From positions 1-64,000 of the forward strand of contig JAKPDL010000087.1 of assembly GCA_029552825.1 (NCBI GenBank): 64,000 nucleotides of DNA, given 5' to 3'. The stretch's first letter is position 1. Every line of letters begins with the position of its first letter. The notes under the pieces are model-generated. The model was not told where the DNA came from. It saw only the letters and a list, made by a program, of their open reading frames with translations, and did not search any database. Of this stretch, positions 1 through 64,000 are shown one piece after another. Position numbers and translations under genes: made by a program. Origin of the DNA: Bacteroidota bacterium (GTDB lineage Bacteria; Bacteroidota; Bacteroidia; Bacteroidales; VadinHA17).

Positions 1-25
1 GGTAGTGTCCAGAATTTTGTGTAAA
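1..25 (+). repeat. Left terminal inverted repeat of the IS256 element
   Basis: This stretch pairs with the reverse complement of 1372-1396 at 17 of 25 positions. The innermost 11 nt, TTTTGTGTAAA, are identical. The outer limit is uncertain because it coincides with the edge of the window. Confidence 0.7.
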
Positions 26-137
26 TGAAAAGGCAGCTGCATTTGGGACACCAACCGGGCTGGAGCCGGAAAATGAGCTCAAAGTCCGGTTGGTTAGGAA
101 GAAAAAAATTAATTTTAACCTTTTTAAATGCAGCATT

Positions 138-1355
138 ATGAATGAAAATGAAAATGAATTATTTAAGATTCCGGAAGAGACCTTAAAGAAAATAAAGTCT
201 CAAGAGGAATTTGAGGATTACTTTCAAACGCTTTATAAACAAGGCGTAGAAGCTCTTCTGAAAGCCGAGATTAAAGAGCATCTTGGCTATTCTAAACATG
301 ATCCTGCGGGTCGTAACACTGGTAACAGTCGCAATGGTTACAGTAAAAAAATACTAAAGACCAATCTTGGAGATATCCCATTGGATGTGCCTCGTGACCG
401 CAATTCTTCATTTGATCCTGTAGTAGTACCAAAACATCACAGAATGTCTTCAAAAATTGAACATGCCATCATTACGATGTATTCCAGAGGCATGACCACA
501 AGGGACATTGAGGAAACCATAAAAGATATCTACGGTATTGAAGTCAGTGAAAGTTCGATATCCAATATTACAAGTGCGATAATAGAGGATATAAAAGAGT
601 GGCAGCAAAGGCCCCTTGATCCCGTTTATGTGGTTGTCTGGATGGATGGTATTGTGGTAAAAGTCAGGCAAAACGGGAAAGTAACCGGTAAAACAATTTA
701 TCTTATGATTGGCCTTAAGCATAATGGTCTGAAAGAAGTGCTTGGCATGTGGATCAGTGAAACTGAGAGCGCCTCATTCTGGCTTAATGTCCTCACTGAA
801 ATAAAGGCCAGAGGCGTAAAGGATATACTGATTGCATGCACCGACAACCTCTCAGGTATAAGACAGGCTATTAAATCTGTATTCCCAAATACCGTTACCC
901 AACTGTGTGTGGTTCATCAAATCCGTAACAGCATCAGATATGTTGTATGGAAAGACCGTAAACACTTCCTGTCAGATTTAAAGAATGTTTATGGCGCAAT
1001 TAACAGAGATATGGCTTATGATGCCCTCGAAAACTTCGCAGAAAAATGGGCCTCAAAATATGCATATGCCATTAAGTCCTGGAAAAATAATTGGGATGAA
1101 CTCACTGCTTACTTCGATTATCCAATGGAGATACGAAGAATAATTTATACTACAAACTCCATCGAAAGTCTTAATAGCAGCATCCGTAAATATACTAAAA
1201 CCAAAACAGTTTTTCCTGATGACCAAGCTGCCTTAAAAGCTGTATATCTGGCTATTGTTAACGTGGAGAAAAAATGGACTTACCCTATCAGAGATTGGGG
1301 CACAGTTATTAACCAATTAATGATTATTTTTGGTGATAGATGCAGTATATTTTAA
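138..1355 (+). CDS. IS256-family (mutator-type) transposase
   Basis: This 405-residue DDE transposase cuts and pastes its own element. The N-terminal third carries the family's basic patch (GRNTGNSRNGYSKK) and a helix-turn-helix-like stretch (MTTRDIEETI). The catalytic core shows the expected acidic residues: Asp in VVWMDGI, Asp in ACTDNLSG followed by the CVVHQIRNS block, and Glu in TTNSIESLNS. Length is normal for the family. The ATG at 138 is preferred; the frame stays open upstream to a TTG at 90, but that would put the start close to the terminal repeat. No frameshift or internal stop is visible. It lies alone within its inverted repeats, and its stop is 16 nt before the right repeat. 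Confidence 0.93.
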   Translation: MNENENELFKIPEETLKKIKSQEEFEDYFQTLYKQGVEALLKAEIKEHLGYSKHDPAGRNTGNSRNGYSKKILKTNLGDIPLDVPRDRNSSFDPVVVPKHHRMSSKIEHAIITMYSRGMTTRDIEETIKDIYGIEVSESSISNITSAIIEDIKEWQQRPLDPVYVVVWMDGIVVKVRQNGKVTGKTIYLMIGLKHNGLKEVLGMWISETESASFWLNVLTEIKARGVKDILIACTDNLSGIRQAIKSVFPNTVTQLCVVHQIRNSIRYVVWKDRKHFLSDLKNVYGAINRDMAYDALENFAEKWASKYAYAIKSWKNNWDELTAYFDYPMEIRRIIYTTNSIESLNSSIRKYTKTKTVFPDDQAALKAVYLAIVNVEKKWTYPIRDWGTVINQLMIIFGDRCSIF

Positions 1356-1371
1356 TCCCGGCTGCTGCCAG

Positions 1372-1396
1372 TTTACACAAAAATTTAAACAGGCTC
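1372..1396 (-). repeat. Right terminal inverted repeat of the IS256 element
   Basis: The reverse complement matches the left end at 1-25 in 17 of 25 positions. The repeat starts 16 nt after the transposase stop. Confidence 0.7.
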
Positions 1397-1493
1397 GGAT
1401 GAGGTAGAGTATTGCGGTGCTGATCTGATTAAAAAGGAAGCCACCCCACCAATAACGGTTGGTAATCTTACAACGAAGGTTGAGTGTCGTTAA
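1397..1493 (+). pseudogene. Possible C-terminal remnant of a gene interrupted by the IS
   Basis: Immediately after the right repeat, a frame stays open for about 32 codons and ends in TAA at 1491-1493. It has no start of its own and reads like a protein tail (DEVEYCGADLIKKEATPP... ending KVECR). The stop overlaps the stop of the convergent phosphatase gene in a shared TTAA, as expected for a natural gene end. I do not recognise the family. Alternatively this is non-coding flank that happens to be open. Confidence 0.35.
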
Positions 1494-3385
1494 TTGTACC
1501 TTACACCTATTAAAGTAACGTCGTCAACCTGGGGATTATCCCCTTTCCATTCTTCGAATATTCTGTCAAGGATTTCTCCCTGCTCCAGCATAGGCTTTGA
1601 GGCTATTTCCAACAGGGTCTCTTTCAGTTTGCCTGTCATAAATTTCTTCTGCGCAGGGCCACCGAACTGGTCAGCATATCCATCGGAAAATATATAGAAA
1701 GCATCACCTTTTTGCAGCTCTATTGTATTGAGTGTGAAAGGTTGCATTTTATAATGTATGGCAACAGGCATTTTATCAGCTCTGTAATGTATCAGCTCAG
1801 TGCCCCTGATAAGATAGAGCGGACAATTGGCTCCGGCATAGTAGAGAACATGATTATTAAAATCGATTGTGCATACAGCTGCATCCATTCCATCTTTCAC
1901 CGACTCCTCGTCGGGTACCTGCTTCAGTGATTTTATGACTTCTTCCCTGAGTCTATTGAGGATCTGGTCGGGCATGAAGATGTTTTTCTCATTTACTATT
2001 TCGTTGAGCAGTGCTACTCCAAGCATACTCATAAATGCACCAGGCACTCCATGACCAGTACAATCTGCAGCGATAATAACCTGGAGGTTGTCTTTGGTGC
2101 TTACCCAGTAGAAGTCACCGCTCACTATTGCAAGAGGCTTATATAATACAAAATGTTCCAGTTTATCACTGAAAAGTTCAAGTGATGGGATAAGAGCAGC
2201 CTGTATGCGTTTTGCATACATGATGCTGTCGGTTATATGTTTTTTCTGATAGGCAATCTGGTCACGCTGGGCTGCAGCAATGTCACGCTGTCTTTCAATT
2301 TCATCTTTCTGTGCCATTATCAACCGGTTCTTCTCCTCAAGGGCGATGTTTGCCTCTTTCTTTATTTTGTAAGCCCTGAAGATAAAGTAAGCAAGAACTC
2401 CAACCAGTATCAGAGCAACAATGACGAAATAAATTACCAGCCGTTGTTTCTCAAGGGTCTGGAGCTGTATTTTTATTTTTCCTTCCTGTTCCTCTATTTT
2501 GCTTAGCTGCTGGTTTATCAATGCCAGCTGTGTATCTATCTTAGCCTTCTGGGCTGCCAATGTATCCTTCTGAGTCTGAACTTCTTTTTGCTGTTGGATG
2601 ATTAATTGACGTTGTGCAGAAATTTCTCCCTGTTGCCTCGAGATCTGGCTAAGCTGTGTATTAAGAATCTTTTGTTTTTCCTTAAGTTCTTTTTCTTTAA
2701 TTGTGATTTCATGGTCGAGACTGTCAAGAAGATTTTTCTGTCTCATAATTTCAATTCTCTGTGCCTCTATGGTTTCAAGTTGCTGCCGGATGGTTTCTTT
2801 CTGGACTTCGATTTCTTTTGAGGCGAGTTCATAGAGATTCTCCCAGTCTTCTTTTGTTTTGATAGCAGTTAGCAATAAGCTTTCTGGAACTGACATTCCT
2901 TCATTTTTGATATATTCTTCATTTATGTCGAATCTGGGCTTGCCCTCAACCACAATGAAATTAATCATTGATTCTCTGAATTCATAGCCTTCTGTTATTA
3001 GCATTGTCTGTTGCCCGGCAATCTTTTCCTTGATTTTTTTAAGGTCAAAGCCCGCATTTTTATTTACGTAAAGCACCTGGCAATGGGTAAGGCTCTCAAG
3101 GTTTTTGAAACCAGCTATTCTTACGGGTTTATCCTGAATTCTTGTTCTTGTTTTAGCTAATTTCATCATTTCGTCAATCAGTTCATAGTCACCAAGGAGT
3201 ACGCCGATTTTGAATGATGAGGAATCTTTGAATCCGGGCCCAAAATCAATATATCTTGCCAGATCAAAAATATAGAGGGCTCTGGTAGGGTTATCAAATC
3301 CCGTCTGCGAAAAAATGACAACCGGCAACATGCAAACAAAAAGCAGCAGGATTAATTTCTTTAAAAGAGATGTTTTTCCACCCAT
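1490..3385 (-). CDS. YfiR-like sensor, coiled coil and SpoIIE-type PP2C serine phosphatase
   Basis: This 631-residue membrane protein probably dephosphorylates Ser/Thr sites in a partner-switching pathway. A signal or anchor segment covers residues 1-27. Residues about 34-172 resemble the YfiR/DUF4154 periplasmic domain (GDYELID, then a Cys-Gln-Val-Leu-Tyr-Val strand and an ITEGYEF block). A long Gln/Lys/Glu-rich coiled coil runs 185-315, a transmembrane helix 316-337 and a second short coil 345-385. The SpoIIE catalytic domain runs from about 395 to the end. Metal-site aspartates are visible in VSGDFYW (424) and AADCTGHG (441), with further Asp in FSDGYADQ and QVDDVTL near the C-terminus. 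The gene is divergent from a single-domain response regulator 390 nt away, a possible partner. The catalytic domain should be cytoplasmic and the YfiR part periplasmic. The phosphatase call is firm; its target is unknown. Confidence 0.88.
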   Translation of the reverse strand: MGGKTSLLKKLILLLFVCMLPVVIFSQTGFDNPTRALYIFDLARYIDFGPGFKDSSSFKIGVLLGDYELIDEMMKLAKTRTRIQDKPVRIAGFKNLESLTHCQVLYVNKNAGFDLKKIKEKIAGQQTMLITEGYEFRESMINFIVVEGKPRFDINEEYIKNEGMSVPESLLLTAIKTKEDWENLYELASKEIEVQKETIRQQLETIEAQRIEIMRQKNLLDSLDHEITIKEKELKEKQKILNTQLSQISRQQGEISAQRQLIIQQQKEVQTQKDTLAAQKAKIDTQLALINQQLSKIEEQEGKIKIQLQTLEKQRLVIYFVIVALILVGVLAYFIFRAYKIKKEANIALEEKNRLIMAQKDEIERQRDIAAAQRDQIAYQKKHITDSIMYAKRIQAALIPSLELFSDKLEHFVLYKPLAIVSGDFYWVSTKDNLQVIIAADCTGHGVPGAFMSMLGVALLNEIVNEKNIFMPDQILNRLREEVIKSLKQVPDEESVKDGMDAAVCTIDFNNHVLYYAGANCPLYLIRGTELIHYRADKMPVAIHYKMQPFTLNTIELQKGDAFYIFSDGYADQFGGPAQKKFMTGKLKETLLEIASKPMLEQGEILDRIFEEWKGDNPQVDDVTLIGVRYN

Positions 3386-3622
3386 GGTAGGAGATATATT
3401 TTTTACGAAATTGCTAAATATTATTCAGTTATGCAAGTGCAGGAAGATTATTGAGGATAAATAATTATTCTGCCTGACCTGCTTTTATTAAAATAAAAGG
3501 ATAATTTAAACTTTGACCGTTTCAGGAATAACGGATGATGTTCTTGCAAAGAATTAAGCATAAATATTAGATAATTAATAAGATAGGGCAAAAATGGGCA
3601 ATCATAGACACTTTAAAACTCT

Positions 3623-3639
3623 ACTATCGAAACGATAGT
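3623..3639. promoter_or_regulatory. Palindrome ACTATCG-AAA-CGATAGT, candidate operator
   Basis: A perfect 7-bp inverted repeat with a 3-nt spacer lies between divergent signalling genes, about 140 nt before the response regulator start. It is GC-richer than its surroundings. The binding protein is unknown. Confidence 0.4.
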
Positions 3640-3644
3640 TAAGT

Positions 3645-3691
3645 AACAATTTGATAATAAGTTGTTTATAAGAAATTAAAACCAAATTGTT
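3645..3691. repeat. Inverted repeat AACAATTTG / CAAATTGTT
   Basis: Two exact 9-nt arms (3645-3653 and 3683-3691) are separated by 29 nt. A related TAAATTGTTAA follows just after. The sequence is AT-rich, so chance is a real alternative, but similar ACAAwTTGT palindromes occur at 27693 and 27733. Confidence 0.3.
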
Positions 3692-3775
3692 GATAAATTG
3701 TTAATATTTGACACTTTCATCGATTTTCAGCATAGATTGTTATCGTAATTTTATTCTGAAAATTTCTTTCAAAGA

Positions 3776-4198
3776 ATGAGTTTGATATACAACAACCTGG
3801 AATTAAAAGGTAAAAACATTATAATTGTTGAAGATGACATTCCTTCCGTCAAATATTACAAAACGATACTTGAAAATTCCGGTGCCGAATTAAAGGTTTT
3901 TGAAAACGGAAAAGATTTCACAGATTATTTGAATAATACAGAAGAACACATAGATATTGTGCTGCTCGATTTTCTTATACCAATAATCAATGGAATCGAT
4001 TGTGTAAGGGTTTTAAGAAAAACTAACCGGAATTCACCGGTTTTAATGATTACGGCCTATTATTCTGAGAGTACAAGAAGTGAAGCTTTGATTGCCGGGT
4101 GCAATGAATATATACTGAAACCTATATATCCAGAGAAGCTATTATGCCTTCTTGAAAAATATCTAAAACCGGAGCACTCTTATTCTGTATCCCGTTAA
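3776..4198 (+). CDS. Single-domain response regulator (CheY-like receiver)
   Basis: This 140-residue receiver domain has no output domain. All signature residues are present: acidic pocket VEDD at 18-21, phospho-acceptor Asp65 in VLLDFLIP, Thr93 in MITAYY, and Lys115 in YILKPI. It probably passes phosphate on or binds a partner directly. It is transcribed away from the YfiR-SpoIIE phosphatase and converges with the DUF2723 gene, 11 nt away. No kinase sits beside it, so the input is unknown. The ATG start follows an AAAGA stretch; no strong Shine-Dalgarno is visible. Confidence 0.9.
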   Translation: MSLIYNNLELKGKNIIIVEDDIPSVKYYKTILENSGAELKVFENGKDFTDYLNNTEEHIDIVLLDFLIPIINGIDCVRVLRKTNRNSPVLMITAYYSESTRSEALIAGCNEYILKPIYPEKLLCLLEKYLKPEHSYSVSR

Positions 4199-4209
4199 TT
4201 ACTTTTGAT

Positions 4210-7200
4210 TCATTTTATTTTCAGGTCTGACAGATCTGACTGTAAAATTTTTATATAGTTTCCGTAGTATATATTCAGCCGGTCGTTTATTTCTTTTGCA
4301 AATTCTTCCTGACCGTTCTTGCTTGCTGCATCTGCTGCACGTGAAACAAATTGCATTGCCGACTGTATTTCATAATCAGCAGAAGCCATAATGTCGACCG
4401 ACTGCTTCAGATAATAGTCGAGACGTTTGAAGTAGTAATCTGACATATTTTTTGTCAGTTCAATGGCTTTATTGCTATCTCCTGCCAGGTAATATGCTTC
4501 TATAATGTCTGGGATGTACATATCATATGGTACTTTGTTTGCAGGGAATGTTTCCATGCAGTAATTAAGGACCTGAAGTGCCTTTTCTTTTTGGCCCTGG
4601 GAAGCAAGTTCTTTTGCCAGTCGTGCATAATTAAGCCGGGCTTTGACAACAATCAATGTTCGTTTATGATTATAGTCGAGATATACATTTTCTTCTTTTG
4701 CCCCTCTCCATACAAATTTATTCATCATATTGTTGTAAAGGATTTCTGCATCAACTCTGCCGTAGTCGAGCCAGCTGTTATTGTGCGACCTTATTGGTAC
4801 CAGCCGGTAGGCAAGACCTTCGAGCTGGAAGTATTCCTCAAGGCCCATAGCATCGTTATGGTATCCTGTAACGAAATAGATGGGTCTTTTCCAGTTATTA
4901 TTGGCAAGAATATCGAGGATGATGAGCTGGCTCTTCATTATGGAATTTCCTTTCAATTTGATATCTATATAAGGAACTATTTTATCGGCGTCCTCTTTTT
5001 TTACTGTACCTGAAGCAATTACTGCAGCAGTATCTACAGGAATTCTGATTGTACGGGAAGGAATTATATCAAGTTTTTCTGTCGGGGATATCCGTATCTT
5101 GGTTGCCTCGTTTTCACTCATTACCCAGTCGATTATAGTTTTGATGTTAACCGGGTCTTTGGTTTTTTCTACTATAAAAACCTGGTTGTTAACGCCGTCG
5201 TAATATTTGTATGATGGAAGTGAAATAGGAAGAGGATCAGATTCATAAGTTTTATGTTTCATCTGGTCGATATACCAATCGGTATTCAAAAGCATCAGAT
5301 TACATACCCTTACATCAGTTCTGACTCCTTCCACTTCCTGGGCATACCAGAGTGGGAATGTGTCGTTGTCACCATTTGTAAAAATTATGGCACCAGGAGC
5401 ACATGAATTGAGGTAATTGGAAGCCACATCCCTTGCAAGATATCGTCCCGACCTGTCGTGGTCGTCCCAGTTTTGTGTTCCCATTATAAGAGGTACAGCT
5501 GCAAAACAGACAACACCTGATATTGAGCTTGCAATTTTTTCGTTCATGATTTTCGAAAGCCATTCAAAAACTGCAAGGACCCCCAGCCCAATCCATACGG
5601 CAAAGAAATAGAATGAGCCCACGTACGCATAGTCCCTTTCTCTCGGCTGGTTCGGATACTGATTCAGGTAAATCACTATTGCAATACCTGTCATTATAAA
5701 CAGCAGCATAATTATCCACCAGTCCCTGTAATCTTTTCCGAAATGATATATCAGACCAATGAGACCCAGAATAAAGGGGAGCATATAGTAAACATTTCTT
5801 GAAGGATCTTTTTTCATTTCTTCAGGCATTTCTTTTATACTTCCCACGCGTGGCTCGTCGAGAAAATTAATTCCCGTTATCCAGTTTCCGTTTGCTGCAC
5901 CTCCATAACTTTGTGTATCATTCTGCCGGCCTGAGAAATTCCACATGAAATATCTGAAGTACATAAAATCGAGCTGGTACGAAAACATAAAACGAAGGTT
6001 TTCAATAAATCTGGGTTTTCGTATTACTTTCTTCCCACCATCAGAATCAGTAACCTGGATCGGTATACCTTTCATTCTTGACCATTCCTCATAAACCTGC
6101 TGGTGATCGCTCTGGTCGCTCCACATACGCGGGAAAAAGGTTATAAATCTTTTGTCATATTCCCTTTCAAGCTCATGACTTGTAACTTTATATTTCCCAT
6201 CTACAACACTGTATTTTGGTTTTCCATCGTGGTAATTCAATACTGGCGCATTGAAGTAGGGGCCTTTAAGTAATGGCCTTGAGCCATATTGTTCACGGTT
6301 AAGAAAATAGAGAAGGTTAAAAGGATTTTCAGGATTGTTTTCGTCGAGTGGAGGATTGGCTGAAGAACGTATAACAATTATTGCTGTGGATGAATAGCCG
6401 ATAAGTATGACAGCTATAACCGTAAGGATACTGTTTAGCAGTTTCAGATTTTTACCAGCCGAATGCCAGACAAAATAGGTAACAATTGCAAGAAGAATAA
6501 TATTAAGCACAGCAGAATCAGAAATGATCCAGATTCCTGAAAGAAACAGTGCTGAAACAGCAAAGATTGTAATTTGTTTTTTCTCTGATGATAGCAGGGT
6601 AGCTCTTATTGCGAGTACAAACATAACTGCCGTTAGAACTGCCAGAGTCAACATTCCGCTGTTTATTGGCAGTCCGAGAGTATTAACAAAGAACAGGTCA
6701 AACTTTGCAGCCAGTTTAACAATACCTGGAATTATTCCATAAAGAAGCAGAGCAAGAATAAGAAATGAAATGAGAGTAGATATAACGAATCCTCGCCAGG
6801 AAAACTTGTATTTTCTGAAGTAATAAACAAGCACAATGCCCGGGACAGTTAGAAGATTAAGCAGGTGCACTCCGATAGATAAACCCATCAGGAAGGCTAT
6901 AAGTATTATCCATCTTTCAGAATATTGTTCATCGGCACAGTTTTCCCATTTAAGTATAGCCCAGAACACTACTGCGGTGAAAAGGGAAGAGAGGGCATAA
7001 ACTTCACCTTCCACTGCCGAGAACCAGAATGAATCGGAAAATGTGTATGCAACAGCTCCCACAATACCAGCAGCCATTATTGCAATAATTCTTTCAGTTG
7101 AATAATCTTCAGGATTCTTTATAAGAATTTTTCTTGCCAGGTGGGTGATAGTCCAGAAAAGAAAGAGAATTGTGAAAGCACTTGCAATAGCCGACATAGC

Positions 7201-7440
7201 ATTTACCATAACGGCAACTTTTGTAACATCACCTCCTGCAAACAATGTAAAAAACTTTGCAATAACCATGAATACAGGATTACCCGGAGGGTGACCTACT
7301 TCAAGCTTGAATGCTGAAGCAATGAATTCCCCACAATCCCAAAGGCTTGCTGTAGGCTCTATCGTCATGAGATAAGTTGTTGCAGCTACTGCAAAAACCA
7401 CCCAACCTGTAATATTGTTGATAAGCTGGTATTTTCTCAT
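4210..7440 (-). CDS. DUF2723 multi-pass membrane protein, PMT-like glycosyltransferase fold
   Basis: This 1076-residue protein has a hydrophobic N-terminal half with roughly a dozen membrane helices and a soluble C-terminal half. The N-terminus has the DUF2723 signature: Glu-Pro-Thr-Ala-Ser-Leu-Trp-Asp-Cys-Gly-Glu-Phe at about 28-39, then GHPPGNPVF. The acidic Asp-x-x-Glu pair is where GT-C transferases such as protein O-mannosyltransferases hold their catalytic acid. Later hydrophobic blocks include YPNQPRERDYAYVGSFYF, also typical of the family. The last 150 residues look like helical TPR repeats (AKELASQGQKEKALQVLNYC). The family is common in Bacteroidota and related to TMEM260-type mannosyltransferases; sugar donor and acceptor are not known from sequence. 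It is probably monocistronic and convergent with the response regulator. Confidence 0.88.
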   Translation of the reverse strand: MRKYQLINNITGWVVFAVAATTYLMTIEPTASLWDCGEFIASAFKLEVGHPPGNPVFMVIAKFFTLFAGGDVTKVAVMVNAMSAIASAFTILFLFWTITHLARKILIKNPEDYSTERIIAIMAAGIVGAVAYTFSDSFWFSAVEGEVYALSSLFTAVVFWAILKWENCADEQYSERWIILIAFLMGLSIGVHLLNLLTVPGIVLVYYFRKYKFSWRGFVISTLISFLILALLLYGIIPGIVKLAAKFDLFFVNTLGLPINSGMLTLAVLTAVMFVLAIRATLLSSEKKQITIFAVSALFLSGIWIISDSAVLNIILLAIVTYFVWHSAGKNLKLLNSILTVIAVILIGYSSTAIIVIRSSANPPLDENNPENPFNLLYFLNREQYGSRPLLKGPYFNAPVLNYHDGKPKYSVVDGKYKVTSHELEREYDKRFITFFPRMWSDQSDHQQVYEEWSRMKGIPIQVTDSDGGKKVIRKPRFIENLRFMFSYQLDFMYFRYFMWNFSGRQNDTQSYGGAANGNWITGINFLDEPRVGSIKEMPEEMKKDPSRNVYYMLPFILGLIGLIYHFGKDYRDWWIIMLLFIMTGIAIVIYLNQYPNQPRERDYAYVGSFYFFAVWIGLGVLAVFEWLSKIMNEKIASSISGVVCFAAVPLIMGTQNWDDHDRSGRYLARDVASNYLNSCAPGAIIFTNGDNDTFPLWYAQEVEGVRTDVRVCNLMLLNTDWYIDQMKHKTYESDPLPISLPSYKYYDGVNNQVFIVEKTKDPVNIKTIIDWVMSENEATKIRISPTEKLDIIPSRTIRIPVDTAAVIASGTVKKEDADKIVPYIDIKLKGNSIMKSQLIILDILANNNWKRPIYFVTGYHNDAMGLEEYFQLEGLAYRLVPIRSHNNSWLDYGRVDAEILYNNMMNKFVWRGAKEENVYLDYNHKRTLIVVKARLNYARLAKELASQGQKEKALQVLNYCMETFPANKVPYDMYIPDIIEAYYLAGDSNKAIELTKNMSDYYFKRLDYYLKQSVDIMASADYEIQSAMQFVSRAADAASKNGQEEFAKEINDRLNIYYGNYIKILQSDLSDLKIK

Positions 7441-7566
7441 TATCTGGTATTTATTTTTCTATAAAAGGTTCACGTTTTTCAGGTCACGAAAATACTCATT
7501 TTTTCTCACAGAATTTATTCCTTATCACTAATATAAGCAGGCGCCATATTTAATTCAGGAGTAAAA

Positions 7567-7598
7567 TCTGTGTAAGGATGCAATTTTTTCTAAATTTG
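7567..7598 (+). promoter_or_regulatory. Bacteroidota-type promoter for the 7614 gene
   Basis: A perfect -7 element TAAATTTG lies at 7591-7598, and TCTG at 7567-7570 sits 20 nt upstream as the -33 element. Transcription would start near 7605. This decides the start codon: an in-frame ATG at 7578 lies inside the promoter, whereas 7614 lies just downstream. Confidence 0.6.
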
Positions 7599-7613
7599 GG
7601 CAAAACAATATGC

Positions 7614-10496
7614 ATGAAGTTACGTCGGGCATTGATAGTTTTAGTTTTTTTCTTTGTTTTCCGTAATGCCTGGACTCAGTATTATGATACGGGTACAGAC
7701 CCAGCATCGGTAAGATGGAGCCAGATAAAGACAGACAGGTTCAGGGTGATATATCCGGAAAGTTTTGGTAATGAAGGAATTAAATTTGCCCAGTCACTCG
7801 AGGAATCGTACCAGAAAGTATCGCTTTATTATCCCGGAATAAAATTCAAACTACCAGTAATAATTCACAATTATACAGTTAATTCAAACGGTTATGTAGC
7901 TTGGGCTCCAAAGAGAATGGAAATTTTTCCCACACCTGAGCAAAACTCAATACCATTGAGCCACATTGAACAGTTAACTCTTCACGAAATGGCCCATGTA
8001 ATGCAGATGAAATCGCTTTATAAAGGTATTTCTAATGTTCTGTGGCTTCCTTTTGGCGAGCAGTATTTCGGGATTCTGTCTGCATATCTTCCGATGTGGC
8101 TTCTTGAAGGTGATGCAGTGCTGATGGAGACCATATTGTCAGAATCAGGGAGGGGGCGAACACCATCTTTCACCAGTCCCCTGAAGGCTATAGCGGTAGA
8201 AAAGGGTAAAATGTACAGTTATGATAAAATGCTTCTGGGTTCATATAGAAACTATGTTCCTGACCAATACAGATATGGATATCAGGTTGCATCATGGGCG
8301 AATGAAAAATATGGTCATCAGCTGCTGAGAAAATCAATTGAATTTACCGGGAGATATCCATTATCTATATTTCCTGTAAATATTAGTATGTCTCAAAGTG
8401 CCTTACTAACAAAGGGCAAACTGCACAGAGAGACATTTACCAGAATGGCTGAGAAATGGAGAAATGAAATAAATGATTTACAGAATTCAGGTACTGGTAT
8501 TAAAATATTAAATTCACAACGGGGGAAAGAATACATAAATTATCATTCCCCCGTTCAGATTGGTACTGATAGTATTGTGGCATTCAAAACAACCATGTAT
8601 AAGCCACCTGCAATTGTACTGATTAACACATCTAACGGTAAAGAAAAGAGAATTCATACACCCGGGTATGTGAATCCTTATTTTCTATCTGGCGCATCAG
8701 GTAGAGTTGTATGGGTGGAGATTCACCAGGGGCTAAGGTGGGAGAACCAGCAATTTTCGGTAGTAAAGATCCTGGATGTCAGGCAGGGAAAAACCAGACA
8801 GTTGACTCACAGAACAAGGTATATGGCTGCAGGCATTTCACCCGACGGAAGATTTGTTGCTGCAGTAGAAAACAGCATTTCAAATTCGAATAGTGTTGTC
8901 ATTTTAGATGCATTTAATGGTGAGATAATAAGCAGAATTCAGGTTCCAGCTGGCATTTATCCTCAACGTCCGCAATGGTCAGCTTCAGGAAAAGAAATAA
9001 CTTTCATTTCTCTCTCTGATAAAGGGGAGGGAATTATTTTACTAGATGTTGAAAAGCAAGAGTGGAAACTGCTTAAGAGCCCTGCGAGAGATGACCTACA
9101 GTCTTCGTTTCTTAAGAATGATTCCCTGTTCTTTGTAAGCTCTGCATCAGGTATCGATAATATCTGGATTTTGACATCCGATGGCAGGGAAGTGCGAGTA
9201 ACTGATTCCAGATATGGTATGTATGACCTTAATATATCGGGGGAAAATATAATCTGTACAGAATATTCGGTTAACGGCAAAAATATTTGTCAGCTTGAAT
9301 TAGGCAGGGCAGGAAAAATTAAAATTTTTGATGAGAAAAAGTACACGGGAAAAAGTAATTTACTTTCAGTTTCAACGGAAGAAGGAGGCACTGATAATAG
9401 TAAATATATACCAGTGCCTTACAAAAAATGGCTGCATCCTTTCAGGTTTCACAGCTGGATGCCATTTTATGCTGATATTGATGCACTCAAGAGTGATCCT
9501 TCCGATTTAAGACCTGGATTCACTCTGCTTTCACAAAATAATCTTAGTACAGTGATTTCATCTCTGGGTTATGAGTATTCAAACGGGAATCATATATTAC
9601 ATTCCAGGTTAACTTTGAAGGGCTGGCTTCCTGTTTTTGAATCGTCGGTTGATTATGGAGGTGCTCCCGATATTATTAAATCATCTGATAATATAGGAGA
9701 TCCATCGGTTATAAATCCTGCCCTGAAAGTAAATAACTCTCTTTCTCTCCCACTTACATTTGAATCAGGCAATTACACAAGTTTTCTCTGGACTTCTTTT
9801 TCGTTGAATTATAACAACAGGTATATATACTTGAAAGAAAAAGGCATTTACGATTACGGTCAGAGTGAGTTTACCGGCAGAATTTATTTCTCAAATTACT
9901 CTCATTCAGGAATGCGGGATATTTTTCCTCGCTGGGCACAGGTGGCAGATTATTCTTATACTTTTTTTCCTGCCGACAATGAAATTTACGGTCCAATGTC
10001 GACCTTACGTACTGCTTTATATTTTCCGGGGTTATTGCGGAATCATGGTTTAAGGCTCAGATATGAATCGGATTTTCAGGAACCTGTTAAGTTTGTACTT
10101 TATAACAGAGCATCATGGCCAAGAGGTTATGATAATATTATTTCGCAGGACTTGAAATTCTTTTCGGCAGATTATGTATTTCCGCTTTTATACCCTGATC
10201 TTAATATTCCTGGTGTGGTTTACATCAAGAGGTTCAGGGCTGGTTTTTTCTATGATTATGCTATTGGAACAAATAATACATACATAAAAGAATCAGGAAA
10301 CACTTTTACAAAAGGAAAAGAGTATTTCAGATCATTCGGGACCGAATTTATTTCTGATTTCTACATCTTAAGGATACCTTTTATGGTTTCAGGGGGTGTC
10401 CAGGCGTCATGGAAAGATATTAATGAGAAACCTTCGCTTAAAATAATACTTAACCTGGATATATATGGAATGATGATTGGGAGATATAAGTTATAA
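7614..10496 (+). CDS. Secreted gluzincin-like protein with TolB-type propeller and C-terminal beta-rich region
   Basis: This 960-residue protein begins with a clear signal peptide (MKLRRALIVLVFFF, cleavage near Ala-Trp-Thr-Gln). A metalloprotease-like domain follows: HEMAH at 124-128 and, about 37 residues on, the WLLEGDA block with a Glu at 165 that suits the third zinc ligand. The middle region (about 300-590) has repeated beta-propeller blades of TolB style (AAGISPDGRFVAAVE, WSASGKEITFIS). The last 350 residues are rich in aromatic beta strands and read like an outer-membrane barrel (RPGFTLLSQNN, YFSADYVFPLLYPD). Family relatives in Bacteroidota are usually left as hypothetical or TolB-like. 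It may be a surface peptidase; activity is unproven. It converges with the decarboxylase gene. Confidence 0.72.
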   Translation: MKLRRALIVLVFFFVFRNAWTQYYDTGTDPASVRWSQIKTDRFRVIYPESFGNEGIKFAQSLEESYQKVSLYYPGIKFKLPVIIHNYTVNSNGYVAWAPKRMEIFPTPEQNSIPLSHIEQLTLHEMAHVMQMKSLYKGISNVLWLPFGEQYFGILSAYLPMWLLEGDAVLMETILSESGRGRTPSFTSPLKAIAVEKGKMYSYDKMLLGSYRNYVPDQYRYGYQVASWANEKYGHQLLRKSIEFTGRYPLSIFPVNISMSQSALLTKGKLHRETFTRMAEKWRNEINDLQNSGTGIKILNSQRGKEYINYHSPVQIGTDSIVAFKTTMYKPPAIVLINTSNGKEKRIHTPGYVNPYFLSGASGRVVWVEIHQGLRWENQQFSVVKILDVRQGKTRQLTHRTRYMAAGISPDGRFVAAVENSISNSNSVVILDAFNGEIISRIQVPAGIYPQRPQWSASGKEITFISLSDKGEGIILLDVEKQEWKLLKSPARDDLQSSFLKNDSLFFVSSASGIDNIWILTSDGREVRVTDSRYGMYDLNISGENIICTEYSVNGKNICQLELGRAGKIKIFDEKKYTGKSNLLSVSTEEGGTDNSKYIPVPYKKWLHPFRFHSWMPFYADIDALKSDPSDLRPGFTLLSQNNLSTVISSLGYEYSNGNHILHSRLTLKGWLPVFESSVDYGGAPDIIKSSDNIGDPSVINPALKVNNSLSLPLTFESGNYTSFLWTSFSLNYNNRYIYLKEKGIYDYGQSEFTGRIYFSNYSHSGMRDIFPRWAQVADYSYTFFPADNEIYGPMSTLRTALYFPGLLRNHGLRLRYESDFQEPVKFVLYNRASWPRGYDNIISQDLKFFSADYVFPLLYPDLNIPGVVYIKRFRAGFFYDYAIGTNNTYIKESGNTFTKGKEYFRSFGTEFISDFYILRIPFMVSGGVQASWKDINEKPSLKIILNLDIYGMMIGRYKL

Positions 10497-10508
10497 TGAC
10501 TGTAATGT

Positions 10509-11927
10509 TTAAGCTTTCATTGACCTTGCCGTTTCAAGGATAAATTCCCAGGAGTTCATTACATGTTTCATTGTTACGTTAGTCTGGGCTGTCACCATTC
10601 TCAGTGTGTATTTCCCGTTTATTTTTGTATGGGTAAGATACATTTTCCCTGAATCGTTGAGAGTATGGTTAAGTTTTTCATTTAATACATTCAGTTCATT
10701 TTCATTCGCTCCAGAGGGTTTATATCTGAAGCACACAGTATTTAGAGTGACAGGTGCAAGAAGTTCAAAATCGGGTTCGTTTTTAATCATCTCAGCCAGT
10801 CTCCTTGCAATTGAGATGTGATTTCTGACCATTTCCCGAAGCCCTTCCACACCGTACATTCTAATAACACACCATAATTTCAGGGCTCTGAATCTTCTTC
10901 CCAGCGGTACGCCCCAGTCGCGGTAGTCGTTTACTTTTCCCCTGGTTCGGGTTTTCAGGTATTCGGGGAGTATTTCAAAAGTACGAATTAGTGTTGAGGC
11001 ATCTTTGACAAAAAAAGCACTGCAGTCGAAGTTGGTAAACATCCACTTATGAGGATTGAAGACAAAGCTGTCGATGTATTCTTTGCCATCAATCATCCAT
11101 CTGTACTCAGGCAGAATCAATGCTGTTCCTGCAAGAGCAGCATCAACATGCAGCCACAGTCTATACTCAGAGCATATTTCTCCTATTTCTTTGAGAGGAT
11201 CAATTGCTGTAACACCTGTTGTGCCAAGAGTGGCAACAACGCAACATGGAATCAATTTGTTTTTAAGGTCTTCTTTAATCTGAATTCTTAATTTTTCAGG
11301 ATCGAGAGAGTAATCATCTCTTGTTCCGATTTTTACGAGATTTTTAATTCCAAGGCCGGCTATTTTTACGGCTTTGTCAACTGAAGAATGTGCCTGTTCG
11401 GAACAGTATATCCTTAGTTTTTCTGAATTAAAGAGTCCTTCGTCGTTTGACCTGAATCCGGTTGTTTTTTCTCTGGCGGTCAGAATTGCAGCAAGTGTTG
11501 ATGTTGAGGCAGTATCCTGAATCACACCTTCAAAATTTTCAGGTAGCCCTATCATATCGCGAAGCCAGTTCATCATTTTCTGTTCCAGTTCTGTAGCAGC
11601 AGGGGATGTTTCCCATATCATGCACTGGACTCCAAGTGTGGAAATAATCATCTCTGCAAGTATCGATGGGGGGCTGGTATTTGCAGGGAAGAAAGCAAAA
11701 AAGTTAGGGCTCTGCCAGTGGGTAATGCCTGGCATAATAATATTGATGAAATCTTTGAAGAAATTTTCAAAAGACTCTGGTTTTTCGGGAGGTGTGTCGG
11801 GAAGTTTGCTGAATATTTCGCCGGGCTTTACATTTGACTTTACAGGATAGCTTTCAACATTTTCAAGGTATGATGCCATCCAGTCCACTAGTTCATGGGC
11901 AAACTTCCTGAATTCGCTTGAATTCAT
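10509..11927 (-). CDS. Pyridoxal phosphate-dependent aromatic L-amino acid decarboxylase
   Basis: This 472-residue group II decarboxylase removes the carboxylate of an aromatic amino acid (tyrosine, tryptophan or DOPA) to give an amine and CO2. The PLP lysine is in FNPHKWMFTNFDC, nearly identical to the animal DOPA decarboxylase motif. LHVDAALAG supplies the Asp that binds the pyridine nitrogen, and QDTASTSTLAA the phosphate-binding region. Length matches the family (about 470-480). The frame is open 10 codons further upstream, but the ATG at 11927 is preferred because it begins one base past the atpC stop region and starts at the conserved Ser-Ser-Glu-Phe-Arg helix. It directly follows atpD-atpC and is probably co-transcribed with them, which is unusual. 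Exact substrate cannot be told. Confidence 0.9.
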   Translation of the reverse strand: MNSSEFRKFAHELVDWMASYLENVESYPVKSNVKPGEIFSKLPDTPPEKPESFENFFKDFINIIMPGITHWQSPNFFAFFPANTSPPSILAEMIISTLGVQCMIWETSPAATELEQKMMNWLRDMIGLPENFEGVIQDTASTSTLAAILTAREKTTGFRSNDEGLFNSEKLRIYCSEQAHSSVDKAVKIAGLGIKNLVKIGTRDDYSLDPEKLRIQIKEDLKNKLIPCCVVATLGTTGVTAIDPLKEIGEICSEYRLWLHVDAALAGTALILPEYRWMIDGKEYIDSFVFNPHKWMFTNFDCSAFFVKDASTLIRTFEILPEYLKTRTRGKVNDYRDWGVPLGRRFRALKLWCVIRMYGVEGLREMVRNHISIARRLAEMIKNEPDFELLAPVTLNTVCFRYKPSGANENELNVLNEKLNHTLNDSGKMYLTHTKINGKYTLRMVTAQTNVTMKHVMNSWEFILETARSMKA

Positions 11928-11928
11928 T

Positions 11929-12183
11929 TTAAGATGTTTCGAGTACTGACTCGGCAAGAAGGATTATTTTATTCATTTTGACTTCAATAACGCCTCCGGA
12001 TATTTTGTATTTGATTTCATTACCTGCGTTGTCGACAATATATATCATACCAGGATCGAGGGTAGAAACAATTGGTGCGTGATCTTTGAGTACCTGGAAT
12101 GAGCCCTTGCTGCCTGGCACTCTTATAGACTTTATATCTCCCTCGTAGATTTTATCATCCGGGGTTATAATTTCGATCTTCAT
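11929..12183 (-). CDS. atpC: F1 ATP synthase epsilon subunit, short form
   Basis: This 84-residue protein holds only the N-terminal beta-sandwich domain of epsilon (MKIEIITPDDKIYEG, GSFQVLKDHAPIVSTL). The C-terminal two-helix domain, which inhibits hydrolysis in E. coli, is missing, as is usual in Bacteroidota. Subunit epsilon joins the gamma shaft to the c ring. It lies 8 nt after atpD and immediately before the decarboxylase gene. The rest of the synthase is encoded about 3 kb away on the same strand. Confidence 0.95.
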   Translation of the reverse strand: MKIEIITPDDKIYEGDIKSIRVPGSKGSFQVLKDHAPIVSTLDPGMIYIVDNAGNEIKYKISGGVIEVKMNKIILLAESVLETS

Positions 12184-12191
12184 TTTGTTGG

Positions 12192-13775
<1,584 letters not shown>

Positions 13776-13851
13776 TTAGAGTAATTTAACTCCTGAAATG
13801 TAATCTTTGGAAGTGCCAAAATTTTAATTACTGACTAAAATAACTTTAAAA

Positions 13852-14421
13852 ATGAAGAAATATTCTTTTTTCCTTTTGGTCCTCCTGTATATGAATTGTG
13901 GAATAATTTACTGCCAGTCAAATTTATGGGCTGGTGCGGGTCCTTTTTATACAACAGGATTTTATTTTCTTAATAACAGGCTGGAATCATATAAAACAAC
14001 AAATGTCGGGGTTTTTCTGAAAGGATTATACAATATCAGAAGCCAGTTTCATGTTTCACCGTCTCTTTTATGGGTTTTCCCTAATATTTACAAAATTAGT
14101 GTTGTTGACGGTGAGGAAAGGACCTCTGTTTCATCTATAATGTTTGATATTAACGGGCATTATGTAATTAAATCAATGGGACCTTTTGAGTTTTACGGCC
14201 TGGCAGGGCTTGATATTTTATTTGCCAGAAGAAAATATATTTCGACCATTCTAAATGCTGAGCAAAAAACTATTGTAACTGATAACACACCTGGATTGAA
14301 TCTGGGAGCGGGAACACTGGTTCAGGCAGGTGAAAAAGTTAAGCTTTTCGCAGAAATAAAGTACCTACTCAGTAAATATGACCAGTTGATGTTAAATGTC
14401 GGGTTTTTGATAAACCTGTAA
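13852..14421 (+). CDS. Small secreted beta-rich protein, possible outer-membrane barrel
   Basis: I do not recognise a named family for this 189-residue protein. It has a signal peptide (MKKYSFFLLVLLYMNCGIIYCQ) with a cysteine at the end of the hydrophobic stretch. The mature part alternates polar and hydrophobic residues with glycines and aromatics (WAGAGPFYTTGFYFL, GLNLGAGTLVQAGEKVKLFAEIKYLL), the pattern of an eight-strand OmpW/OmpA-like barrel, and it ends VGFLINL. It stands alone on the plus strand between the two halves of the ATP synthase genes, so it may mark an insertion that split the operon. Confidence 0.6.
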   Translation: MKKYSFFLLVLLYMNCGIIYCQSNLWAGAGPFYTTGFYFLNNRLESYKTTNVGVFLKGLYNIRSQFHVSPSLLWVFPNIYKISVVDGEERTSVSSIMFDINGHYVIKSMGPFEFYGLAGLDILFARRKYISTILNAEQKTIVTDNTPGLNLGAGTLVQAGEKVKLFAEIKYLLSKYDQLMLNVGFLINL

Positions 14422-14457
14422 TTAAAGAGTAAAGAATAAAAAGTGGCTTAGAATTTT

Positions 14458-15432
14458 TTAGATATTTCTTCCTGTTAATGAAAGAGTAAGGGACATTAGT
14501 TCTTCTTTTCTGTCGTTATTAACAGGAAGAGATTTTAGTGTAGAAATTGCACGTGATATATACTGGTTTGCAAGATTTTCGGTTATTTGCGGGATATTTA
14601 GTGTATCATATATTTCTTTTACGATAATGATTTTTTCGGCTCTATTATGATTCTTATCCTGATAAAGGGTTTTAAGGGTTTTGAGTAATTCACCGGTAGC
14701 CATTTCCATTGCTTTAATGTACAGGAATGTCTTTTTACCGGCAGCTATATCTCCACCTGAGGTTTTTCCGAAGATTCTTGTTTCTCCGTAGACGTCAAGT
14801 AAATCATCCTGTATCTGAAATGCCATTCCGAGGTTTACTCCGAACTCATGCAAAGTGTCCCGTTCTTTAGTACCGGCTCCACCCAGAGTTGCTCCAATTG
14901 CCAGGGAAGCTGCAATAAGTGATGCAGTCTTTAGCTCAATCATTCTCAGGTATTCACTTTCTGTTACTGAAGGAACTTTTTCATAATCAAGATCTAACTG
15001 CTGGCCTGTGCATACGTCAATAGCTGCTTTATTATATATGCGAAGAACTGTTTGGAGAATTTCAGGCGGGAGGTTAATAAAGCATTCAGTTGCTATAAAA
15101 GCCATTATATCTCCTGAAAGGATAGCCTGGTTGACGTTCCATCTGGTATGGACAGTAGGCAGGTTTCTTCTGACAGGTGCATTATCCATGATATCGTCAT
15201 GGACGAGTGTGAAATTATGAAATATTTCAAGGCCTGCTGCCGGAAGAACGGCATGGTCGATTTTATCGGTAAAAATATTGCATGCCATTAATGCAAGAAC
15301 CGGCCTCAGTCGTTTGCCTCCGGCTGAGAGAATATATCTGATGGTTTCAGCAAGACGGGGAGCTTCACAAGGAAGTGAAAGATTTAACAAAGCTTTTTCA
15401 ACTAAATCTTTAAGTTGTGTCTGGTTGTACAT
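14458..15432 (-). CDS. Trans-polyprenyl diphosphate synthase (FPP/GGPP-type)
   Basis: This 324-residue isoprenyl transferase condenses isopentenyl diphosphate onto allylic diphosphates. The first Asp-rich motif is HDDIMDN (Asp79, 80 and 83), the second QIQDDLLDVYG, and SAGGKRLRP at 36-44 binds diphosphate. Phe74, five residues before the first motif, is the position known to limit chain length in some GGPP synthases, which hints at a C15-C20 product; this is inference. It follows atpG by 36 nt and is probably in the same transcript. It could serve quinone or undecaprenyl precursor synthesis. Confidence 0.92.
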   Translation of the reverse strand: MYNQTQLKDLVEKALLNLSLPCEAPRLAETIRYILSAGGKRLRPVLALMACNIFTDKIDHAVLPAAGLEIFHNFTLVHDDIMDNAPVRRNLPTVHTRWNVNQAILSGDIMAFIATECFINLPPEILQTVLRIYNKAAIDVCTGQQLDLDYEKVPSVTESEYLRMIELKTASLIAASLAIGATLGGAGTKERDTLHEFGVNLGMAFQIQDDLLDVYGETRIFGKTSGGDIAAGKKTFLYIKAMEMATGELLKTLKTLYQDKNHNRAEKIIIVKEIYDTLNIPQITENLANQYISRAISTLKSLPVNNDRKEELMSLTLSLTGRNI

Positions 15433-15468
15433 CAGATATGTTTATCAGAATGATATTGAAGAACTATT

Positions 15469-16353
15469 TTAACCCTTTAAAGCTTCGGCTCCTGTTACCA
15501 CTTCAAGTATCTGGTTGGTAATAGCCGCCTGGCGTGCTTTGTTGTACTGAAGCGTAAGGTCTTTTATCAGTTCTGTAGCGTTATCGGTGGCTTTATGCAT
15601 AGCTGTCATGCGTGCGCCATGTTCAGCTACGAAAGAATCGAGTATAGCCTTGTAGAATTGTATTTTGAGAGTTCTTGGTATAAGGTCTTTAATTATTTCC
15701 TCTTTTGTTGGTTCGTAGATATAGTCAACTACAGGATGTATTTTTTTCTCCGTGGTCTTTGTTTCTACCGGAAGGAACGCTTCATTAGTAAGTATCTGTA
15801 CAGCAGCGTTTTTAAACTGGTTGTAAATAATTCTGACTCTGTCAAATCTTCCGCTTACAAAATGCTCCATTATCCTTGTTGCCAGGGGAACACTCTTCTC
15901 AAAAGTAAGGTTGTTGACCAGATCGTTGGCTTCTTCAAGGATATTGAGTTTTTGTTTACGCAAGAAGTCGTATCCTTTTTTACCAATGGCTATAAACCAC
16001 AGGTTGCCGTTTTTATATTGCTCATAATAATCCTCATAAATTACCCGGCGGGTTTCTCTAATAACATTTGAATTAAAACTGCCGCAAAGACCCCTGTTTG
16101 AAGTTATTACAACGATAAGTATTTTTTCCGGCTCAGATTTTCTTCCGTAAATATTATCTTCCTCAGTGTTGGCGAGGCTTTCAGTAAGACCTACAAGGAT
16201 TTCATTTAATTTTCCCGCATAAGGTCTAAGCCGGAGTATTTTATCCTGTGCCTTGCGGAGTTTGGCTGCAGCCACCATTTTCATGGCAGATGTAATCTGC
16301 CTGGTAGATTTTACAGAATTGATCCTGAGTCGTATGGCCTTAAGGTTTGGCAT
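15469..16353 (-). CDS. atpG: F1 ATP synthase gamma subunit
   Basis: This 294-residue central shaft of F1 couples c-ring rotation to catalysis. The N-terminus (LKAIRLRINSVKSTRQITSA) and C-terminus (MTAMHKATDNATELI, KARQAAITNQILEVVTGAEAL) are the conserved coiled-coil ends. GLCGSFNSN is the usual core strand. It is the last atp gene of the main operon, 26 nt after atpA. Confidence 0.98.
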   Translation of the reverse strand: MPNLKAIRLRINSVKSTRQITSAMKMVAAAKLRKAQDKILRLRPYAGKLNEILVGLTESLANTEEDNIYGRKSEPEKILIVVITSNRGLCGSFNSNVIRETRRVIYEDYYEQYKNGNLWFIAIGKKGYDFLRKQKLNILEEANDLVNNLTFEKSVPLATRIMEHFVSGRFDRVRIIYNQFKNAAVQILTNEAFLPVETKTTEKKIHPVVDYIYEPTKEEIIKDLIPRTLKIQFYKAILDSFVAEHGARMTAMHKATDNATELIKDLTLQYNKARQAAITNQILEVVTGAEALKG

Positions 16354-16379
16354 TTTCTGTTATAATTCTGTTTTGATTG

Positions 16380-17957
16380 TTACTTGAAACGCATTGCTAT
16401 TTCAGCTGCTGCTTTATCAAGCGTATCAGTTATCCTGTCGTTGATATTCCCTTTTGCAAGTTCATCCAGAATATCTCTGTGGTTATTTTCAAGATATTCC
16501 AGATAATCCCTTTCAAACTCTTTCACTTTGTTTACAGGTACATCTTTCAGAAGTCCTCTGGTGCCGCAGTATATAATTGCGATCTGTTTTTCTACAGGCA
16601 TGGGGGAGAATTGTCCCTGTTTAAGAATTTCGACATTTTTAGCTCCTTTATCGAGTATTGCAAGTGTGGCGGCGTCGAGGTCGGAACCGAATTTGGCAAA
16701 TGCTTCCAATTCGCGGTACTGTGCCTGGTCGACTTTAAGTGTGCCTGCAATTTTTTTCATTGATTTTATCTGGGCATGACCACCCACTCTTGATACTGAA
16801 ATTCCGACATTGATTGCCGGGCGGACTCCTGCGTTAAAAAGACCTGATTCAAGGAATATCTGACCGTCGGTAATTGAAATTACGTTTGTGGGGATATAAG
16901 CCGACACGTCTCCTGCCTGGGTTTCTATTATTGGCAATGCTGTAAGTGATCCGCCTCCTTTAACCATGTGTCTGATTGAAGGTGGCAGGTCGTTCATCTT
17001 CTGTGCCACTTCATCTGATTCAATTATTTTGGCAGCTCTTTCAAGAAGTCTTGAATGGAGGTAGAAAATATCTCCCGGGTATGCTTCGCGGCCAGGTGGA
17101 CGGCGCAGCAGAAGCGACACTTCGCGGTATGATACTGCCTGTTTTGAGAGGTCGTCGTATATAATCAGGGCGTCGCGACCGGTATCGCGGAAGAATTCAC
17201 CAATAGCACAACCCGCAAAAGGTGCATAGAACTGAGATGCTGCAGGATCGGAGGCTGTGGCAACTACTATTACTGTATAGTCCATTGCACCGTAAGATTC
17301 AAGAGTTGCTGCTATATTGGCTACGGTTGAACCTTTCTGACCTATTGCTACATAAATACAGTAAACAGGCTCACCTTTTTCATAGTTACTGCGCTGGTTT
17401 ATTATGGTGTCGATAGCAATAGCTGTCTTGCCTGTCTGACGGTCGCCAATAATGAGTTCCCTCTGTCCCCTGCCAATAGGTATCATTGCATCGATAGCTT
17501 TTAAGCCTGTCTGTAATGGTTGCTTAACAGGCTGTCGAAAGATTACACCCGGTGCTTTTCTTTCAAAGGGCATTTCGTATAGCTCTCCTGTTATAGGACC
17601 TTTGCCGTCGATCGGATCGCCTGTTGGTGTAATTACCCTTCCGAGCAGTCCTTCTCCAACCATTATTGAGGCTATGCGGCCTGTCCGTTTGACAATATCT
17701 CCTTCTTTAATCTCTTCGGAGGGACCCAGCAATACAGCGCCTATATTATCTTCTTCAAGATTAAGGACAATTGCCTTGATCCCGTTCTCGAATTCAATAA
17801 GTTCGTTTGATTGAGCATTTGTCAGACCATAAATACGTGCTATTCCGTCTCCAACCTGAAGGACAACCCCTACCTCTTCCAGTTCAACACCAGTCTGAAT
17901 GCCTTCGAGCTGCTCTCTTAGAATTTTTGTAACTTCTGCAGGTTTAATACTGGCCAT
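16380..17957 (-). CDS. atpA: F1 ATP synthase alpha subunit
   Basis: This 525-residue nucleotide-binding, non-catalytic subunit of F1 has the P-loop [13 protein letters not shown] and the alpha signature [18 protein letters not shown]... Further blocks [20 protein letters not shown] and [11 protein letters not shown] are typical. It has the full length of the family. It lies 24 nt after atpH and 26 nt before atpG. Confidence 0.98.
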
Positions 17958-17981
17958 AGATTTTATTTGTTTTTTAATTAT

Positions 17982-18527
17982 TTACTGTTGTGCGTTTCCA
18001 ATAAGACTTTTCTTAATTTTTCTTAGCCTGGTTTTTATACTTGCATCAATGAAATAATCATCGACTTTAAGGATGAACCCTCCAATAATTTCAGGGTCAA
18101 CATTCTCCTTAAGACTTACCTTTGTTTTGAATTTTTCAGATATATAATCTGTAATTTGTTTCCTGACTCTCTCGCTTACAGGTACTGCGGTAATTAGGTT
18201 AGTTTCGGTTATACCCTGGTATCTAAGTGTATTAGCACTGAATATTCTGGCAACAGAAGGAAGGAATGACTCCCTGCCATTTTTTATCATAAGATCAATC
18301 AGTGAAAGTGTAAGGGGGTTTATTTTATTTGCAAGGAGATTATGAAAAATTTTTTTCTTTTCTGAAGCTGGTATAATAGGACTTCTGAGCAGTTCACGAA
18401 CCTCTTCCTGTTTGCATGTTTCACCGATCAGCTGCATATCTTCATAAATATTGCTGATGAGGTTTTTATTTACTGCCGACTCAAACAGCGCTTTTGCGTA
18501 TCTAACCGGTATTTTTCCTTCGTTCAT
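17982..18527 (-). CDS. atpH: F1 ATP synthase delta subunit
   Basis: This 181-residue peripheral-stalk protein holds F1 to the b subunits. Recognisable parts are the N-terminal RYAKALFESAV helix and the C-terminal beta-hairpin (NVDPEIIGGFILKVDDYFIDASIKTRL). Spacing is 14 nt after atpF and 24 nt before atpA, consistent with one operon. Confidence 0.96.
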   Translation of the reverse strand: MNEGKIPVRYAKALFESAVNKNLISNIYEDMQLIGETCKQEEVRELLRSPIIPASEKKKIFHNLLANKINPLTLSLIDLMIKNGRESFLPSVARIFSANTLRYQGITETNLITAVPVSERVRKQITDYISEKFKTKVSLKENVDPEIIGGFILKVDDYFIDASIKTRLRKIKKSLIGNAQQ

Positions 18528-18541
18528 TTCAGGGTATCCTT

Positions 18542-19054
18542 TTAATTGGTGTTTTTATCAAGTTCTTTAAGATACCGTCCGATGAGTTTTTCTTGTTCTT
18601 CAGATTCTTTAAGTTTTTCTCCCAGTATTTTTGATGCTATCTCGACTGAAAGGAATGCCACCTGTGAATGTATTTCCGAGAGGGCTTTAAGTTTTTCTCG
18701 TTCTATTTCCTGGCGTGCTTTTTCGATCAGTTTTCCTGCCTCTTCAGAAGCTTTTGTTTTGGCTTCTGCTATCATTTTTTCCCGTGTTTCACGTGCTTCT
18801 TTAAGAATGTTTTCGCGTTCCTCACGTGCTTTTCGCAGGATAGCCTCGTTGTCGGCCTGGAGCCTTTTCATATCTTCACGAGCCTTTTCGGCAGCCTCGA
18901 GGGAACTTTTGATAATTTCCTCGCGTGCTTTTACTGCATTCAGAATAGGCTTCCATGCAAATTTTGCCAGGACAATAAAAAAGAGTGCAAATATTAAGGT
19001 TGTCCAGAATATTGTGCCTATTTCAGGTGATGCAAGACTGCTAGCAAGTATCAT
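18542..19054 (-). CDS. atpF: Fo ATP synthase b subunit
   Basis: This 170-residue peripheral stalk subunit has one N-terminal membrane helix (TIFWTTLIFALFFIVLAKFAW) followed by a long charged coiled coil (AAEKAREDMKRLQADNEAIL and onward). Two copies would form the stator. A 183-residue open frame on the opposite strand is a shadow caused by the repetitive coil codons. Confidence 0.97.
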   Translation of the reverse strand: MILASSLASPEIGTIFWTTLIFALFFIVLAKFAWKPILNAVKAREEIIKSSLEAAEKAREDMKRLQADNEAILRKAREERENILKEARETREKMIAEAKTKASEEAGKLIEKARQEIEREKLKALSEIHSQVAFLSVEIASKILGEKLKESEEQEKLIGRYLKELDKNTN

Positions 19055-19135
19055 TTTATCAGAATGTTATGTTTGTTCAGATTGTTTTTCAAAATGAAAG
19101 ACCTGCAACCAACCGTTGCAGGCTTCCGGTTTTTC

Positions 19136-20455
<1,320 letters not shown>

Positions 20456-20459
<4 letters not shown>

Positions 20460-20848
20460 GCCTTTAAAATTTTGTTTTTCAACGACTTCAATATAATAAA
20501 AATTCCTGTTATTGAGAAGGCTAAATATAGCATAAAAAATAATAAAATATCATTCCATCCTGTTTTTTTCATCAGGGCGAACCATATTAAAGCAAGCACC
20601 AATTCCAAAACAAACTTCAGGGAGACAGAAATAAATGAATGCATGGTTTCTTCACGTGGACTTTTTTGCAGACCCCTGAAAAAAACAAAAAGGGAAATGG
20701 TTGTTGCCAAAAAGAACATACCTGAGATTGAAGGGAAAGACCAGGTACTTAAACTTATATTAAAAACAAAAATTACTATGAACCAGATGATGTTCAGCAG
20801 TGCCAGCAGAAAAAAAAGCAGCAGAAGATATTTCAGAAAATTTTTCAA
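20456..20848 (-). CDS. AtpI-like four-helix membrane protein of the ATP synthase operon
   Basis: This 130-residue hydrophobic protein has about four membrane helices (near residues 5-30, 36-58, 74-92 and 100-122) and a basic C-terminus (KSLKNKILKA). Position between atpZ-like and atpB genes is where atpI lies. Family assignment rests on topology and place rather than a motif. The start is a TTG at 20848, 5 nt after the upstream stop. Its stop overlaps the atpB start by 4 nt. AtpI helps assemble the c ring or bring in Mg2+ in other bacteria. Confidence 0.65.
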
Positions 20849-20853
20849 ATTTT

Positions 20854-21123
20854 CTACTTGATTTTAATAAAATCTTTTACAGCTGTGTAAATGGCAGCAG
20901 CAACTCCGAACAATGAAAGAATTATAGTAAAAACGGGTGTCTCCATCAGAAAAAGTTTATCCAGCTTTGTTCCTGCCCATACGGTAATCAGTATTATTGC
21001 AATCATCTGGAATGCAAGGCCGGAATATTTTGCGTAATTATGAAGTCCTTCGAACCTATCTTTTTTCTGCTGGTTTTTCTGGTCCTCCGGTGTTGTTTTG
21101 TCCTGCATTGTATTCTGTTTCAT
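20854..21123 (-). CDS. atpZ: AtpZ-like ATP synthase-associated membrane protein
   Basis: This 89-residue protein has a polar, Gln/Lys-rich N-terminus and then two membrane helices (YSGLAFQMIAIILITVWAG and PVFTIILSLFGVAAAIYTA), matching the AtpZ/ATPase gene 1 family. In other bacteria AtpZ works with AtpI in Mg2+ uptake or c-ring assembly. The ATG at 21123 lies inside the bactofilin gene, which it overlaps by 68 nt in another frame; a second ATG at 21108 still overlaps by 53 nt. Confidence 0.82.
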   Translation of the reverse strand: MKQNTMQDKTTPEDQKNQQKKDRFEGLHNYAKYSGLAFQMIAIILITVWAGTKLDKLFLMETPVFTIILSLFGVAAAIYTAVKDFIKIK

Positions 21124-21460
21124 TCATTTTACAGGTACCGGTAAATATAGCACCAGGTTCAATTGCCAATTTTGAAGTAACTACATCGCCAATGATTTTA
21201 GAGGAGGCTTTGAGATTGAGAAGTTGATTTACTGTTATTTTCCCTTCGAGTGTCCCTGAAATTTCCGAGTTCTTGCATGTAACTTCTCCTTTGATTTTTC
21301 CAGTATTTCCGACTACTACTTTCCCTTTGGTATACAGATTGCCATTAAGTGAACCGTCAATTCTGATATCGCCATTTGATTTAATATCACCTGTGATTTC
21401 AGTCCCCTGGCTAATCAGGTTTATGGTTGGGTTTTCTGCCTCGTTATTATTTTTTGCCAT
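21056..21460 (-). CDS. Bactofilin, polymer-forming cytoskeletal protein
   Basis: This 134-residue bactofilin should assemble into membrane-associated filaments. The core is a beta-helix of short repeats with glycine turns (QGTEITGDIKSNGDIRIDGS, GKIKGEVTCKNSEISGTLEG, SSKIIGDVVTSKLAIEPGA). The N-terminal tail and the Asn/Gly/Pro/Lys-rich C-terminal tail are disordered. It opens the main ATP synthase operon and overlaps atpZ. A role in positioning the wall machinery is known for the family; a link to ATP synthase is only positional. Confidence 0.92.
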   Translation of the reverse strand: MAKNNNEAENPTINLISQGTEITGDIKSNGDIRIDGSLNGNLYTKGKVVVGNTGKIKGEVTCKNSEISGTLEGKITVNQLLNLKASSKIIGDVVTSKLAIEPGAIFTGTCKMNETEYNAGQNNTGGPEKPAEKR

Positions 21461-21495
21461 GATATTTTATTTTATTAATCTGTATTACTCCTTTG

Positions 21496-21503
21496 CAAAG
21501 ATA
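21496..21503 (-). promoter_or_regulatory. -7 promoter element TATCTTTG for the bactofilin-atp operon
   Basis: It is a perfect TAnnTTTG on the minus strand, giving a start near 21489 and a leader of about 29 nt. It sits in the 46-nt gap after fabH, so the atp operon has its own promoter. No good -33 element was found. Confidence 0.5.
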
Positions 21504-21506
21504 AGA

Positions 21507-22505
21507 TTATTTTGGATTATATGCCCATTTGACCCAGACAGCACCCCACGTAAATCCGCCTCCGAATGCTGCAAGGATGAGGTTATCTCCTTTTTTCAGA
21601 CGTGATTCATATTCCCACAGCGCTAAAGGAATCGTTGCAGCAGTTGTATTGCCATATTTTTCAATGTTGATCATCACTTTTTCCATAGGCAATCCCATTC
21701 GCCGGCCCGTTGCCTCTATTATTCTGAGGTTTGCCTGGTGAGGCACAAGGTACGCTATGTCTTCCGGTTTGAGGTTGTTTTTCTGCATTATTTCAACGGC
21801 AACATCTGCCATATATGTTACAGCAAACTTAAAGACTGTTTGACCTTCCTGATAAATAAAATGTTCTTTGGCATCGACAGTTTCGTGAGAGGCAGGCCTT
21901 ACTGAGCCTCCTGCTTTAAGGTACAGGTATTTGCGGCCTGATCCGTCGGAACGGAGTATCTGATCCATTACCCCTACTTCTTCAGTGGTAGGCTCAAGCA
22001 GAACTGCAGCTGCTGCATCTCCGAACAGAGGGCAGGTTGTACGGTCGGTATAATCAGTTATTGATGACATTTTGTCGGCACCTACAATAACCACTTTTTT
22101 ATATCTTCCAGTTTCAATGAATGATGCTCCTATATGCAGGGCATAAATGAATCCCGAACATGCTGCACTGATATCGAAGCCGAAAGCGTTTTTGATTCCT
22201 ACCTTATCACTTATGATGTTGGCAGTGGAAGGGAAAAACATGTCGGGTGTAATTGTGGCGCAAATGATGATTTCCACTTCGTCAGGAGAGGTGCCTGTTT
22301 TTTCAAGAAGTCCCGCAACTGCTTTATCGGCCATATCGGAAGTGCCAAGACCTTCACCTTTTAATATGCGTCTTTCTTTTATTCCTACCCGTTGCATTAT
22401 CCACTCATCGGATGTGTCGACCATCCTTGAGAGTTCAAAATTATCAAGCCTGTATTCCGGAACCCATGCATGAATACCGGTTATTGCAGCTCTGATTTTG
22501 TTCAT
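21507..22505 (-). CDS. fabH: 3-oxoacyl-ACP synthase III (KAS III)
   Basis: This 332-residue enzyme starts fatty acid elongation by condensing acyl-CoA with malonyl-ACP. The triad is Cys116 in DISAACSGF, His256 in VPHQANLR and Asn286 in [23 protein letters not shown] is the conserved N-terminal block. It follows plsX by 9 nt in the DUF177-rpmF-plsX-fabH order found in many bacteria. Confidence 0.97.
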
Positions 22506-22514
22506 AAAGAAGTG

Positions 22515-23453
22515 TTAAATTTCTTCCTTTATTTTTTGTGCAAGATTAACTTGAACAACTGATTTTGTTTGCAGAATCATATTCTTTATTGCCTTCCTGC
22601 TGGAATTTCCATGTCCGATTATAACATTTGCATTAATGCCAATAACCGGTGTTCCACCTATATTTTCAAAATCGAGGAGTTCAAAAAACGAATCTTTGAG
22701 ATTCCGTTTTCTGTAAATAGTAAAAAAAGCTTCTGCCTGTTTTAGTACAATATTACCCACGAATCCATCGCAGACAATAACATCTGTCATACCGTCGTGA
22801 AATAGTGAGTTACCTTCTATATTCCCATGGAAATTAATCTGGGGATCTTCTTTCATCATTTCATAGGCGGCTCTGACAGCTGAAGTTCCCTTATTCTCTT
22901 CTGCACCAATATTCAGGAGGCCGACAGTAGGATTTTCTATTCCAAGAATATGATGCGCATATATTGAGCCAAGTCTAGCGTATTGCAGCAGAACATCAGG
23001 TTTGCAATCTGGATTTAATCCTACATCGAGCATTACTGAATACTTACCGGTTATTGAGGGTACTTTTGTAATAAGAGCAGGTCTCAGCACACCTGGAATA
23101 ACATTTACGGTATAACTTGCGCCAACAAGCATTGCTCCTGTATTTCCGGCGCTGTAGAAGCCATCAATGAGGTCACTCTTGAGCAACCCAAATCCTACAG
23201 CTATGCTGGAGTTTTTTTTCTGGGAATATGCTTTAGCAGGGTGTTCCCCCATTTCAATTACCTGGGAGGCATGAACTATTTCGAACAATAACGGGTCAAC
23301 TCCGAGCCCGGCAAGTTTATCAAGTATTAAGTTCTCATCGCCTATAAGAACGATTTTATCGTCTGCCGATAAACTGCCCAGGGTATCAACAGCTCCTTCT
23401 ATTACAACATCAGGAGCATAATCACCTCCCATTACATCAAGGCCCAGCCTCAT
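22515..23453 (-). CDS. plsX: Phosphate acyltransferase
   Basis: This 312-residue enzyme converts acyl-ACP to acyl-phosphate for phospholipid synthesis. The start MRLGLDVMGGDYAPDVVIEGA and the blocks HASQVIEMGEHPAKAYSQKK and IVCDGFVGNIVLKQAE are diagnostic. It is a peripheral membrane enzyme. It lies between rpmF and fabH, linking fatty acid start and phospholipid entry. Confidence 0.97.
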   Translation of the reverse strand: MRLGLDVMGGDYAPDVVIEGAVDTLGSLSADDKIVLIGDENLILDKLAGLGVDPLLFEIVHASQVIEMGEHPAKAYSQKKNSSIAVGFGLLKSDLIDGFYSAGNTGAMLVGASYTVNVIPGVLRPALITKVPSITGKYSVMLDVGLNPDCKPDVLLQYARLGSIYAHHILGIENPTVGLLNIGAEENKGTSAVRAAYEMMKEDPQINFHGNIEGNSLFHDGMTDVIVCDGFVGNIVLKQAEAFFTIYRKRNLKDSFFELLDFENIGGTPVIGINANVIIGHGNSSRKAIKNMILQTKSVVQVNLAQKIKEEI

Positions 23454-23477
23454 GGTATCTTAGTTTGTGTCGTCTAT

Positions 23478-23663
23478 TCAAGATGCCAGTTTCTTCTCAA
23501 TGGCAGGCTTGCCCCTGTAATATCCGCATTCAGGACAGACTCTGTGATATTCTACAGTCGATCCGCAATTTGAACATACAGATATTGTGGGCTTTACGGC
23601 TTTGTAATGAGTTCTGCGTTTGTCCCTTCTTGTTTTGGAATGTTTATGTTTCGGATGTGCCAT
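23478..23663 (-). CDS. rpmF: 50S ribosomal protein L32
   Basis: This 61-residue protein has a basic N-terminus (MAHPKHKHSKTRRDKRRTHY) and a four-cysteine zinc site (CSNC ... CPEC). It sits 11 nt after the DUF177 gene, its usual partner, and 24 nt before plsX. A C-plus form with all four cysteines implies zinc dependence. Confidence 0.97.
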   Translation of the reverse strand: MAHPKHKHSKTRRDKRRTHYKAVKPTISVCSNCGSTVEYHRVCPECGYYRGKPAIEKKLAS

Positions 23664-23674
23664 TTCTTATTGCT

Positions 23675-24196
23675 TTAATTGTTATTTAACAGTTTTTTCA
23701 GTTCATTCCATCTCGAGTCTTCACTGCTCGCCTGGTTTATAATGTGTTTATTAAGTTCTTTAATCATTTCCGGATTACAACCACTGTGGCCTTCGCTGTC
23801 ATCAGGGTGGATCCTTCTTAAGGGCAGGGCCAGGTGTATATATTCATAAAGAAGCTGGCTGATGTCCAGTTCCTTCTCATTATGAGGTACAAATAGGATG
23901 TCGGGATCACTGTCGTCATAACTGTTACCTTCCCTAATTATTAAGTGGTTCTCACATTCGATGCTTTGCATATACATGTCAAGGCATCTGTCGCAGCAAA
24001 CTTTAACACTGCCGGTTATTTTTATGGTCAGATCAATGCAGGTGGGAGATTTATCAATTCCGGCAACTGCCCTGAGTTCTCCTTCCTTGATCTCCGACTC
24101 CTCGAAACCTTCAAAGAACGTATTCCCTATTTCAAAGTCAAAACTGTGATGACCTTGGCTCAGACCGAACAGGGGTATCACATATAACCCGGTCAT
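23675..24196 (-). CDS. DUF177/YceD family protein
   Basis: This 173-residue protein belongs to the YceD/DUF177 family, which is almost always next to rpmF and in plants is linked to 23S rRNA accumulation. The family cysteines are present in KVCCDRCLDMY with another in IECEN. The N-terminal half is beta-rich (SFDFEIGNTFFEGFEESEI). It opens the fatty acid/phospholipid unit, and a -7 element lies about 20 nt upstream of its start. Confidence 0.9.
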   Translation of the reverse strand: MTGLYVIPLFGLSQGHHSFDFEIGNTFFEGFEESEIKEGELRAVAGIDKSPTCIDLTIKITGSVKVCCDRCLDMYMQSIECENHLIIREGNSYDDSDPDILFVPHNEKELDISQLLYEYIHLALPLRRIHPDDSEGHSGCNPEMIKELNKHIINQASSEDSRWNELKKLLNNN

Positions 24197-24215
24197 TATT
24201 TTAAATTTTGGTTTG

Positions 24216-24223
24216 CAAAATTA
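24216..24223 (-). promoter_or_regulatory. -7 promoter element TAATTTTG for the DUF177-rpmF-plsX-fabH unit
   Basis: It is a perfect TAnnTTTG on the minus strand. Transcription would begin near 24209, about 13 nt before the ATG. A TTTT sits at the -33 position. Confidence 0.5.
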
Positions 24224-24287
24224 AAAATCCTTGTTCAATAAAAAAAATTATGAATGAAAAAGTATCATTTACAACTTTTTCCTGCAA

Positions 24288-24299
24288 TTTGCCGGCAAA
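24288..24299. promoter_or_regulatory. 12-bp perfect palindrome TTTGCCGGCAAA, candidate operator
   Basis: It lies in the divergent region between the DUF177 promoter and the LiaF-like operon promoter, 24 nt upstream of the latter's -33 element. It is GC-rich in its centre within AT-rich surroundings. The binding protein is unknown; the operon's own LytTR regulator is one candidate. Confidence 0.45.
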
Positions 24300-24323
24300 A
24301 TTAGGATATTTACCGATTTCTTA

Positions 24324-24354
24324 TTTAGCTGAAGTTCTTCCATTAATATTTTTG
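24324..24354 (+). promoter_or_regulatory. Promoter for the LiaF-like/LytS/LytR operon
   Basis: TTTA at 24324-24327 and a perfect TATTTTTG at 24347-24354 are 19 nt apart. The start point would be near 24361, 10 nt before the ATG. Confidence 0.6.
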
Positions 24355-24370
24355 CCTGAAATGATATAAA

Positions 24371-24727
24371 ATGAAAGAGGCTATGAAACACAGGGAACAT
24401 CATCCAGCCATTGGCATTGGATTGTTTTTTATTGTCCTGGGATTGGCTTTGCTTGTCGCGACAAATGACCTGCTAAACCTTGGAAGCACGTCTGAATATT
24501 TCACATGGCAGACAGCTCTTATTTTTATAGGTGTTCTATTAATGTTGAATTTCAGAGTAGTTGGGGGAATCATACTTATTTCGATAGGAACCTGGTTTTT
24601 TCTCAAGCACTATTATTTTGAAATTCCTCACACACTTGAAGTAATGTACTGGCCTTCGGTAATAATTATTATCGGGGTATTTTTCCTTCTAACATCGTTG
24701 TTTGGCAAAAAGGAACAGAATAGTTAA
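24371..24727 (+). CDS. LiaF/LiaI-like small membrane protein (DUF5668 type)
   Basis: This 118-residue protein has three or four membrane helices: HPAIGIGLFFIVLGLALLV, the stretch WQTALIFIGVLLMLNF, VVGGIILISIGTWFFL, and WPSVIIIIGVFFLLTSLF. The repeated G-x-x-hydrophobic plus Trp-Pro pattern matches the LiaI/LiaF transmembrane family. It has no soluble domain. It opens a four-gene operon with a larger LiaF-like protein and a LytS/LytR pair, so it likely takes part in sensing envelope stress. Confidence 0.75.
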   Translation: MKEAMKHREHHPAIGIGLFFIVLGLALLVATNDLLNLGSTSEYFTWQTALIFIGVLLMLNFRVVGGIILISIGTWFFLKHYYFEIPHTLEVMYWPSVIIIIGVFFLLTSLFGKKEQNS

Positions 24728-24748
24728 AAAACAAATAATTTTATAATC

Positions 24749-25504
24749 ATGGAAGCAAACGAAAAATTTTACAAAAAAAATAGCCCGGAAAACAATGCCG
24801 GGAATAATTATCCTCCTTATAAGAGAATAATTATAGGAATCATTCTTGTTCTTGCTGGTTTTCTTCTGATTCTCAGAAATACCGGTATCTTTTCTGATTT
24901 TATTGATGAGGTAATTTTCAGCTGGCCCATGTTGCTTGTTGTAATCGGGCTGGTTATAACTGTAGGATCATCCGGAAGGAAAACGGCCGGGATAATTATA
25001 ATGGCAGTAGGGGCTTTTTTCTTGATACCTCTTATTTTCAGGGAGTCATTTCACATGTATAATATGTTCTGGCCCTCCATATTTATAATTGTTGGAATAC
25101 TTTTTATATTTTCATGGCGAAGAGAATGGAGGGCTTCAGGTAAAATTTCTGAATCGGGTGAGGATATCATTGATTTTGTATATGTGTTCAGTGGAGGTGA
25201 ACGCCAGATAGCATCGAACAACTTCAGGGGAGGAAAAGTGACCGCTGTATTTGGAGGTACTGAAATTGACCTTACAAGGTCGGTACTTGCACCTGGAACC
25301 AATGTACTTGAAATCGCATGTGTTTTCGGAGGAGTTACGGTTATCGTACCCGATGAGTGGGATGTTAAAATTGAAGTCACACCTGTGCTCGGAGGTTTCG
25401 GTGACGAACGCAAACTCCAGCCTGGAAGGGTTGCCGAATCTGGCAAACAACTTTTAATAAAAGGAGTTGTTGTTTTTGGAGGGGGTGAGGTTAAAAGTGT
25501 ATAA
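24749..25504 (+). CDS. LiaF-like membrane protein with C-terminal cell-wall-active domain
   Basis: This 251-residue protein has four N-terminal membrane helices (about 26-120), again with the WP-x-x-x-x-x-G pattern. The C-terminal domain (140-251) is a beta-rich LiaF-type domain: FSGGERQIASNNFRGGKVTAV, FGGTEIDLTRSVLAPG, CVFGGVTVIVPDEWDVK, and VFGGGEVKSV at the end. In Firmicutes LiaF restrains a two-component system; here the gene directly precedes a LytS-type kinase, which suggests a comparable inhibitor role. It follows the smaller paralogue by 21 nt. Confidence 0.8.
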   Translation: MEANEKFYKKNSPENNAGNNYPPYKRIIIGIILVLAGFLLILRNTGIFSDFIDEVIFSWPMLLVVIGLVITVGSSGRKTAGIIIMAVGAFFLIPLIFRESFHMYNMFWPSIFIIVGILFIFSWRREWRASGKISESGEDIIDFVYVFSGGERQIASNNFRGGKVTAVFGGTEIDLTRSVLAPGTNVLEIACVFGGVTVIVPDEWDVKIEVTPVLGGFGDERKLQPGRVAESGKQLLIKGVVVFGGGEVKSV

Positions 25505-25513
25505 GCTATGTAA

Positions 25514-26563
25514 ATGAAACATCCAGTATTTCAAAACAGATACAGGATAGCACTGTGGTGGCTGATCTGGGTGCTGATGGCACTGGGTCAGCTTTTTCTT
25601 TATAACTATGTTTTCAAAAATTATCTTAAGTTTATAATTCCAGACGTTTTAATTTCTTTCACAGTTTATTCCGGATTAAGTCTAGTAATCTGGTACCCAT
25701 TCAGATATTTTAATACCAGAGCGTTTAAACTTTATTCAGTAGTTATTAATATTGTATTTACAGGTGCAGCCTCTTTGTATATATGGCTTCTTTTTTCAAA
25801 GTACATTTTAATTTTAATAATTAACAATATCTCAGTTTTTGATGAATACTGGAATGCAACATTTTTATACCGACTTGGAAGCGGAATATTTATATATGGC
25901 CTCGTTATTCTGGCTTATTATCTGATAGTAAGCCTTTCAGACCTTGCAGAAAGGAAGGCCCAGGAAGCCAGACTTGAATCTGTTCTTAAAGAGACTGAAC
26001 TGAAAATGCTGAGGTCGCAGATTAATCCTCATTTTCTTTTCAATACGCTGAATTCTGTAAGTGCTTTAACGATATCTGACCCGGAAAAAGCCAGAGAGAT
26101 GATTGTAAAACTGTCTGATTTCATGAGGTATGCCCTCTCCCGGAAAGACGAACAGCTTGTGACTCTCAGGAGTGAACTTGACAGTATGAGAGTTTATCTC
26201 GATATAGAAAAAGTAAGGTTCGGGGAAAGGCTTCAATACAGAGAATATATAGATGAGAAATGCCTTGATATTCAGATACCCATTCTTCTTCTCCAGCCAT
26301 TGTATGAAAATGCAATTAAATACGGTGTGCACGAAAGTAATGATGTTGTAAATCTTGAAACAATAATTAAATGTGAAACCGAACTTGTTGAAATAACAGT
26401 ACGTAACAATTTCGACAAAACTAACCTTAGGGCTAAGGGAACTGGAACAGGACTTACAAATGTGATTAAAAGACTTGAACTGGCATATGGGAATAGAGCT
26501 TCACTTAAAACGGATATTTCCGGTAATATTTTTACTGTGACACTATATATACCTTGCAAATGA
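25514..26563 (+). CDS. LytS-type membrane histidine kinase
   Basis: This 349-residue kinase has about four membrane helices in residues 12-140, a linker coil (LSDLAERKAQEARLESVL) and the His_kinase domain. The phospho-acceptor His lies in QINPHFLFNTLNSVSAL; the ATP-binding domain shows PLYENAIKYG (N box) and GTGTGLTNVIKRLEL. No extracellular sensor domain is present, so signal input probably comes from membrane partners such as the LiaF-like proteins encoded just before. It begins 9 nt after the upstream stop. Confidence 0.92.
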   Translation: MKHPVFQNRYRIALWWLIWVLMALGQLFLYNYVFKNYLKFIIPDVLISFTVYSGLSLVIWYPFRYFNTRAFKLYSVVINIVFTGAASLYIWLLFSKYILILIINNISVFDEYWNATFLYRLGSGIFIYGLVILAYYLIVSLSDLAERKAQEARLESVLKETELKMLRSQINPHFLFNTLNSVSALTISDPEKAREMIVKLSDFMRYALSRKDEQLVTLRSELDSMRVYLDIEKVRFGERLQYREYIDEKCLDIQIPILLLQPLYENAIKYGVHESNDVVNLETIIKCETELVEITVRNNFDKTNLRAKGTGTGLTNVIKRLELAYGNRASLKTDISGNIFTVTLYIPCK

Positions 26564-26594
26564 AGCAAAGAAGAATTGTTAAGGATCAGGTTAT

Positions 26595-27347
26595 ATGGAT
26601 ATGAAAATGATAAAGGCAGTAATTATAGAAGATGAGGAGCCTGCAAGAAAGATTCTTCGTTACTATCTGGAAAGAACAGGGTCTGTTGAGATCTGTGCTG
26701 AGTGCAGTGATGGATTTTCGGGACTCAAGGCAATATCAGAGATAAAACCAGATCTTGTTTTTCTTGATATACAGATGCCGAAGCTTAACGGATTCGAAAT
26801 GCTTGAGGTATTACAAGAGAAGCCTGAGATTATTTTCACAACTGCTTACGATCAGTATGCAATAAAAGCTTTTGAATTGAACGCAGTCGACTATCTTATG
26901 AAACCTTTTTCACAGGAGCGTCTTGAAGAAGCTATTAAAAAAGCGATAAAAAGAATTGAAAACCGATCACAGGAGGCAGGCACACATTACAGTCAGCTCA
27001 TAGAGAGACTACCATCACCGCTTACAAGAGTTGTTGTCAGAAAGGGAAGTGAAATAAATATTATACCGGTTGACCAGATAAAATATATTGAAGCCCAGGA
27101 TGATTATGTAATGGTATATTATGCCGGAGGTAAAGCATTAAAGCAGCAGACAATGAAATATTTTGAAGAGAATCTGCCCGGGAATGCGTTTGTCAGAATA
27201 CACAGGTCGTATATTGTGAGGGTGGGAGAGATAAGAAAGCTTGAGCCTTACAGTAAGGATAACTATGTGGCGATTCTTTATTCAGGCGAAAAACTTCCGG
27301 TAAGCCGTTCGGGGTACAGGCGTTTGAAGGAAGAATTGAATTTTTAA
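26595..27347 (+). CDS. LytR/AlgR-type response regulator with LytTR DNA-binding domain
   Basis: This 250-residue regulator has a receiver domain (about 5-125) with acidic pair IIEDEEPA and phospho-Asp in LVFLDIQMPKLNG, and Lys in LMKPFS. The LytTR domain covers about 145-248 (VVRKGSEINIIPVDQIKYIE, FVRIHRSYIVRVGEI, LPVSRSGYRRLKE). It pairs with the LytS-type kinase upstream. Any of ATG 26595, 26601 or 26607 could be the start; the first is given. The gene converges with yidD. Confidence 0.93.
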   Translation: MDMKMIKAVIIEDEEPARKILRYYLERTGSVEICAECSDGFSGLKAISEIKPDLVFLDIQMPKLNGFEMLEVLQEKPEIIFTTAYDQYAIKAFELNAVDYLMKPFSQERLEEAIKKAIKRIENRSQEAGTHYSQLIERLPSPLTRVVVRKGSEINIIPVDQIKYIEAQDDYVMVYYAGGKALKQQTMKYFEENLPGNAFVRIHRSYIVRVGEIRKLEPYSKDNYVAILYSGEKLPVSRSGYRRLKEELNF

Positions 27348-27352
27348 TAATA

Positions 27353-27649
27353 CTATCTTTTCAGCCTGTTTGATTTAGGCCATTTTTTGAAAAGTGTAGA
27401 AATTGGCCGGTATTTTTTAATTCTAACAAGTGGCACAGGATCATAACCATGGGTACCTCCGGGCCTGCACCTGAGAATCCTGCGGGTTCCCATAATCAAA
27501 CCCCAGAATGGGCCATGAAGGCGGAGGGCAGTTAACATATATTCTGAACAGGTTGGCAGATGACGGCATGACGGCCTCATCAGCGGAGATATTAAATACC
27601 TGTAGAAATAAACAGGTAAAGAGATCAAAAATATCAACGCTTTCTTCAT
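27353..27649 (-). CDS. yidD: Membrane protein insertion efficiency factor YidD
   Basis: This 98-residue protein assists YidC-dependent membrane insertion. The conserved block is visible: LISPLMRPSCRHLPTCSEYM, then GTRRILRCRPGGTHGYDPVP, with its three cysteines. A short hydrophobic amphipathic N-terminus precedes it. The basic C-terminal tail is somewhat longer than in E. coli. It converges with the LytTR regulator gene, 5 nt apart. Confidence 0.93.
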   Translation of the reverse strand: MKKALIFLISLPVYFYRYLISPLMRPSCRHLPTCSEYMLTALRLHGPFWGLIMGTRRILRCRPGGTHGYDPVPLVRIKKYRPISTLFKKWPKSNRLKR

Positions 27650-27690
27650 GTCATAAAGATAACGATTTGTAATTATTACCCCTTAATAAC

Positions 27691-27741
27691 TGACAAATTG
27701 TCAAACAGGCAACCCATTGAGGTTGGTGGCAAACAATTTGT
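27691..27741. promoter_or_regulatory. Two ACAAwTTGT palindromes 40 bp apart, candidate paired operator
   Basis: TGACAA-A-TTGTCA at 27691-27703 contains ACAAATTGT, and ACAATTTGT occurs at 27733-27741. Their centres are 40 bp apart, close to four helical turns. They sit between the divergent yidD and metallopeptidase genes. Chance is possible in AT-rich DNA. Confidence 0.4.
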
Positions 27742-27764
27742 AAGAATAATTGTTAAAAAAATAG

Positions 27765-27771
27765 AAGGAGG
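27765..27771 (+). promoter_or_regulatory. Strong Shine-Dalgarno site AAGGAGG
   Basis: A complete anti-SD match ends 5 nt before the ATG at 27777. Neighbouring genes lack such sites, as is normal in Bacteroidota, so this one stands out. Confidence 0.6.
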
Positions 27772-27776
27772 ATAAT

Positions 27777-28460
27777 ATGTATTTAATCTGGGTAATATTC
27801 ATAGGAATAATGATACTGAGCTGGATGGTGAGTGCCACTCTTAAATCAAAGTTCAGAACATATTCAAAAATACCTGTTGATGGAGGGCTGACAGGTAAGG
27901 AGATTGCAGAAAAGATGCTAAGAGACAGTGGCATATACGATGTGCGTATTGAAAGTGTGCCTGGACAGCTAAGTGATCATTACAATCCGGCGAATAAAAC
28001 AATTAATCTCAGTCCTGATGTATATAATGGCCGGAGTATCGCTGCTGCCGCTGTTGCAGCACATGAAACAGGTCATGCCATACAGCATGCAAGTGCCTAT
28101 GCCTGGCTTGGTATAAGGTCGAGTCTTGTGCCGGCAGTAAGCTTTGCTTCGAAGTGGGTTCAGTGGGTACTATTAATTGGCATTCTTGTCGTTCAGACTT
28201 TTCCTGCCCTTCTTCTATTCGGAATAGGATTGTTCGCATTAATTACCCTTTTCAGTTTTATCACCCTTCCTGTTGAAATAAATGCAAGCAAAAGGGCTCT
28301 TGCATGGCTTTCTTCTTCAGGCATAACTACATATGAGACTCATGAAAAAGCCCAGGATGCGCTTAAATGGGCTGCTTATACATACGTTGTTGCTGCTCTC
28401 GGGTCACTGGCGACGTTGATTTATTATATATTAATTTTTCTTGGTGCGGAAAGGGACTGA
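27777..28460 (+). CDS. Membrane-bound zinc metallopeptidase, YugP/Zn_peptidase_2 family
   Basis: This 227-residue integral membrane protein carries the zinc motif HETGHAIQHA in a soluble loop after the first helix. Family blocks preceding it are present: LTGKEIAEKMLRDSGIYDV, LSDHYNPANKTINLSPDVY. Two or three membrane helices follow (WVQWVLLIGILVVQTF, LLLFGIGLFALITLFSF, and a last one at 205-222). The physiological substrate of the family is not established. It has an unusually strong ribosome site and a pair of upstream palindromes. It converges with the methyltransferase gene. Confidence 0.9.
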   Translation: MYLIWVIFIGIMILSWMVSATLKSKFRTYSKIPVDGGLTGKEIAEKMLRDSGIYDVRIESVPGQLSDHYNPANKTINLSPDVYNGRSIAAAAVAAHETGHAIQHASAYAWLGIRSSLVPAVSFASKWVQWVLLIGILVVQTFPALLLFGIGLFALITLFSFITLPVEINASKRALAWLSSSGITTYETHEKAQDALKWAAYTYVVAALGSLATLIYYILIFLGAERD

Positions 28461-28464
28461 AGAA

Positions 28465-29202
28465 TCATCGTCCCTCCACAAAGAGCCAGGAAGTTTTTTT
28501 ATGTATTATACGTGTAAACAGCCAGATGATGCCTGCGCTGAGAAAAAGCCAGCCCCACATGGGGGTCACCATAAATTTGTGTGAAATAAAATAATTTCTG
28601 GCAATATCGAGAGCGAGAAAAGTTAAGAAAATATTGATAAAGCTGTTATACTCTCTTCTTATAACAGTTTTGAGTGAAAAGGATAGCCTGGGAGGCATGT
28701 AATTTCGAAAAGAAGGTATAACAGCATTTACTTTTTCTGCCCATTTATCGTAAGCTTCACCAAATTTACGCCTGAGAAATTGTTCTTCAGCAAACATAAT
28801 TCTTTCATAATATAGCCAGTAGGCAAGAATGAAAACTACTACGAACCATGCCGACCTGATAAACAATACCGGTCCGAGCCACATAAAAAAGTTACCTGTA
28901 TAAAGTGGATGCCTTACAATTGAGTATATACCTGTAACATTCAGTTCATCAGCTATCTGGCCTGAGGTAGTGTTTCTGCCTGAGGTATTGCCAGGGGCAA
29001 ATCCGACGGTTAATACACGAATAATCTGACCGAAGATTCTAATAGCAAGGAATATTATTTCGATTTCCCATTTAAAAGTAATCGTCTGATGGTCAGTGAA
29101 ATATAGTATTAAGAATCCAGGTATTGCTATAAATACAGGCAACCAGCTTCTTCTTCTGAAAAGCCAGTTACCGCTTTTTTCAAATTCATGAACAAGGGAC
29201 AT
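28465..29202 (-). CDS. Isoprenylcysteine/phospholipid methyltransferase-like membrane protein
   Basis: This 245-residue membrane protein has about five helices and the ICMT/PEMT signature: NVTGIYSIVRHPLYTGNFF, then YYERIMFAEEQFLRRKFG and YDKWAEKVNAVIP. These residues bind S-adenosylmethionine in isoprenylcysteine and phosphatidylethanolamine methyltransferases, so the substrate is probably a lipid or lipid-like molecule. The ATG at 29202 is chosen over an in-frame TTG at 29223. It follows the outer-membrane barrel gene by 34 nt and may be the last gene of the TetR-led operon. Confidence 0.8.
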   Translation of the reverse strand: MSLVHEFEKSGNWLFRRRSWLPVFIAIPGFLILYFTDHQTITFKWEIEIIFLAIRIFGQIIRVLTVGFAPGNTSGRNTTSGQIADELNVTGIYSIVRHPLYTGNFFMWLGPVLFIRSAWFVVVFILAYWLYYERIMFAEEQFLRRKFGEAYDKWAEKVNAVIPSFRNYMPPRLSFSLKTVIRREYNSFINIFLTFLALDIARNYFISHKFMVTPMWGWLFLSAGIIWLFTRIIHKKTSWLFVEGR

Positions 29203-29236
29203 ACACAATTTTAAGCATGGCAAAAGTATAAAATTC

Positions 29237-30391
29237 CTAGAAACTATATTTCAACCTCAGGAAAGCAAGGTTCATTCGAGTCTTTATACTTCCAGTATGA
29301 ATGTTGAAGTGTTGCCAGATGACCGAGAGATCTATATTTTCCGACATAGAATAATCAAGTGATGGACCAGCAAAATATCCTTTAAGATCAGGAAACCACA
29401 TTGCTGAAATTCCGGTATTCAGCAAGGGTGTTAATGTCCAGGTGAAGCTACCGAATGCAGTAAATTTTGAGAATGCAAGGTCTTTTGCGGAAAGAGTACC
29501 AGAATAGAGTATATTGATATCGTTTAGCGCCACGGGGTTTCCTGAGTACATTAATTCAATCTGCAACACAGAATTGTCATGAAATATTTTATCAATTCCG
29601 GCAGTTGCTATAAGAGTGCTTTTCTCCCCCTTATTTACAGGATAGAACCATGAGATTTCTCCTCTGAAAGAAGTATTTAAAAGTGTACCCGACCAGCCAG
29701 CTCCTGCAACAATATCTGAACTGTTTGAATAACCTCCCAGAAACTGAATATCGTATCCCCATCGGTTGAATCTGATAAGTCCTGCAGCGGTGACCCGGTC
29801 TTCACTATCTGCTTTTACTGCCAGTTCAACTATTGATGATGAGGAAGTAAAATACTGGAACCTTAGCGCATCACTACCAGGCCGCTCAACGTAGTCGAAA
29901 TCAAAAAACGAGTATGCATTGAAAATGTCATTTGGATTCCAGACAATTGCCTGCCCCCAGTTTATTCTCTGCCTTCCGGTTGTGATTTCCAGTTTTCCCA
30001 GTTTCAGAGCAATCCAGAGCCTGTCGATAGTTGTATTCAGAAAAAACGAATTTTCTTTAATAACGTTCCACGACATATCGAACCATCCGTTATCCCTTCC
30101 GGTTATATCAGAATAAAAGTTTCCAGTTCGGGCTAGATCACCCGTAAATAATCTGTTACGAAGCTCGATTCCAAGGATAATGTTGTTGTTAATATAGCCT
30201 TTGAAATTAAGCCTGTTGTGAAGGATATTATTATATGACACCGGACCTGAGAGTGAATCGAACATTGCATTCTGAAGTGTTGTAACATAACCCTTCAAAG
30301 TGACAGGCTTCTCTTTTTCCTGACCTGCAATATTATTTACATTAAATGCAATAATTACTGCAATTATTGACAGTACAGGAGGTTTAATCAT
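29237..30391 (-). CDS. Outer-membrane beta-barrel (porin-like) protein
   Basis: This 384-residue protein has a signal peptide (to about residue 23, NNIAGQ) and a mature part made of alternating strands. The blocks LEITTGRQRINWGQAIVWNP and SFFDFDYVERPGSDALRFQY resemble porin-like families such as DUF1302, where an R-x-x-WG strand is typical. It ends LRLKYSF, with the terminal Phe used by BAM. It lies 4 nt after the ABC ATPase, so it is probably the outer-membrane end of that transporter. Substrate unknown. Confidence 0.75.
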   Translation of the reverse strand: MIKPPVLSIIAVIIAFNVNNIAGQEKEKPVTLKGYVTTLQNAMFDSLSGPVSYNNILHNRLNFKGYINNNIILGIELRNRLFTGDLARTGNFYSDITGRDNGWFDMSWNVIKENSFFLNTTIDRLWIALKLGKLEITTGRQRINWGQAIVWNPNDIFNAYSFFDFDYVERPGSDALRFQYFTSSSSIVELAVKADSEDRVTAAGLIRFNRWGYDIQFLGGYSNSSDIVAGAGWSGTLLNTSFRGEISWFYPVNKGEKSTLIATAGIDKIFHDNSVLQIELMYSGNPVALNDINILYSGTLSAKDLAFSKFTAFGSFTWTLTPLLNTGISAMWFPDLKGYFAGPSLDYSMSENIDLSVIWQHFNIHTGSIKTRMNLAFLRLKYSF

Positions 30392-30395
30392 TTTG

Positions 30396-31094
30396 TCAAT
30401 CGTTTACACTTTGTATTTTTTCATCAGAAAAAACACGACCATCCTCAAGTGCTATTACCCTTCGTGCTTTTTTCACTACTCTTGGATCATGTGTGGAGAA
30501 GATAAAGGTTATTTTTTCTTCCCTGTTTAGTTTTTCCATTATTTCGAGAAGATTGGAGGCAGCTTTTGAGTCGAGGTTTGCTGTTGGTTCATCGGCAAGA
30601 ATGAATTTGGGTTTGGGAGCAAGTGCCCGGGCTACTGCCACTCTTTGTTGCTGACCACCCGAAAGTTTTGAAGGTCGACTGTTCATTCTTTCCTCAAGTC
30701 CAACAGCTTTAAGCAATTCATAAGTTCGGGCATCTCGTTCTTTTCTGGGCCATTTTTGCAACGACATAATGAATTCAACATTTTCTCTGGCGGTAAGCAC
30801 CGGGATCAGATTATAGGACTGAAAGACAAAGCCAATGTTTCTGAGCCTGAAATCGATAAGCTGAGATGGTTTAAGCTTTGCAAGATTTACCCCATCTATT
30901 ATTATTTCTCCTGAGGTGGGCATATCGAGACCTCCAATCAGGTTTAGAAGAGTGGTTTTTCCTGAGCCTGAAGGCCCCACTATTGCGGCAAATTCGCCTT
31001 CCTCAAATTCAAGCGTAACATCTCTGACAGCATGAACAGGAACTTCCGATCCGTCATATATCTTATTGACATTTTTCAGTTCGAGTATTTTCAT
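30396..31094 (-). CDS. LolD/MacB-type ABC transporter ATPase
   Basis: This 232-residue ATPase powers the two FtsX-fold permeases encoded upstream. Walker A is GPSGSGKTT, the signature LSGGQQQRVAVARAL, Walker B FILADEPTANLD, and the switch His is in FSTHDPRV. The length and sequence fit the LolD/MacB group. Spacing is 15 nt after the second permease and 4 nt before the barrel gene. Confidence 0.94.
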   Translation of the reverse strand: MKILELKNVNKIYDGSEVPVHAVRDVTLEFEEGEFAAIVGPSGSGKTTLLNLIGGLDMPTSGEIIIDGVNLAKLKPSQLIDFRLRNIGFVFQSYNLIPVLTARENVEFIMSLQKWPRKERDARTYELLKAVGLEERMNSRPSKLSGGQQQRVAVARALAPKPKFILADEPTANLDSKAASNLLEIMEKLNREEKITFIFSTHDPRVVKKARRVIALEDGRVFSDEKIQSVND

Positions 31095-31109
31095 ATCGTA
31101 AATGTTTAT

Positions 31110-32534
31110 TTATTCTGTTCTAAGTGTTTCAACAGGGTTAAGTTTAAGTGCTTTGCGTGCTGGCCAGATTGATGACAGAACTGCTGTAAAAACAACCATT
31201 GCTATGACGAAAATGAAGAAATCGAATGTGACAACAGGATAGACATTGGCAGAATAACCTATAGCTTCAAAGCCTTCTCCCCAGCTTGAAAAATGTATTC
31301 CTGTCTTTCCCAGCATGGATACAAGAACCCAGCCGGCAAGCATTCCGGCAACAGCTCCTGCTGAAGTCAGGAAAATTGTTTCAAGCATTATCATGCTGAA
31401 AATTCTTTTCCTGTTCATTCCTATAGCCATAAGCATTCCAAGCTCCTTAGTTCGCTCGAGAATTGCCATAAGCATTGTATTTATAATGCCAAAGGCTAGT
31501 GCCAGCATTATGATGCCTATAAAAATAAAGTAATACATATACATAAAATCATTCATCATAGCTGCATCTGGTGCGAGTTCTTTCCAGGTGTGTACGATAT
31601 TTTTATCAGTAACTGTTGAAAGTTTGTTTTTTACATTGTCAATATTTTCAGCATTATGGAGCATAATTGCTATTTCATGCACAAGCGGTGTGTCTGAACC
31701 ATATAGCTCCGCCAGTTCATTGATGTTCACAAAAGCAGAAGCCTGGTCAAATCCGGTATTTGTTGTCTTGTAAATGCCACATACTCTGAAAGTTCCCTGC
31801 ACCGGATTGCCGTTGCAATCGGAAAGAGTTATCTGTATTCTGTTTCTTATTCTGTAGTCAAGTGCACTGTCCATAATCAATTTTCCATACATGTCCAGCT
31901 CTTTCCAGTTCAGTTTTTTTTCGAGAATTGCTTTAAATTCCTTAGGCGATCTGAACCGTATACCTTTAATTGAATCAAGTTTTATGACGATATTGTCAGG
32001 CAATCTGGATTCTCTGAATTTTTCTATTAATGGTTCTGTAATAATATATTGTTTGAGCTGAAGTATCTCTGCTGTTTTATCGCTTATGAGGATATATCCG
32101 GTCTTATTTATGTCGGGATATTCACCCCCATTGGGTACGATTTTAGTATAGATTTCTGACACTTCTTTCTCCTTTTGCGGATTTATGCCATAAATGAATA
32201 ATCCTGTACTTGCCCATGGTGTGGTCGCAATAGCAGTAAGCTTTGTTCTTTCGGTCCATGCTTTTACCTCAGGGTCAGACTCCAGAACAGAGATTATTTT
32301 ATTCAGGCTATCAATAGTGCTTAAAATATCTTCATTATCGTAGTATTCTGCGTTATGAATCTGAACATGTGAGACTTCATTGTGGATTGCATCGTGGATT
32401 CTTTGTTCAACCCATCCCTGCATAATTCCGACCAATAATACTCCTGAGATTATTCCAAGGGTAACAGCGGTTATTACTATCAAACTGCGTGTTTTATTAC
32501 GCCATATATTTTTCCATGAAATTTCTGGTATCAT
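31110..32534 (-). CDS. FtsX/LolE-type ABC transporter permease
   Basis: This 474-residue permease has one N-terminal membrane helix (IVITAVTLGIISGVLLVGI), a periplasmic domain of about 270 residues and three C-terminal helices (YYFIFIGIIMLALAFGIINT, LETIFLTSAGAVAGMLAGWV, FDFFIFVIAMVVFTAVLSSI). The cytoplasmic loop MAILERTKELGMLMAIGMNR is the MacB/LolC coupling region. It ends WPARKALKLNPVETLRTE. It pairs with the permease 14 nt upstream. This architecture extracts or moves lipoproteins and lipids rather than importing solutes. Confidence 0.93.
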   Translation of the reverse strand: MIPEISWKNIWRNKTRSLIVITAVTLGIISGVLLVGIMQGWVEQRIHDAIHNEVSHVQIHNAEYYDNEDILSTIDSLNKIISVLESDPEVKAWTERTKLTAIATTPWASTGLFIYGINPQKEKEVSEIYTKIVPNGGEYPDINKTGYILISDKTAEILQLKQYIITEPLIEKFRESRLPDNIVIKLDSIKGIRFRSPKEFKAILEKKLNWKELDMYGKLIMDSALDYRIRNRIQITLSDCNGNPVQGTFRVCGIYKTTNTGFDQASAFVNINELAELYGSDTPLVHEIAIMLHNAENIDNVKNKLSTVTDKNIVHTWKELAPDAAMMNDFMYMYYFIFIGIIMLALAFGIINTMLMAILERTKELGMLMAIGMNRKRIFSMIMLETIFLTSAGAVAGMLAGWVLVSMLGKTGIHFSSWGEGFEAIGYSANVYPVVTFDFFIFVIAMVVFTAVLSSIWPARKALKLNPVETLRTE

Positions 32535-32548
32535 ATATTTTTTGTTTT

Positions 32549-33970
32549 TCAGCTTCTTAAAGCTTCAACTTCTTTAAGTTTGTTAATTTTACGTAATGGG
32601 TACAGAGTTGCAAGTAAAATCATAATCACGACAATTAAAGCTTGAATGTAATAATAAGGTCCGAACCATTTCGCAGGCATTACGGCATCCCATCCCATAT
32701 CTTCCATCATTTTTCCAAGGTCTCCTTTCAGTACAATGGGATTATAGAAGAAGTAAAGAATAAATGGTACAGCAGCTAACATACCTCCTGCCAATCCAAG
32801 TAAACCGAGCATTGCCATTTCCATGCTGATTATTCTTTTGAGCCTGGTTTTCTGCATGCCAATTGAGATGAGAACGCCAAATTCTTTTTTTCTTTCAGCA
32901 ACCATCATTATAACGGTGCCGAATATTCCAAAGAAGATAATGAAGTAGAGGACTCCAAGCATTACCATGCCACTCTGACTGTCGCCCTGTATCTGCTGGT
33001 AAAGTACAGGATTAAGTTCATACCAGGTTTTTACAGTTGTACCCATACCTTCCATAAGCTTATTTATTCTGTCAAGGCCTTTTTTAATAGTACGTGTTGA
33101 CCTGTCAGTAAGATTAATGGAAACAGAAGTTATTTTACCCGGAGCGTCAAGAAATTTCTGAGCGGCAGGTATAGTCATCATTATTAACCTGTTATCAAGG
33201 TCGGGAGCGGGCATTTTGATAATACCTTTAACTGGGAAAAGACCTGCAGCGGAGGCTCCCTGATATCCCTGACCTATAAGTATTATTGTATCACCAATTT
33301 CTGCTTTAAGATATCTGGCAAGCCTGTCAGAAACAAGAATTCCGTTATCATCTTCATTCAGAAATCCATTTTGTACTTGACAGAATCTTATAATTTCAGG
33401 AATATACTTTTCAGTCTCAGTAATTGCCAGTCCGAGTTCAAGTTCAAGGCGGGCACGAGATGAATACGACCGGTCCTTGTTTTCCTGCAATTTTTTAAGA
33501 ACCGATGCAGGAAAAGTACCACTTTGGGTCATTTCTAAAAGAGCTTCGTCTGTTATCCTGTACCTGACAAGTTTATTTTCCGGATTTGAAAATGTCTTTT
33601 CCCTGGCAGGATCTATACCCAGAATTGCTACACCCTTAGTTTGCGGTCCGTTTGAAGCAAGAGCAAAAAATTCAAGATGTGGGGTAACTGATACAACATT
33701 TTCTACGTTGCTTATCAAGAGAAAAAGCGAATCGTTAAAGTCAAAAGAATTGTCAATTTGAGGGTTGTTTTGATATTCAGGGTGCTGTATCTGGAGATGC
33801 CCTGTATATGATTCAATGACATTTGAAATCATATGATCATATGTTCCGAGCTGATATGAACGCATAATGATTGCAAAGAAAACCGCAAAAAAGACCGACG
33901 AGGCAGTAATCAACGTTCTTCTCCTGTTTCTCCAGAGGTTTCTCCACGCTATTTTGAAATTATCTCTCAT
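32549..33970 (-). CDS. FtsX/LolE-type ABC transporter permease, second subunit
   Basis: This 473-residue permease has the same layout as its neighbour: a first helix near residues 17-35, a large periplasmic domain (about 40-330) and three C-terminal helices. The coupling loop MMVAERKKEFGVLISIGMQK is present. The sequence is clearly different from the other permease, so a LolC/LolE-like heterodimer is likely. The ATG at 33970 (MRDNFKIAWRNLWRN) is preferred to a TTG eight codons up, since WRNLWRN is the conserved start of the family. It follows the LolA-like gene by 42 nt. Confidence 0.92.
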   Translation of the reverse strand: MRDNFKIAWRNLWRNRRRTLITASSVFFAVFFAIIMRSYQLGTYDHMISNVIESYTGHLQIQHPEYQNNPQIDNSFDFNDSLFLLISNVENVVSVTPHLEFFALASNGPQTKGVAILGIDPAREKTFSNPENKLVRYRITDEALLEMTQSGTFPASVLKKLQENKDRSYSSRARLELELGLAITETEKYIPEIIRFCQVQNGFLNEDDNGILVSDRLARYLKAEIGDTIILIGQGYQGASAAGLFPVKGIIKMPAPDLDNRLIMMTIPAAQKFLDAPGKITSVSINLTDRSTRTIKKGLDRINKLMEGMGTTVKTWYELNPVLYQQIQGDSQSGMVMLGVLYFIIFFGIFGTVIMMVAERKKEFGVLISIGMQKTRLKRIISMEMAMLGLLGLAGGMLAAVPFILYFFYNPIVLKGDLGKMMEDMGWDAVMPAKWFGPYYYIQALIVVIMILLATLYPLRKINKLKEVEALRS

Positions 33971-34012
33971 TATGTCATTTTTATTATCAGACAAATAGAT
34001 GACATGGTTTTA

Positions 34013-34774
34013 TTATCTGATTGTTCTCATATTCTGCTGTGAAAAAAAATCTTCGGTAACGGGTATATTGAATTTTATTTCTTTAATTGTAACGATTGTT
34101 TTCTTCCCTTGTTCTTCTGAAGGGATAAGTTCGATTCTTGTTGGAATATTTCTGCCATCCATCATTTTTATTTCTGATCCGGTTTCGGTTCTTACCAGCA
34201 TTCCGTCTTCGTCATATAATTCGGCCTTAAGAAATAGAAAATCCTTTTTGTCAATCCACCTTATTTGTTGACCCCAGATAACTGAAGCATCTTTTTTTGC
34301 TGTCATTCTGATTTTGTAACATTCACGGCCATTAATGACTTCTTCGCCTGCAAATTCGTGCTCATAGTCATTCACAACGGAAGATTCTCTCATTATGTCA
34401 TCATTTGTATAGTCTGAGCCCATCCATCCCTGCGACATCATTGAAGGAGGGAGTTTAATAAGGCGGTTTATTGAGGGATTCCAGTTCCACATTTCATTTT
34501 TTCTTTTCAGGAATGACTGCCCTGCATCTCTGGCTGGAGCTGTTATAAGTGTGAGAGCGTAATCCCTCCCGAGTGTCCAGCTTTTGAATTCGATAGTTCT
34601 CTGCCATGTTGGTCTTACAATAGTCATAGACATAATGGAATAACTTGACTTTTCACCATTAAATTTTTCATCGGCTTTCCTTACAATTTCTGATGCTGAT
34701 AAGCCCTGAGCGGTGACCTGGGCAGCCGAAATCAACCACAAAAAAAATCCTTGCAACAGTAGATATTTCTTCAT
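34013..34774 (-). CDS. LolA-like periplasmic outer-membrane lipoprotein-sorting protein
   Basis: This 253-residue secreted protein has a signal peptide (cleavage near Val-Thr-Ala-Gln, residue 23) and the LolA-like fold: ASEIVRKADEKFNGEKSSY, SWTLGRDYALTLITAPARDA, MWNWNPSINRLIKLPPSMM and RIELIPSEEQGKKTIVTIKE. Relatives commonly sit next to MMPL or ABC exporters and carry hydrophobic cargo across the periplasm. Its place before two LolE-type permeases supports that. It starts 7 nt after the TetR gene stop. Confidence 0.88.
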   Translation of the reverse strand: MKKYLLLQGFFLWLISAAQVTAQGLSASEIVRKADEKFNGEKSSYSIMSMTIVRPTWQRTIEFKSWTLGRDYALTLITAPARDAGQSFLKRKNEMWNWNPSINRLIKLPPSMMSQGWMGSDYTNDDIMRESSVVNDYEHEFAGEEVINGRECYKIRMTAKKDASVIWGQQIRWIDKKDFLFLKAELYDEDGMLVRTETGSEIKMMDGRNIPTRIELIPSEEQGKKTIVTIKEIKFNIPVTEDFFSQQNMRTIR

Positions 34775-34781
34775 TATAAAT

Positions 34782-35423
34782 CTATTTATAAAGCTCTATT
34801 ATTTTGTTTACTGATTTTTCGAAATATTCTTCATCAAATTCAGTTTCATTAAAAACATAGGTGAGTGCAAATCCTTTAATTGTGTAAATAAATATATTCA
34901 ATTCCAAATCAGAATCATATTCCTGACCGGCCTTTTCCTTTTTTCTTTTGAAATAATCAGATAATGTTTTATATATCTGTTTTTCGAGAGCAGTGATAGA
35001 ATCATCTGACCTTGCGGCCAGTGTTTCTATACTTTTTTGCAATTCTATAAGCTTTAACCGAACCTCACTCTGCATCATCATCTGAAAAAGTAATTGAAAG
35101 AAGCTTTTCTTTTCTTTTAGTGTTCTGTAAATCTGGTGTATGAAATATTCAAATTCCTCTTCGGTGAGGTACCCATCGCGATTTATGTCAAAATACTGGT
35201 AAATTTCTTGTATGTAGTTGTATATTATTTCCTTAAGTAAAGCTTCTTTGCTTGGAAAATAGTTGTACATCAGGCCCTTGGAAATGCCTGCATGTTTTGC
35301 TATATGGCTGATAGTGGTGGCATAATATCCGTTTTTTGCAAAATGCTCAAGAGCCGATTGCATAATAAGTGATCTTTTTGCTTCCCGTATCTTCTCAAGT
35401 TGTATAGAGGTTCTGGGTGTCAT
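34782..35423 (-). CDS. TetR-family regulator containing an EF-hand-like calcium loop
   Basis: This 213-residue regulator has an N-terminal TetR helix-turn-helix (about 18-67: LEHFAKNGYYATTISHIAKH, GISKGLMYNYFPSKEALLKE). Directly after it, residues 79-90 read DINRDGYLTEEE. This matches the canonical 12-residue EF-hand loop: Asp1, Asn3, Asp5, Gly6, Thr9 and Glu12, with hydrophobic residue 8. Amphipathic helices flank it on both sides (YNYIQEIYQYF and FEYFIHQIYRTL). The rest is an ordinary TetR ligand/dimer domain. The ATG at 35423 is chosen because a TTG at 35468 lies inside the promoter. It heads the LolA-like/ABC operon and likely represses itself through the site at 35482-35497. Calcium sensing is an inference. 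Confidence 0.9.
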   Translation of the reverse strand: MTPRTSIQLEKIREAKRSLIMQSALEHFAKNGYYATTISHIAKHAGISKGLMYNYFPSKEALLKEIIYNYIQEIYQYFDINRDGYLTEEEFEYFIHQIYRTLKEKKSFFQLLFQMMMQSEVRLKLIELQKSIETLAARSDDSITALEKQIYKTLSDYFKRKKEKAGQEYDSDLELNIFIYTIKGFALTYVFNETEFDEEYFEKSVNKIIELYK

Positions 35424-35465
35424 ATAGTCGGTAATACAAATAATTGTTTTCTGAATTTTGTGATA

Positions 35466-35498
35466 CAAAAATATTTTATGATTGAACGGTCAGTCAAA
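35466..35498 (-). promoter_or_regulatory. Promoter of the TetR/LolA-like/ABC operon
   Basis: On the minus strand a perfect TTTG (35495-35498) and perfect TATTTTTG (35466-35473) are 21 nt apart. The start would be near 35459, with a leader of about 36 nt to the ATG at 35423. Confidence 0.7.
35482..35497. promoter_or_regulatory. TetR-like operator TTGAACGGTCAGTCAA between promoter elements
   Basis: It is an imperfect palindrome with outer arms TTGA/TCAA and a GACCGTTC core on the minus strand that resembles many TetR sites. It fills most of the spacer between the -33 and -7 elements, so a bound repressor would block polymerase. Autoregulation by the adjacent TetR gene is the simplest reading. 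Confidence 0.55.
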
Positions 35499-35602
35499 TG
35501 TAGAAATAAATTTTAAGATGCCAAAGATTTTTAAAATACTTTTTGAATTCTTGAAAGAAAAAAGAGTAAATTTATTGTGTGATATATTAAATTAATCGTA
35601 AG

Positions 35603-36001
35603 ATGTTTATAAGGTTATATCTGATTGCACTTCCGGTATTCTTTGTGATTGATATGATATGGCTTGTGCTTGTTGCCCGTAATTTTTACAAAGAACAAAT
35701 AGGTTTCATTATGAAACCTGAAATCAACTGGGTCGCTGCTATTTTGTTTTACCTGCTGTTTATAGCTGGCCTTGTAGTATTTGTTATTTCACCAGCTGTT
35801 GAGAAACGCACGTGGATTCATGCACTCGGATACGGAGCATTATTCGGTCTGGTAACTTATGCCACATACGACCTGACAAATCTTGCCACTCTTAAGGAGT
35901 GGCCTCTGAAGGTTACTATCATTGATCTAATTTGGGGCGCATTGCTGGCATCTTCTGTCTCTGTCGTGACTTATTTTATTGCCATTAAACTCTTTCGTTA
36001 A
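35603..36001 (+). CDS. DUF2177 family membrane protein
   Basis: This 132-residue protein has four membrane helices and the DUF2177 blocks: FFVIDMIWLVLVARNFYKEQ at 14-33 and YGALFGLVTYATYDLTNLAT with TIIDLIWGALLASS toward the end. Function of the family is unknown. It stands alone on the plus strand, divergent from the TetR gene. Confidence 0.88.
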   Translation: MFIRLYLIALPVFFVIDMIWLVLVARNFYKEQIGFIMKPEINWVAAILFYLLFIAGLVVFVISPAVEKRTWIHALGYGALFGLVTYATYDLTNLATLKEWPLKVTIIDLIWGALLASSVSVVTYFIAIKLFR

Positions 36002-36031
36002 TTAATATCACCTAAGTTTAAAGATATATTT

Positions 36032-36046
36032 AATTGAATTTCAATT
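36032..36046. repeat. Palindrome AATTGAA-T-TTCAATT in a 212-nt gap
   Basis: It is a perfect 7-bp inverted repeat with one central base, 30 nt after the DUF2177 stop. No U-tract follows, so it is a poor terminator. The rest of 36002-36213 is AT-rich and holds nothing else I can support. Confidence 0.3.
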
Positions 36047-36213
36047 GGCAAAAACACAAAGAATATATTAAGCATTATTAAGAAGCTTATTTAGTTTTCA
36101 GAATTATTTTTGACCTCAGCCCTGTTAGTTGAATTATTAGGATATGGCGTTTTGCTGCGAGTAAATAAGTTTAGTAACAATAAACTGAAAAATGTCAAGC
36201 AGCTTTAATATTA

Positions 36214-36501
36214 TCATAGAGCAATTTTACGTCTTCCTGCAATTAGATAAATGATTCCGCCCAGAACACCGAGAAAAAGCAGACAAATAATCCACAAAAT
36301 TTTTTCTGCAGTATTTATGCGGTTTGATTTAATAATTTCCCATAATGAAATTATCAGAAATAAGAGAACAGCCACTATGCTAATTAACAGTATTCTGGCC
36401 CCTCCATGCCATTTAATGGCGTTGAACAGCATAATCAGCATTGCAAGGGAATATCCCACAATTAAATTTAACCACAAAAACAGCGTTTTTATAGTTTTCA
36501 T
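36214..36501 (-). CDS. Small membrane protein with PLDc_N-type ending
   Basis: This 95-residue protein has three membrane helices. The last (IICLLFLGVLGGIIYLIAGRRK) matches the phospholipase-D N-terminal (PLDc_N) small-membrane family: a G-x-x-Y-x-x-x-G-R-R ending. It has no enzymatic domain. Function unknown. It is downstream of the DUF3078 gene by 43 nt and perhaps not co-transcribed with it. Confidence 0.7.
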   Translation of the reverse strand: MKTIKTLFLWLNLIVGYSLAMLIMLFNAIKWHGGARILLISIVAVLLFLIISLWEIIKSNRINTAEKILWIICLLFLGVLGGIIYLIAGRRKIAL

Positions 36502-36544
36502 AATGGTACTTTTATTAGCCTATTCTGATGTTTTTAAATATCTA

Positions 36545-37522
36545 TCAAAACTTATATGAAAATCCCACACCCAGAATCTCCTTAAACTGAATTCTGGGAC
36601 CTTTTTTATCCGTAATACCGTCATTATTTTCGTCAATCGCAATCTTGATATCATCATCATAAATAAGGTGCGTGTTTATGTTGACTGTTATATACTTGTT
36701 CACTTTTAGAACTATTTGAGTCTCCCAGCTCACATCAATGTTTTGAGGATTTTTAAGATAGTTTGAGAAGAGATCAAGTTTGGAGGTAAGGGAAACATTT
36801 TTCATAAATTCTCCCTTAAAGTCGTTTTTCGAATATATAAAGCGCATATACCCGCCGAACTCGCTTTTGGATCTTTTCCCTTCTTTAATCAGTATTCCAC
36901 CTTCGTTATAAACCCCCGGGGTAACGCCAAATGCTCCCTTGTTTGCCAGCTCCTGGTCGTTTACAATGGTTATTTTGCCGGTAAGCGGAGCAATAAAGGC
37001 ACTGAAATAACTGTTGGGTTTATAGTCCATTCCAACGGCGCCAACTATATATGCAGGAGCCAGAAAATTAGATATTTTGGCAGTGTCTTTTGCATAATCC
37101 CTGCCGATGGTCATTTGTGTTTTGAAATTAAGCAGTGCAGCGTAGTAAAAGTTTGAAAATGCTTGTTTCCCGAATTTCGAAAGGAAATCAAACTTATCGT
37201 CAGTTTTCATAAAATCGGAAGCTTTTCCCTGCTTTAAAACTCCATAACCAATGTCCAGAGAGTTATCCCATGCAGTTTTATCTTTTTTATAGTTGGCGAA
37301 AATGCTAAAAAGCCCATTTATGGAAAATGAATTCTGACCACCTGCAGCCCAATTAGTTAGAGAAACCTGAGAGAAATTTAATGAGGCAAATCCTCCTTTT
37401 TTCCATCCCTGAGTAGTGTCGGCGTTTTGAGTGCGAAGCTTTGATTCACCTTCAGTTACCTGAGCAGGCAATCTGAAAAGACTTATAATTAACAGAGACA
37501 ATAATAGAACTTTTGTTTTCAT
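36545..37522 (-). CDS. DUF3078 family outer-membrane-type protein
   Basis: This 325-residue protein starts with a signal peptide (MKTKVLLLSLLIISLFRLPAQ). The DUF3078 signature follows: WKKGGFASLNFSQVSLTNWA, GGQNSFSINGLFSIFANYKK and AWDNSLDIGYGVLKQG. The remainder alternates strands and ends GVGFSYKF with the terminal Phe of barrel proteins. The family is Bacteroidota-specific and of unknown function. Confidence 0.9.
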   Translation of the reverse strand: MKTKVLLLSLLIISLFRLPAQVTEGESKLRTQNADTTQGWKKGGFASLNFSQVSLTNWAAGGQNSFSINGLFSIFANYKKDKTAWDNSLDIGYGVLKQGKASDFMKTDDKFDFLSKFGKQAFSNFYYAALLNFKTQMTIGRDYAKDTAKISNFLAPAYIVGAVGMDYKPNSYFSAFIAPLTGKITIVNDQELANKGAFGVTPGVYNEGGILIKEGKRSKSEFGGYMRFIYSKNDFKGEFMKNVSLTSKLDLFSNYLKNPQNIDVSWETQIVLKVNKYITVNINTHLIYDDDIKIAIDENNDGITDKKGPRIQFKEILGVGFSYKF

Positions 37523-37572
37523 ATCGATTTTTTTACAGTTATTTTATCCTGTGAAGGTTTAGAGGATTTTTA

Positions 37573-37603
37573 TAAAGATATAGAAATTTTGTCGTTTAAT
37601 AAA
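37573..37603 (-). promoter_or_regulatory. Probable promoter of the DUF3078 gene
   Basis: On the minus strand TTTA (37600-37603) lies 19 nt before TATCTTTA (37573-37580), a 7 of 8 match to TAnnTTTG. Confidence 0.4.
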
Positions 37604-37662
37604 TTAAAAAGATAATTTAAAAATTTTTTTCATTATAATCAGAATGGTAAATATTATGGGTT

Positions 37663-39039
37663 ATGAAGTTCTTCATATGTTTATTTTGCATGTTATTACT
37701 TGTCACAGGTGTTTCTGGTCAGAACCCGGTTGCATCTGGCTACAGAGGGATATGGTTCACTCTCGGGCAGTTTTATGAGTATGGTGATAAATATTCAGGT
37801 GGTCTCGGGACTTATACTGCAAATCATATTCCGATTGCAATTTATTCTCCTCAGGCAGGAAAAACTTACTTTACCTATGGGGGAACTACAAAAGCTGATG
37901 AAAGACACCTTTTGATTATGGTGTCATATTATGACCACATGAGTAAAACTGTTCCCAGGCCTGTAATTGTTTACGATAAAAACGGTGTGAATGACCCACA
38001 CGATAATGCGGCTATATCTATTGATGAAAAAGGCTACATATGGGTTTTTGTCAGTGGGAGGAGCCGGACAAGGCCCGGGCTAATTTTCAGAAGTCAAAAT
38101 CCATATGATATAAGCGCTTTTGAAAAAATCAGGGAGGGTGAAATGACATATCCCCAGCCATGGTGGGTAAAGGGGGAAGGATTTCTTTATCTGTTTACAA
38201 AATATTCCCGCGGGAGAGAACTGTACTGGGCAAAAAGCAAAGATGGCATAAACTGGGAGCCCGAACAAAAACTTGCCGGTATGGGTGGACATTACCAGGT
38301 GACAAATATGTTTGGGAACAAACTGGTCTCGGTATTCAACTACCATCCGGGAGGAGATGTAGATAAACGAACAAATCTTTATGCAGTACAGACAACTGAT
38401 ATGGGAAAAACCTGGACAACAATTGATGGCAGGATAATTGAGCCACCTCTTACTGAAGTTCATAATGAAGCATTGGTATGGGATTATGAATCTGAGAAAA
38501 AACTGGTTTATATTAATGACCTTAATTTTGACAGAGATGGAAATCCGGTTATACTTGCTATTATCAGCCGTGATTTCCGCCCGGGTCCTTCAGGTGATCC
38601 CAGAGAATGGTTTATAATTCATTGGAAAGATAACAGATGGAATTTCAGAAAAGTTTGTGAATCAACACATAATTATGATATGGGCTCCCTGTACACCGAA
38701 GGGGAAGAATGGAAAATAATTGGGCCAACGGAGCCTGGTCCCTATCGTTACGGAACGGGAGGTGAAATTGCAATGTGGGTCAGCAGGGATGAAGGCTCAA
38801 CCTGGATAAAGGTTCGAAACGTAACAGAAGGCAGTTTACTAAATCATTCATATGTAAGGAGGCCTGTGAATGCGCAAAAAGACTTTTATGCTTTATGGGC
38901 CAACGGGAATCCGGATACACTTTCCGAATCTCGCCTCTATTTTACTGATATAAGAGGAAAAAAGGTTTGGGAATTACCATATACAATGAAAGAAAATAGA
39001 GAAAAGCCGTTGCCTGTAAAGTTTGGTAAAACTCCATGA
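37663..39039 (+). CDS. Secreted BNR-4 repeat (sialidase-fold) protein
   Basis: This 458-residue protein has a signal peptide (to about residue 19, VSGQ) and a six-bladed propeller of the BNR-4 family. Recognisable parts are the start YRGIWFTLGQ, HDNAAISIDEKGYIWVFVSG, and two Asp-box motifs, TTDMGKTWTTIDG and SRDEGSTWIKVRN. BNR-4 proteins occur near polysaccharide-degrading genes and some are carbohydrate-active, but catalytic residues are not evident. It lacks a type IX sorting domain. It converges with the AAA ATPase gene. Confidence 0.85.
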   Translation: MKFFICLFCMLLLVTGVSGQNPVASGYRGIWFTLGQFYEYGDKYSGGLGTYTANHIPIAIYSPQAGKTYFTYGGTTKADERHLLIMVSYYDHMSKTVPRPVIVYDKNGVNDPHDNAAISIDEKGYIWVFVSGRSRTRPGLIFRSQNPYDISAFEKIREGEMTYPQPWWVKGEGFLYLFTKYSRGRELYWAKSKDGINWEPEQKLAGMGGHYQVTNMFGNKLVSVFNYHPGGDVDKRTNLYAVQTTDMGKTWTTIDGRIIEPPLTEVHNEALVWDYESEKKLVYINDLNFDRDGNPVILAIISRDFRPGPSGDPREWFIIHWKDNRWNFRKVCESTHNYDMGSLYTEGEEWKIIGPTEPGPYRYGTGGEIAMWVSRDEGSTWIKVRNVTEGSLLNHSYVRRPVNAQKDFYALWANGNPDTLSESRLYFTDIRGKKVWELPYTMKENREKPLPVKFGKTP

Positions 39040-39051
39040 AGAATTTTTCAA

Positions 39052-41682
39052 TTAATTATGAAGTTTATGAGTGTGTAAATCAATTTCTATGTAATCGCCA
39101 TTTTTTTCTTTACGGAAAAGATTAAGAATATGGTCGTCCATTGTAAAATAGATTATCTGCCAACCGTTTCGGGCAAGTTCACATACAGTTTTAACCAGTA
39201 TATGTCTTTTTTCATAATCTGAATGCTGGAATGCATCATCAAGAATCAGAAAGGCATTATCATTTTTAAGCAGTCGTTTCAATATTCCAATTCGCAGAGC
39301 TATCATTACCTGTTCGAGAGCTCCAGTGCTCAGATCTTTCAGGTAATAGCTATTATAACCATCAGAGATTATTATCTTTCTGTCATCAAATGAAAGAGCA
39401 TTGTAATGTCCGGTCAGATTGTGTAATACAGATGTAACTTCCTGGGAATTAAGTGCCTCTTCAAGTTTCTGGTCTTCTTCCAGCTGCAGTTCCTGAATTG
39501 TTAAGTGAAGGAGATTACCGGCAATAATACTGGCTTTGATCCCCTCTATTTCATCTTTTATCTCCTGTTTTTTTCTGTACAGCATGTCAACGAGGTCAGT
39601 CCATTTAGCACTTGTTTCAGCACCTGTGATAGATATGATTTCACCTTTTAAAGTAGCAAATCTTTCCTCTTCATTTTTCAACTTTTCGTTAATCTCCTCC
39701 ATCTTTTTTTCAATCTTCTCCATTTCCTCAGGAGAATACTCAATGCCCGGATCCTCTTTTTCAAAATCTGATTCAGAAACTCCTAATCCGGTGAGCTGGC
39801 CTTTAAGACTCTCGTAGTAACTTAATAAATTATTGTATTGATTTTCAAGCAACTTAATTCTTGAGGTCCATTCTTCTTCAGCTATCTCTTCCTCTGTAAG
39901 ACTCTTGAATTTCTCAGTAATAACTTTACCAGTAACTTTTAGGCTATTAATTAATTCATTCCGTTCCTGGATCTTTCTATTTTCCTGTTTTTTAATCTCA
40001 TAAAGCCTTGTTAGATGTTCCTTTATCTCTTCAAGTTCATTTCTGTCAAATTTTACTCCCGGATCATTAGTTTCATATTCCGTTTCGTCAGTATCAAATG
40101 ATGCTAGTTTACGGTTAAGAAGGTCATATTTGGAAGTAAGGTCTTCTCTATTTTGTCTGATTACCGAAATAAATTCTTCCCATTTTTCTTCAGGAGGGTT
40201 ATCAATTCCAAATCCTGCAAACATCTCCTGTATTAATTTAAAATAAGAATCAGTTTCAGTACTAAGACGGATCAGATGAGTGTTATAAACTTCAAGCTGG
40301 TTAAAATATTTTTCTTCTTCGTTAAAAATAGATTCAAGCTTTGTAATGTTTTCAAGTTCCTCTCCAAATCGTTTTTTGAATTCAGATTCTATTTGTTTAA
40401 GTTCTTCGGAATGTCTTAAAGATGAATATGATTTTTTTAAAAAAATAAAATATAAAAGGGTAAGTAAGGCACTGATTATAAGAATAATTATACCGGGAAT
40501 TTTTTGATTCAATAATAAAGTAACAATACCTGTTATAAAAGTTAATCCTGCTGCAACTGGGAAAGCCCTTGATACTTTTTTGCTTGTACCTGTTGCTGAT
40601 AGGAACCTGTGGTAATTTTCTTTTGCTGTTTTCAGCCAGTGGTAATCTGCTGATTTTTCAGATGCCTGGTTTACTGACTTTTTACAGCTTTCTAATTCAT
40701 TCTTTTTATTGCGATAAATAGAGATGTTATTCTCTAGTTTGTTTAATTCATCTTCAGGAAGGGATCTCAGCTTCTCCTCAATGTTTTTTATTTCTGACGC
40801 AAGCTGGTAAGCCTGATATCTTTTTGCTTTCAAAAGCAGCTCTTTTTTATTTTCGAGATCGGGAATAAGTTCGGTTTCTTTTTGAATATCAGCCAGCTCT
40901 TTTTTTAATGATTCATATTTTTCCTGTGTTTTTCTGTATTCGTTATATAGTTCCTTTAATTCGGAAATGGTTTCACGGGGAATCTTTTCAAGTTGTTTTT
41001 CAACTGCCTTAATTTTGGTGGATAAAGTGTATGCTTTGAATTTACGTGCTCTGTTAAGAAGTTCTTTTTTACATTTCAGCTGATTTTCCTGTAGCGACAG
41101 GTCTCTTATCAGCCAGTGGGCTGACTGATTATTGAGCGAATAGATTATGTTATCTATTTTCTTGATTTCTTCGAGTTTATTATTATAATCTTTTGCTCCT
41201 CTTTTGTCAATCTCAATATCTGTATCAATTTTAGCCTCCTTGAAAGTTGCCGGTATCTTTCCATCAATTTCATCGAGTAATCTGCGGGAAGAAAGAAATG
41301 TTTTTATTATATCTTTAGTTAATTCTTCTTTGTTATTGCCAATTCCGGTTTCACCTTCCTTTACAACAAGAAGGTTAAGCAGTGAAAGAGGTAAACCACG
41401 GGAATCCCGTTCAAAATAATCTTCAAGTTTTACTCCTTTATCGGGTATAAAATCTACGGGTTTATCTTTAATTCCTGTTAAAGTAATTTTGCCACCACCA
41501 GCCTGGCGCAAATCACCCCATGGTTTTTTGTTTTTAAAAAGGCACCGGATTATGAATTCAACAAGGAACGATTTGCCGTCCTCATTTCTGCCGTAGAATA
41601 TTGTAAGATTACCGGGCGCAATGTTGATCTTTTTTACCGGCCCGCAGTTTTCAGCAGAAATTTTTGCTATGCGTATGTTCAT
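39052..41682 (-). CDS. SbcC/YhaN-like ATPase with long coiled coil and internal membrane helices
   Basis: This 876-residue ABC-type ATPase resembles RecF/SbcC/SMC heads. Walker A is FYGRNEDGKSFLVE (about 29-42). At the other end are the signature LSTGALEQVMIALRIG and Walker B AFLILDDAFQHSD. Between them are long coiled coils broken near residue 390 by two membrane helices (VAAGLTFITGIVTLLL and IIILIISALLTLLYFIFL), as in B. subtilis YhaN. So the head may act on DNA close to the membrane. It follows the nuclease-like partner gene by 5 nt. A DNA-repair or DNA-end role is inferred from the family. Confidence 0.87.
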   Translation of the reverse strand: MNIRIAKISAENCGPVKKINIAPGNLTIFYGRNEDGKSFLVEFIIRCLFKNKKPWGDLRQAGGGKITLTGIKDKPVDFIPDKGVKLEDYFERDSRGLPLSLLNLLVVKEGETGIGNNKEELTKDIIKTFLSSRRLLDEIDGKIPATFKEAKIDTDIEIDKRGAKDYNNKLEEIKKIDNIIYSLNNQSAHWLIRDLSLQENQLKCKKELLNRARKFKAYTLSTKIKAVEKQLEKIPRETISELKELYNEYRKTQEKYESLKKELADIQKETELIPDLENKKELLLKAKRYQAYQLASEIKNIEEKLRSLPEDELNKLENNISIYRNKKNELESCKKSVNQASEKSADYHWLKTAKENYHRFLSATGTSKKVSRAFPVAAGLTFITGIVTLLLNQKIPGIIILIISALLTLLYFIFLKKSYSSLRHSEELKQIESEFKKRFGEELENITKLESIFNEEEKYFNQLEVYNTHLIRLSTETDSYFKLIQEMFAGFGIDNPPEEKWEEFISVIRQNREDLTSKYDLLNRKLASFDTDETEYETNDPGVKFDRNELEEIKEHLTRLYEIKKQENRKIQERNELINSLKVTGKVITEKFKSLTEEEIAEEEWTSRIKLLENQYNNLLSYYESLKGQLTGLGVSESDFEKEDPGIEYSPEEMEKIEKKMEEINEKLKNEEERFATLKGEIISITGAETSAKWTDLVDMLYRKKQEIKDEIEGIKASIIAGNLLHLTIQELQLEEDQKLEEALNSQEVTSVLHNLTGHYNALSFDDRKIIISDGYNSYYLKDLSTGALEQVMIALRIGILKRLLKNDNAFLILDDAFQHSDYEKRHILVKTVCELARNGWQIIYFTMDDHILNLFRKEKNGDYIEIDLHTHKLHN

Positions 41683-41687
41683 TTTTT

Positions 41688-42737
41688 CTAAGTGAAAATT
41701 TTTTCCTGAATTTTTTCTAAGATTTTTACTCTGTCGGCTTCGATCTTCAATTGAGAGATTTTCTCAATTGTTTTTTTCAGGAGGGTTATTCTATCATCGT
41801 CAGCCTCTTTAACCACATTAACCTCTTTCAGATCCGGTCCCTCATTATCATAAAGCCTTATATCTTTTTTCTCAAGATGACTTGTTATGGATTCTTTTAG
41901 CCTGTTAAGATCTGACGTATAACCTTTTATTTTGAGTCTTAATTTAACAAGACCTTTTTCATTGTCATCAAGTTTCCAGTTTTTAATCATTCTGTCAATT
42001 GAGTCGCAGATATCATGAAACTCATTTTCTGATGGGAATGTCATAAGGGTTTCGTTAAAATAAATGACGTCAGTTTTTACGGATAATTTTTCAATACTGT
42101 TGTCGGATGTATTAAAAATAATATAACGTCTTTTGCCCGTCTCATTTATATCGAGTGGGCAGGGAGAGCCGGGGTAAATAACTCTGCCAGTTTCTGAGGG
42201 CTTATGAATATGTCCAAGAATGACATAAAAGGGATTAAATTTATTAATAGCTGAACCAGAAAGAGGCATATATACACCAGGCTCGTATGGGTTAAAATCT
42301 TTCGCTGTTGTGCAATAGTCACCATGACCGGTCAGTAACCATCTTTCAGGAACAGGGTTGTTGTAAAAGAACTCTGTAAGAACTTCATCCATCAGTTTCC
42401 CTGGCAGATATGGAAGAATCAATATTGAAATATTCCCGAATTGTTTTAATGTTGCTTCATTAATTACTTCCAGGTTTTGAGCAGGAAAATATTTTTTACT
42501 GATTTCTGCATCGTGGTTACCGGGGAAAATAGTTATTCTTATTTTACTGAATCTGGAGCATAGTTCATTAAAATCTGTATAGTTATTAAAATCTCTGTCA
42601 AATACGTCACCGGAAATAATAAGATTACCAATTTCTTTTGCAGCAAGTTCATTCAAAATATATTCAAGAGCCCTATATCTTTCAGGAGTCTCTTTCCAGT
42701 TTCTGAGATGCAGATCAGCAGTAAAAGCAATTTTCAT
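41688..42737 (-). CDS. SbcD/YhaO-like metallophosphoesterase
   Basis: This 349-residue calcineurin-fold enzyme shows all metal motifs: FTADLHLRN (Asp, His), ISGDVFDRD, FPGNHDAEI, LTGHGDY and ILGHIHKPSE. It is a partner for the SbcC/YhaN-like ATPase encoded next, as in SbcCD, Mre11-Rad50 and YhaO-YhaN. The last 100 residues are a family-variable capping and coiled region (ITLLKKTIEKISQLKIE). It is the first gene of a two-gene operon. Confidence 0.92.
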   Translation of the reverse strand: MKIAFTADLHLRNWKETPERYRALEYILNELAAKEIGNLIISGDVFDRDFNNYTDFNELCSRFSKIRITIFPGNHDAEISKKYFPAQNLEVINEATLKQFGNISILILPYLPGKLMDEVLTEFFYNNPVPERWLLTGHGDYCTTAKDFNPYEPGVYMPLSGSAINKFNPFYVILGHIHKPSETGRVIYPGSPCPLDINETGKRRYIIFNTSDNSIEKLSVKTDVIYFNETLMTFPSENEFHDICDSIDRMIKNWKLDDNEKGLVKLRLKIKGYTSDLNRLKESITSHLEKKDIRLYDNEGPDLKEVNVVKEADDDRITLLKKTIEKISQLKIEADRVKILEKIQEKIFT

Positions 42738-42835
42738 TTCAGTCAGAATGATTTATTTATTCAAGTCTGAAATTACAATAAATTTTTAAAAGGTTTTTAA
42801 GGATTTGGAAGGTTGAATGGAATCAAATGGATGGT

Positions 42836-44041
42836 TTATTTTATAAATAACTTTAGATCAATTGATTCACCCATTATCCGGTAGCCTTTTTCATTTGGGT
42901 GCAAAAAATCACCGGTGTGTGTTTCAGGAAGAAGTGAAAGAGTGTCTTCAGGATTTCTCATTATCATGTCGAAATCAATAATTGCATCGAAATAATTATT
43001 CTGGCGTATCCATTCATTTACCTTTCTTCTTGCAGCTTCACGGAAATCGGTGTAATAGAACGAACCTTTGAAGGGTAGAATTGTTGCCCCATATACTTTA
43101 ATACCGGATGAATGTGCTTTTTCTGTCATCTGCTTATATGCTGTGATAAGATTATCTGCAATTGAAATAGCTGCTGTACTGTCGGGAGCCTGGCCTATGT
43201 CGTTAATACCTTCGAGTATAATAAGCCAATGGACGCCGTGCTGTCTAAGAACATCTCTTTCGAAGCGGTCGAGTGCTGAAGGCCCGAGACAGGGTCTCAG
43301 AACGCAATTACCGCCTATTCCCTGGTTGAGTACGGCGACATTACTTGTGGCAGGATTTTGTATCAGTCTTTCAGCAAGTATATCGGGCCATCTATTTTGT
43401 TTGTTCGTACCAGATCCTCTTCCATCGGTAATAGAATTTCCAATTACAACAATTGAAGCTGCTTTGTCAGAAGCTTTAACATCTATTCCGTTAATAATGT
43501 ACCATCTGTCAGCTGTGGCAGCATCAGAAAGCTCTGGCATTGATGTGTGATCCCCGGATATAAGGTATGAGGTTGTTCTTGAACCCGGATGACCTGTAAC
43601 ATCCGGAGATGTTGTCCCGAAAAAGATGGTGATTGCAATGTCAGTGCGCGGCTTGATACGGAAAGCAACAGGATCGGAAGTAACAGCCATACCGGGTTCC
43701 ATGGTTACTTCCTGGTTGTTGTTGAAAGTAAGCATTGTAATTGTTGAAGCATCGATTTTACTGCCTCCCGCTGATAATGCAATATTTGCTTTTCTTATTG
43801 TAACCGGACTGCTGCTGAATTCATTTGAAAATCTGACTCTGACGCTATCACCTCCTATTGAGACACGTACCACCTGCCTGAGGGTGCTATTTGTAAGGCC
43901 TGGTTCCGGGGGCATGTTGTGAGGTTCAACAAGCTGGGGGGCACAGCTCCAGGTACCAACCCATGTCTGCTTAGTGTGCTGACAGGAAACTGCAGTTATC
44001 ACCAGTATAAAAAAGAATGAAAAAGTCAGGTTGATTTTCAT
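42836..44041 (-). CDS. SGNH/GDSL hydrolase lipoprotein
   Basis: This 401-residue protein has a lipoprotein signal peptide with the cysteine in ITAVSCQH (residue 20). The SGNH blocks are in order: VVIGNSITDGRGS (catalytic Ser), NQGIGGNCVL (Gly), LEGINDIG (Asn) and DFLHPNEKGY (Asp and His). Such enzymes deacylate or hydrolyse esters, often on polysaccharides. An N-terminal beta domain of about 170 residues precedes the hydrolase. It follows the GNAT gene by only 3 nt, so the two are probably co-transcribed. Confidence 0.92.
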   Translation of the reverse strand: MKINLTFSFFFILVITAVSCQHTKQTWVGTWSCAPQLVEPHNMPPEPGLTNSTLRQVVRVSIGGDSVRVRFSNEFSSSPVTIRKANIALSAGGSKIDASTITMLTFNNNQEVTMEPGMAVTSDPVAFRIKPRTDIAITIFFGTTSPDVTGHPGSRTTSYLISGDHTSMPELSDAATADRWYIINGIDVKASDKAASIVVIGNSITDGRGSGTNKQNRWPDILAERLIQNPATSNVAVLNQGIGGNCVLRPCLGPSALDRFERDVLRQHGVHWLIILEGINDIGQAPDSTAAISIADNLITAYKQMTEKAHSSGIKVYGATILPFKGSFYYTDFREAARRKVNEWIRQNNYFDAIIDFDMIMRNPEDTLSLLPETHTGDFLHPNEKGYRIMGESIDLKLFIK

Positions 44042-44044
44042 GAT

Positions 44045-44527
44045 TTAAATATTAATATTTATCCGATCCCTGAGACTTTTGATTTCTTCATGTTCAAAAG
44101 TACAGTTAAGCCATTCATTGTCAATATCAGCTCCGTATTTGCGGTACATCTGAATGGCAGGCTGATTCCATTTAAGCACCTGCCAACGAACCCTTTTGCA
44201 ATTTTCTTCACAGGCAACTTCGAATACTTTTTTTAAAAGAGCCGTTCCTATTTTTTGTTTTCTGAATTTTGGTCTGACGTAGATGTCGTCGAGGTAAAGC
44301 GATTTGCCTACCCATGTGAAATAGGCAAAGAAAAACAGAGCCATTCCTGCAATCTCTCCGGTTTCAGTTTCAGCCATATAGCATCTGAACAAATGTTGTT
44401 CCTGTTTCATCTGGTCAACTGTATTTGTTACCTTTTCGGGTGCCTTTTCAAATTCGGCCAGTTCTTTAATTAATGAAAGAACATCTGGAAAATCCTTTTC
44501 AGTTGCAGGTCTGATATTAATATTCAT
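44045..44527 (-). CDS. GNAT acetyltransferase, diamine acetyltransferase-like
   Basis: This 160-residue GNAT enzyme transfers acetyl from acetyl-CoA. Motif A is RPKFRKQKIGTALLKKVF with the R/K-x-x-G acetyl-CoA loop, preceded by LYLDDIYV; motif B is KWNQPAIQMYRKYGA. The order and the ELAEFEKAPEKV start resemble spermidine/spermine acetyltransferases of eukaryotes, so a polyamine or similar small amine is a reasonable substrate guess. Confidence 0.9.
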   Translation of the reverse strand: MNINIRPATEKDFPDVLSLIKELAEFEKAPEKVTNTVDQMKQEQHLFRCYMAETETGEIAGMALFFFAYFTWVGKSLYLDDIYVRPKFRKQKIGTALLKKVFEVACEENCKRVRWQVLKWNQPAIQMYRKYGADIDNEWLNCTFEHEEIKSLRDRININI

Positions 44528-44622
44528 ATCCTTATGATTTTGAATGTTTCAAAATAGAAAAATATTGTTGAATAAAAATTAACCAGATTATTGAAAAATC
44601 CAACATTTCAGGAAGAAGAGTA

Positions 44623-44847
44623 TTATTTTAAAGAGTTTTCATAATCTTCCACAACCTTTAAAGCCTTCATTAAATCATTACCATAAACTACGACTTTAAC
44701 TCCGCCTCCTGGTCTCCATAGTTCTCCGCTACGGCTTCCGATAATCTCATCTTTAAGAAAAGATTCAACACCTTCATTTTCCAGTAGATTTTTAATCATT
44801 TGAGCATGAAATAGTGTACCGTCATATACTACTACAAACATTTTCAT
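44623..44847 (-). CDS. DUF2007-type putative signal-transducing protein
   Basis: This 74-residue protein matches the DUF2007 fold, similar to the PII-type ferredoxin-like domain: VVVYDGTLFHAQMIKNLLEN, EGVESFLKDEIIGS, VKVVVYGNDLMKALKVVED. Function is unknown. It follows the iminopeptidase gene by 29 nt and may share its transcript. Confidence 0.85.
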   Translation of the reverse strand: MKMFVVVYDGTLFHAQMIKNLLENEGVESFLKDEIIGSRSGELWRPGGGVKVVVYGNDLMKALKVVEDYENSLK

Positions 44848-44876
44848 TTCTGTTGATTGTCTTTTATTCTTTAATA

Positions 44877-45908
44877 TTAGAAATTGCCCTTGTCCACGCT
44901 TTTAATAAATTTAACCAACCCTTTGAAATATGTTTTCTGATCATCATACATTGCCATATGGCTTCCTTCAGGGCAATACAGATAGCTCCCATGTGGAAAT
45001 TGTGAAGCCATCCATTCCATGTGAGCGGGGTCCATAGTATCATATTTTGAGCCAATTACCAGAGTTGGGACTTTAATATTCTTCAGATCTGACTTTCTGT
45101 CCCAGGTTGCCAGTTTACCTGCTATTCCGAGCTCACTGGGTCCCTGCATCATAAGATAAATTTCATAGTTCAGGTGTTTAAAACCTCTGTTGACTGGGTC
45201 GGGCCATTCTTCAAGCCTGCAAATATGCTTTTTATAATGGTTGGGTATCAGCAGCTCCATGTATCTGGGGTTACTGAAATCTTTCCTGGCTTCAAGAGCT
45301 TTTATTTCAGCCAGCACTGCAGGATCCATCTGTTTTGCCAGAACTTCATCAGCATATTTTCCATATTCCGGGCAACTTGCCATCATATTTGAAATTATAA
45401 GGCCTTTGAGATTTTTCTGGTACTTCAGAGCATATTCCATTGCCAGGATACCGCCCCACGAGTGGCCAAGAAGAAAGAAGTTTGAACTGTCAAGTTTTAA
45501 TGCGATTCTGACCTGCTCAACTTCTTCCACAAACCTGTCAATATTCCAGAGAGACGTATCGGACGGCTGATCACTGTAATAAGAACCCAGCTGGTCGTAA
45601 TAATAATATTCAATTCCTTCGCGGGGAAAAAAGCTATCGAAGCATTCGAAATATTCATGCGTTGCTGCAGGTCCTCCGTGAAGCAGAAGAACCTTTAATG
45701 AAGGATTGTTCCCTATTCTTTTTGTCCAAACATTGAATTCACCTGCCGGGGTGTTGATTTTAATCAATTTTATTCCACCGGTCTGAACACTGTTTGTATC
45801 GTCTGTCTCAAAATAGCTGTTTACTGCCGCTAAAGATTCTTTTGCTTTATCAGAACAAGATTGAATCACAAGAGTTGTAATTGCAATCAGAATAATAAGA
45901 TTTCTCAT
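44877..45908 (-). CDS. Proline iminopeptidase-like alpha/beta hydrolase lipoprotein
   Basis: This 343-residue enzyme has a lipoprotein signal with the cysteine in LVIQSCSDK (residue 18), so it is tethered outside the cytoplasmic membrane or on the outer membrane. The fold shows LLLHGGPAATHE (oxyanion hole), YYYDQLGSYYSD, the nucleophile Ser in LGHSWGGILA, an Asp in GSKYDTMDP and His in PEGSHMAMYDD. The HGGP and DQxG motifs are those of proline iminopeptidases, which release N-terminal proline. Confidence 0.88.
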   Translation of the reverse strand: MRNLIILIAITTLVIQSCSDKAKESLAAVNSYFETDDTNSVQTGGIKLIKINTPAGEFNVWTKRIGNNPSLKVLLLHGGPAATHEYFECFDSFFPREGIEYYYYDQLGSYYSDQPSDTSLWNIDRFVEEVEQVRIALKLDSSNFFLLGHSWGGILAMEYALKYQKNLKGLIISNMMASCPEYGKYADEVLAKQMDPAVLAEIKALEARKDFSNPRYMELLIPNHYKKHICRLEEWPDPVNRGFKHLNYEIYLMMQGPSELGIAGKLATWDRKSDLKNIKVPTLVIGSKYDTMDPAHMEWMASQFPHGSYLYCPEGSHMAMYDDQKTYFKGLVKFIKSVDKGNF

Positions 45909-45975
45909 TTTTGTTTCCTGTTTTAGTATAGAATAAAAATAAATTTTCCGGGTAATTTAAAAAATAATTGCAAGC

Positions 45976-46019
45976 AGAAAAAGAGATAACAGTGGTTTAT
46001 TACAGTATATAGACCACTG
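45976..46019 (-). terminator. Probable intrinsic terminator after the nitrilase-family gene
   Basis: On the minus strand a 7-bp stem CAGTGGT/ACCACTG (46013-46019 with 45990-45996) with a 16-nt loop is followed by the U-rich TTATCTCTTTTTC. It begins 13 nt after the nitrilase stop. Confidence 0.5.
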
Positions 46020-46032
46020 GCAGTTTTAGCTT

Positions 46033-46980
46033 TCAGTCGTTTAGCCAGATAACTTTCTGTTCAGGTTTATGGCTCTGGCCGATGATATCCCTGTATAATT
46101 CTGGTTTTCTTGCCATGATATATCTGTAACCACCAGCAAGGGCAAGTTTTTCCGGTGTAATTAAGGCTGTAACGTAGCTATCATCAAATGAACGGCATTC
46201 AGCAAGTATGTCACCGAAAGGATCAATTATCATTGAACATCCGTTTCTGACCTGATCGTCGTCCATGCCAACAGGATTTGAAAAGACCACATATACGCCA
46301 TTATCATAGGCCCTTGACGGAAGCCATTTCATAAGCCACTGGCGGCCTTTCAGCCCATCAAACTCAATTCTTAATGAAGTAGGGTCCTTTTCACGGTTTT
46401 CCCATAGTTCGGGATTGACCAGTCCTGCTCCAGGCCGGGGTGAAGGCGTGCACATTGTTACATGAGGCATAAAAATTATCTGGGCTCCCAGAAGAGTAAC
46501 TGCCCTTACATTTTCGATTATATTATTGTCGTAGCAAATCAGAATACTGCACTTCCATCCTTTGATCTCAAAAATGCAATAATAATCACCCGGTTGCAGA
46601 TTCGGGTTAATAAACGGATGGAGTTTTCTTGCCTTTGCTATTAGTCCGTTTTTATCAACGCATACATATGAGTTATAAAGATTATCGTTTTTGTCTTTTT
46701 CAAAAAGTCCTGCAAGTATTATGATGTTATGCTTTTCAGCAATATCTACAAGTTTTGAGATACTTTTACCTTCAGGAATAATTTCAGCCAATGCGAGCAT
46801 TTGCTCTTTTATAAGGTGGCGTGCAAAAGTATATCCTGTAACAGAACACTCATGAAAAGCAATAATTTCAGCTCCTTCAACTGATGCTTTTCCCGAAAGT
46901 TTTTCTATTACAGAAAGATTGTATTTTTTGTCTCCACTCCGGTGTTCGAACTGTGCCGATGCGATTTTAAGATCTTTCAT
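46033..46980 (-). CDS. Carbon-nitrogen hydrolase (nitrilase superfamily)
   Basis: This 315-residue amidase-type enzyme has the Glu-Lys-Cys triad: Glu in IIAFHECSVTGY, Lys in ARKLHPFINPN, and Cys in ILICYDNNII. Length fits aliphatic amidase, N-carbamoylase and related branches. The IPEGKS block precedes the lysine. The substrate cannot be told from sequence. It is probably monocistronic; a hairpin terminator follows. Confidence 0.93.
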   Translation of the reverse strand: MKDLKIASAQFEHRSGDKKYNLSVIEKLSGKASVEGAEIIAFHECSVTGYTFARHLIKEQMLALAEIIPEGKSISKLVDIAEKHNIIILAGLFEKDKNDNLYNSYVCVDKNGLIAKARKLHPFINPNLQPGDYYCIFEIKGWKCSILICYDNNIIENVRAVTLLGAQIIFMPHVTMCTPSPRPGAGLVNPELWENREKDPTSLRIEFDGLKGRQWLMKWLPSRAYDNGVYVVFSNPVGMDDDQVRNGCSMIIDPFGDILAECRSFDDSYVTALITPEKLALAGGYRYIMARKPELYRDIIGQSHKPEQKVIWLND

Positions 46981-47087
46981 AAAAAATTAATTTAGAAACG
47001 GGATTCTACCGGAAGTAAAGATAACCTGATTTTTTATTCACAATCCCCCCAGAGAGAAAGTATATGAAGGAGTATATTGCTGCCGTT

Positions 47088-48296
47088 TCAAAATTCGGAT
47101 TTAACAATTTCTTTTGTCAGAATCTCACCGTTTTTGATTACTGTAACTCTAACAGTATCTTGATAAAAAAACCTCTTGCTTAATTCTGTGAAATCACATA
47201 AATCCATAGGAATTAAAACCGATGATTCTATACCATTTATACTTAAAACTGTATCACCTATGTTTAAGCCTGCATTATAAGCCGGTGAATTTTTGTAAAT
47301 AGAGCTTATTTTTATTTTCCCGTCATCCTTATAGACATAAAATCCGTGGCCGAAAAATATAGTTTTTGTTCCGGCGCTCTTTTTCATACCCGACATATAT
47401 ATTTTCTTTTCAGCATTATTTATAAGTACTTCAGAGTATTTGAGAAAAGTTTCAATGCCGACTAATGAAAATCGTGGGCTTGTAAAATTTATTTCCACCC
47501 CTGGTATTGTATCATTGCCAAAAATAAAATCATCAATTAAAGCTTTGCCTTCATTTTTGTAACTTCCAAAAATATTATATGATTGATAATTTGAATATGG
47601 GATTGCTTCGTTGCCGGAATAGTCATCTTCAGCCAACATGAGTGCATCGGAAAAGCCGAAATCTACTATAACTTTATGTGACTTTTCATTTATGGTTATA
47701 TAAGTAAAAGGAACATTCATCCTGTAGAAAAAACTGATAAAGTTTTCTGCCTTGAAATCAGTTATCCTGTAGTTTCTAGGATAGATTTTTAATGAATGCT
47801 TGGTAAAATTAAATTTCCAGTTTGCCTTTTTTATCAGATTCATTCCCAGTATGATTTCTGAAGGGATGCATTTAAAGATTGAACTGTCGGTCTTAAAATC
47901 CATCAGATTAACAAGGAGGTTTTTAATCTTAAAATTGTTTATTTCTAAATTTTTGATTATTCCCCACCTGTAGGAACCGGTTTTGTTTATCTTGCTTCTA
48001 AAAAAAGGGATAACCTGAACATTAAACTTATCAAGGCTTTTTTCGTCGAGCAGGCAAAAGCTTGAACCTGTGTCGAAAATTCCGTGCGTGGGAATCCCGT
48101 TAATGGTAACCGGAATCTGGATTATGTTATCTGAAAAGATATAGGAAATTTCTGTCTCAGTTTTTCCTTCACCAGGTACTTTATCAAGATTAAAGTACAC
48201 AATTCCTGTTACTGTTCCAAGAAGTATTATCAATATGATAATGATAATGAACAGCTTACGTCTAAACGCCGAATTTTTAAATATTTTTTTTGACAT
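47088..48296 (-). CDS. Membrane-anchored retropepsin-like aspartyl protease with PDZ domain
   Basis: This 402-residue protein has one N-terminal membrane helix (residues 14-32), with the rest periplasmic or extracellular. An aspartyl-protease fold has the Asp-Thr-Gly motif in HGIFDTGSSFCLL, with a second Asp in VIVDFGFSDALML. ILGMNLIKKANWKFNF is a typical retropepsin strand. The C-terminal 90 residues form a PDZ domain (FYVYKDDGKIKISSIYKNSP, AGLNIGDTVLSINGIESS). Two Asp motifs in a single chain would let it act as a monomer. This layout is shared by Bacteroidota proteins of unknown substrate. Confidence 0.85.
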   Translation of the reverse strand: MSKKIFKNSAFRRKLFIIIIILIILLGTVTGIVYFNLDKVPGEGKTETEISYIFSDNIIQIPVTINGIPTHGIFDTGSSFCLLDEKSLDKFNVQVIPFFRSKINKTGSYRWGIIKNLEINNFKIKNLLVNLMDFKTDSSIFKCIPSEIILGMNLIKKANWKFNFTKHSLKIYPRNYRITDFKAENFISFFYRMNVPFTYITINEKSHKVIVDFGFSDALMLAEDDYSGNEAIPYSNYQSYNIFGSYKNEGKALIDDFIFGNDTIPGVEINFTSPRFSLVGIETFLKYSEVLINNAEKKIYMSGMKKSAGTKTIFFGHGFYVYKDDGKIKISSIYKNSPAYNAGLNIGDTVLSINGIESSVLIPMDLCDFTELSKRFFYQDTVRVTVIKNGEILTKEIVKSEF

Positions 48297-48321
48297 GCAG
48301 CAAGACTTTTTTCACACACTG

Positions 48322-48352
48322 CTAAAATAGATTAGTTTTTTAAAAAATCAAA
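48322..48352 (-). promoter_or_regulatory. Promoter of the aspartyl protease gene
   Basis: On the minus strand TTTG (48349-48352) is 19 nt before TATTTTAG (48322-48329). Confidence 0.5.
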
Positions 48353-48375
48353 TTTTTCTCAAAGTATTTTTTAAA

Positions 48376-49239
48376 TCAAATGTCAACACCGATTAAATTT
48401 TTAAGAAAGAATCCTACAAGGAATGATAATGCCGCTACTCCGAGGCTGATGATAGTCATTTCTGTGAATCGTTCTCTGAAATTAAGGTTACGAGCAGTTG
48501 CAATATAGAAGTTGAAGAAGAAGATAATCAGTACAGCTGTTGAAAGAGTTATTGCCAGGGAAATAAATTTTGATGAAATCAAGAGAAAAGGAAGAATAAG
48601 CAGTATTACTGTTATAAAATAAGCCATTCCAGTGTACAGGGCTGATTTTTTTGCCTGTGCATTGCCTTCGGCTTTTGATGAAAGATAGTCTGATGCAGCC
48701 ATTGAAAGTGCTGCTGATATACCAGTTACCAATCCGGCCAGTGAAATTATTTTATTGTCACCCAGAGCCAGTGTGAAACCTGCCAGTGCTCCGGTAAGCT
48801 CTACTAGTGCGTCATTCAGCCCAAGCACGATTGAACCAACATACTGAAGGACTTCTTCATCAAGCATGTCGAGGAGTTCTTTTTCATGTATTGCTTCTTC
48901 TTCTGCAAAGCGCTTTGATTCAGGATATATTTCAGCTATCTTCTGATAAGTACTTGAACCTGTGCCTTCCCGTTTTTCCATAAGTTTAAGAACGAAAGAA
49001 AGGCCGAGTAGTTTTGCCATCATAACAGTGCGAAATACCCTGAATTTATCGGGTTTTATTTCGGTATTTGTTTTTGTCTTCCAATAGCGGTAGTGAGCTA
49101 GTTCCTGGTTGCCTATCCGGCGAAGTATTTCTGCATTTTTCTGGTTGCCTGAAAGATCTGCAAGTTTCAGATAAATAATATGTTCTGTTATTTCGTTGCG
49201 CTGGATTTTAAGAATCAAGGATTTTATCTTGTTATCCAT
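48376..49239 (-). CDS. Ferritin-like domain fused to VIT1/CCC1 membrane transporter (MbfA-like)
   Basis: This 287-residue protein joins an N-terminal rubrerythrin/ferritin-like domain (residues 1-130) and a C-terminal VIT1 domain. The first has spaced Glu and His ligands: EITEHIIYLKLA, NQELAHYRYW, and EEEAIHEKELLDML. The VIT1 part contains the typical VGSIVLGLNDALVELTGALA and SMAASDYLSSKAEG blocks and five membrane helices. In alpha-proteobacteria MbfA exports iron and protects against peroxide. A 14-bp palindrome at 49314 lies upstream of the gene. Confidence 0.9.
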   Translation of the reverse strand: MDNKIKSLILKIQRNEITEHIIYLKLADLSGNQKNAEILRRIGNQELAHYRYWKTKTNTEIKPDKFRVFRTVMMAKLLGLSFVLKLMEKREGTGSSTYQKIAEIYPESKRFAEEEAIHEKELLDMLDEEVLQYVGSIVLGLNDALVELTGALAGFTLALGDNKIISLAGLVTGISAALSMAASDYLSSKAEGNAQAKKSALYTGMAYFITVILLILPFLLISSKFISLAITLSTAVLIIFFFNFYIATARNLNFRERFTEMTIISLGVAALSFLVGFFLKNLIGVDI

Positions 49240-49313
49240 AGTTTATAAAGAATTTATAGACAACTAAGTAAATAATTCCTTGAAAAAAAATAAATAATGG
49301 AGAAGTATAATTT

Positions 49314-49327
49314 TTATAACGTTATAA
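49314..49327. promoter_or_regulatory. 14-bp perfect palindrome TTATAACGTTATAA, candidate operator
   Basis: It lies about 75 nt upstream of the MbfA-like start and 9 nt after the preceding methyltransferase stop. A perfect 14-mer is uncommon by chance. Metal-dependent control is a natural guess; no Fur box is evident. Confidence 0.4.
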
Positions 49328-49335
49328 TTCAGTTA

Positions 49336-50109
49336 TCATTTTCTTAAAACATAACTGAAGTAAACAAATCTGTTTGAAATGAATTTATTATAACTATCAG
49401 AACCTTTTACAGCAGCAAAGTTCAGTGCTATTTTCTGCAGAAATTTAGGGGCAAGCAATTTTACTAGATTGCGTTTGCGCGGATCATCCAGTTCGAGAGC
49501 TGCAATAACTTCATTATTTATGAATCTTTCTTTTAGAATTTCAAAATTGCTTATTTCCAGATGCTTTTTTAAGTCCTCTATTTTATCGGACTGTCGAAAA
49601 TCGGTAAATAAAAAGTAACCTCCTGGCTTTAAGATCCGATAAACTTCCCGGAGAAATGCTTTCATGTCATTATAGCGGTGCGATGATTCCACATTAATTA
49701 CAATGTCACAGGAATTGTTATTAAGAAATAATTTCTGTGCATCACCTTTGAAAAACAATATTTTTCTATCTGAATAGAAGTGTTTACAAAATGAAATTGC
49801 TTTATGGCATAAATCTATTCCAACAGCTGAAGAAGGTGAAAACTTCTTTGATATATATGAGAGCCCGCCACCCCTCCCGCAGCCAATTTCAACAATTGAC
49901 TTGTTTTCAATTTCTACTTCACTTGCCAGATGATGGTATAACTGTATAGAATAGCGATTTAGCTCATCATCTTTATCGATTTTAATTTGCTGATTTTTAT
50001 CATGATATCCATAGTTCATGAAAAGTACCCTTGCATTTTTATCGGTTTTACTGATGTACCAGTACCAGATTCTGAATAGAATCCATCTGATATTTGGTTT
50101 AAAAGACAT
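49336..50109 (-). CDS. SAM-dependent class I methyltransferase
   Basis: This 257-residue methyltransferase has motif I VEIGCGRGGGLSYIS, acidic motif II AVGIDLCHKAI, and motif IV CDIVINVESSHRYNDM, then ILKPGGYFLFTDF. The pattern resembles the phthiotriol dimycocerosate methyltransferase branch. A hydrophobic N-terminus and Arg/Lys-rich region suggest lipid or membrane proximity. Substrate unknown. It is separated from the M16 gene by a 202-nt gap with a hairpin. Confidence 0.85.
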   Translation of the reverse strand: MSFKPNIRWILFRIWYWYISKTDKNARVLFMNYGYHDKNQQIKIDKDDELNRYSIQLYHHLASEVEIENKSIVEIGCGRGGGLSYISKKFSPSSAVGIDLCHKAISFCKHFYSDRKILFFKGDAQKLFLNNNSCDIVINVESSHRYNDMKAFLREVYRILKPGGYFLFTDFRQSDKIEDLKKHLEISNFEILKERFINNEVIAALELDDPRKRNLVKLLAPKFLQKIALNFAAVKGSDSYNKFISNRFVYFSYVLRK

Positions 50110-50221
50110 AATATAGGATATGTATTATTGGGTGGATTTTGTTATTTTAAGAATAAGCGGAGAGATATAATTTACGTAAGCAGTTAATATAATTATTGAT
50201 TTAAAGGTTTTAAAGATAAGT

Positions 50222-50258
50222 AATAATATTGACGAATTAATACTCTGTCAAGATTATT
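50222..50258. repeat. Inverted repeat with 12-bp arms (one mismatch) and 13-nt loop
   Basis: Arms 50222-50233 and 50247-50258 pair at 11 of 12 positions, with TTGAC/GTCAA adjoining the loop. It lies between the M16 stop (50312) and the methyltransferase start (50109). On the minus strand TATCTTTA, a 7 of 8 match to the -7 consensus, follows at 50211-50218. It could be a terminator for M16 or an operator for the methyltransferase. The rest of 50110-50311 shows nothing else. Confidence 0.45.
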
Positions 50259-50311
50259 TATATTTTTTGTTTAAAGTGTGGGGATAAAAAATGATAATTT
50301 TAAACTTTTCA

Positions 50312-53125
50312 TCAATTCTCAGGTCGGAAAACTATATCTGCAACATCTGCTTTACTAAAGAAGCTGGAGGCCACTTTTTTTATATCCCTAATTGTTAGTT
50401 TATTAAGAATCTTTTCAAAGTTTTTAGGGTCGTTAACGTTAAGACCTGAATAGTAATAAAGGTAGAGAACATTGCTCCAGTAATTATTATGAAGCCTGGA
50501 CTCTTCGCGGGTTTTCAGCATATTTTTGACGGCTTTATCTAGGTTTTCCTTTGATGGTCCTTCAGAAGTAAGTCTTTCTATTTCGCTATATACAATTTTT
50601 TTCAGAGAATCAACTCTCTCAGGGTCGCAGTCGAACATAATAAGCCCCTGGGCATTTTGATACGGGTGAAGCTGAGAACTTAGACTTACTGAAACGCCGT
50701 AAGTTCCTCCTGCTTCTTCTCTTACTTTTTCTGTAAAAACAAGATCAAGAATATTATTAATGACTTTGAGACAAACATTATTGTAAGCATTATATGGAAA
50801 ATCTGCCGAATGGCTTATAAACACCGTTGCTTTTGGAACGGTAAGGGGTATTTTCACATCTCTATAGAAATGTCCACGAGGAGGTCTGACACCCCTGTCG
50901 ATAAAATTCTCTTTAGCATTTGAAGAAGGGAGTGAGCCTATGTATTTCTCAGCCATTTCTCTGGCCGTATTTTCATCGATATTGCCTACTATGAAGAAGA
51001 TAAAATCAGCTGCGTTGCTGAACCTTTCCCTGTATATTTTTTCAATCTTTTCCAGCTCAACTTTTTCGAGCATTTGATTGTTAAGGATTACCGTTCTTGG
51101 ATTATAGTTTGTAAGATAGAGTGAAACGGAATCCTGCATTATTTTCGAAGGGTCTTTTGCCATACTTGAAAGGAATGCTGCATATCTCGACATAATGGCA
51201 TTATGTGCTTCAGGATCGAATCTTGGTTTTGTGAATCTCAGATAAAGCAGTTGCATCATTGTTTCAAAGTCTTTGGGTGTGGCGGAGCCATTGATTGTTT
51301 CGGTTATTTGTCCAAGAGAAACTGAAGCAGTAGCCTTTTTGCCTGCAAGCATTTTCTGCAGGGTGACATTATCAAATTCTCCGAGTCCGTACATTCCGAT
51401 CAGAGCAGGGAGCATGGTTGCCGATGGTAAATAGTCTGTTTCGTACAATGAGGATCCTCCCAGACTATATGCGGTAAGTAGAACATTATCTTTTTCATAA
51501 TCTGCTTTGCGGTAAACAACTTTTGCCCCGTTGCCAAGTGTCCATTCTACTGCGTCGAACTGCTTGAGATGGATCCTTTTAATCACATCTGAGCCATTAA
51601 GCTTTTCTCTGATAAGTGATTCTGAGGTCTCAATATCTTGATATGGTTCTATGTCAGATGATACCACCTTGCTTATTATGGCTTTTGCCTCTTCTTCAGT
51701 GAGGTGCCGTATATTTTCATCTTCCTGGCCCTGGACAACGATCACGCTGTTGTCTGTCCTTACCAGGCCTTTAAAAAATTCAGATACTTCTTCAACTGAA
51801 ACAGATGGGATAACACTTTTTGCAAATTCATACTCAAAATCCGGAGAAACAAGAGGCTCATTGTTGAGATAATGCTCCTGCATATCGTTAATGAAGTCAT
51901 CATTTGAAATCTTGTCTTTTTGTTTGTAGTAATTTTCGTAATTGGTTAACAGGTTAGCTTTAGCTCTTTCAAGTTCTCCTTTTGCAAATCCATGTCTGCG
52001 TGCACGCTCCGTCTCAGTGTAAATAGCTTCAAGAGCTACATCTTCCCTGTTAGGGTTTGCAGCTGCATTTATCACCAGAGCGTCTACGCCCCTTACCAAT
52101 TCTGAAAAATTTACATATCCAGTTATAAACGGAGGATTACCTTTCTGGAGTAATTCGCTTATTCTTGTTGACATCATATTGTTTATAAGGCTGATGATCA
52201 GCTTTCTCCTCATATATGAAAGATTCTTCTCAGAAGGCTTTACTGAGGGATGCTTCATAAAGATTGATACAACATTTCTTGGAGCTTCTTTATCAGTGGC
52301 AAGAACATATAACATTCCGTTGTGATAAGGGATCTCAAATTCAGGTCTTGGCAGAGGATTTATGGATGGTTTAAGTTGTGAAAATATTTCTTTTACTTTT
52401 TTCTCCATTTCCGGGGCATCGAAATCTCCCACAACTGCAACAGCTTGTAGATCAGGTCTATACCATGTGTCATAGAACTCTTTGATGTTTTCCGGTTTGA
52501 AATTTCTTATAACGTTGATATCTCCAATAATATCTCTTTTTTCATATCTGGAACCTTTAAGTATTACAGGCAGATATTTCTGCATCATTCTGAAATTGGC
52601 ATCCCTTCTTGTTCGCCATTCTTCGATTATAACGCCGCGTTCGGCTTCAATTTCCTTTTCCGAAAGAGTAATAAAATCTGACCAGTCGTATAGAATCATC
52701 AGACAGGTGTCAATAAGGCCTGGAGAATCAACTGGAACATCACTGAGGTTATAAATTGTTTCTTCATATCCGGTGTATGCGTTTATGTTATATCCGAAAG
52801 CCACTCCATGTTTTTCGAGTGAGCTTATAATTGCTTTTCCAGGGAAACGTTCAGTTCCATTAAAAGCCATATGTTCAAGAAAATGAGCAAGGCCGTTCTG
52901 GTGATCTTCTTCAAGCAGTGCTCCTACATTCTGAATGAAATAAAAACTTGCTCTCTTCTGTGGCTCACTGTTGTGTTTGATATAATATGTAAGACCATTC
53001 GGAAGTTTTCCTGTTATTATTTCAGGGTCAACAGGGGGAAAGGATGAAAAGTCGTACTGTGCCCGGGTGATTACCGATATTAAAATAAGTGCAAATGCGT
53101 TCAGGATTAATCTTCTGGTTTTCAT
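50312..53125 (-). CDS. M16-family (insulinase) zinc peptidase, two-copy fold, secreted
   Basis: This 937-residue peptidase has a signal peptide (residues 1-22, VITRAQ) and two M16 halves. The first half carries the inverted zinc motif HFLEH at 81-85 (GLAHFLEHMAFNGTERFPGK) and the downstream Glu in EAERGVIIEEW. The second half (about 520-937) lacks the motif, as in pitrilysin-type clamshells; it retains RLHNNYWSNVLYLYYY. Such proteins are frequent in Bacteroidota periplasm and degrade or trim peptides. It appears to be a lone gene. Confidence 0.93.
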   Translation of the reverse strand: MKTRRLILNAFALILISVITRAQYDFSSFPPVDPEIITGKLPNGLTYYIKHNSEPQKRASFYFIQNVGALLEEDHQNGLAHFLEHMAFNGTERFPGKAIISSLEKHGVAFGYNINAYTGYEETIYNLSDVPVDSPGLIDTCLMILYDWSDFITLSEKEIEAERGVIIEEWRTRRDANFRMMQKYLPVILKGSRYEKRDIIGDINVIRNFKPENIKEFYDTWYRPDLQAVAVVGDFDAPEMEKKVKEIFSQLKPSINPLPRPEFEIPYHNGMLYVLATDKEAPRNVVSIFMKHPSVKPSEKNLSYMRRKLIISLINNMMSTRISELLQKGNPPFITGYVNFSELVRGVDALVINAAANPNREDVALEAIYTETERARRHGFAKGELERAKANLLTNYENYYKQKDKISNDDFINDMQEHYLNNEPLVSPDFEYEFAKSVIPSVSVEEVSEFFKGLVRTDNSVIVVQGQEDENIRHLTEEEAKAIISKVVSSDIEPYQDIETSESLIREKLNGSDVIKRIHLKQFDAVEWTLGNGAKVVYRKADYEKDNVLLTAYSLGGSSLYETDYLPSATMLPALIGMYGLGEFDNVTLQKMLAGKKATASVSLGQITETINGSATPKDFETMMQLLYLRFTKPRFDPEAHNAIMSRYAAFLSSMAKDPSKIMQDSVSLYLTNYNPRTVILNNQMLEKVELEKIEKIYRERFSNAADFIFFIVGNIDENTAREMAEKYIGSLPSSNAKENFIDRGVRPPRGHFYRDVKIPLTVPKATVFISHSADFPYNAYNNVCLKVINNILDLVFTEKVREEAGGTYGVSVSLSSQLHPYQNAQGLIMFDCDPERVDSLKKIVYSEIERLTSEGPSKENLDKAVKNMLKTREESRLHNNYWSNVLYLYYYSGLNVNDPKNFEKILNKLTIRDIKKVASSFFSKADVADIVFRPEN

Positions 53126-53242
53126 AAAATTATATTAATTGCCTGGATATAATGAGGATATTAGTTTTTAAATAAAGATAAGGATATATATTCAAATTGC
53201 CATTATTAAAAAAATAGGCAAAATCAAACACATGAGAATTTT

Positions 53243-53857
53243 TCAGAACAAGCCGTGCAATTCAGCATTTATTTTGTCAATGACCTCACTTAGGTGGTCG
53301 GGGTTGTTTGGGAAATCATAATGGTCAGCTTCTATTATCAGAAGTTTTCCAAGGTCGTATGTTTCAATCCATGCCTCATATCTTTCGTTAAGCCTTTTAA
53401 GGTAGTTAATGCTTATAGAGCTTTCATATTCCCTGCCTCTTTTCTGGATCTGGTTAACAAGGGTGGGTACTGATGCCCTCAGGTAAAGAAGAAGATCGGG
53501 TGGCTGGATAAATGTACACATCAGTTTAAAAAGGCTGATATAATTCTCGTAGTCGCGTGTTGACATTAGGCCCATTGCATGCAGGTTCGGTGCAAAAATA
53601 TAAGCATCTTCGTAGATGGTGCGGTCCTGAATAACGGTTTTCTCAGATTTTCGTATCTCAATAATTTGTCTGAAACGGGAATTCAAAAAATAGATCTGCA
53701 GATTAAACGACCAACGCTGCATATCTTCGTAAAAATCGTTCAGATAAGGATTGTCTTCCACATCCTCATAGTGTGGAAGCCATCCGAAGTGCTTTGCCAG
53801 AAGTCCTGCAAGGGTTGTTTTGCCGGATCCAATATTTCCTGCAATTGCGATGTGCAT
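53243..53857 (-). CDS. Deoxynucleoside kinase
   Basis: This 204-residue kinase phosphorylates deoxynucleosides in salvage. The P-loop is GNIGSGKTT (7-15), the ERS/DRS-like motif is VIQDRTIYEDAYIF, the lid is QIQKRGREYESSIS, and YLKRLNERYEAWI follows. It belongs to the dCK/dGK group rather than the TK1 group. Base preference cannot be settled from sequence. Confidence 0.92.
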   Translation of the reverse strand: MHIAIAGNIGSGKTTLAGLLAKHFGWLPHYEDVEDNPYLNDFYEDMQRWSFNLQIYFLNSRFRQIIEIRKSEKTVIQDRTIYEDAYIFAPNLHAMGLMSTRDYENYISLFKLMCTFIQPPDLLLYLRASVPTLVNQIQKRGREYESSISINYLKRLNERYEAWIETYDLGKLLIIEADHYDFPNNPDHLSEVIDKINAELHGLF

Positions 53858-54034
53858 ACATTAGTTAAATTAGAACCGTAAATTTAGAAATAAAAATGAC
53901 AGATATTTTATATTTTTTAAAGTTTAAAAATTTTCATGTACATTCAGATTAAAAATTACTATTAACATTTTAGATCTTCAGGTTGGTTTAAACATAAGAG
54001 TCATGTGAAATTGGTTATTGTACTCAATTCACTA

Positions 54035-55558
54035 TCAGGCACCAGTAATTCCAGCAATTCTGTAAAGTTCTTCAATATAATCACGGCTGTTTGAGAGGCG
54101 AGGGACTTTATTTTGACCTCCAAGTTTGTTTTTTTCTTTCAGCCAGTTGTAGAAAGTTCCTCGGGGTACGCTTCTGACAACTGGCATTGTAAGGTTAAGG
54201 TCTTTGAAACGTTTGGCTTCATAATCGGAATTTACCTGTTTAAGAGCTTCATCAAGTTTTTCGGTAAAAAGGGCAAGGTCGCCTGGTTCTTTTTCAAATT
54301 CAATAATCCATTCGTGCGAGCCCTTTGAAGATAAACCGGTAAATACAGGGCCTGCAGTATATTCAAGTACAATTGCTCCTGTTGCATTACAGGCACTTTC
54401 AATAGCCTTATCGGCGTTTTCAACAATTACTTCTTCCCCGAAAACATTGATATAGTGCCGGGTTCTACCTGAAATAATGAATTTGTGAGGGTATAGAGAT
54501 GTAAACTGAATGGTATCACCTATTAAGTATCTCCATAAGCCTCCGTTTGTGGATATTACCATGGCATAATTGGTTCCTTTTGACACTTCTCCAATTGTAA
54601 GTGCAGTATTTTTCCCGGAACTGATTTCGTTAACCGGAATAAACTCATAAAATATGCCAATATCAAGCATCAGCAGCATATCGCTCGATGAAAAGTCATC
54701 CTGGACCCCAAAAAAACCTTCGGATGCGTTGTAGGTTTCGACATATCTGAATTGAGAGTCGCTGATGAAATGCCTGAAAAGTTCTCTGTAAGGTTTGAAG
54801 CTGACTCCACCATGGAAAAAGACCTCAAGATTTGGCCAAACCTCCTTCAGGTCAGTTTTTCCGGTGTAATTTAAAATTTGCTTTATCAGTACCAGAAACC
54901 ATGATGGGACACCGGTAAGGCTGGTAACATTTTGTTTGACGGTTATACGGGTTATCAGTTCAAGTTTTTTTTCAAAATCTTCAATTAAAGCGATTTTCCT
55001 GGATGGGGTTCTGATAATGTCGAACCACCATGGAGTATTTTCAATAAGTATTGCTGAAAGATCCCCATACAATGACCTGTTGCTGAAATTGTCTATTTTA
55101 TGACTGCCACCGAGGATCAAGCCTTTTCCGTAAAAAATACCTGAATCAGGACGGTTGTTAAGATATAATGCAATAACATCTTTCCCTCCCTGGTAATGGC
55201 ATTCATGGAGTGAATCCCTGGTAATAGGAATGAATTTGCTTCTTGCTCCGGTTGTCCCCGAAGATTTTGCGAACCATTTTACAGCCCCTGGCCATAGAAG
55301 ATTCTTTTCACCGTTTCTAAGTCTTTCAATAAATGGCAATAATTCTTCGTATCCCTGAATGGGGACTCTTTCCTGGAATTGTTTAATGGTTCTGATGCCT
55401 GAATATTCGTGCATGATACCCCACTCTGTCTTTGCGGCCCTGCTTATTAAATTCCTGAAAACAGCTTCCTGAATCTCTTCAGGATTCTTCCTGAAGAAGT
55501 CTATTTGCCTCAACCTGCTTTTATTGATAGAGTTTGCTATAGAAGTAATAAATGTCAT
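54035..55558 (-). CDS. GH3 auxin-responsive promoter family protein (acyl-adenylating amido synthetase-like)
   Basis: This 507-residue ANL-fold protein has the adenylate-forming P-loop as FAKSSGTTGARSKFIPITRDS. Further GH3 blocks: YNASEGFFGVQDDF (motif II), LWRYLIGDTIQFTSLYP and the motif SGRTRHYINVFGEEV. Plant members join amino acids to jasmonate or auxin; the bacterial group is common in Bacteroidota and mostly uncharacterised. It follows recO by 29 nt on the same strand. Confidence 0.93.
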   Translation of the reverse strand: MTFITSIANSINKSRLRQIDFFRKNPEEIQEAVFRNLISRAAKTEWGIMHEYSGIRTIKQFQERVPIQGYEELLPFIERLRNGEKNLLWPGAVKWFAKSSGTTGARSKFIPITRDSLHECHYQGGKDVIALYLNNRPDSGIFYGKGLILGGSHKIDNFSNRSLYGDLSAILIENTPWWFDIIRTPSRKIALIEDFEKKLELITRITVKQNVTSLTGVPSWFLVLIKQILNYTGKTDLKEVWPNLEVFFHGGVSFKPYRELFRHFISDSQFRYVETYNASEGFFGVQDDFSSSDMLLMLDIGIFYEFIPVNEISSGKNTALTIGEVSKGTNYAMVISTNGGLWRYLIGDTIQFTSLYPHKFIISGRTRHYINVFGEEVIVENADKAIESACNATGAIVLEYTAGPVFTGLSSKGSHEWIIEFEKEPGDLALFTEKLDEALKQVNSDYEAKRFKDLNLTMPVVRSVPRGTFYNWLKEKNKLGGQNKVPRLSNSRDYIEELYRIAGITGA

Positions 55559-55587
55559 TTTTCAGAGAGAAAATGCTAAATAGTTTT

Positions 55588-56346
55588 TCAAGAATTATCA
55601 AAGGTTTTGAATTCATTTTCAGTTTGAAACACTTCCCTGAAAATTTTCAGTGAATTTATTTTTTTCAGAGATGGGAAATGTAAAGAAAAATATTTAAGCA
55701 GTGCACTTAACACTTCATTCCTCAAAATGCCTGTCATAGGAATATTTCCGATTTCGTTCCATGATGAGTTAAAAACAACGGCGAGGATATCCGATACTTC
55801 CCGTGGAGCATAGTTTCCATGAGGTGGTGGTACCGGAACAAATGATCCATTTGAGAAATCAAAAAAAACATGTTCTGGATCTTTTCTTTTTCCGGGTTCG
55901 ATTCCCAGGAAACTGCACAATCCAGCCAGAAAGCCAATATGAAAATTCTGAATTCCAGATTCACACAGGTCGAGATATTTTATCGAATCTACCAGATAAG
56001 CAAAAAGTTCTTTTTGCGGCGTCTCTTCCCTCAGCACTGAAGCAAGTACCTCTCCTGTAAATAATGCTATTGAACTCTTGAGCATATTACCATATATCCC
56101 GGCAGGAGTGAATAATGGAGAAAACTCTTTAAGGATCTGGATCTCCCGGGTTTCTTTATAATAAATTACCATGTCGACAACAGAAAGTGGCTGAAGATAA
56201 ATTTTATTTTTACCGGTTTTTCTGTTACCAATACCCCTTATCATTACCGGGAGTCGTCCAAATTTTTCAGTAAAAAAGTGAGTTATAGTTCCTGAATCGG
56301 AATATTTAATGTTATGAAGTACTATTCCAGCCGTACGGTCAATCAC
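55588..56346 (-). CDS. recO: DNA repair protein RecO
   Basis: This 252-residue protein assists RecF-pathway loading of RecA. The N-terminal OB fold is clear: TAGIVLHNIKYSDSGTITHFF and FGRLPVMIRGIG. The helical C-terminal part has LVDSIKYLDLCESGIQNFHI and CSFLGIEPGK. The start appears to be GTG, as no ATG is available; a -7 element TAATTTTG lies 18 nt upstream. It is divergent from the cyclase-HD gene. Confidence 0.93.
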   Translation of the reverse strand: MIDRTAGIVLHNIKYSDSGTITHFFTEKFGRLPVMIRGIGNRKTGKNKIYLQPLSVVDMVIYYKETREIQILKEFSPLFTPAGIYGNMLKSSIALFTGEVLASVLREETPQKELFAYLVDSIKYLDLCESGIQNFHIGFLAGLCSFLGIEPGKRKDPEHVFFDFSNGSFVPVPPPHGNYAPREVSDILAVVFNSSWNEIGNIPMTGILRNEVLSALLKYFSLHFPSLKKINSLKIFREVFQTENEFKTFDNS

Positions 56347-56363
56347 CGGGAGATAATTTTTAC

Positions 56364-56371
56364 CAAAATTA
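56364..56371 (-). promoter_or_regulatory. -7 promoter element TAATTTTG for recO
   Basis: It is a perfect TAnnTTTG on the minus strand. The start point would be near 56357, about 11 nt before the GTG codon. No clear -33. Confidence 0.45.
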
Positions 56372-56460
56372 TGGATTTATTCCGTATTATAGCCTGAATA
56401 AACCGGGATAATTCTTACTAAAAGCACTAATAATAAATTTTGTATATTTACGATTCAAGC

Positions 56461-57873
56461 ATGATAAAGAAGATGGCATTAAAAGATAATCAGGAACTTG
56501 TAAGAAGAATTGCGAAACTGGCAAAACAGAACCAGGAACTTGAAGAGCACATAAAGAAGCTTCAGAAAGAAAATGAAAAACTTGCCAGGGAGCTGGAGAA
56601 GTTTAAAGCGCTTTCCGAAAAATTATCTCCGGAATTACTGAAAGAAGAGGGAGAAAAGAGGGAAAGGTCGCTCAAATTTGATATGGCGACTATCCTTTTT
56701 GCTGATATACATGGGTTTTCAAAACTTGTAGAAGAGATTGATTCGACGGTTCTGATGGATGAGTTAGATGAAATACTTTTTGAATTTGACAGAATAGCTG
56801 AGAATTACAAGATTGAAAAAATTAAAACCATTGGTGATACCTATATGTGCGTGGGAGGGATTCCGGTAAAAAACATCACCAATCCGGTTGATGTGGTTAT
56901 GGCAGCGATTGCAATGAGGAATCACCTGCAGGAAATTGAGAACAAGAAACGCGGGCCGGAGAAGAGGATCTGGGATCTTAAGATAGGCATCCACACTGGT
57001 CCTGTCACTGCTACTGTGACAGGCAAGAAAAAAGTGAGCTACGACATTAAAGGTGATACGGTGAATACAGCAAGCCGGATTCAGGCTGTATCAGAAAAGG
57101 GAATGATTTTGATATCGGTTATGACTTATGAACTGGTAAAGGAGTTTTTTGATTGTATTTATTTCGGAAAACTTCCGGTAAAATACAAAGGCGACCTGCA
57201 GATCTTTGAAGTTAAAGGGTTAAAACCTGAATTTTCGGTTAACGGGGATGGTAAAACCCCGAATGATACATTCAGGATAAAATTTGGTCTTATCCAGTTT
57301 ACAGATATACAGGAAATAGTGCTTGACAAGCTGGAAAAGGAATTGCCGTCATATCTCTATTATCATAATGTGAAACACACAGTGGATGTAGTCACTGAGG
57401 TAGAACTCATAGGCTGGGCAGAAGGGTGTACCGATGAAGAGATTCTGCTTCTTAAAACTGCTGCATTATTCCATGATGCAGGCCACACAATAGGATATGA
57501 TAATCACGAGTATTATAGCACCCAGATTGCCAGGGAAATGCTTCCTAAATACAATTATACTCCCGAACAGATAGACAGAATATGTGAAATAATAATGGCA
57601 ACAAAACTGCCTCCCCGGCCCAAAAACCTGCTTGAAGAGATAATTTGTGATTCCGACCTTGATTATTTAGGCAGAAGTGATTTTATTCCGGTCTCCAATA
57701 CACTTTTCGAGGAGTTGAAGGCTCAGAACAAGATAAGTTCACTAAATGAATGGAACAAAATGCAGGTTAAGTTTATTTCAAACCATCAGTATTTCACAAA
57801 AACAGCCAGAAGTCTCAGGGAAGTTAATAAACAGCAGCAGATAGAAAGAATTCAGAGTCTCATAACAGAATGA
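56461..57873 (+). CDS. Soluble class III adenylyl cyclase fused to an intact HD phosphohydrolase-like domain
   Basis: This protein is 470 residues from the ATG at 56461; an in-frame TTG at 56440 lies in the presumed promoter and is disfavoured. N-terminal coiled coil 8-56 is followed by a class III cyclase domain, about 70-245. It has both metal aspartates (Asp82 in ILFADIHGF and Asp126 in TIGDTYM), the adenine-selecting pair Lys122 (EKIKTIGD) and Asp195 (SYDIKGD), and the transition-state Asn202 and Arg206 in VNTASR. The C-terminal domain (about 275-450) resembles HD-superfamily enzymes: YHNVKH (His302, His306), LFHDAGH (His338-Asp339, His342) and CDSDLDYLGR (Asp397 or Asp399). Both halves therefore look active: one makes cAMP, the other may break a phosphodiester. 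No membrane segment. Convergent with porZ; paralogue at 60888. Confidence 0.88.
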   Translation: MIKKMALKDNQELVRRIAKLAKQNQELEEHIKKLQKENEKLARELEKFKALSEKLSPELLKEEGEKRERSLKFDMATILFADIHGFSKLVEEIDSTVLMDELDEILFEFDRIAENYKIEKIKTIGDTYMCVGGIPVKNITNPVDVVMAAIAMRNHLQEIENKKRGPEKRIWDLKIGIHTGPVTATVTGKKKVSYDIKGDTVNTASRIQAVSEKGMILISVMTYELVKEFFDCIYFGKLPVKYKGDLQIFEVKGLKPEFSVNGDGKTPNDTFRIKFGLIQFTDIQEIVLDKLEKELPSYLYYHNVKHTVDVVTEVELIGWAEGCTDEEILLLKTAALFHDAGHTIGYDNHEYYSTQIAREMLPKYNYTPEQIDRICEIIMATKLPPRPKNLLEEIICDSDLDYLGRSDFIPVSNTLFEELKAQNKISSLNEWNKMQVKFISNHQYFTKTARSLREVNKQQQIERIQSLITE

Positions 57874-57881
57874 TTAATGAT

Positions 57882-60164
57882 TTATTTAATTACAAGGACC
57901 TTTGTTACGGCAGTTTGTTCTCCATCTTCGCTTGCACATAAAATAATATAGACTCCAGTGGAGACTCTTTCTCCCGTGTATGTTTTCAGATCCCAGGTTG
58001 CCTGACCTCCCTGAGAGATAGTTTTGTAAACCAGATTACCGCTAACATCTGTTATTTTTACGGATGTATTACGCATAAGTCCTGTAATTGTAAGAACCCC
58101 TTCATAGTTTTCCCTTACCGGGTTGGGGAAAGCATATATGTTGCTAAATTTTTCTGCACCGGTAGTAGCTTCGCCTCTTACAGAAACAACGCCTTTTGAA
58201 GTTCCGAACCATATTTCACCTGTTTTGCCATCAATGGCAATGCTTACTACCATATTTGAAAAAAGAGGACTGTTTTCCTCATTGTAGTTGATCAGTTTTG
58301 TTGTGCCGTCGGCTGAAAGGAGATAAGCACCGGAATTGTAAGTACCCAGCCATTTACGGTTTGCTCCGTCAATGGATATGGAGCTTATGATTTCTGTTCC
58401 AAGCATGTAATCTGCAAGGCCCGAACCATCGCTACGGGGAATTTTAATTCTTATTGCAGGTATATCTTCATCAAATATTCTGGAGGGATTGAAATAAACA
58501 GCCGGACCCTTGTCAGTTCCTACCCAGATATTTCCTTCGAGGTCTTCAGCAATGCTGTAAACATTCGAAATTATTTTATTATCGTTATCCCGTATAAGCA
58601 TTTGCTTATACCTGTCGTCGGTAAAATTATCTATTGTTCCATTGTCATCCATAACGAAAAGTCCAAACCCTCTTGGTAGAACAATCCATTTCTGACCTGT
58701 GGAAGTTATAATAATGTCTCCGATTGTAGGAGCATCAATTGTAACCGGAAATTGTGTCCAGGTATTGTTCGCTTTGAGTACTTTGATGCTACCCGGTACA
58801 CCAGTCTGTGTTATCCATATATTTCTATCTCTGTCCATGGCAATGCCGCATATCCTTGTATAAGGTTTATCTGGAATTATTGTCTGCAGAGGTGAATTTG
58901 TATAGTCATATTTTTTTACAAGAGTGTTTTTCTCGTATTCCAGCAATCCAGCTCCCCATGTTGTAACCCAGAAATGATCTGGATTGTTGGGGTCGGGCAG
59001 TATCCTGAGAGGATCGTGTAAATCATTTGATAATTGCCATTGCCATGTATTGTTTTCGTGAATAAAGATTTGAAGAGGTCTCCATTGATTATTCCATGCA
59101 TTGTCGAGAGCACCTCCTGCAATATAGGTTTTATTACTGGCGTTTGCGATAAATAATACATTGTTTGTATATGGACCCGGGAGAGAGAGTTTTGTAAAAT
59201 TACCTGAAATAGAGTATTTGATCAAGCCATTACTTCTGTCGGCTATCCATATATCTTCTCCTTCTGCCATAGCATGAGCTATATCAGGTGAACCGGAGTT
59301 GTAGGAAGAAATAACTGACGTAAGAAGTCCATCGGTATTGTAAATTCTCACCATACTTCCTGATGCAACAATAAATCCTTCAGAGTATGTTTCGATGGAA
59401 AAATTTTTTATGCCCGATTGTAACGAAAATATGGTTACGTTATGAGAATTGTCAAAACAAAAGATTGTGTCTGTACCTGAGCGTGAAGACAGATTTACAT
59501 AAACCTTTTTGTTCAGGAAGCCAACGGTATTAAAAGAAGCAAGAGGGTTAGGGAATGAATTAATTCTGAACCAGTTGCCAGAATATGCCAGACCTGCGAT
59601 TGTTAAATCCGAATAATAAAGCCCTGTATTTGTTGCTGCATAAATTGTTGTACCGTCAAAAGCTACATCATAAACTTCTGTACCTTCCTCTCCCGGTTTC
59701 CATGTGTCGTATATTTCCTTCTTACCTATATCAAGTACAATAATGCCCAGGCTGCCAGCCAGATATGCATATTTTCCACGGGTTCTTATTTTATATATTT
59801 CTTTTTTGCCAGGAAAATATTTTTTCTTTATTTCAGGAACGTTAAAAATATTATTTCCTGAAACGATATCGATATTGGTTGATTGATAAGCTATAATAAG
59901 AGATTTTCTTTCTTCTGACCATCCAATTGTGCTTATTCCTGTTTCTGTAAGACCCTGGACTTTACTCATTTTTCTTAGTTCACTGTACTTCTTATTGAAT
60001 ATCAGCAGAGAACTTCCGGTTGACGCATAAACCTCATCAGGTCCTATGGCCACTACCAGTGCAGAGCGATATGAAAGATGATCCTTCCACGAACCTACAG
60101 GTCCCTGGGCTTTTATAGAAACTGTAAATAATAGCAAAACCGGTAGTGAAGAAAAAATTCTCAT
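57882..60164 (-). CDS. porZ: PorZ-like type IX secretion component with two-propeller body and C-terminal sorting domain
   Basis: This 760-residue protein starts with a signal peptide (residues 1-19) and a PorZ-type N-terminal propeller (GPVGSWKDHLSYRSALVVAI, SKVQGLTETGISTIGWSEER). Later two-component-regulator-propeller-like blades appear (SIAEDLEGNIWVGTDKGPAV, SIAIDGKTGEIWFGTSKGVV). The final 80 residues form a T9SS C-terminal domain: YAFPNPVRENYEGVLTI, VKITDVSGNLVYKT and GVYIILCASEDG. In Porphyromonas PorZ is a surface member of the T9SS attachment complex that binds A-LPS and also bears this domain. It shares a minus-strand transcript with rdgB, 17 nt upstream. Its presence implies the cell has T9SS, although no other por gene lies in this window. 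Confidence 0.85.
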   Translation of the reverse strand: MRIFSSLPVLLLFTVSIKAQGPVGSWKDHLSYRSALVVAIGPDEVYASTGSSLLIFNKKYSELRKMSKVQGLTETGISTIGWSEERKSLIIAYQSTNIDIVSGNNIFNVPEIKKKYFPGKKEIYKIRTRGKYAYLAGSLGIIVLDIGKKEIYDTWKPGEEGTEVYDVAFDGTTIYAATNTGLYYSDLTIAGLAYSGNWFRINSFPNPLASFNTVGFLNKKVYVNLSSRSGTDTIFCFDNSHNVTIFSLQSGIKNFSIETYSEGFIVASGSMVRIYNTDGLLTSVISSYNSGSPDIAHAMAEGEDIWIADRSNGLIKYSISGNFTKLSLPGPYTNNVLFIANASNKTYIAGGALDNAWNNQWRPLQIFIHENNTWQWQLSNDLHDPLRILPDPNNPDHFWVTTWGAGLLEYEKNTLVKKYDYTNSPLQTIIPDKPYTRICGIAMDRDRNIWITQTGVPGSIKVLKANNTWTQFPVTIDAPTIGDIIITSTGQKWIVLPRGFGLFVMDDNGTIDNFTDDRYKQMLIRDNDNKIISNVYSIAEDLEGNIWVGTDKGPAVYFNPSRIFDEDIPAIRIKIPRSDGSGLADYMLGTEIISSISIDGANRKWLGTYNSGAYLLSADGTTKLINYNEENSPLFSNMVVSIAIDGKTGEIWFGTSKGVVSVRGEATTGAEKFSNIYAFPNPVRENYEGVLTITGLMRNTSVKITDVSGNLVYKTISQGGQATWDLKTYTGERVSTGVYIILCASEDGEQTAVTKVLVIK

Positions 60165-60181
60165 ACCTGATAAACTGACAG

Positions 60182-60781
60182 CTAATTATTTTTATTGTCG
60201 CAGGAATTATTTTGGAGCAGGAATGATTTAAGTTTTCTGAAAGCAATTGCCCTGTGGGAAATCATATTTTTTTGGTTAAGGGTCATTTCGGCAAATGTCT
60301 GAGTGTAACCATCAGGCAGAAAAATTGGGTCGTATCCAAAACCACCTGTTCCCCTTCTTTCCCTGAGAATTGTTCCATTTACTTTACCTTCAAAGAGATA
60401 TTCCCTCTCGTTTTTTATAAGTGCTATAACGGTCCGGAAAGCCGCTTTTCTATTTTCCGCGTCTTTCATCAATTCAAGAACTTTATCGATGTTTTTTTCA
60501 AAATCTTTTTCTTCGCCTGCAAATCTTGCCGAAAAGACACCCGGAGCACCATTGAGGGCATCAATTTCCAGCCCCGTATCATCTGCAAATACATCCATAC
60601 CGGTAATTTTATGAATGTACCTTGCTTTGGCCATTGCATTTTCTTCCAGTGTATTATAATCTTCGGGTATTTCGCAGTGAATATTTACATCTTCCAGGCT
60701 GAGAAGTTCAATATTATCTCCCAGTAATTCACTTATTTCTCTGATTTTGTGCTTGTTGTTGGTGGCAAAAACGAGTCTCAT
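60182..60781 (-). CDS. rdgB: XTP/dITP diphosphatase (house-cleaning NTPase)
   Basis: This 199-residue enzyme hydrolyses ITP, XTP and dITP to monophosphates. HAM1 signatures: LVFATNNKHKIREISELL at the start, DVFADDTGLEIDALNGAPGV, GTGGFGYDPIFLPDGYTQTF and SHRAIAFRKL. The ATG at 60781 is chosen since the TTG at 60802 is inside the promoter element. It opens the rdgB-porZ unit. Confidence 0.96.
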   Translation of the reverse strand: MRLVFATNNKHKIREISELLGDNIELLSLEDVNIHCEIPEDYNTLEENAMAKARYIHKITGMDVFADDTGLEIDALNGAPGVFSARFAGEEKDFEKNIDKVLELMKDAENRKAAFRTVIALIKNEREYLFEGKVNGTILRERRGTGGFGYDPIFLPDGYTQTFAEMTLNQKNMISHRAIAFRKLKSFLLQNNSCDNKNN

Positions 60782-60799
60782 ATAGACTGAATATGGAGC

Positions 60800-60807
60800 C
60801 AAAAATA
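60800..60807 (-). promoter_or_regulatory. -7 promoter element TATTTTTG for rdgB-porZ
   Basis: It is a perfect TAnnTTTG on the minus strand; start near 60793, about 12 nt before the ATG. No clear -33. Confidence 0.5.
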
Positions 60808-60838
60808 CTTAAAATTAAACTAACCTCTTTGTGCCTTC

Positions 60839-60869
60839 TTTAATAAGTGTTACTTTTGAATTACATTTA
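60839..60869 (+). promoter_or_regulatory. Possible promoter of the membrane cyclase gene
   Basis: TTTA (60839-60842) and TACATTTA (60862-60869, 7 of 8 match) are 19 nt apart. The start point would lie near 60876, 12 nt before the ATG. Confidence 0.4.
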
Positions 60870-60887
60870 GTAATTTGATCGAACCTA

Positions 60888-62756
60888 ATGCTGACGATCC
60901 TGGTTTTATGGAGAGTGCTTTGTATTTTTGTCTCTCTGGATATAAGTCTGGAAGCATCAACATGTTTTCAGACTATTTCAGAAAACCCGCAAAAAGTTTT
61001 TATAGAAAAAATATTTGTAGGAAATGATTCTATTGTCTTTGCAAGTGGAGAAACATCCGGGACGGAAAAGCTAATTGAAAGCAAAATAATTCTTGGGAGG
61101 CGGAATAATAATATTTCATTTCAGCTTTCAGAGCCTGGGGAGGGTCATTTCAGTTTCATGCTTGAAAATTTTGACAAAGGATGGACCAGGTGGCAAAAGT
61201 CGGGGGTAAAGGATTATACAAATCTGCCTGCCGGTAAATATCTGTTCCATGCCAGGTATATGGAGCCTGGCATGCCGGTTATAATGTTGGTACCTATTGA
61301 ATTTAAAGTAGTGCCCGCATGGTACAGTTCTTTTACGGCTATATCATTTTATATTTTGTTGTTCTGTCTGGCCGCCTGGGCTGTTTATGAGCAGATGAAA
61401 TACAGATTTGCCCGAACTCAGTACATGCTTGAGCAGATAATAAATGCAAGAACGGAAGAACTGATAATTGAAAAGGAAAAATCAGAAAGTCTGCTTGCCA
61501 ATGTTCTGCCCAAGAGTACAGCTGATGAATTGATGGCAAAAGGTAAAGCGACAAAAGCAAAATATAATTTTGTTACAGTTTTATTTTCAGATATACAGGG
61601 ATTTACCAAGATAGCTGAAGAAACAAATCCGGAGGTTCTTATTGATGAACTGGATAAGTTTTTCTTTTACTTTGATTCGGTGGTTGAAAAGTATGGTATT
61701 GAAAAGATTAAGACAATCGGTGATGCTTACATGTGTGCTGGTGGCATACCAGAAAAAAACCGCGCAAATCCCATTGAAGTAATACTTGCTGCTCTTGAAA
61801 TGCAGGAGTACATGGAGAAGCTTAAGTCTTCATCGGAATTTGAGGGCATGAAGTTATGGGATATACGTATAGGTATTCATACAGGAACAGTTGTAGCCGG
61901 AGTTGTAGGGCAGAAGAAACTCTCTTACGATATATGGGGAGATACTGTAAATACTGCAAGCAGGATGGAATCATCAGGTGAACCTGGAAAAATAAATATT
62001 TCTGGAACCACTTACGAATTTGTTAAGGATTTTTTCATCTGTAAATACCGTGGCAAAATGCCTGTCAAGTACAAGGGCGAGATAGATATGTACTTTGTCG
62101 AAGGCATCAGGGAAGAACTTCGAGATGAGAACAACAGGCCAAACAGGAAGTTTATCACAAAGATGAAAAAGCTTCGCTTAAGTGATATAGAGGAATATAT
62201 TTTGAAATATTTTGATGATGAAGCTCCCCCTAATCTTTATTTTCATAATTCGTCGCATGCAAGGAATGTCTGTAACCAGGTAGACCTTCTTGCAACCGCC
62301 GAACAGATCGATGATGAAAATTATATTCCATTAAAACTTGCTGCTATTTTTCTTTATACTGGATATATATCTGATTACAATAAGCCGATGGAAGCGGCTA
62401 TTAGTTTGATAGAAGAAGTTCTGCCGAAGTATTCGCTTCTTAACGAAGACATTGAATCAACCAAAAAACTCATAATGAACTCTTATAATGAAGATACCGA
62501 AACCCTTGCGGATTTCATTTTACATGATGCAAAGTATGATTGGCTCGGAAGGGTTGATTACATAAAACTGATTGACAAGCTATTCAGGGAGGAATCGGAA
62601 TATGGGAAAGTTATCAGCAGGGAGGAATGGATTCAGAATCAGAGAAAGATACTTGTTGAACATGAGTTTCTTACGGCGACTGCCAGGTTATTAAGAAGTG
62701 TAACAGTTGAGGAACAGGTTTCATTACTTCAGGATTTTGGGAAAGAGTTAAAATGA
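60888..62756 (+). CDS. Membrane adenylyl cyclase with Y_Y_Y-type sensor and degenerate HD domain
   Basis: This 622-residue protein begins with a signal-like segment (2-20). Residues about 72-142 form a Y_Y_Y-type beta domain (NNNISFQLSEPGEGHFSFML, NLPAGKYLFHARYM), which would be extracytoplasmic. A membrane helix (149-169) and a short coiled coil (180-205) lead to the cyclase domain, about 222-405. All catalytic residues are present: Asp235, Asp279, Lys275, Asp348, Asn355 and Arg359, so it should make cAMP. The C-terminal 180 residues align with the HD domain of its paralogue at 56461, but LFHDAGH is replaced by FLYTGY (488-493), losing the His-Asp pair, although His457 and Asp547 remain. It is likely a pseudo-HD, sensory or regulatory. 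It is divergent from rdgB. Confidence 0.88.
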   Translation: MLTILVLWRVLCIFVSLDISLEASTCFQTISENPQKVFIEKIFVGNDSIVFASGETSGTEKLIESKIILGRRNNNISFQLSEPGEGHFSFMLENFDKGWTRWQKSGVKDYTNLPAGKYLFHARYMEPGMPVIMLVPIEFKVVPAWYSSFTAISFYILLFCLAAWAVYEQMKYRFARTQYMLEQIINARTEELIIEKEKSESLLANVLPKSTADELMAKGKATKAKYNFVTVLFSDIQGFTKIAEETNPEVLIDELDKFFFYFDSVVEKYGIEKIKTIGDAYMCAGGIPEKNRANPIEVILAALEMQEYMEKLKSSSEFEGMKLWDIRIGIHTGTVVAGVVGQKKLSYDIWGDTVNTASRMESSGEPGKINISGTTYEFVKDFFICKYRGKMPVKYKGEIDMYFVEGIREELRDENNRPNRKFITKMKKLRLSDIEEYILKYFDDEAPPNLYFHNSSHARNVCNQVDLLATAEQIDDENYIPLKLAAIFLYTGYISDYNKPMEAAISLIEEVLPKYSLLNEDIESTKKLIMNSYNEDTETLADFILHDAKYDWLGRVDYIKLIDKLFREESEYGKVISREEWIQNQRKILVEHEFLTATARLLRSVTVEEQVSLLQDFGKELK

Positions 62757-62790
62757 ATGAATAATCATTTTTTCTTTTTTATATAAGAAT

Positions 62791-62798
62791 TACATTTG
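62791..62798 (+). promoter_or_regulatory. -7 promoter element TACATTTG for ilvE
   Basis: It is a perfect TAnnTTTG, 28 nt before the ATG. Just before it, AAAATGA/TCATTTT with a T tract may end the cyclase transcript. Confidence 0.5.
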
Positions 62799-62825
62799 GG
62801 CTTACAATAAATAAATTATCAGCTA

Positions 62826-63845
62826 ATGGAGAATTTTGATTGGAAAAATCTTCCTTTTGGTTATTACAAAACCGATTACAATGTAAGATGCTATTTCAGG
62901 GATGGCAAGTGGGGGCCTCTGGAGGTTACTGATTCGGAATATATCAGTATACACATGGCTGCGACGGCACTGCATTATGGTCAGGAGGCTTTTGAAGGTT
63001 TGAAGGCATACAGGGGGAAGGATGGGCGGATCAGGCTTTTCAGATGGGAAGAAAATGCCAGAAGGCTTATCCATTCAGCAAGGGGAATATATATGGCTGA
63101 AGTTCCTGTTGAGCTTTTCAAAGAAGCCGTTTTTAAAGCAGTGAAGCTGAATGAAAAATATGTTCCTCCTTATGGAACAGGTGCATCGTTATATATAAGG
63201 CCTCTTCTTATCGGTAGTGGTGCAGAAGTCGGTGTTAAGCCTTCACCGGAATATATATTTCTGGTTTTTGTGACGCCTGTTGGACCCTATTTCAAAGATG
63301 GTATTAAACCTGTTAATATGATGATAAGCAGGGATTTTGACAGGGCGGCACCACAGGGAACAGGTACTTTTAAGGTAGGCGGGAATTATGCTGCAAGTTT
63401 AAGAGCATTAATGGCTGCAAAAGATAGCGGATATGCAACAGCTATTTTTCTTGATGCAAAAGAAAAAAAGTATATAGATGAATGCGGTCCGGCAAACTTT
63501 TTCGGGATAAAAAACAATACATACGTAACTCCTAAATCGGAATCAATACTCAACTCAATTACAAATATGAGCCTGATTAAGGTTGCTGAGGATATGGGTA
63601 TGAGAACAGAAAGAAGGAGAGTCCCTGTTGAGGAACTTGCCGAGTTTGAAGAAGCTGGTGCATGCGGCACAGCAGCTGTAATAACTCCCATTGCTAAAAT
63701 CTTCGACCCGGGTACTGGTAAAGTTTACGAATTCTGTAAGAACGGCAATCCAGGACCTGTAACCCTGAAGCTTTATAAAAAAATCACGGGGATACAGTAC
63801 GGAGAAGAGGAGGATCCATACGGATGGACCACTGTAATTGAATGA
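62826..63845 (+). CDS. ilvE: Branched-chain amino acid aminotransferase
   Basis: This 339-residue fold-type IV PLP enzyme interconverts branched-chain amino acids and their 2-oxo acids. Conserved parts: GQEAFEGLKAYRGKDGRIRLFR near the start, the lysine region GTFKVGGNYAASLRALMAAK, DECGPANFFGIKNNTYVTP and GACGTAAVITPIAKI. Length fits the family's longer branch. It is preceded by its own promoter; ftsX follows 66 nt downstream. Confidence 0.96.
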   Translation: MENFDWKNLPFGYYKTDYNVRCYFRDGKWGPLEVTDSEYISIHMAATALHYGQEAFEGLKAYRGKDGRIRLFRWEENARRLIHSARGIYMAEVPVELFKEAVFKAVKLNEKYVPPYGTGASLYIRPLLIGSGAEVGVKPSPEYIFLVFVTPVGPYFKDGIKPVNMMISRDFDRAAPQGTGTFKVGGNYAASLRALMAAKDSGYATAIFLDAKEKKYIDECGPANFFGIKNNTYVTPKSESILNSITNMSLIKVAEDMGMRTERRRVPVEELAEFEEAGACGTAAVITPIAKIFDPGTGKVYEFCKNGNPGPVTLKLYKKITGIQYGEEEDPYGWTTVIE

Positions 63846-63860
63846 AATTTATTGAAATTC

Positions 63861-63893
63861 GTTGCTGTAATTCAGCAATGTTCACTATTTTTG
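63861..63893 (+). promoter_or_regulatory. Promoter of ftsX with inverted repeat TTGCTG-TAATT-CAGCAA
   Basis: GTTG (63861-63864) and a perfect TATTTTTG (63886-63893) are 21 nt apart. An exact 6-bp inverted repeat at 63862-63878 overlaps the -33 element and spacer. It may be the end of the ilvE transcript or an operator. Confidence 0.5.
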
Positions 63894-63911
63894 CGGCGAA
63901 AAAAATTCAAA

Positions 63912-64000
63912 GTGAACAGGAAAGACCCTGCACTGACAAAGACAAGATTAACAGGTTCATATATAACACTTATTATAAGTGTTTCACTTGTTCTATTCCT
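63912..64000 (+). CDS. ftsX: Cell division protein FtsX, N-terminal fragment (cut by window end)
   Basis: The last 89 nt begin with a GTG start and encode MNRKDPALTKTRLTGSYITL followed by the first residues of a membrane helix (IIISVSLVLF-like). That matches the N-terminus of Bacteroidota FtsX, a permease-fold partner of FtsE in division and wall hydrolysis. No in-frame ATG exists nearby. The body lies outside the window. Confidence 0.7.
   Translation, partial: MNRKDPALTKTRLTGSYITLIISVSLVLF

Follow-up and report, generated by a model that had tools for sequence, protein, structure and literature searches.

Two class III cyclase genes in the stretch of contig JAKPDL010000087.1 analyzed here (64,000 nucleotides, the window), which belongs to a Bacteroidota bacterium of the VadinHA17 lineage, probably form a cAMP module that arose from a duplicated bifunctional receptor, with the long protein as the maker of the cyclic nucleotide and the short protein mainly as its breaker (Table 1). 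In the mechanism that we propose, the long membrane protein, P0002, would sense an extracellular signal through its Y_Y_Y domain and make cAMP, and its own HD domain, having lost metal ligands, would be incapable of hydrolysis and could still bind a nucleotide. The HD domain of the short soluble protein, P0001, most likely hydrolyzes the same cyclic nucleotide, and would do so at a binuclear metal site like that of the class I phosphodiesterases (PDEs). We infer that cAMP is both product and substrate and that both proteins act on one pool. The cyclase domain of P0001, intact here and expendable in the family, would probably serve in dimerization, in nucleotide sensing or as a minor synthase.

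Table 1. Features of the cyclase-HD gene pair and of the genes between its members, with positions in the window.
Feature	Positions	Strand	Evidence
Short (soluble) cyclase-HD protein P0001, 470 aa, both sites intact	56461..57873	+	Open ORF, Pfam, motifs
P0001 N-terminal long helix, residues 2-54, probably coiled coil	56464..56622	+	AlphaFold model
P0001 class III cyclase domain (PF00211), D82/D126/K122/D195/N202/R206 present	56674..57213	+	Pfam, motifs
P0001 HD domain; class I PDE-like motifs YHNxxH, HDxxH, D399, Q435xxF438	57265..57870	+	
Long (membrane) paralogue P0002, 622 aa: Y_Y_Y sensor domain, intact cyclase, decayed HD	60888..62756	+	
PorZ gene between the pair	57882..60164	-	NF052228, 614 bits vs cut-off 260
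RdgB/HAM1-type purine NTP diphosphatase between the pair	60182..60802	-	

The earlier note had described P0001 as a soluble chain in which a class III cyclase with all catalytic residues, including the Lys122/Asp195 pair, continues into an HD domain with its histidine clusters and Asp intact, and this description stands, residue numbering included. Pfam assigned residues 72-251 to Guanylate_cyc (E 2e-41) and residues 305-399 to HD (PF01966; 31.5 bits against a cut-off of 22), and with PF00211 P0001 and P0002 scored 141.9 and 190.5 bits, respectively (gathering score 21.9). Motifs located H302, H306, H338, D339, H342 and D399 in the HD domain and the six cyclase residues listed in Table 1, among which we take D82 and D126 to be the metal Asps, K122 and D195 the Lys/Asp adenine pair, and N202 and R206 the Asn/Arg pair. 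The coiled coil is followed by the cyclase and then the HD domain; TTG at 56440 and ATG at 56473 are alternative starts. No transmembrane segment was found in P0001, where the best 19-residue hydropathy mean was 1.27, compared to 2.0-2.2 in P0002. The AlphaFold model, a check proposed in the earlier note, was confident (mean pLDDT 88.4). The search for the architecture across genomes, likewise proposed there, found 172 relatives among 217 candidate stretches, and 169 non-redundant homologues were compared. In a first alignment, made from the best 80 of the 172 relatives (81 rows), H302, H306, H338, D339 and D399 were invariant, and position 82 was Asp in 47 of the rows. The number of relatives and the invariant HD ligands argue that the architecture did not arise by chance.

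A fold search with the whole protein was filled by cyclase structures and was therefore repeated with the HD domain alone. The HD model resembled eukaryotic class I cyclic-nucleotide PDEs (PDE4, 7, 9 and 10 and trypanosome PDEB1) over 193-197 of its 202 residues, nearly the whole domain. It also resembled bacterial HD hydrolases, of which 2pq7 and YpgQ equaled the PDEs in Z; these and similar proteins, however, aligned over 168-176 residues, and their solved chains have ~200-240 residues and no cyclase. Several other HD types were considered and rejected: RNase Y and HDIG models gave weak matches, the equally weak matches to HD-CE extended to 37 of 45 members (best 7e-4) and those to Ppx-GppA_III to 26 of 45 (best 4e-5), and HD-GYP structures ranked below other HD proteins in the fold search. 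By sequence profile, 2pq7, YedJ and YpgQ were the closest to the P0001 domain. Profile alignment to PDE9A matched H302, H306, H338, D339 and H342, with both the YHNxxH and the HDxxH motif shared. Scored with PF00233 (PDEase_I), the whole chain reached 19.1 bits and the HD domain alone 22.3, under the gathering score of 24.8, and the ~200-residue HD domain differs in size from the PDE chains compared, which mostly have 300-330 residues. Of the eight residues of the class I PDE pocket given in the accessible part of PMC5617230, D399 was placed by order only, and the Glu/His pair was unmatched. The sequence profile matches of the HD domain to PDEs stopped before its C-terminal half. Within that half, Q435xxF438 was invariant in an alignment of 22 rows (A3) and nearly so among the short forms (Q435 in 115 of 116, F438 in 114 of 116). 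A Q-x-x-F spacing is typical of human PDEs. In the Giardia enzyme, as given in the accessible part of PMC5617230, the corresponding Gln and Phe are 12 apart. Judged by its fold, motifs and gene context, the predicted HD domain of P0001 looks like a cyclic-nucleotide phosphodiesterase.

Related HD domains adjoin or sit inside class III cyclases elsewhere in Bacteroidota. Outside the bacterium's own genome there were 119 HD matches, from which 100 stretches were fetched (flanks of ~2.5-5 kb, shorter at contig ends); they hold 101 HD genes, counting one from G267 twice (as L149 and L233). Fusions to PycTM, TPR-containing and YitT proteins also occur in the family, and the structure-nearest proteins include YpgQ, which was solved with ADP. 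Both observations would fit an HD domain whose substrate is another nucleotide (an NTP, for instance, or a cyclic pyrimidine nucleotide) and which the cyclase only regulates. We consider this unlikely, as position 435 appears to separate the groups: Gln is carried not only by the short forms but also by both cyclase fusions and two of the three split HD genes, whereas the PycTM-fused domains mostly have Asn (37/54) and seldom Gln (3/54). Likewise, a cyclase was present in the stretch of 7 of 14 stand-alone HD genes with Gln against 1 of 25 without it (Fisher p 0.0014, kinship ignored). This enrichment covers 30 genomes chosen for a stand-alone HD gene, one each being assumed (33 of the 39 such genes); the remaining six had no cyclase in their stretch.

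Several further arrangements were observed in the fetched stretches. The HD domain was fused to a PycTM-like part in 54 of the 101 HD genes (within L143-L242, among them L149 and L151; one gene counted twice), with PycTM (PF18967) confirmed by Pfam on two and assigned to the others by similarity to L149; such proteins might act as effectors at the membrane and carry a hydrolase for the very signal to which they respond. In L145:2375-4963 and L162:3102-5741, a C-terminal HD domain of the family lies behind TPR repeats and an N-terminal stretch that we take to be TIR-like (no Pfam match) plus a TolB-like segment (domains checked on L145), where one might have looked for a class III cyclase. Genes for response-regulator-like cyclases of 348-361 aa adjoin the HD gene in L147 (2156-4670), L155, L157, L158, L159 and L162; Pfam recognized a receiver domain in the L147 and L155 cyclases, and in G196, G358 and G370 no class III cyclase other than this one was found. 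The HD-PycTM genes of L187, L192, L208 and L224, which all belong to a single genus group (g89), are touched by a class III cyclase gene of the opposite strand or have one within 30 bases. The pair studied here shares a class III cyclase with the Pycsar systems (PycC with PycTM or PycTIR), and its HD relatives are PycTM-fused in other Bacteroidota, but it differs from them in the Lys/Asp adenine pair. Membership in Pycsar was rejected: no PycTM or PycTIR lies beside the pair, and the PycC scores were weak (37 and 61 bits). No PycTM match was found within P0001 or P0002.

The gene for P0002, which the earlier note had not mentioned, lies 3 kb downstream of that for P0001 on the same strand. The protein has a hydrophobic start, then the Y_Y_Y domain and a second hydrophobic stretch near residues 148-166. 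Its cyclase has equivalents of all P0001 catalytic residues, and in its HD domain H306 is kept and H338, D339 and D399 are replaced by L, Y and K, so that three of the four metal ligands are gone; Pfam HD (PF01966) gave no match in P0002. In a genome search at E up to 1e-8, P0001 and P0002 were the only class III cyclases found (genome 97.6% complete). RecO, PorZ, RdgB and IlvE are neighbors of the pair. In 46 distinct paired loci from other genomes the two genes share a strand and enclose PorZ in all 46 and RdgB in 43, the linkage itself being by construction, since the pairs were taken from single loci. PorZ is a component of type IX secretion, a process to which cAMP might be linked; the literature search gave no useful cAMP-PorZ connection among the matches listed (best 10 of 136). 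In G030 (locus L131), a 98% complete genome that keeps the pair, no cNMP-binding (PF00027) domain was found at E 1e-5. Elsewhere in the window, a GH3-like protein at 54035-55558 matches OlsH (lyso-ornithine lipid synthetase) with 414 bits, under the cut-off of 620, and the ORF at 90-1355 encodes a putative IS256-family (mutator type) transposase.

To compare the two types, 204 proteins were collected; 14 with a missing or truncated domain were dropped, and the remaining 190 were thinned to 169 non-redundant homologues, labeled short or long according to which of P0001 and P0002 they matched better in BLASTP. One row labeled short, L096, is uncertainly placed in the trees and its cyclase domain is strong. 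The HD ligands H306, H338, D339 and D399 were kept in 116/116 short forms, of which 42 had lost the cyclase Asp82 and 74 kept both metal Asps. Conversely, both metal Asps were kept in 53/53 long forms, and HD ligands were lost in 51 of them; loss of both the cyclase and the HD site was found in 0/169 proteins. All seven cyclase residues checked were canonical in 47/116 short as compared to 52/53 long forms. In place of Asp82 there was N in 15 proteins, Y in 14, E in 9 and H and S in 2 each, and the nine forms with Glu might keep some activity; among all short forms, D195 was not Asp in 26/116 and N202 not Asn in 6/116. Decay of the long-form HD domain was graded: nine proteins lacked D399 only, 40 lacked all four ligands, and two were complete. 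Other HD residues persisted (D397 in 53/53, H302 in 52/53, W431 in 51/53, Q435 in 42/53), and the long-form domain may therefore still bind something. Conservation, compared within the same genomes, was 80.9% for the HD and 74.0% for the cyclase domain of the short type, against 85.4% for the cyclase and 49.3% for the HD domain of the long type; across 47 gene pairs, the more conserved domain thus swapped from the HD in the short to the cyclase in the long protein.

Family constraint therefore points to the HD domain as the essential part of P0001, even though both of its sites are still present. P0002, in which the cyclase residues hardly vary and the HD domain has lost metal ligands, looks like a dedicated maker. 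The earlier note had suggested self-limiting cAMP signaling, with the signal level set by two sites in one chain. Opposing activities in one chain are plausible because both P0001 sites are intact and the HD domain is PDE-like in fold, motifs and context. Since the short HD ligands never vary, Asp82 is often lost and P0002 looks like the maker, however, the balance is probably struck for the most part between the two genes, with a smaller share inside a single chain. That it lies within one protein in this species, the short protein being truly bifunctional, is a minority reading that we consider less likely. It would agree with the full set of catalytic residues in both P0001 domains, with the majority of short homologues that keep both metal Asps, with two outgroup fusions from other families (L143 and L146) that have both domains and their HD ligands, and with the single class III cyclase seen in G088, a membrane form that retains the two metal sites. 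It is less easily reconciled with the repeated loss of Asp82 elsewhere in the family, with the lower PF00211 scores of short cyclase domains (123-155 bits; 186 in G081) than of long ones (162-196) or with the dedicated cyclase nearby. In nine order-level genomes with an Asp82-less short protein (G061, G064, G071, G073, G075, G090, G092, G093 and G094; residues partly checked), at least one further class III cyclase was found in each.

In mammalian cyclases, C1 and C2 domains pair, and the short cyclase could similarly form a heterodimer with the long one, supplying K122, D195, N202 and R206 to its metal site and docking the HD phosphodiesterase on the cyclase. Loss of Asp82 appears selective, because the 42 short forms without it keep N202 and R206 in 42/42 and K122 in 40/42, and short and long genes occur together in the 46 loci compared, where linkage is by construction. 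The same 42 forms, however, also keep D126 without exception, which is unexpected for a pure C2-type partner, and have D195 changed in 10 cases; in other families of the order, moreover, the short and long genes lie on different contigs. We regard such a heterodimer as improbable.

A tree was rooted on the two fusions L143 and L146, which come from other families of the class. At the base of the rooted tree stand L098 and L083, long proteins whose metal sites are both intact, and above them are a long clade with decayed HD domains and a short clade, whose singleness is weakly supported (83/65). A quick tree with 133 rows required a minimum of 17 changes at D82, all of them on the short side (10 when Glu is scored as kept), and the count was the same with or without the trait columns. 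Long forms in other families have 1220-1250 aa in some cases and 536-558 in others; L107, the one related cyclase receptor tested, has Reg_prop and Y_Y_Y domains, and in three genomes (L089, L107 and L108) the HD domain is a separate frame directly behind the cyclase gene (a separate gene or a frameshift). The rooted tree suggests a bifunctional membrane ancestor, a duplication and reciprocal loss. In the simplest reading, one copy lost the breaker, and the other lost the sensor and the membrane part and then, often, the maker.

A cyclase and a PDE in one chain are already known, and the architecture is thus not unique. According to the accessible parts of the sources, Marchantia MpCAPE is a single polypeptide in which a class III cyclase is joined to a class I PDE, with both activities shown (PMC5159850), and the CAPE proteins (COMBINED AC with PDE) of streptophytes have the PDE N-terminal and the cyclase C-terminal (PMC8115329). 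P0001 resembles them in joining a cyclase to a PDE-like domain but has the reverse order, a bacterial HD domain of ~200 residues and a paralogue with reciprocal loss, whereas CAPE is eukaryotic. No bacterial cyclase-HD phosphodiesterase pair was found in the literature among the matches listed. In the accessible part of PMC8115329, class I PDEs are described from vertebrates and diverse eukaryotes, and bacterial PDEs are placed in class III. A wider proposal would be that Bacteroidota hold a compact class I-like PDE family that co-evolved with class III cyclases, as fusions, neighbors and paralogues in reciprocal decay, and has a common ancestor with eukaryotic class I PDEs. In the lineage studied here, the paralogues would then make up a heteromeric maker and breaker of cAMP, the short chain both completing the membrane cyclase site and bringing the PDE; we give this proposal little credence.

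If the two-gene module is real, these bacteria would have an off-switch for cAMP signaling, and its HD domain would be a candidate for kinship with the eukaryotic PDEs. A bifunctional protein seems here to have been split by nature into two specialists, with loss that can be followed site by site on the tree. Where these two are the only class III cyclases of a genome, one gene would be expected to raise cAMP and the other to lower it.
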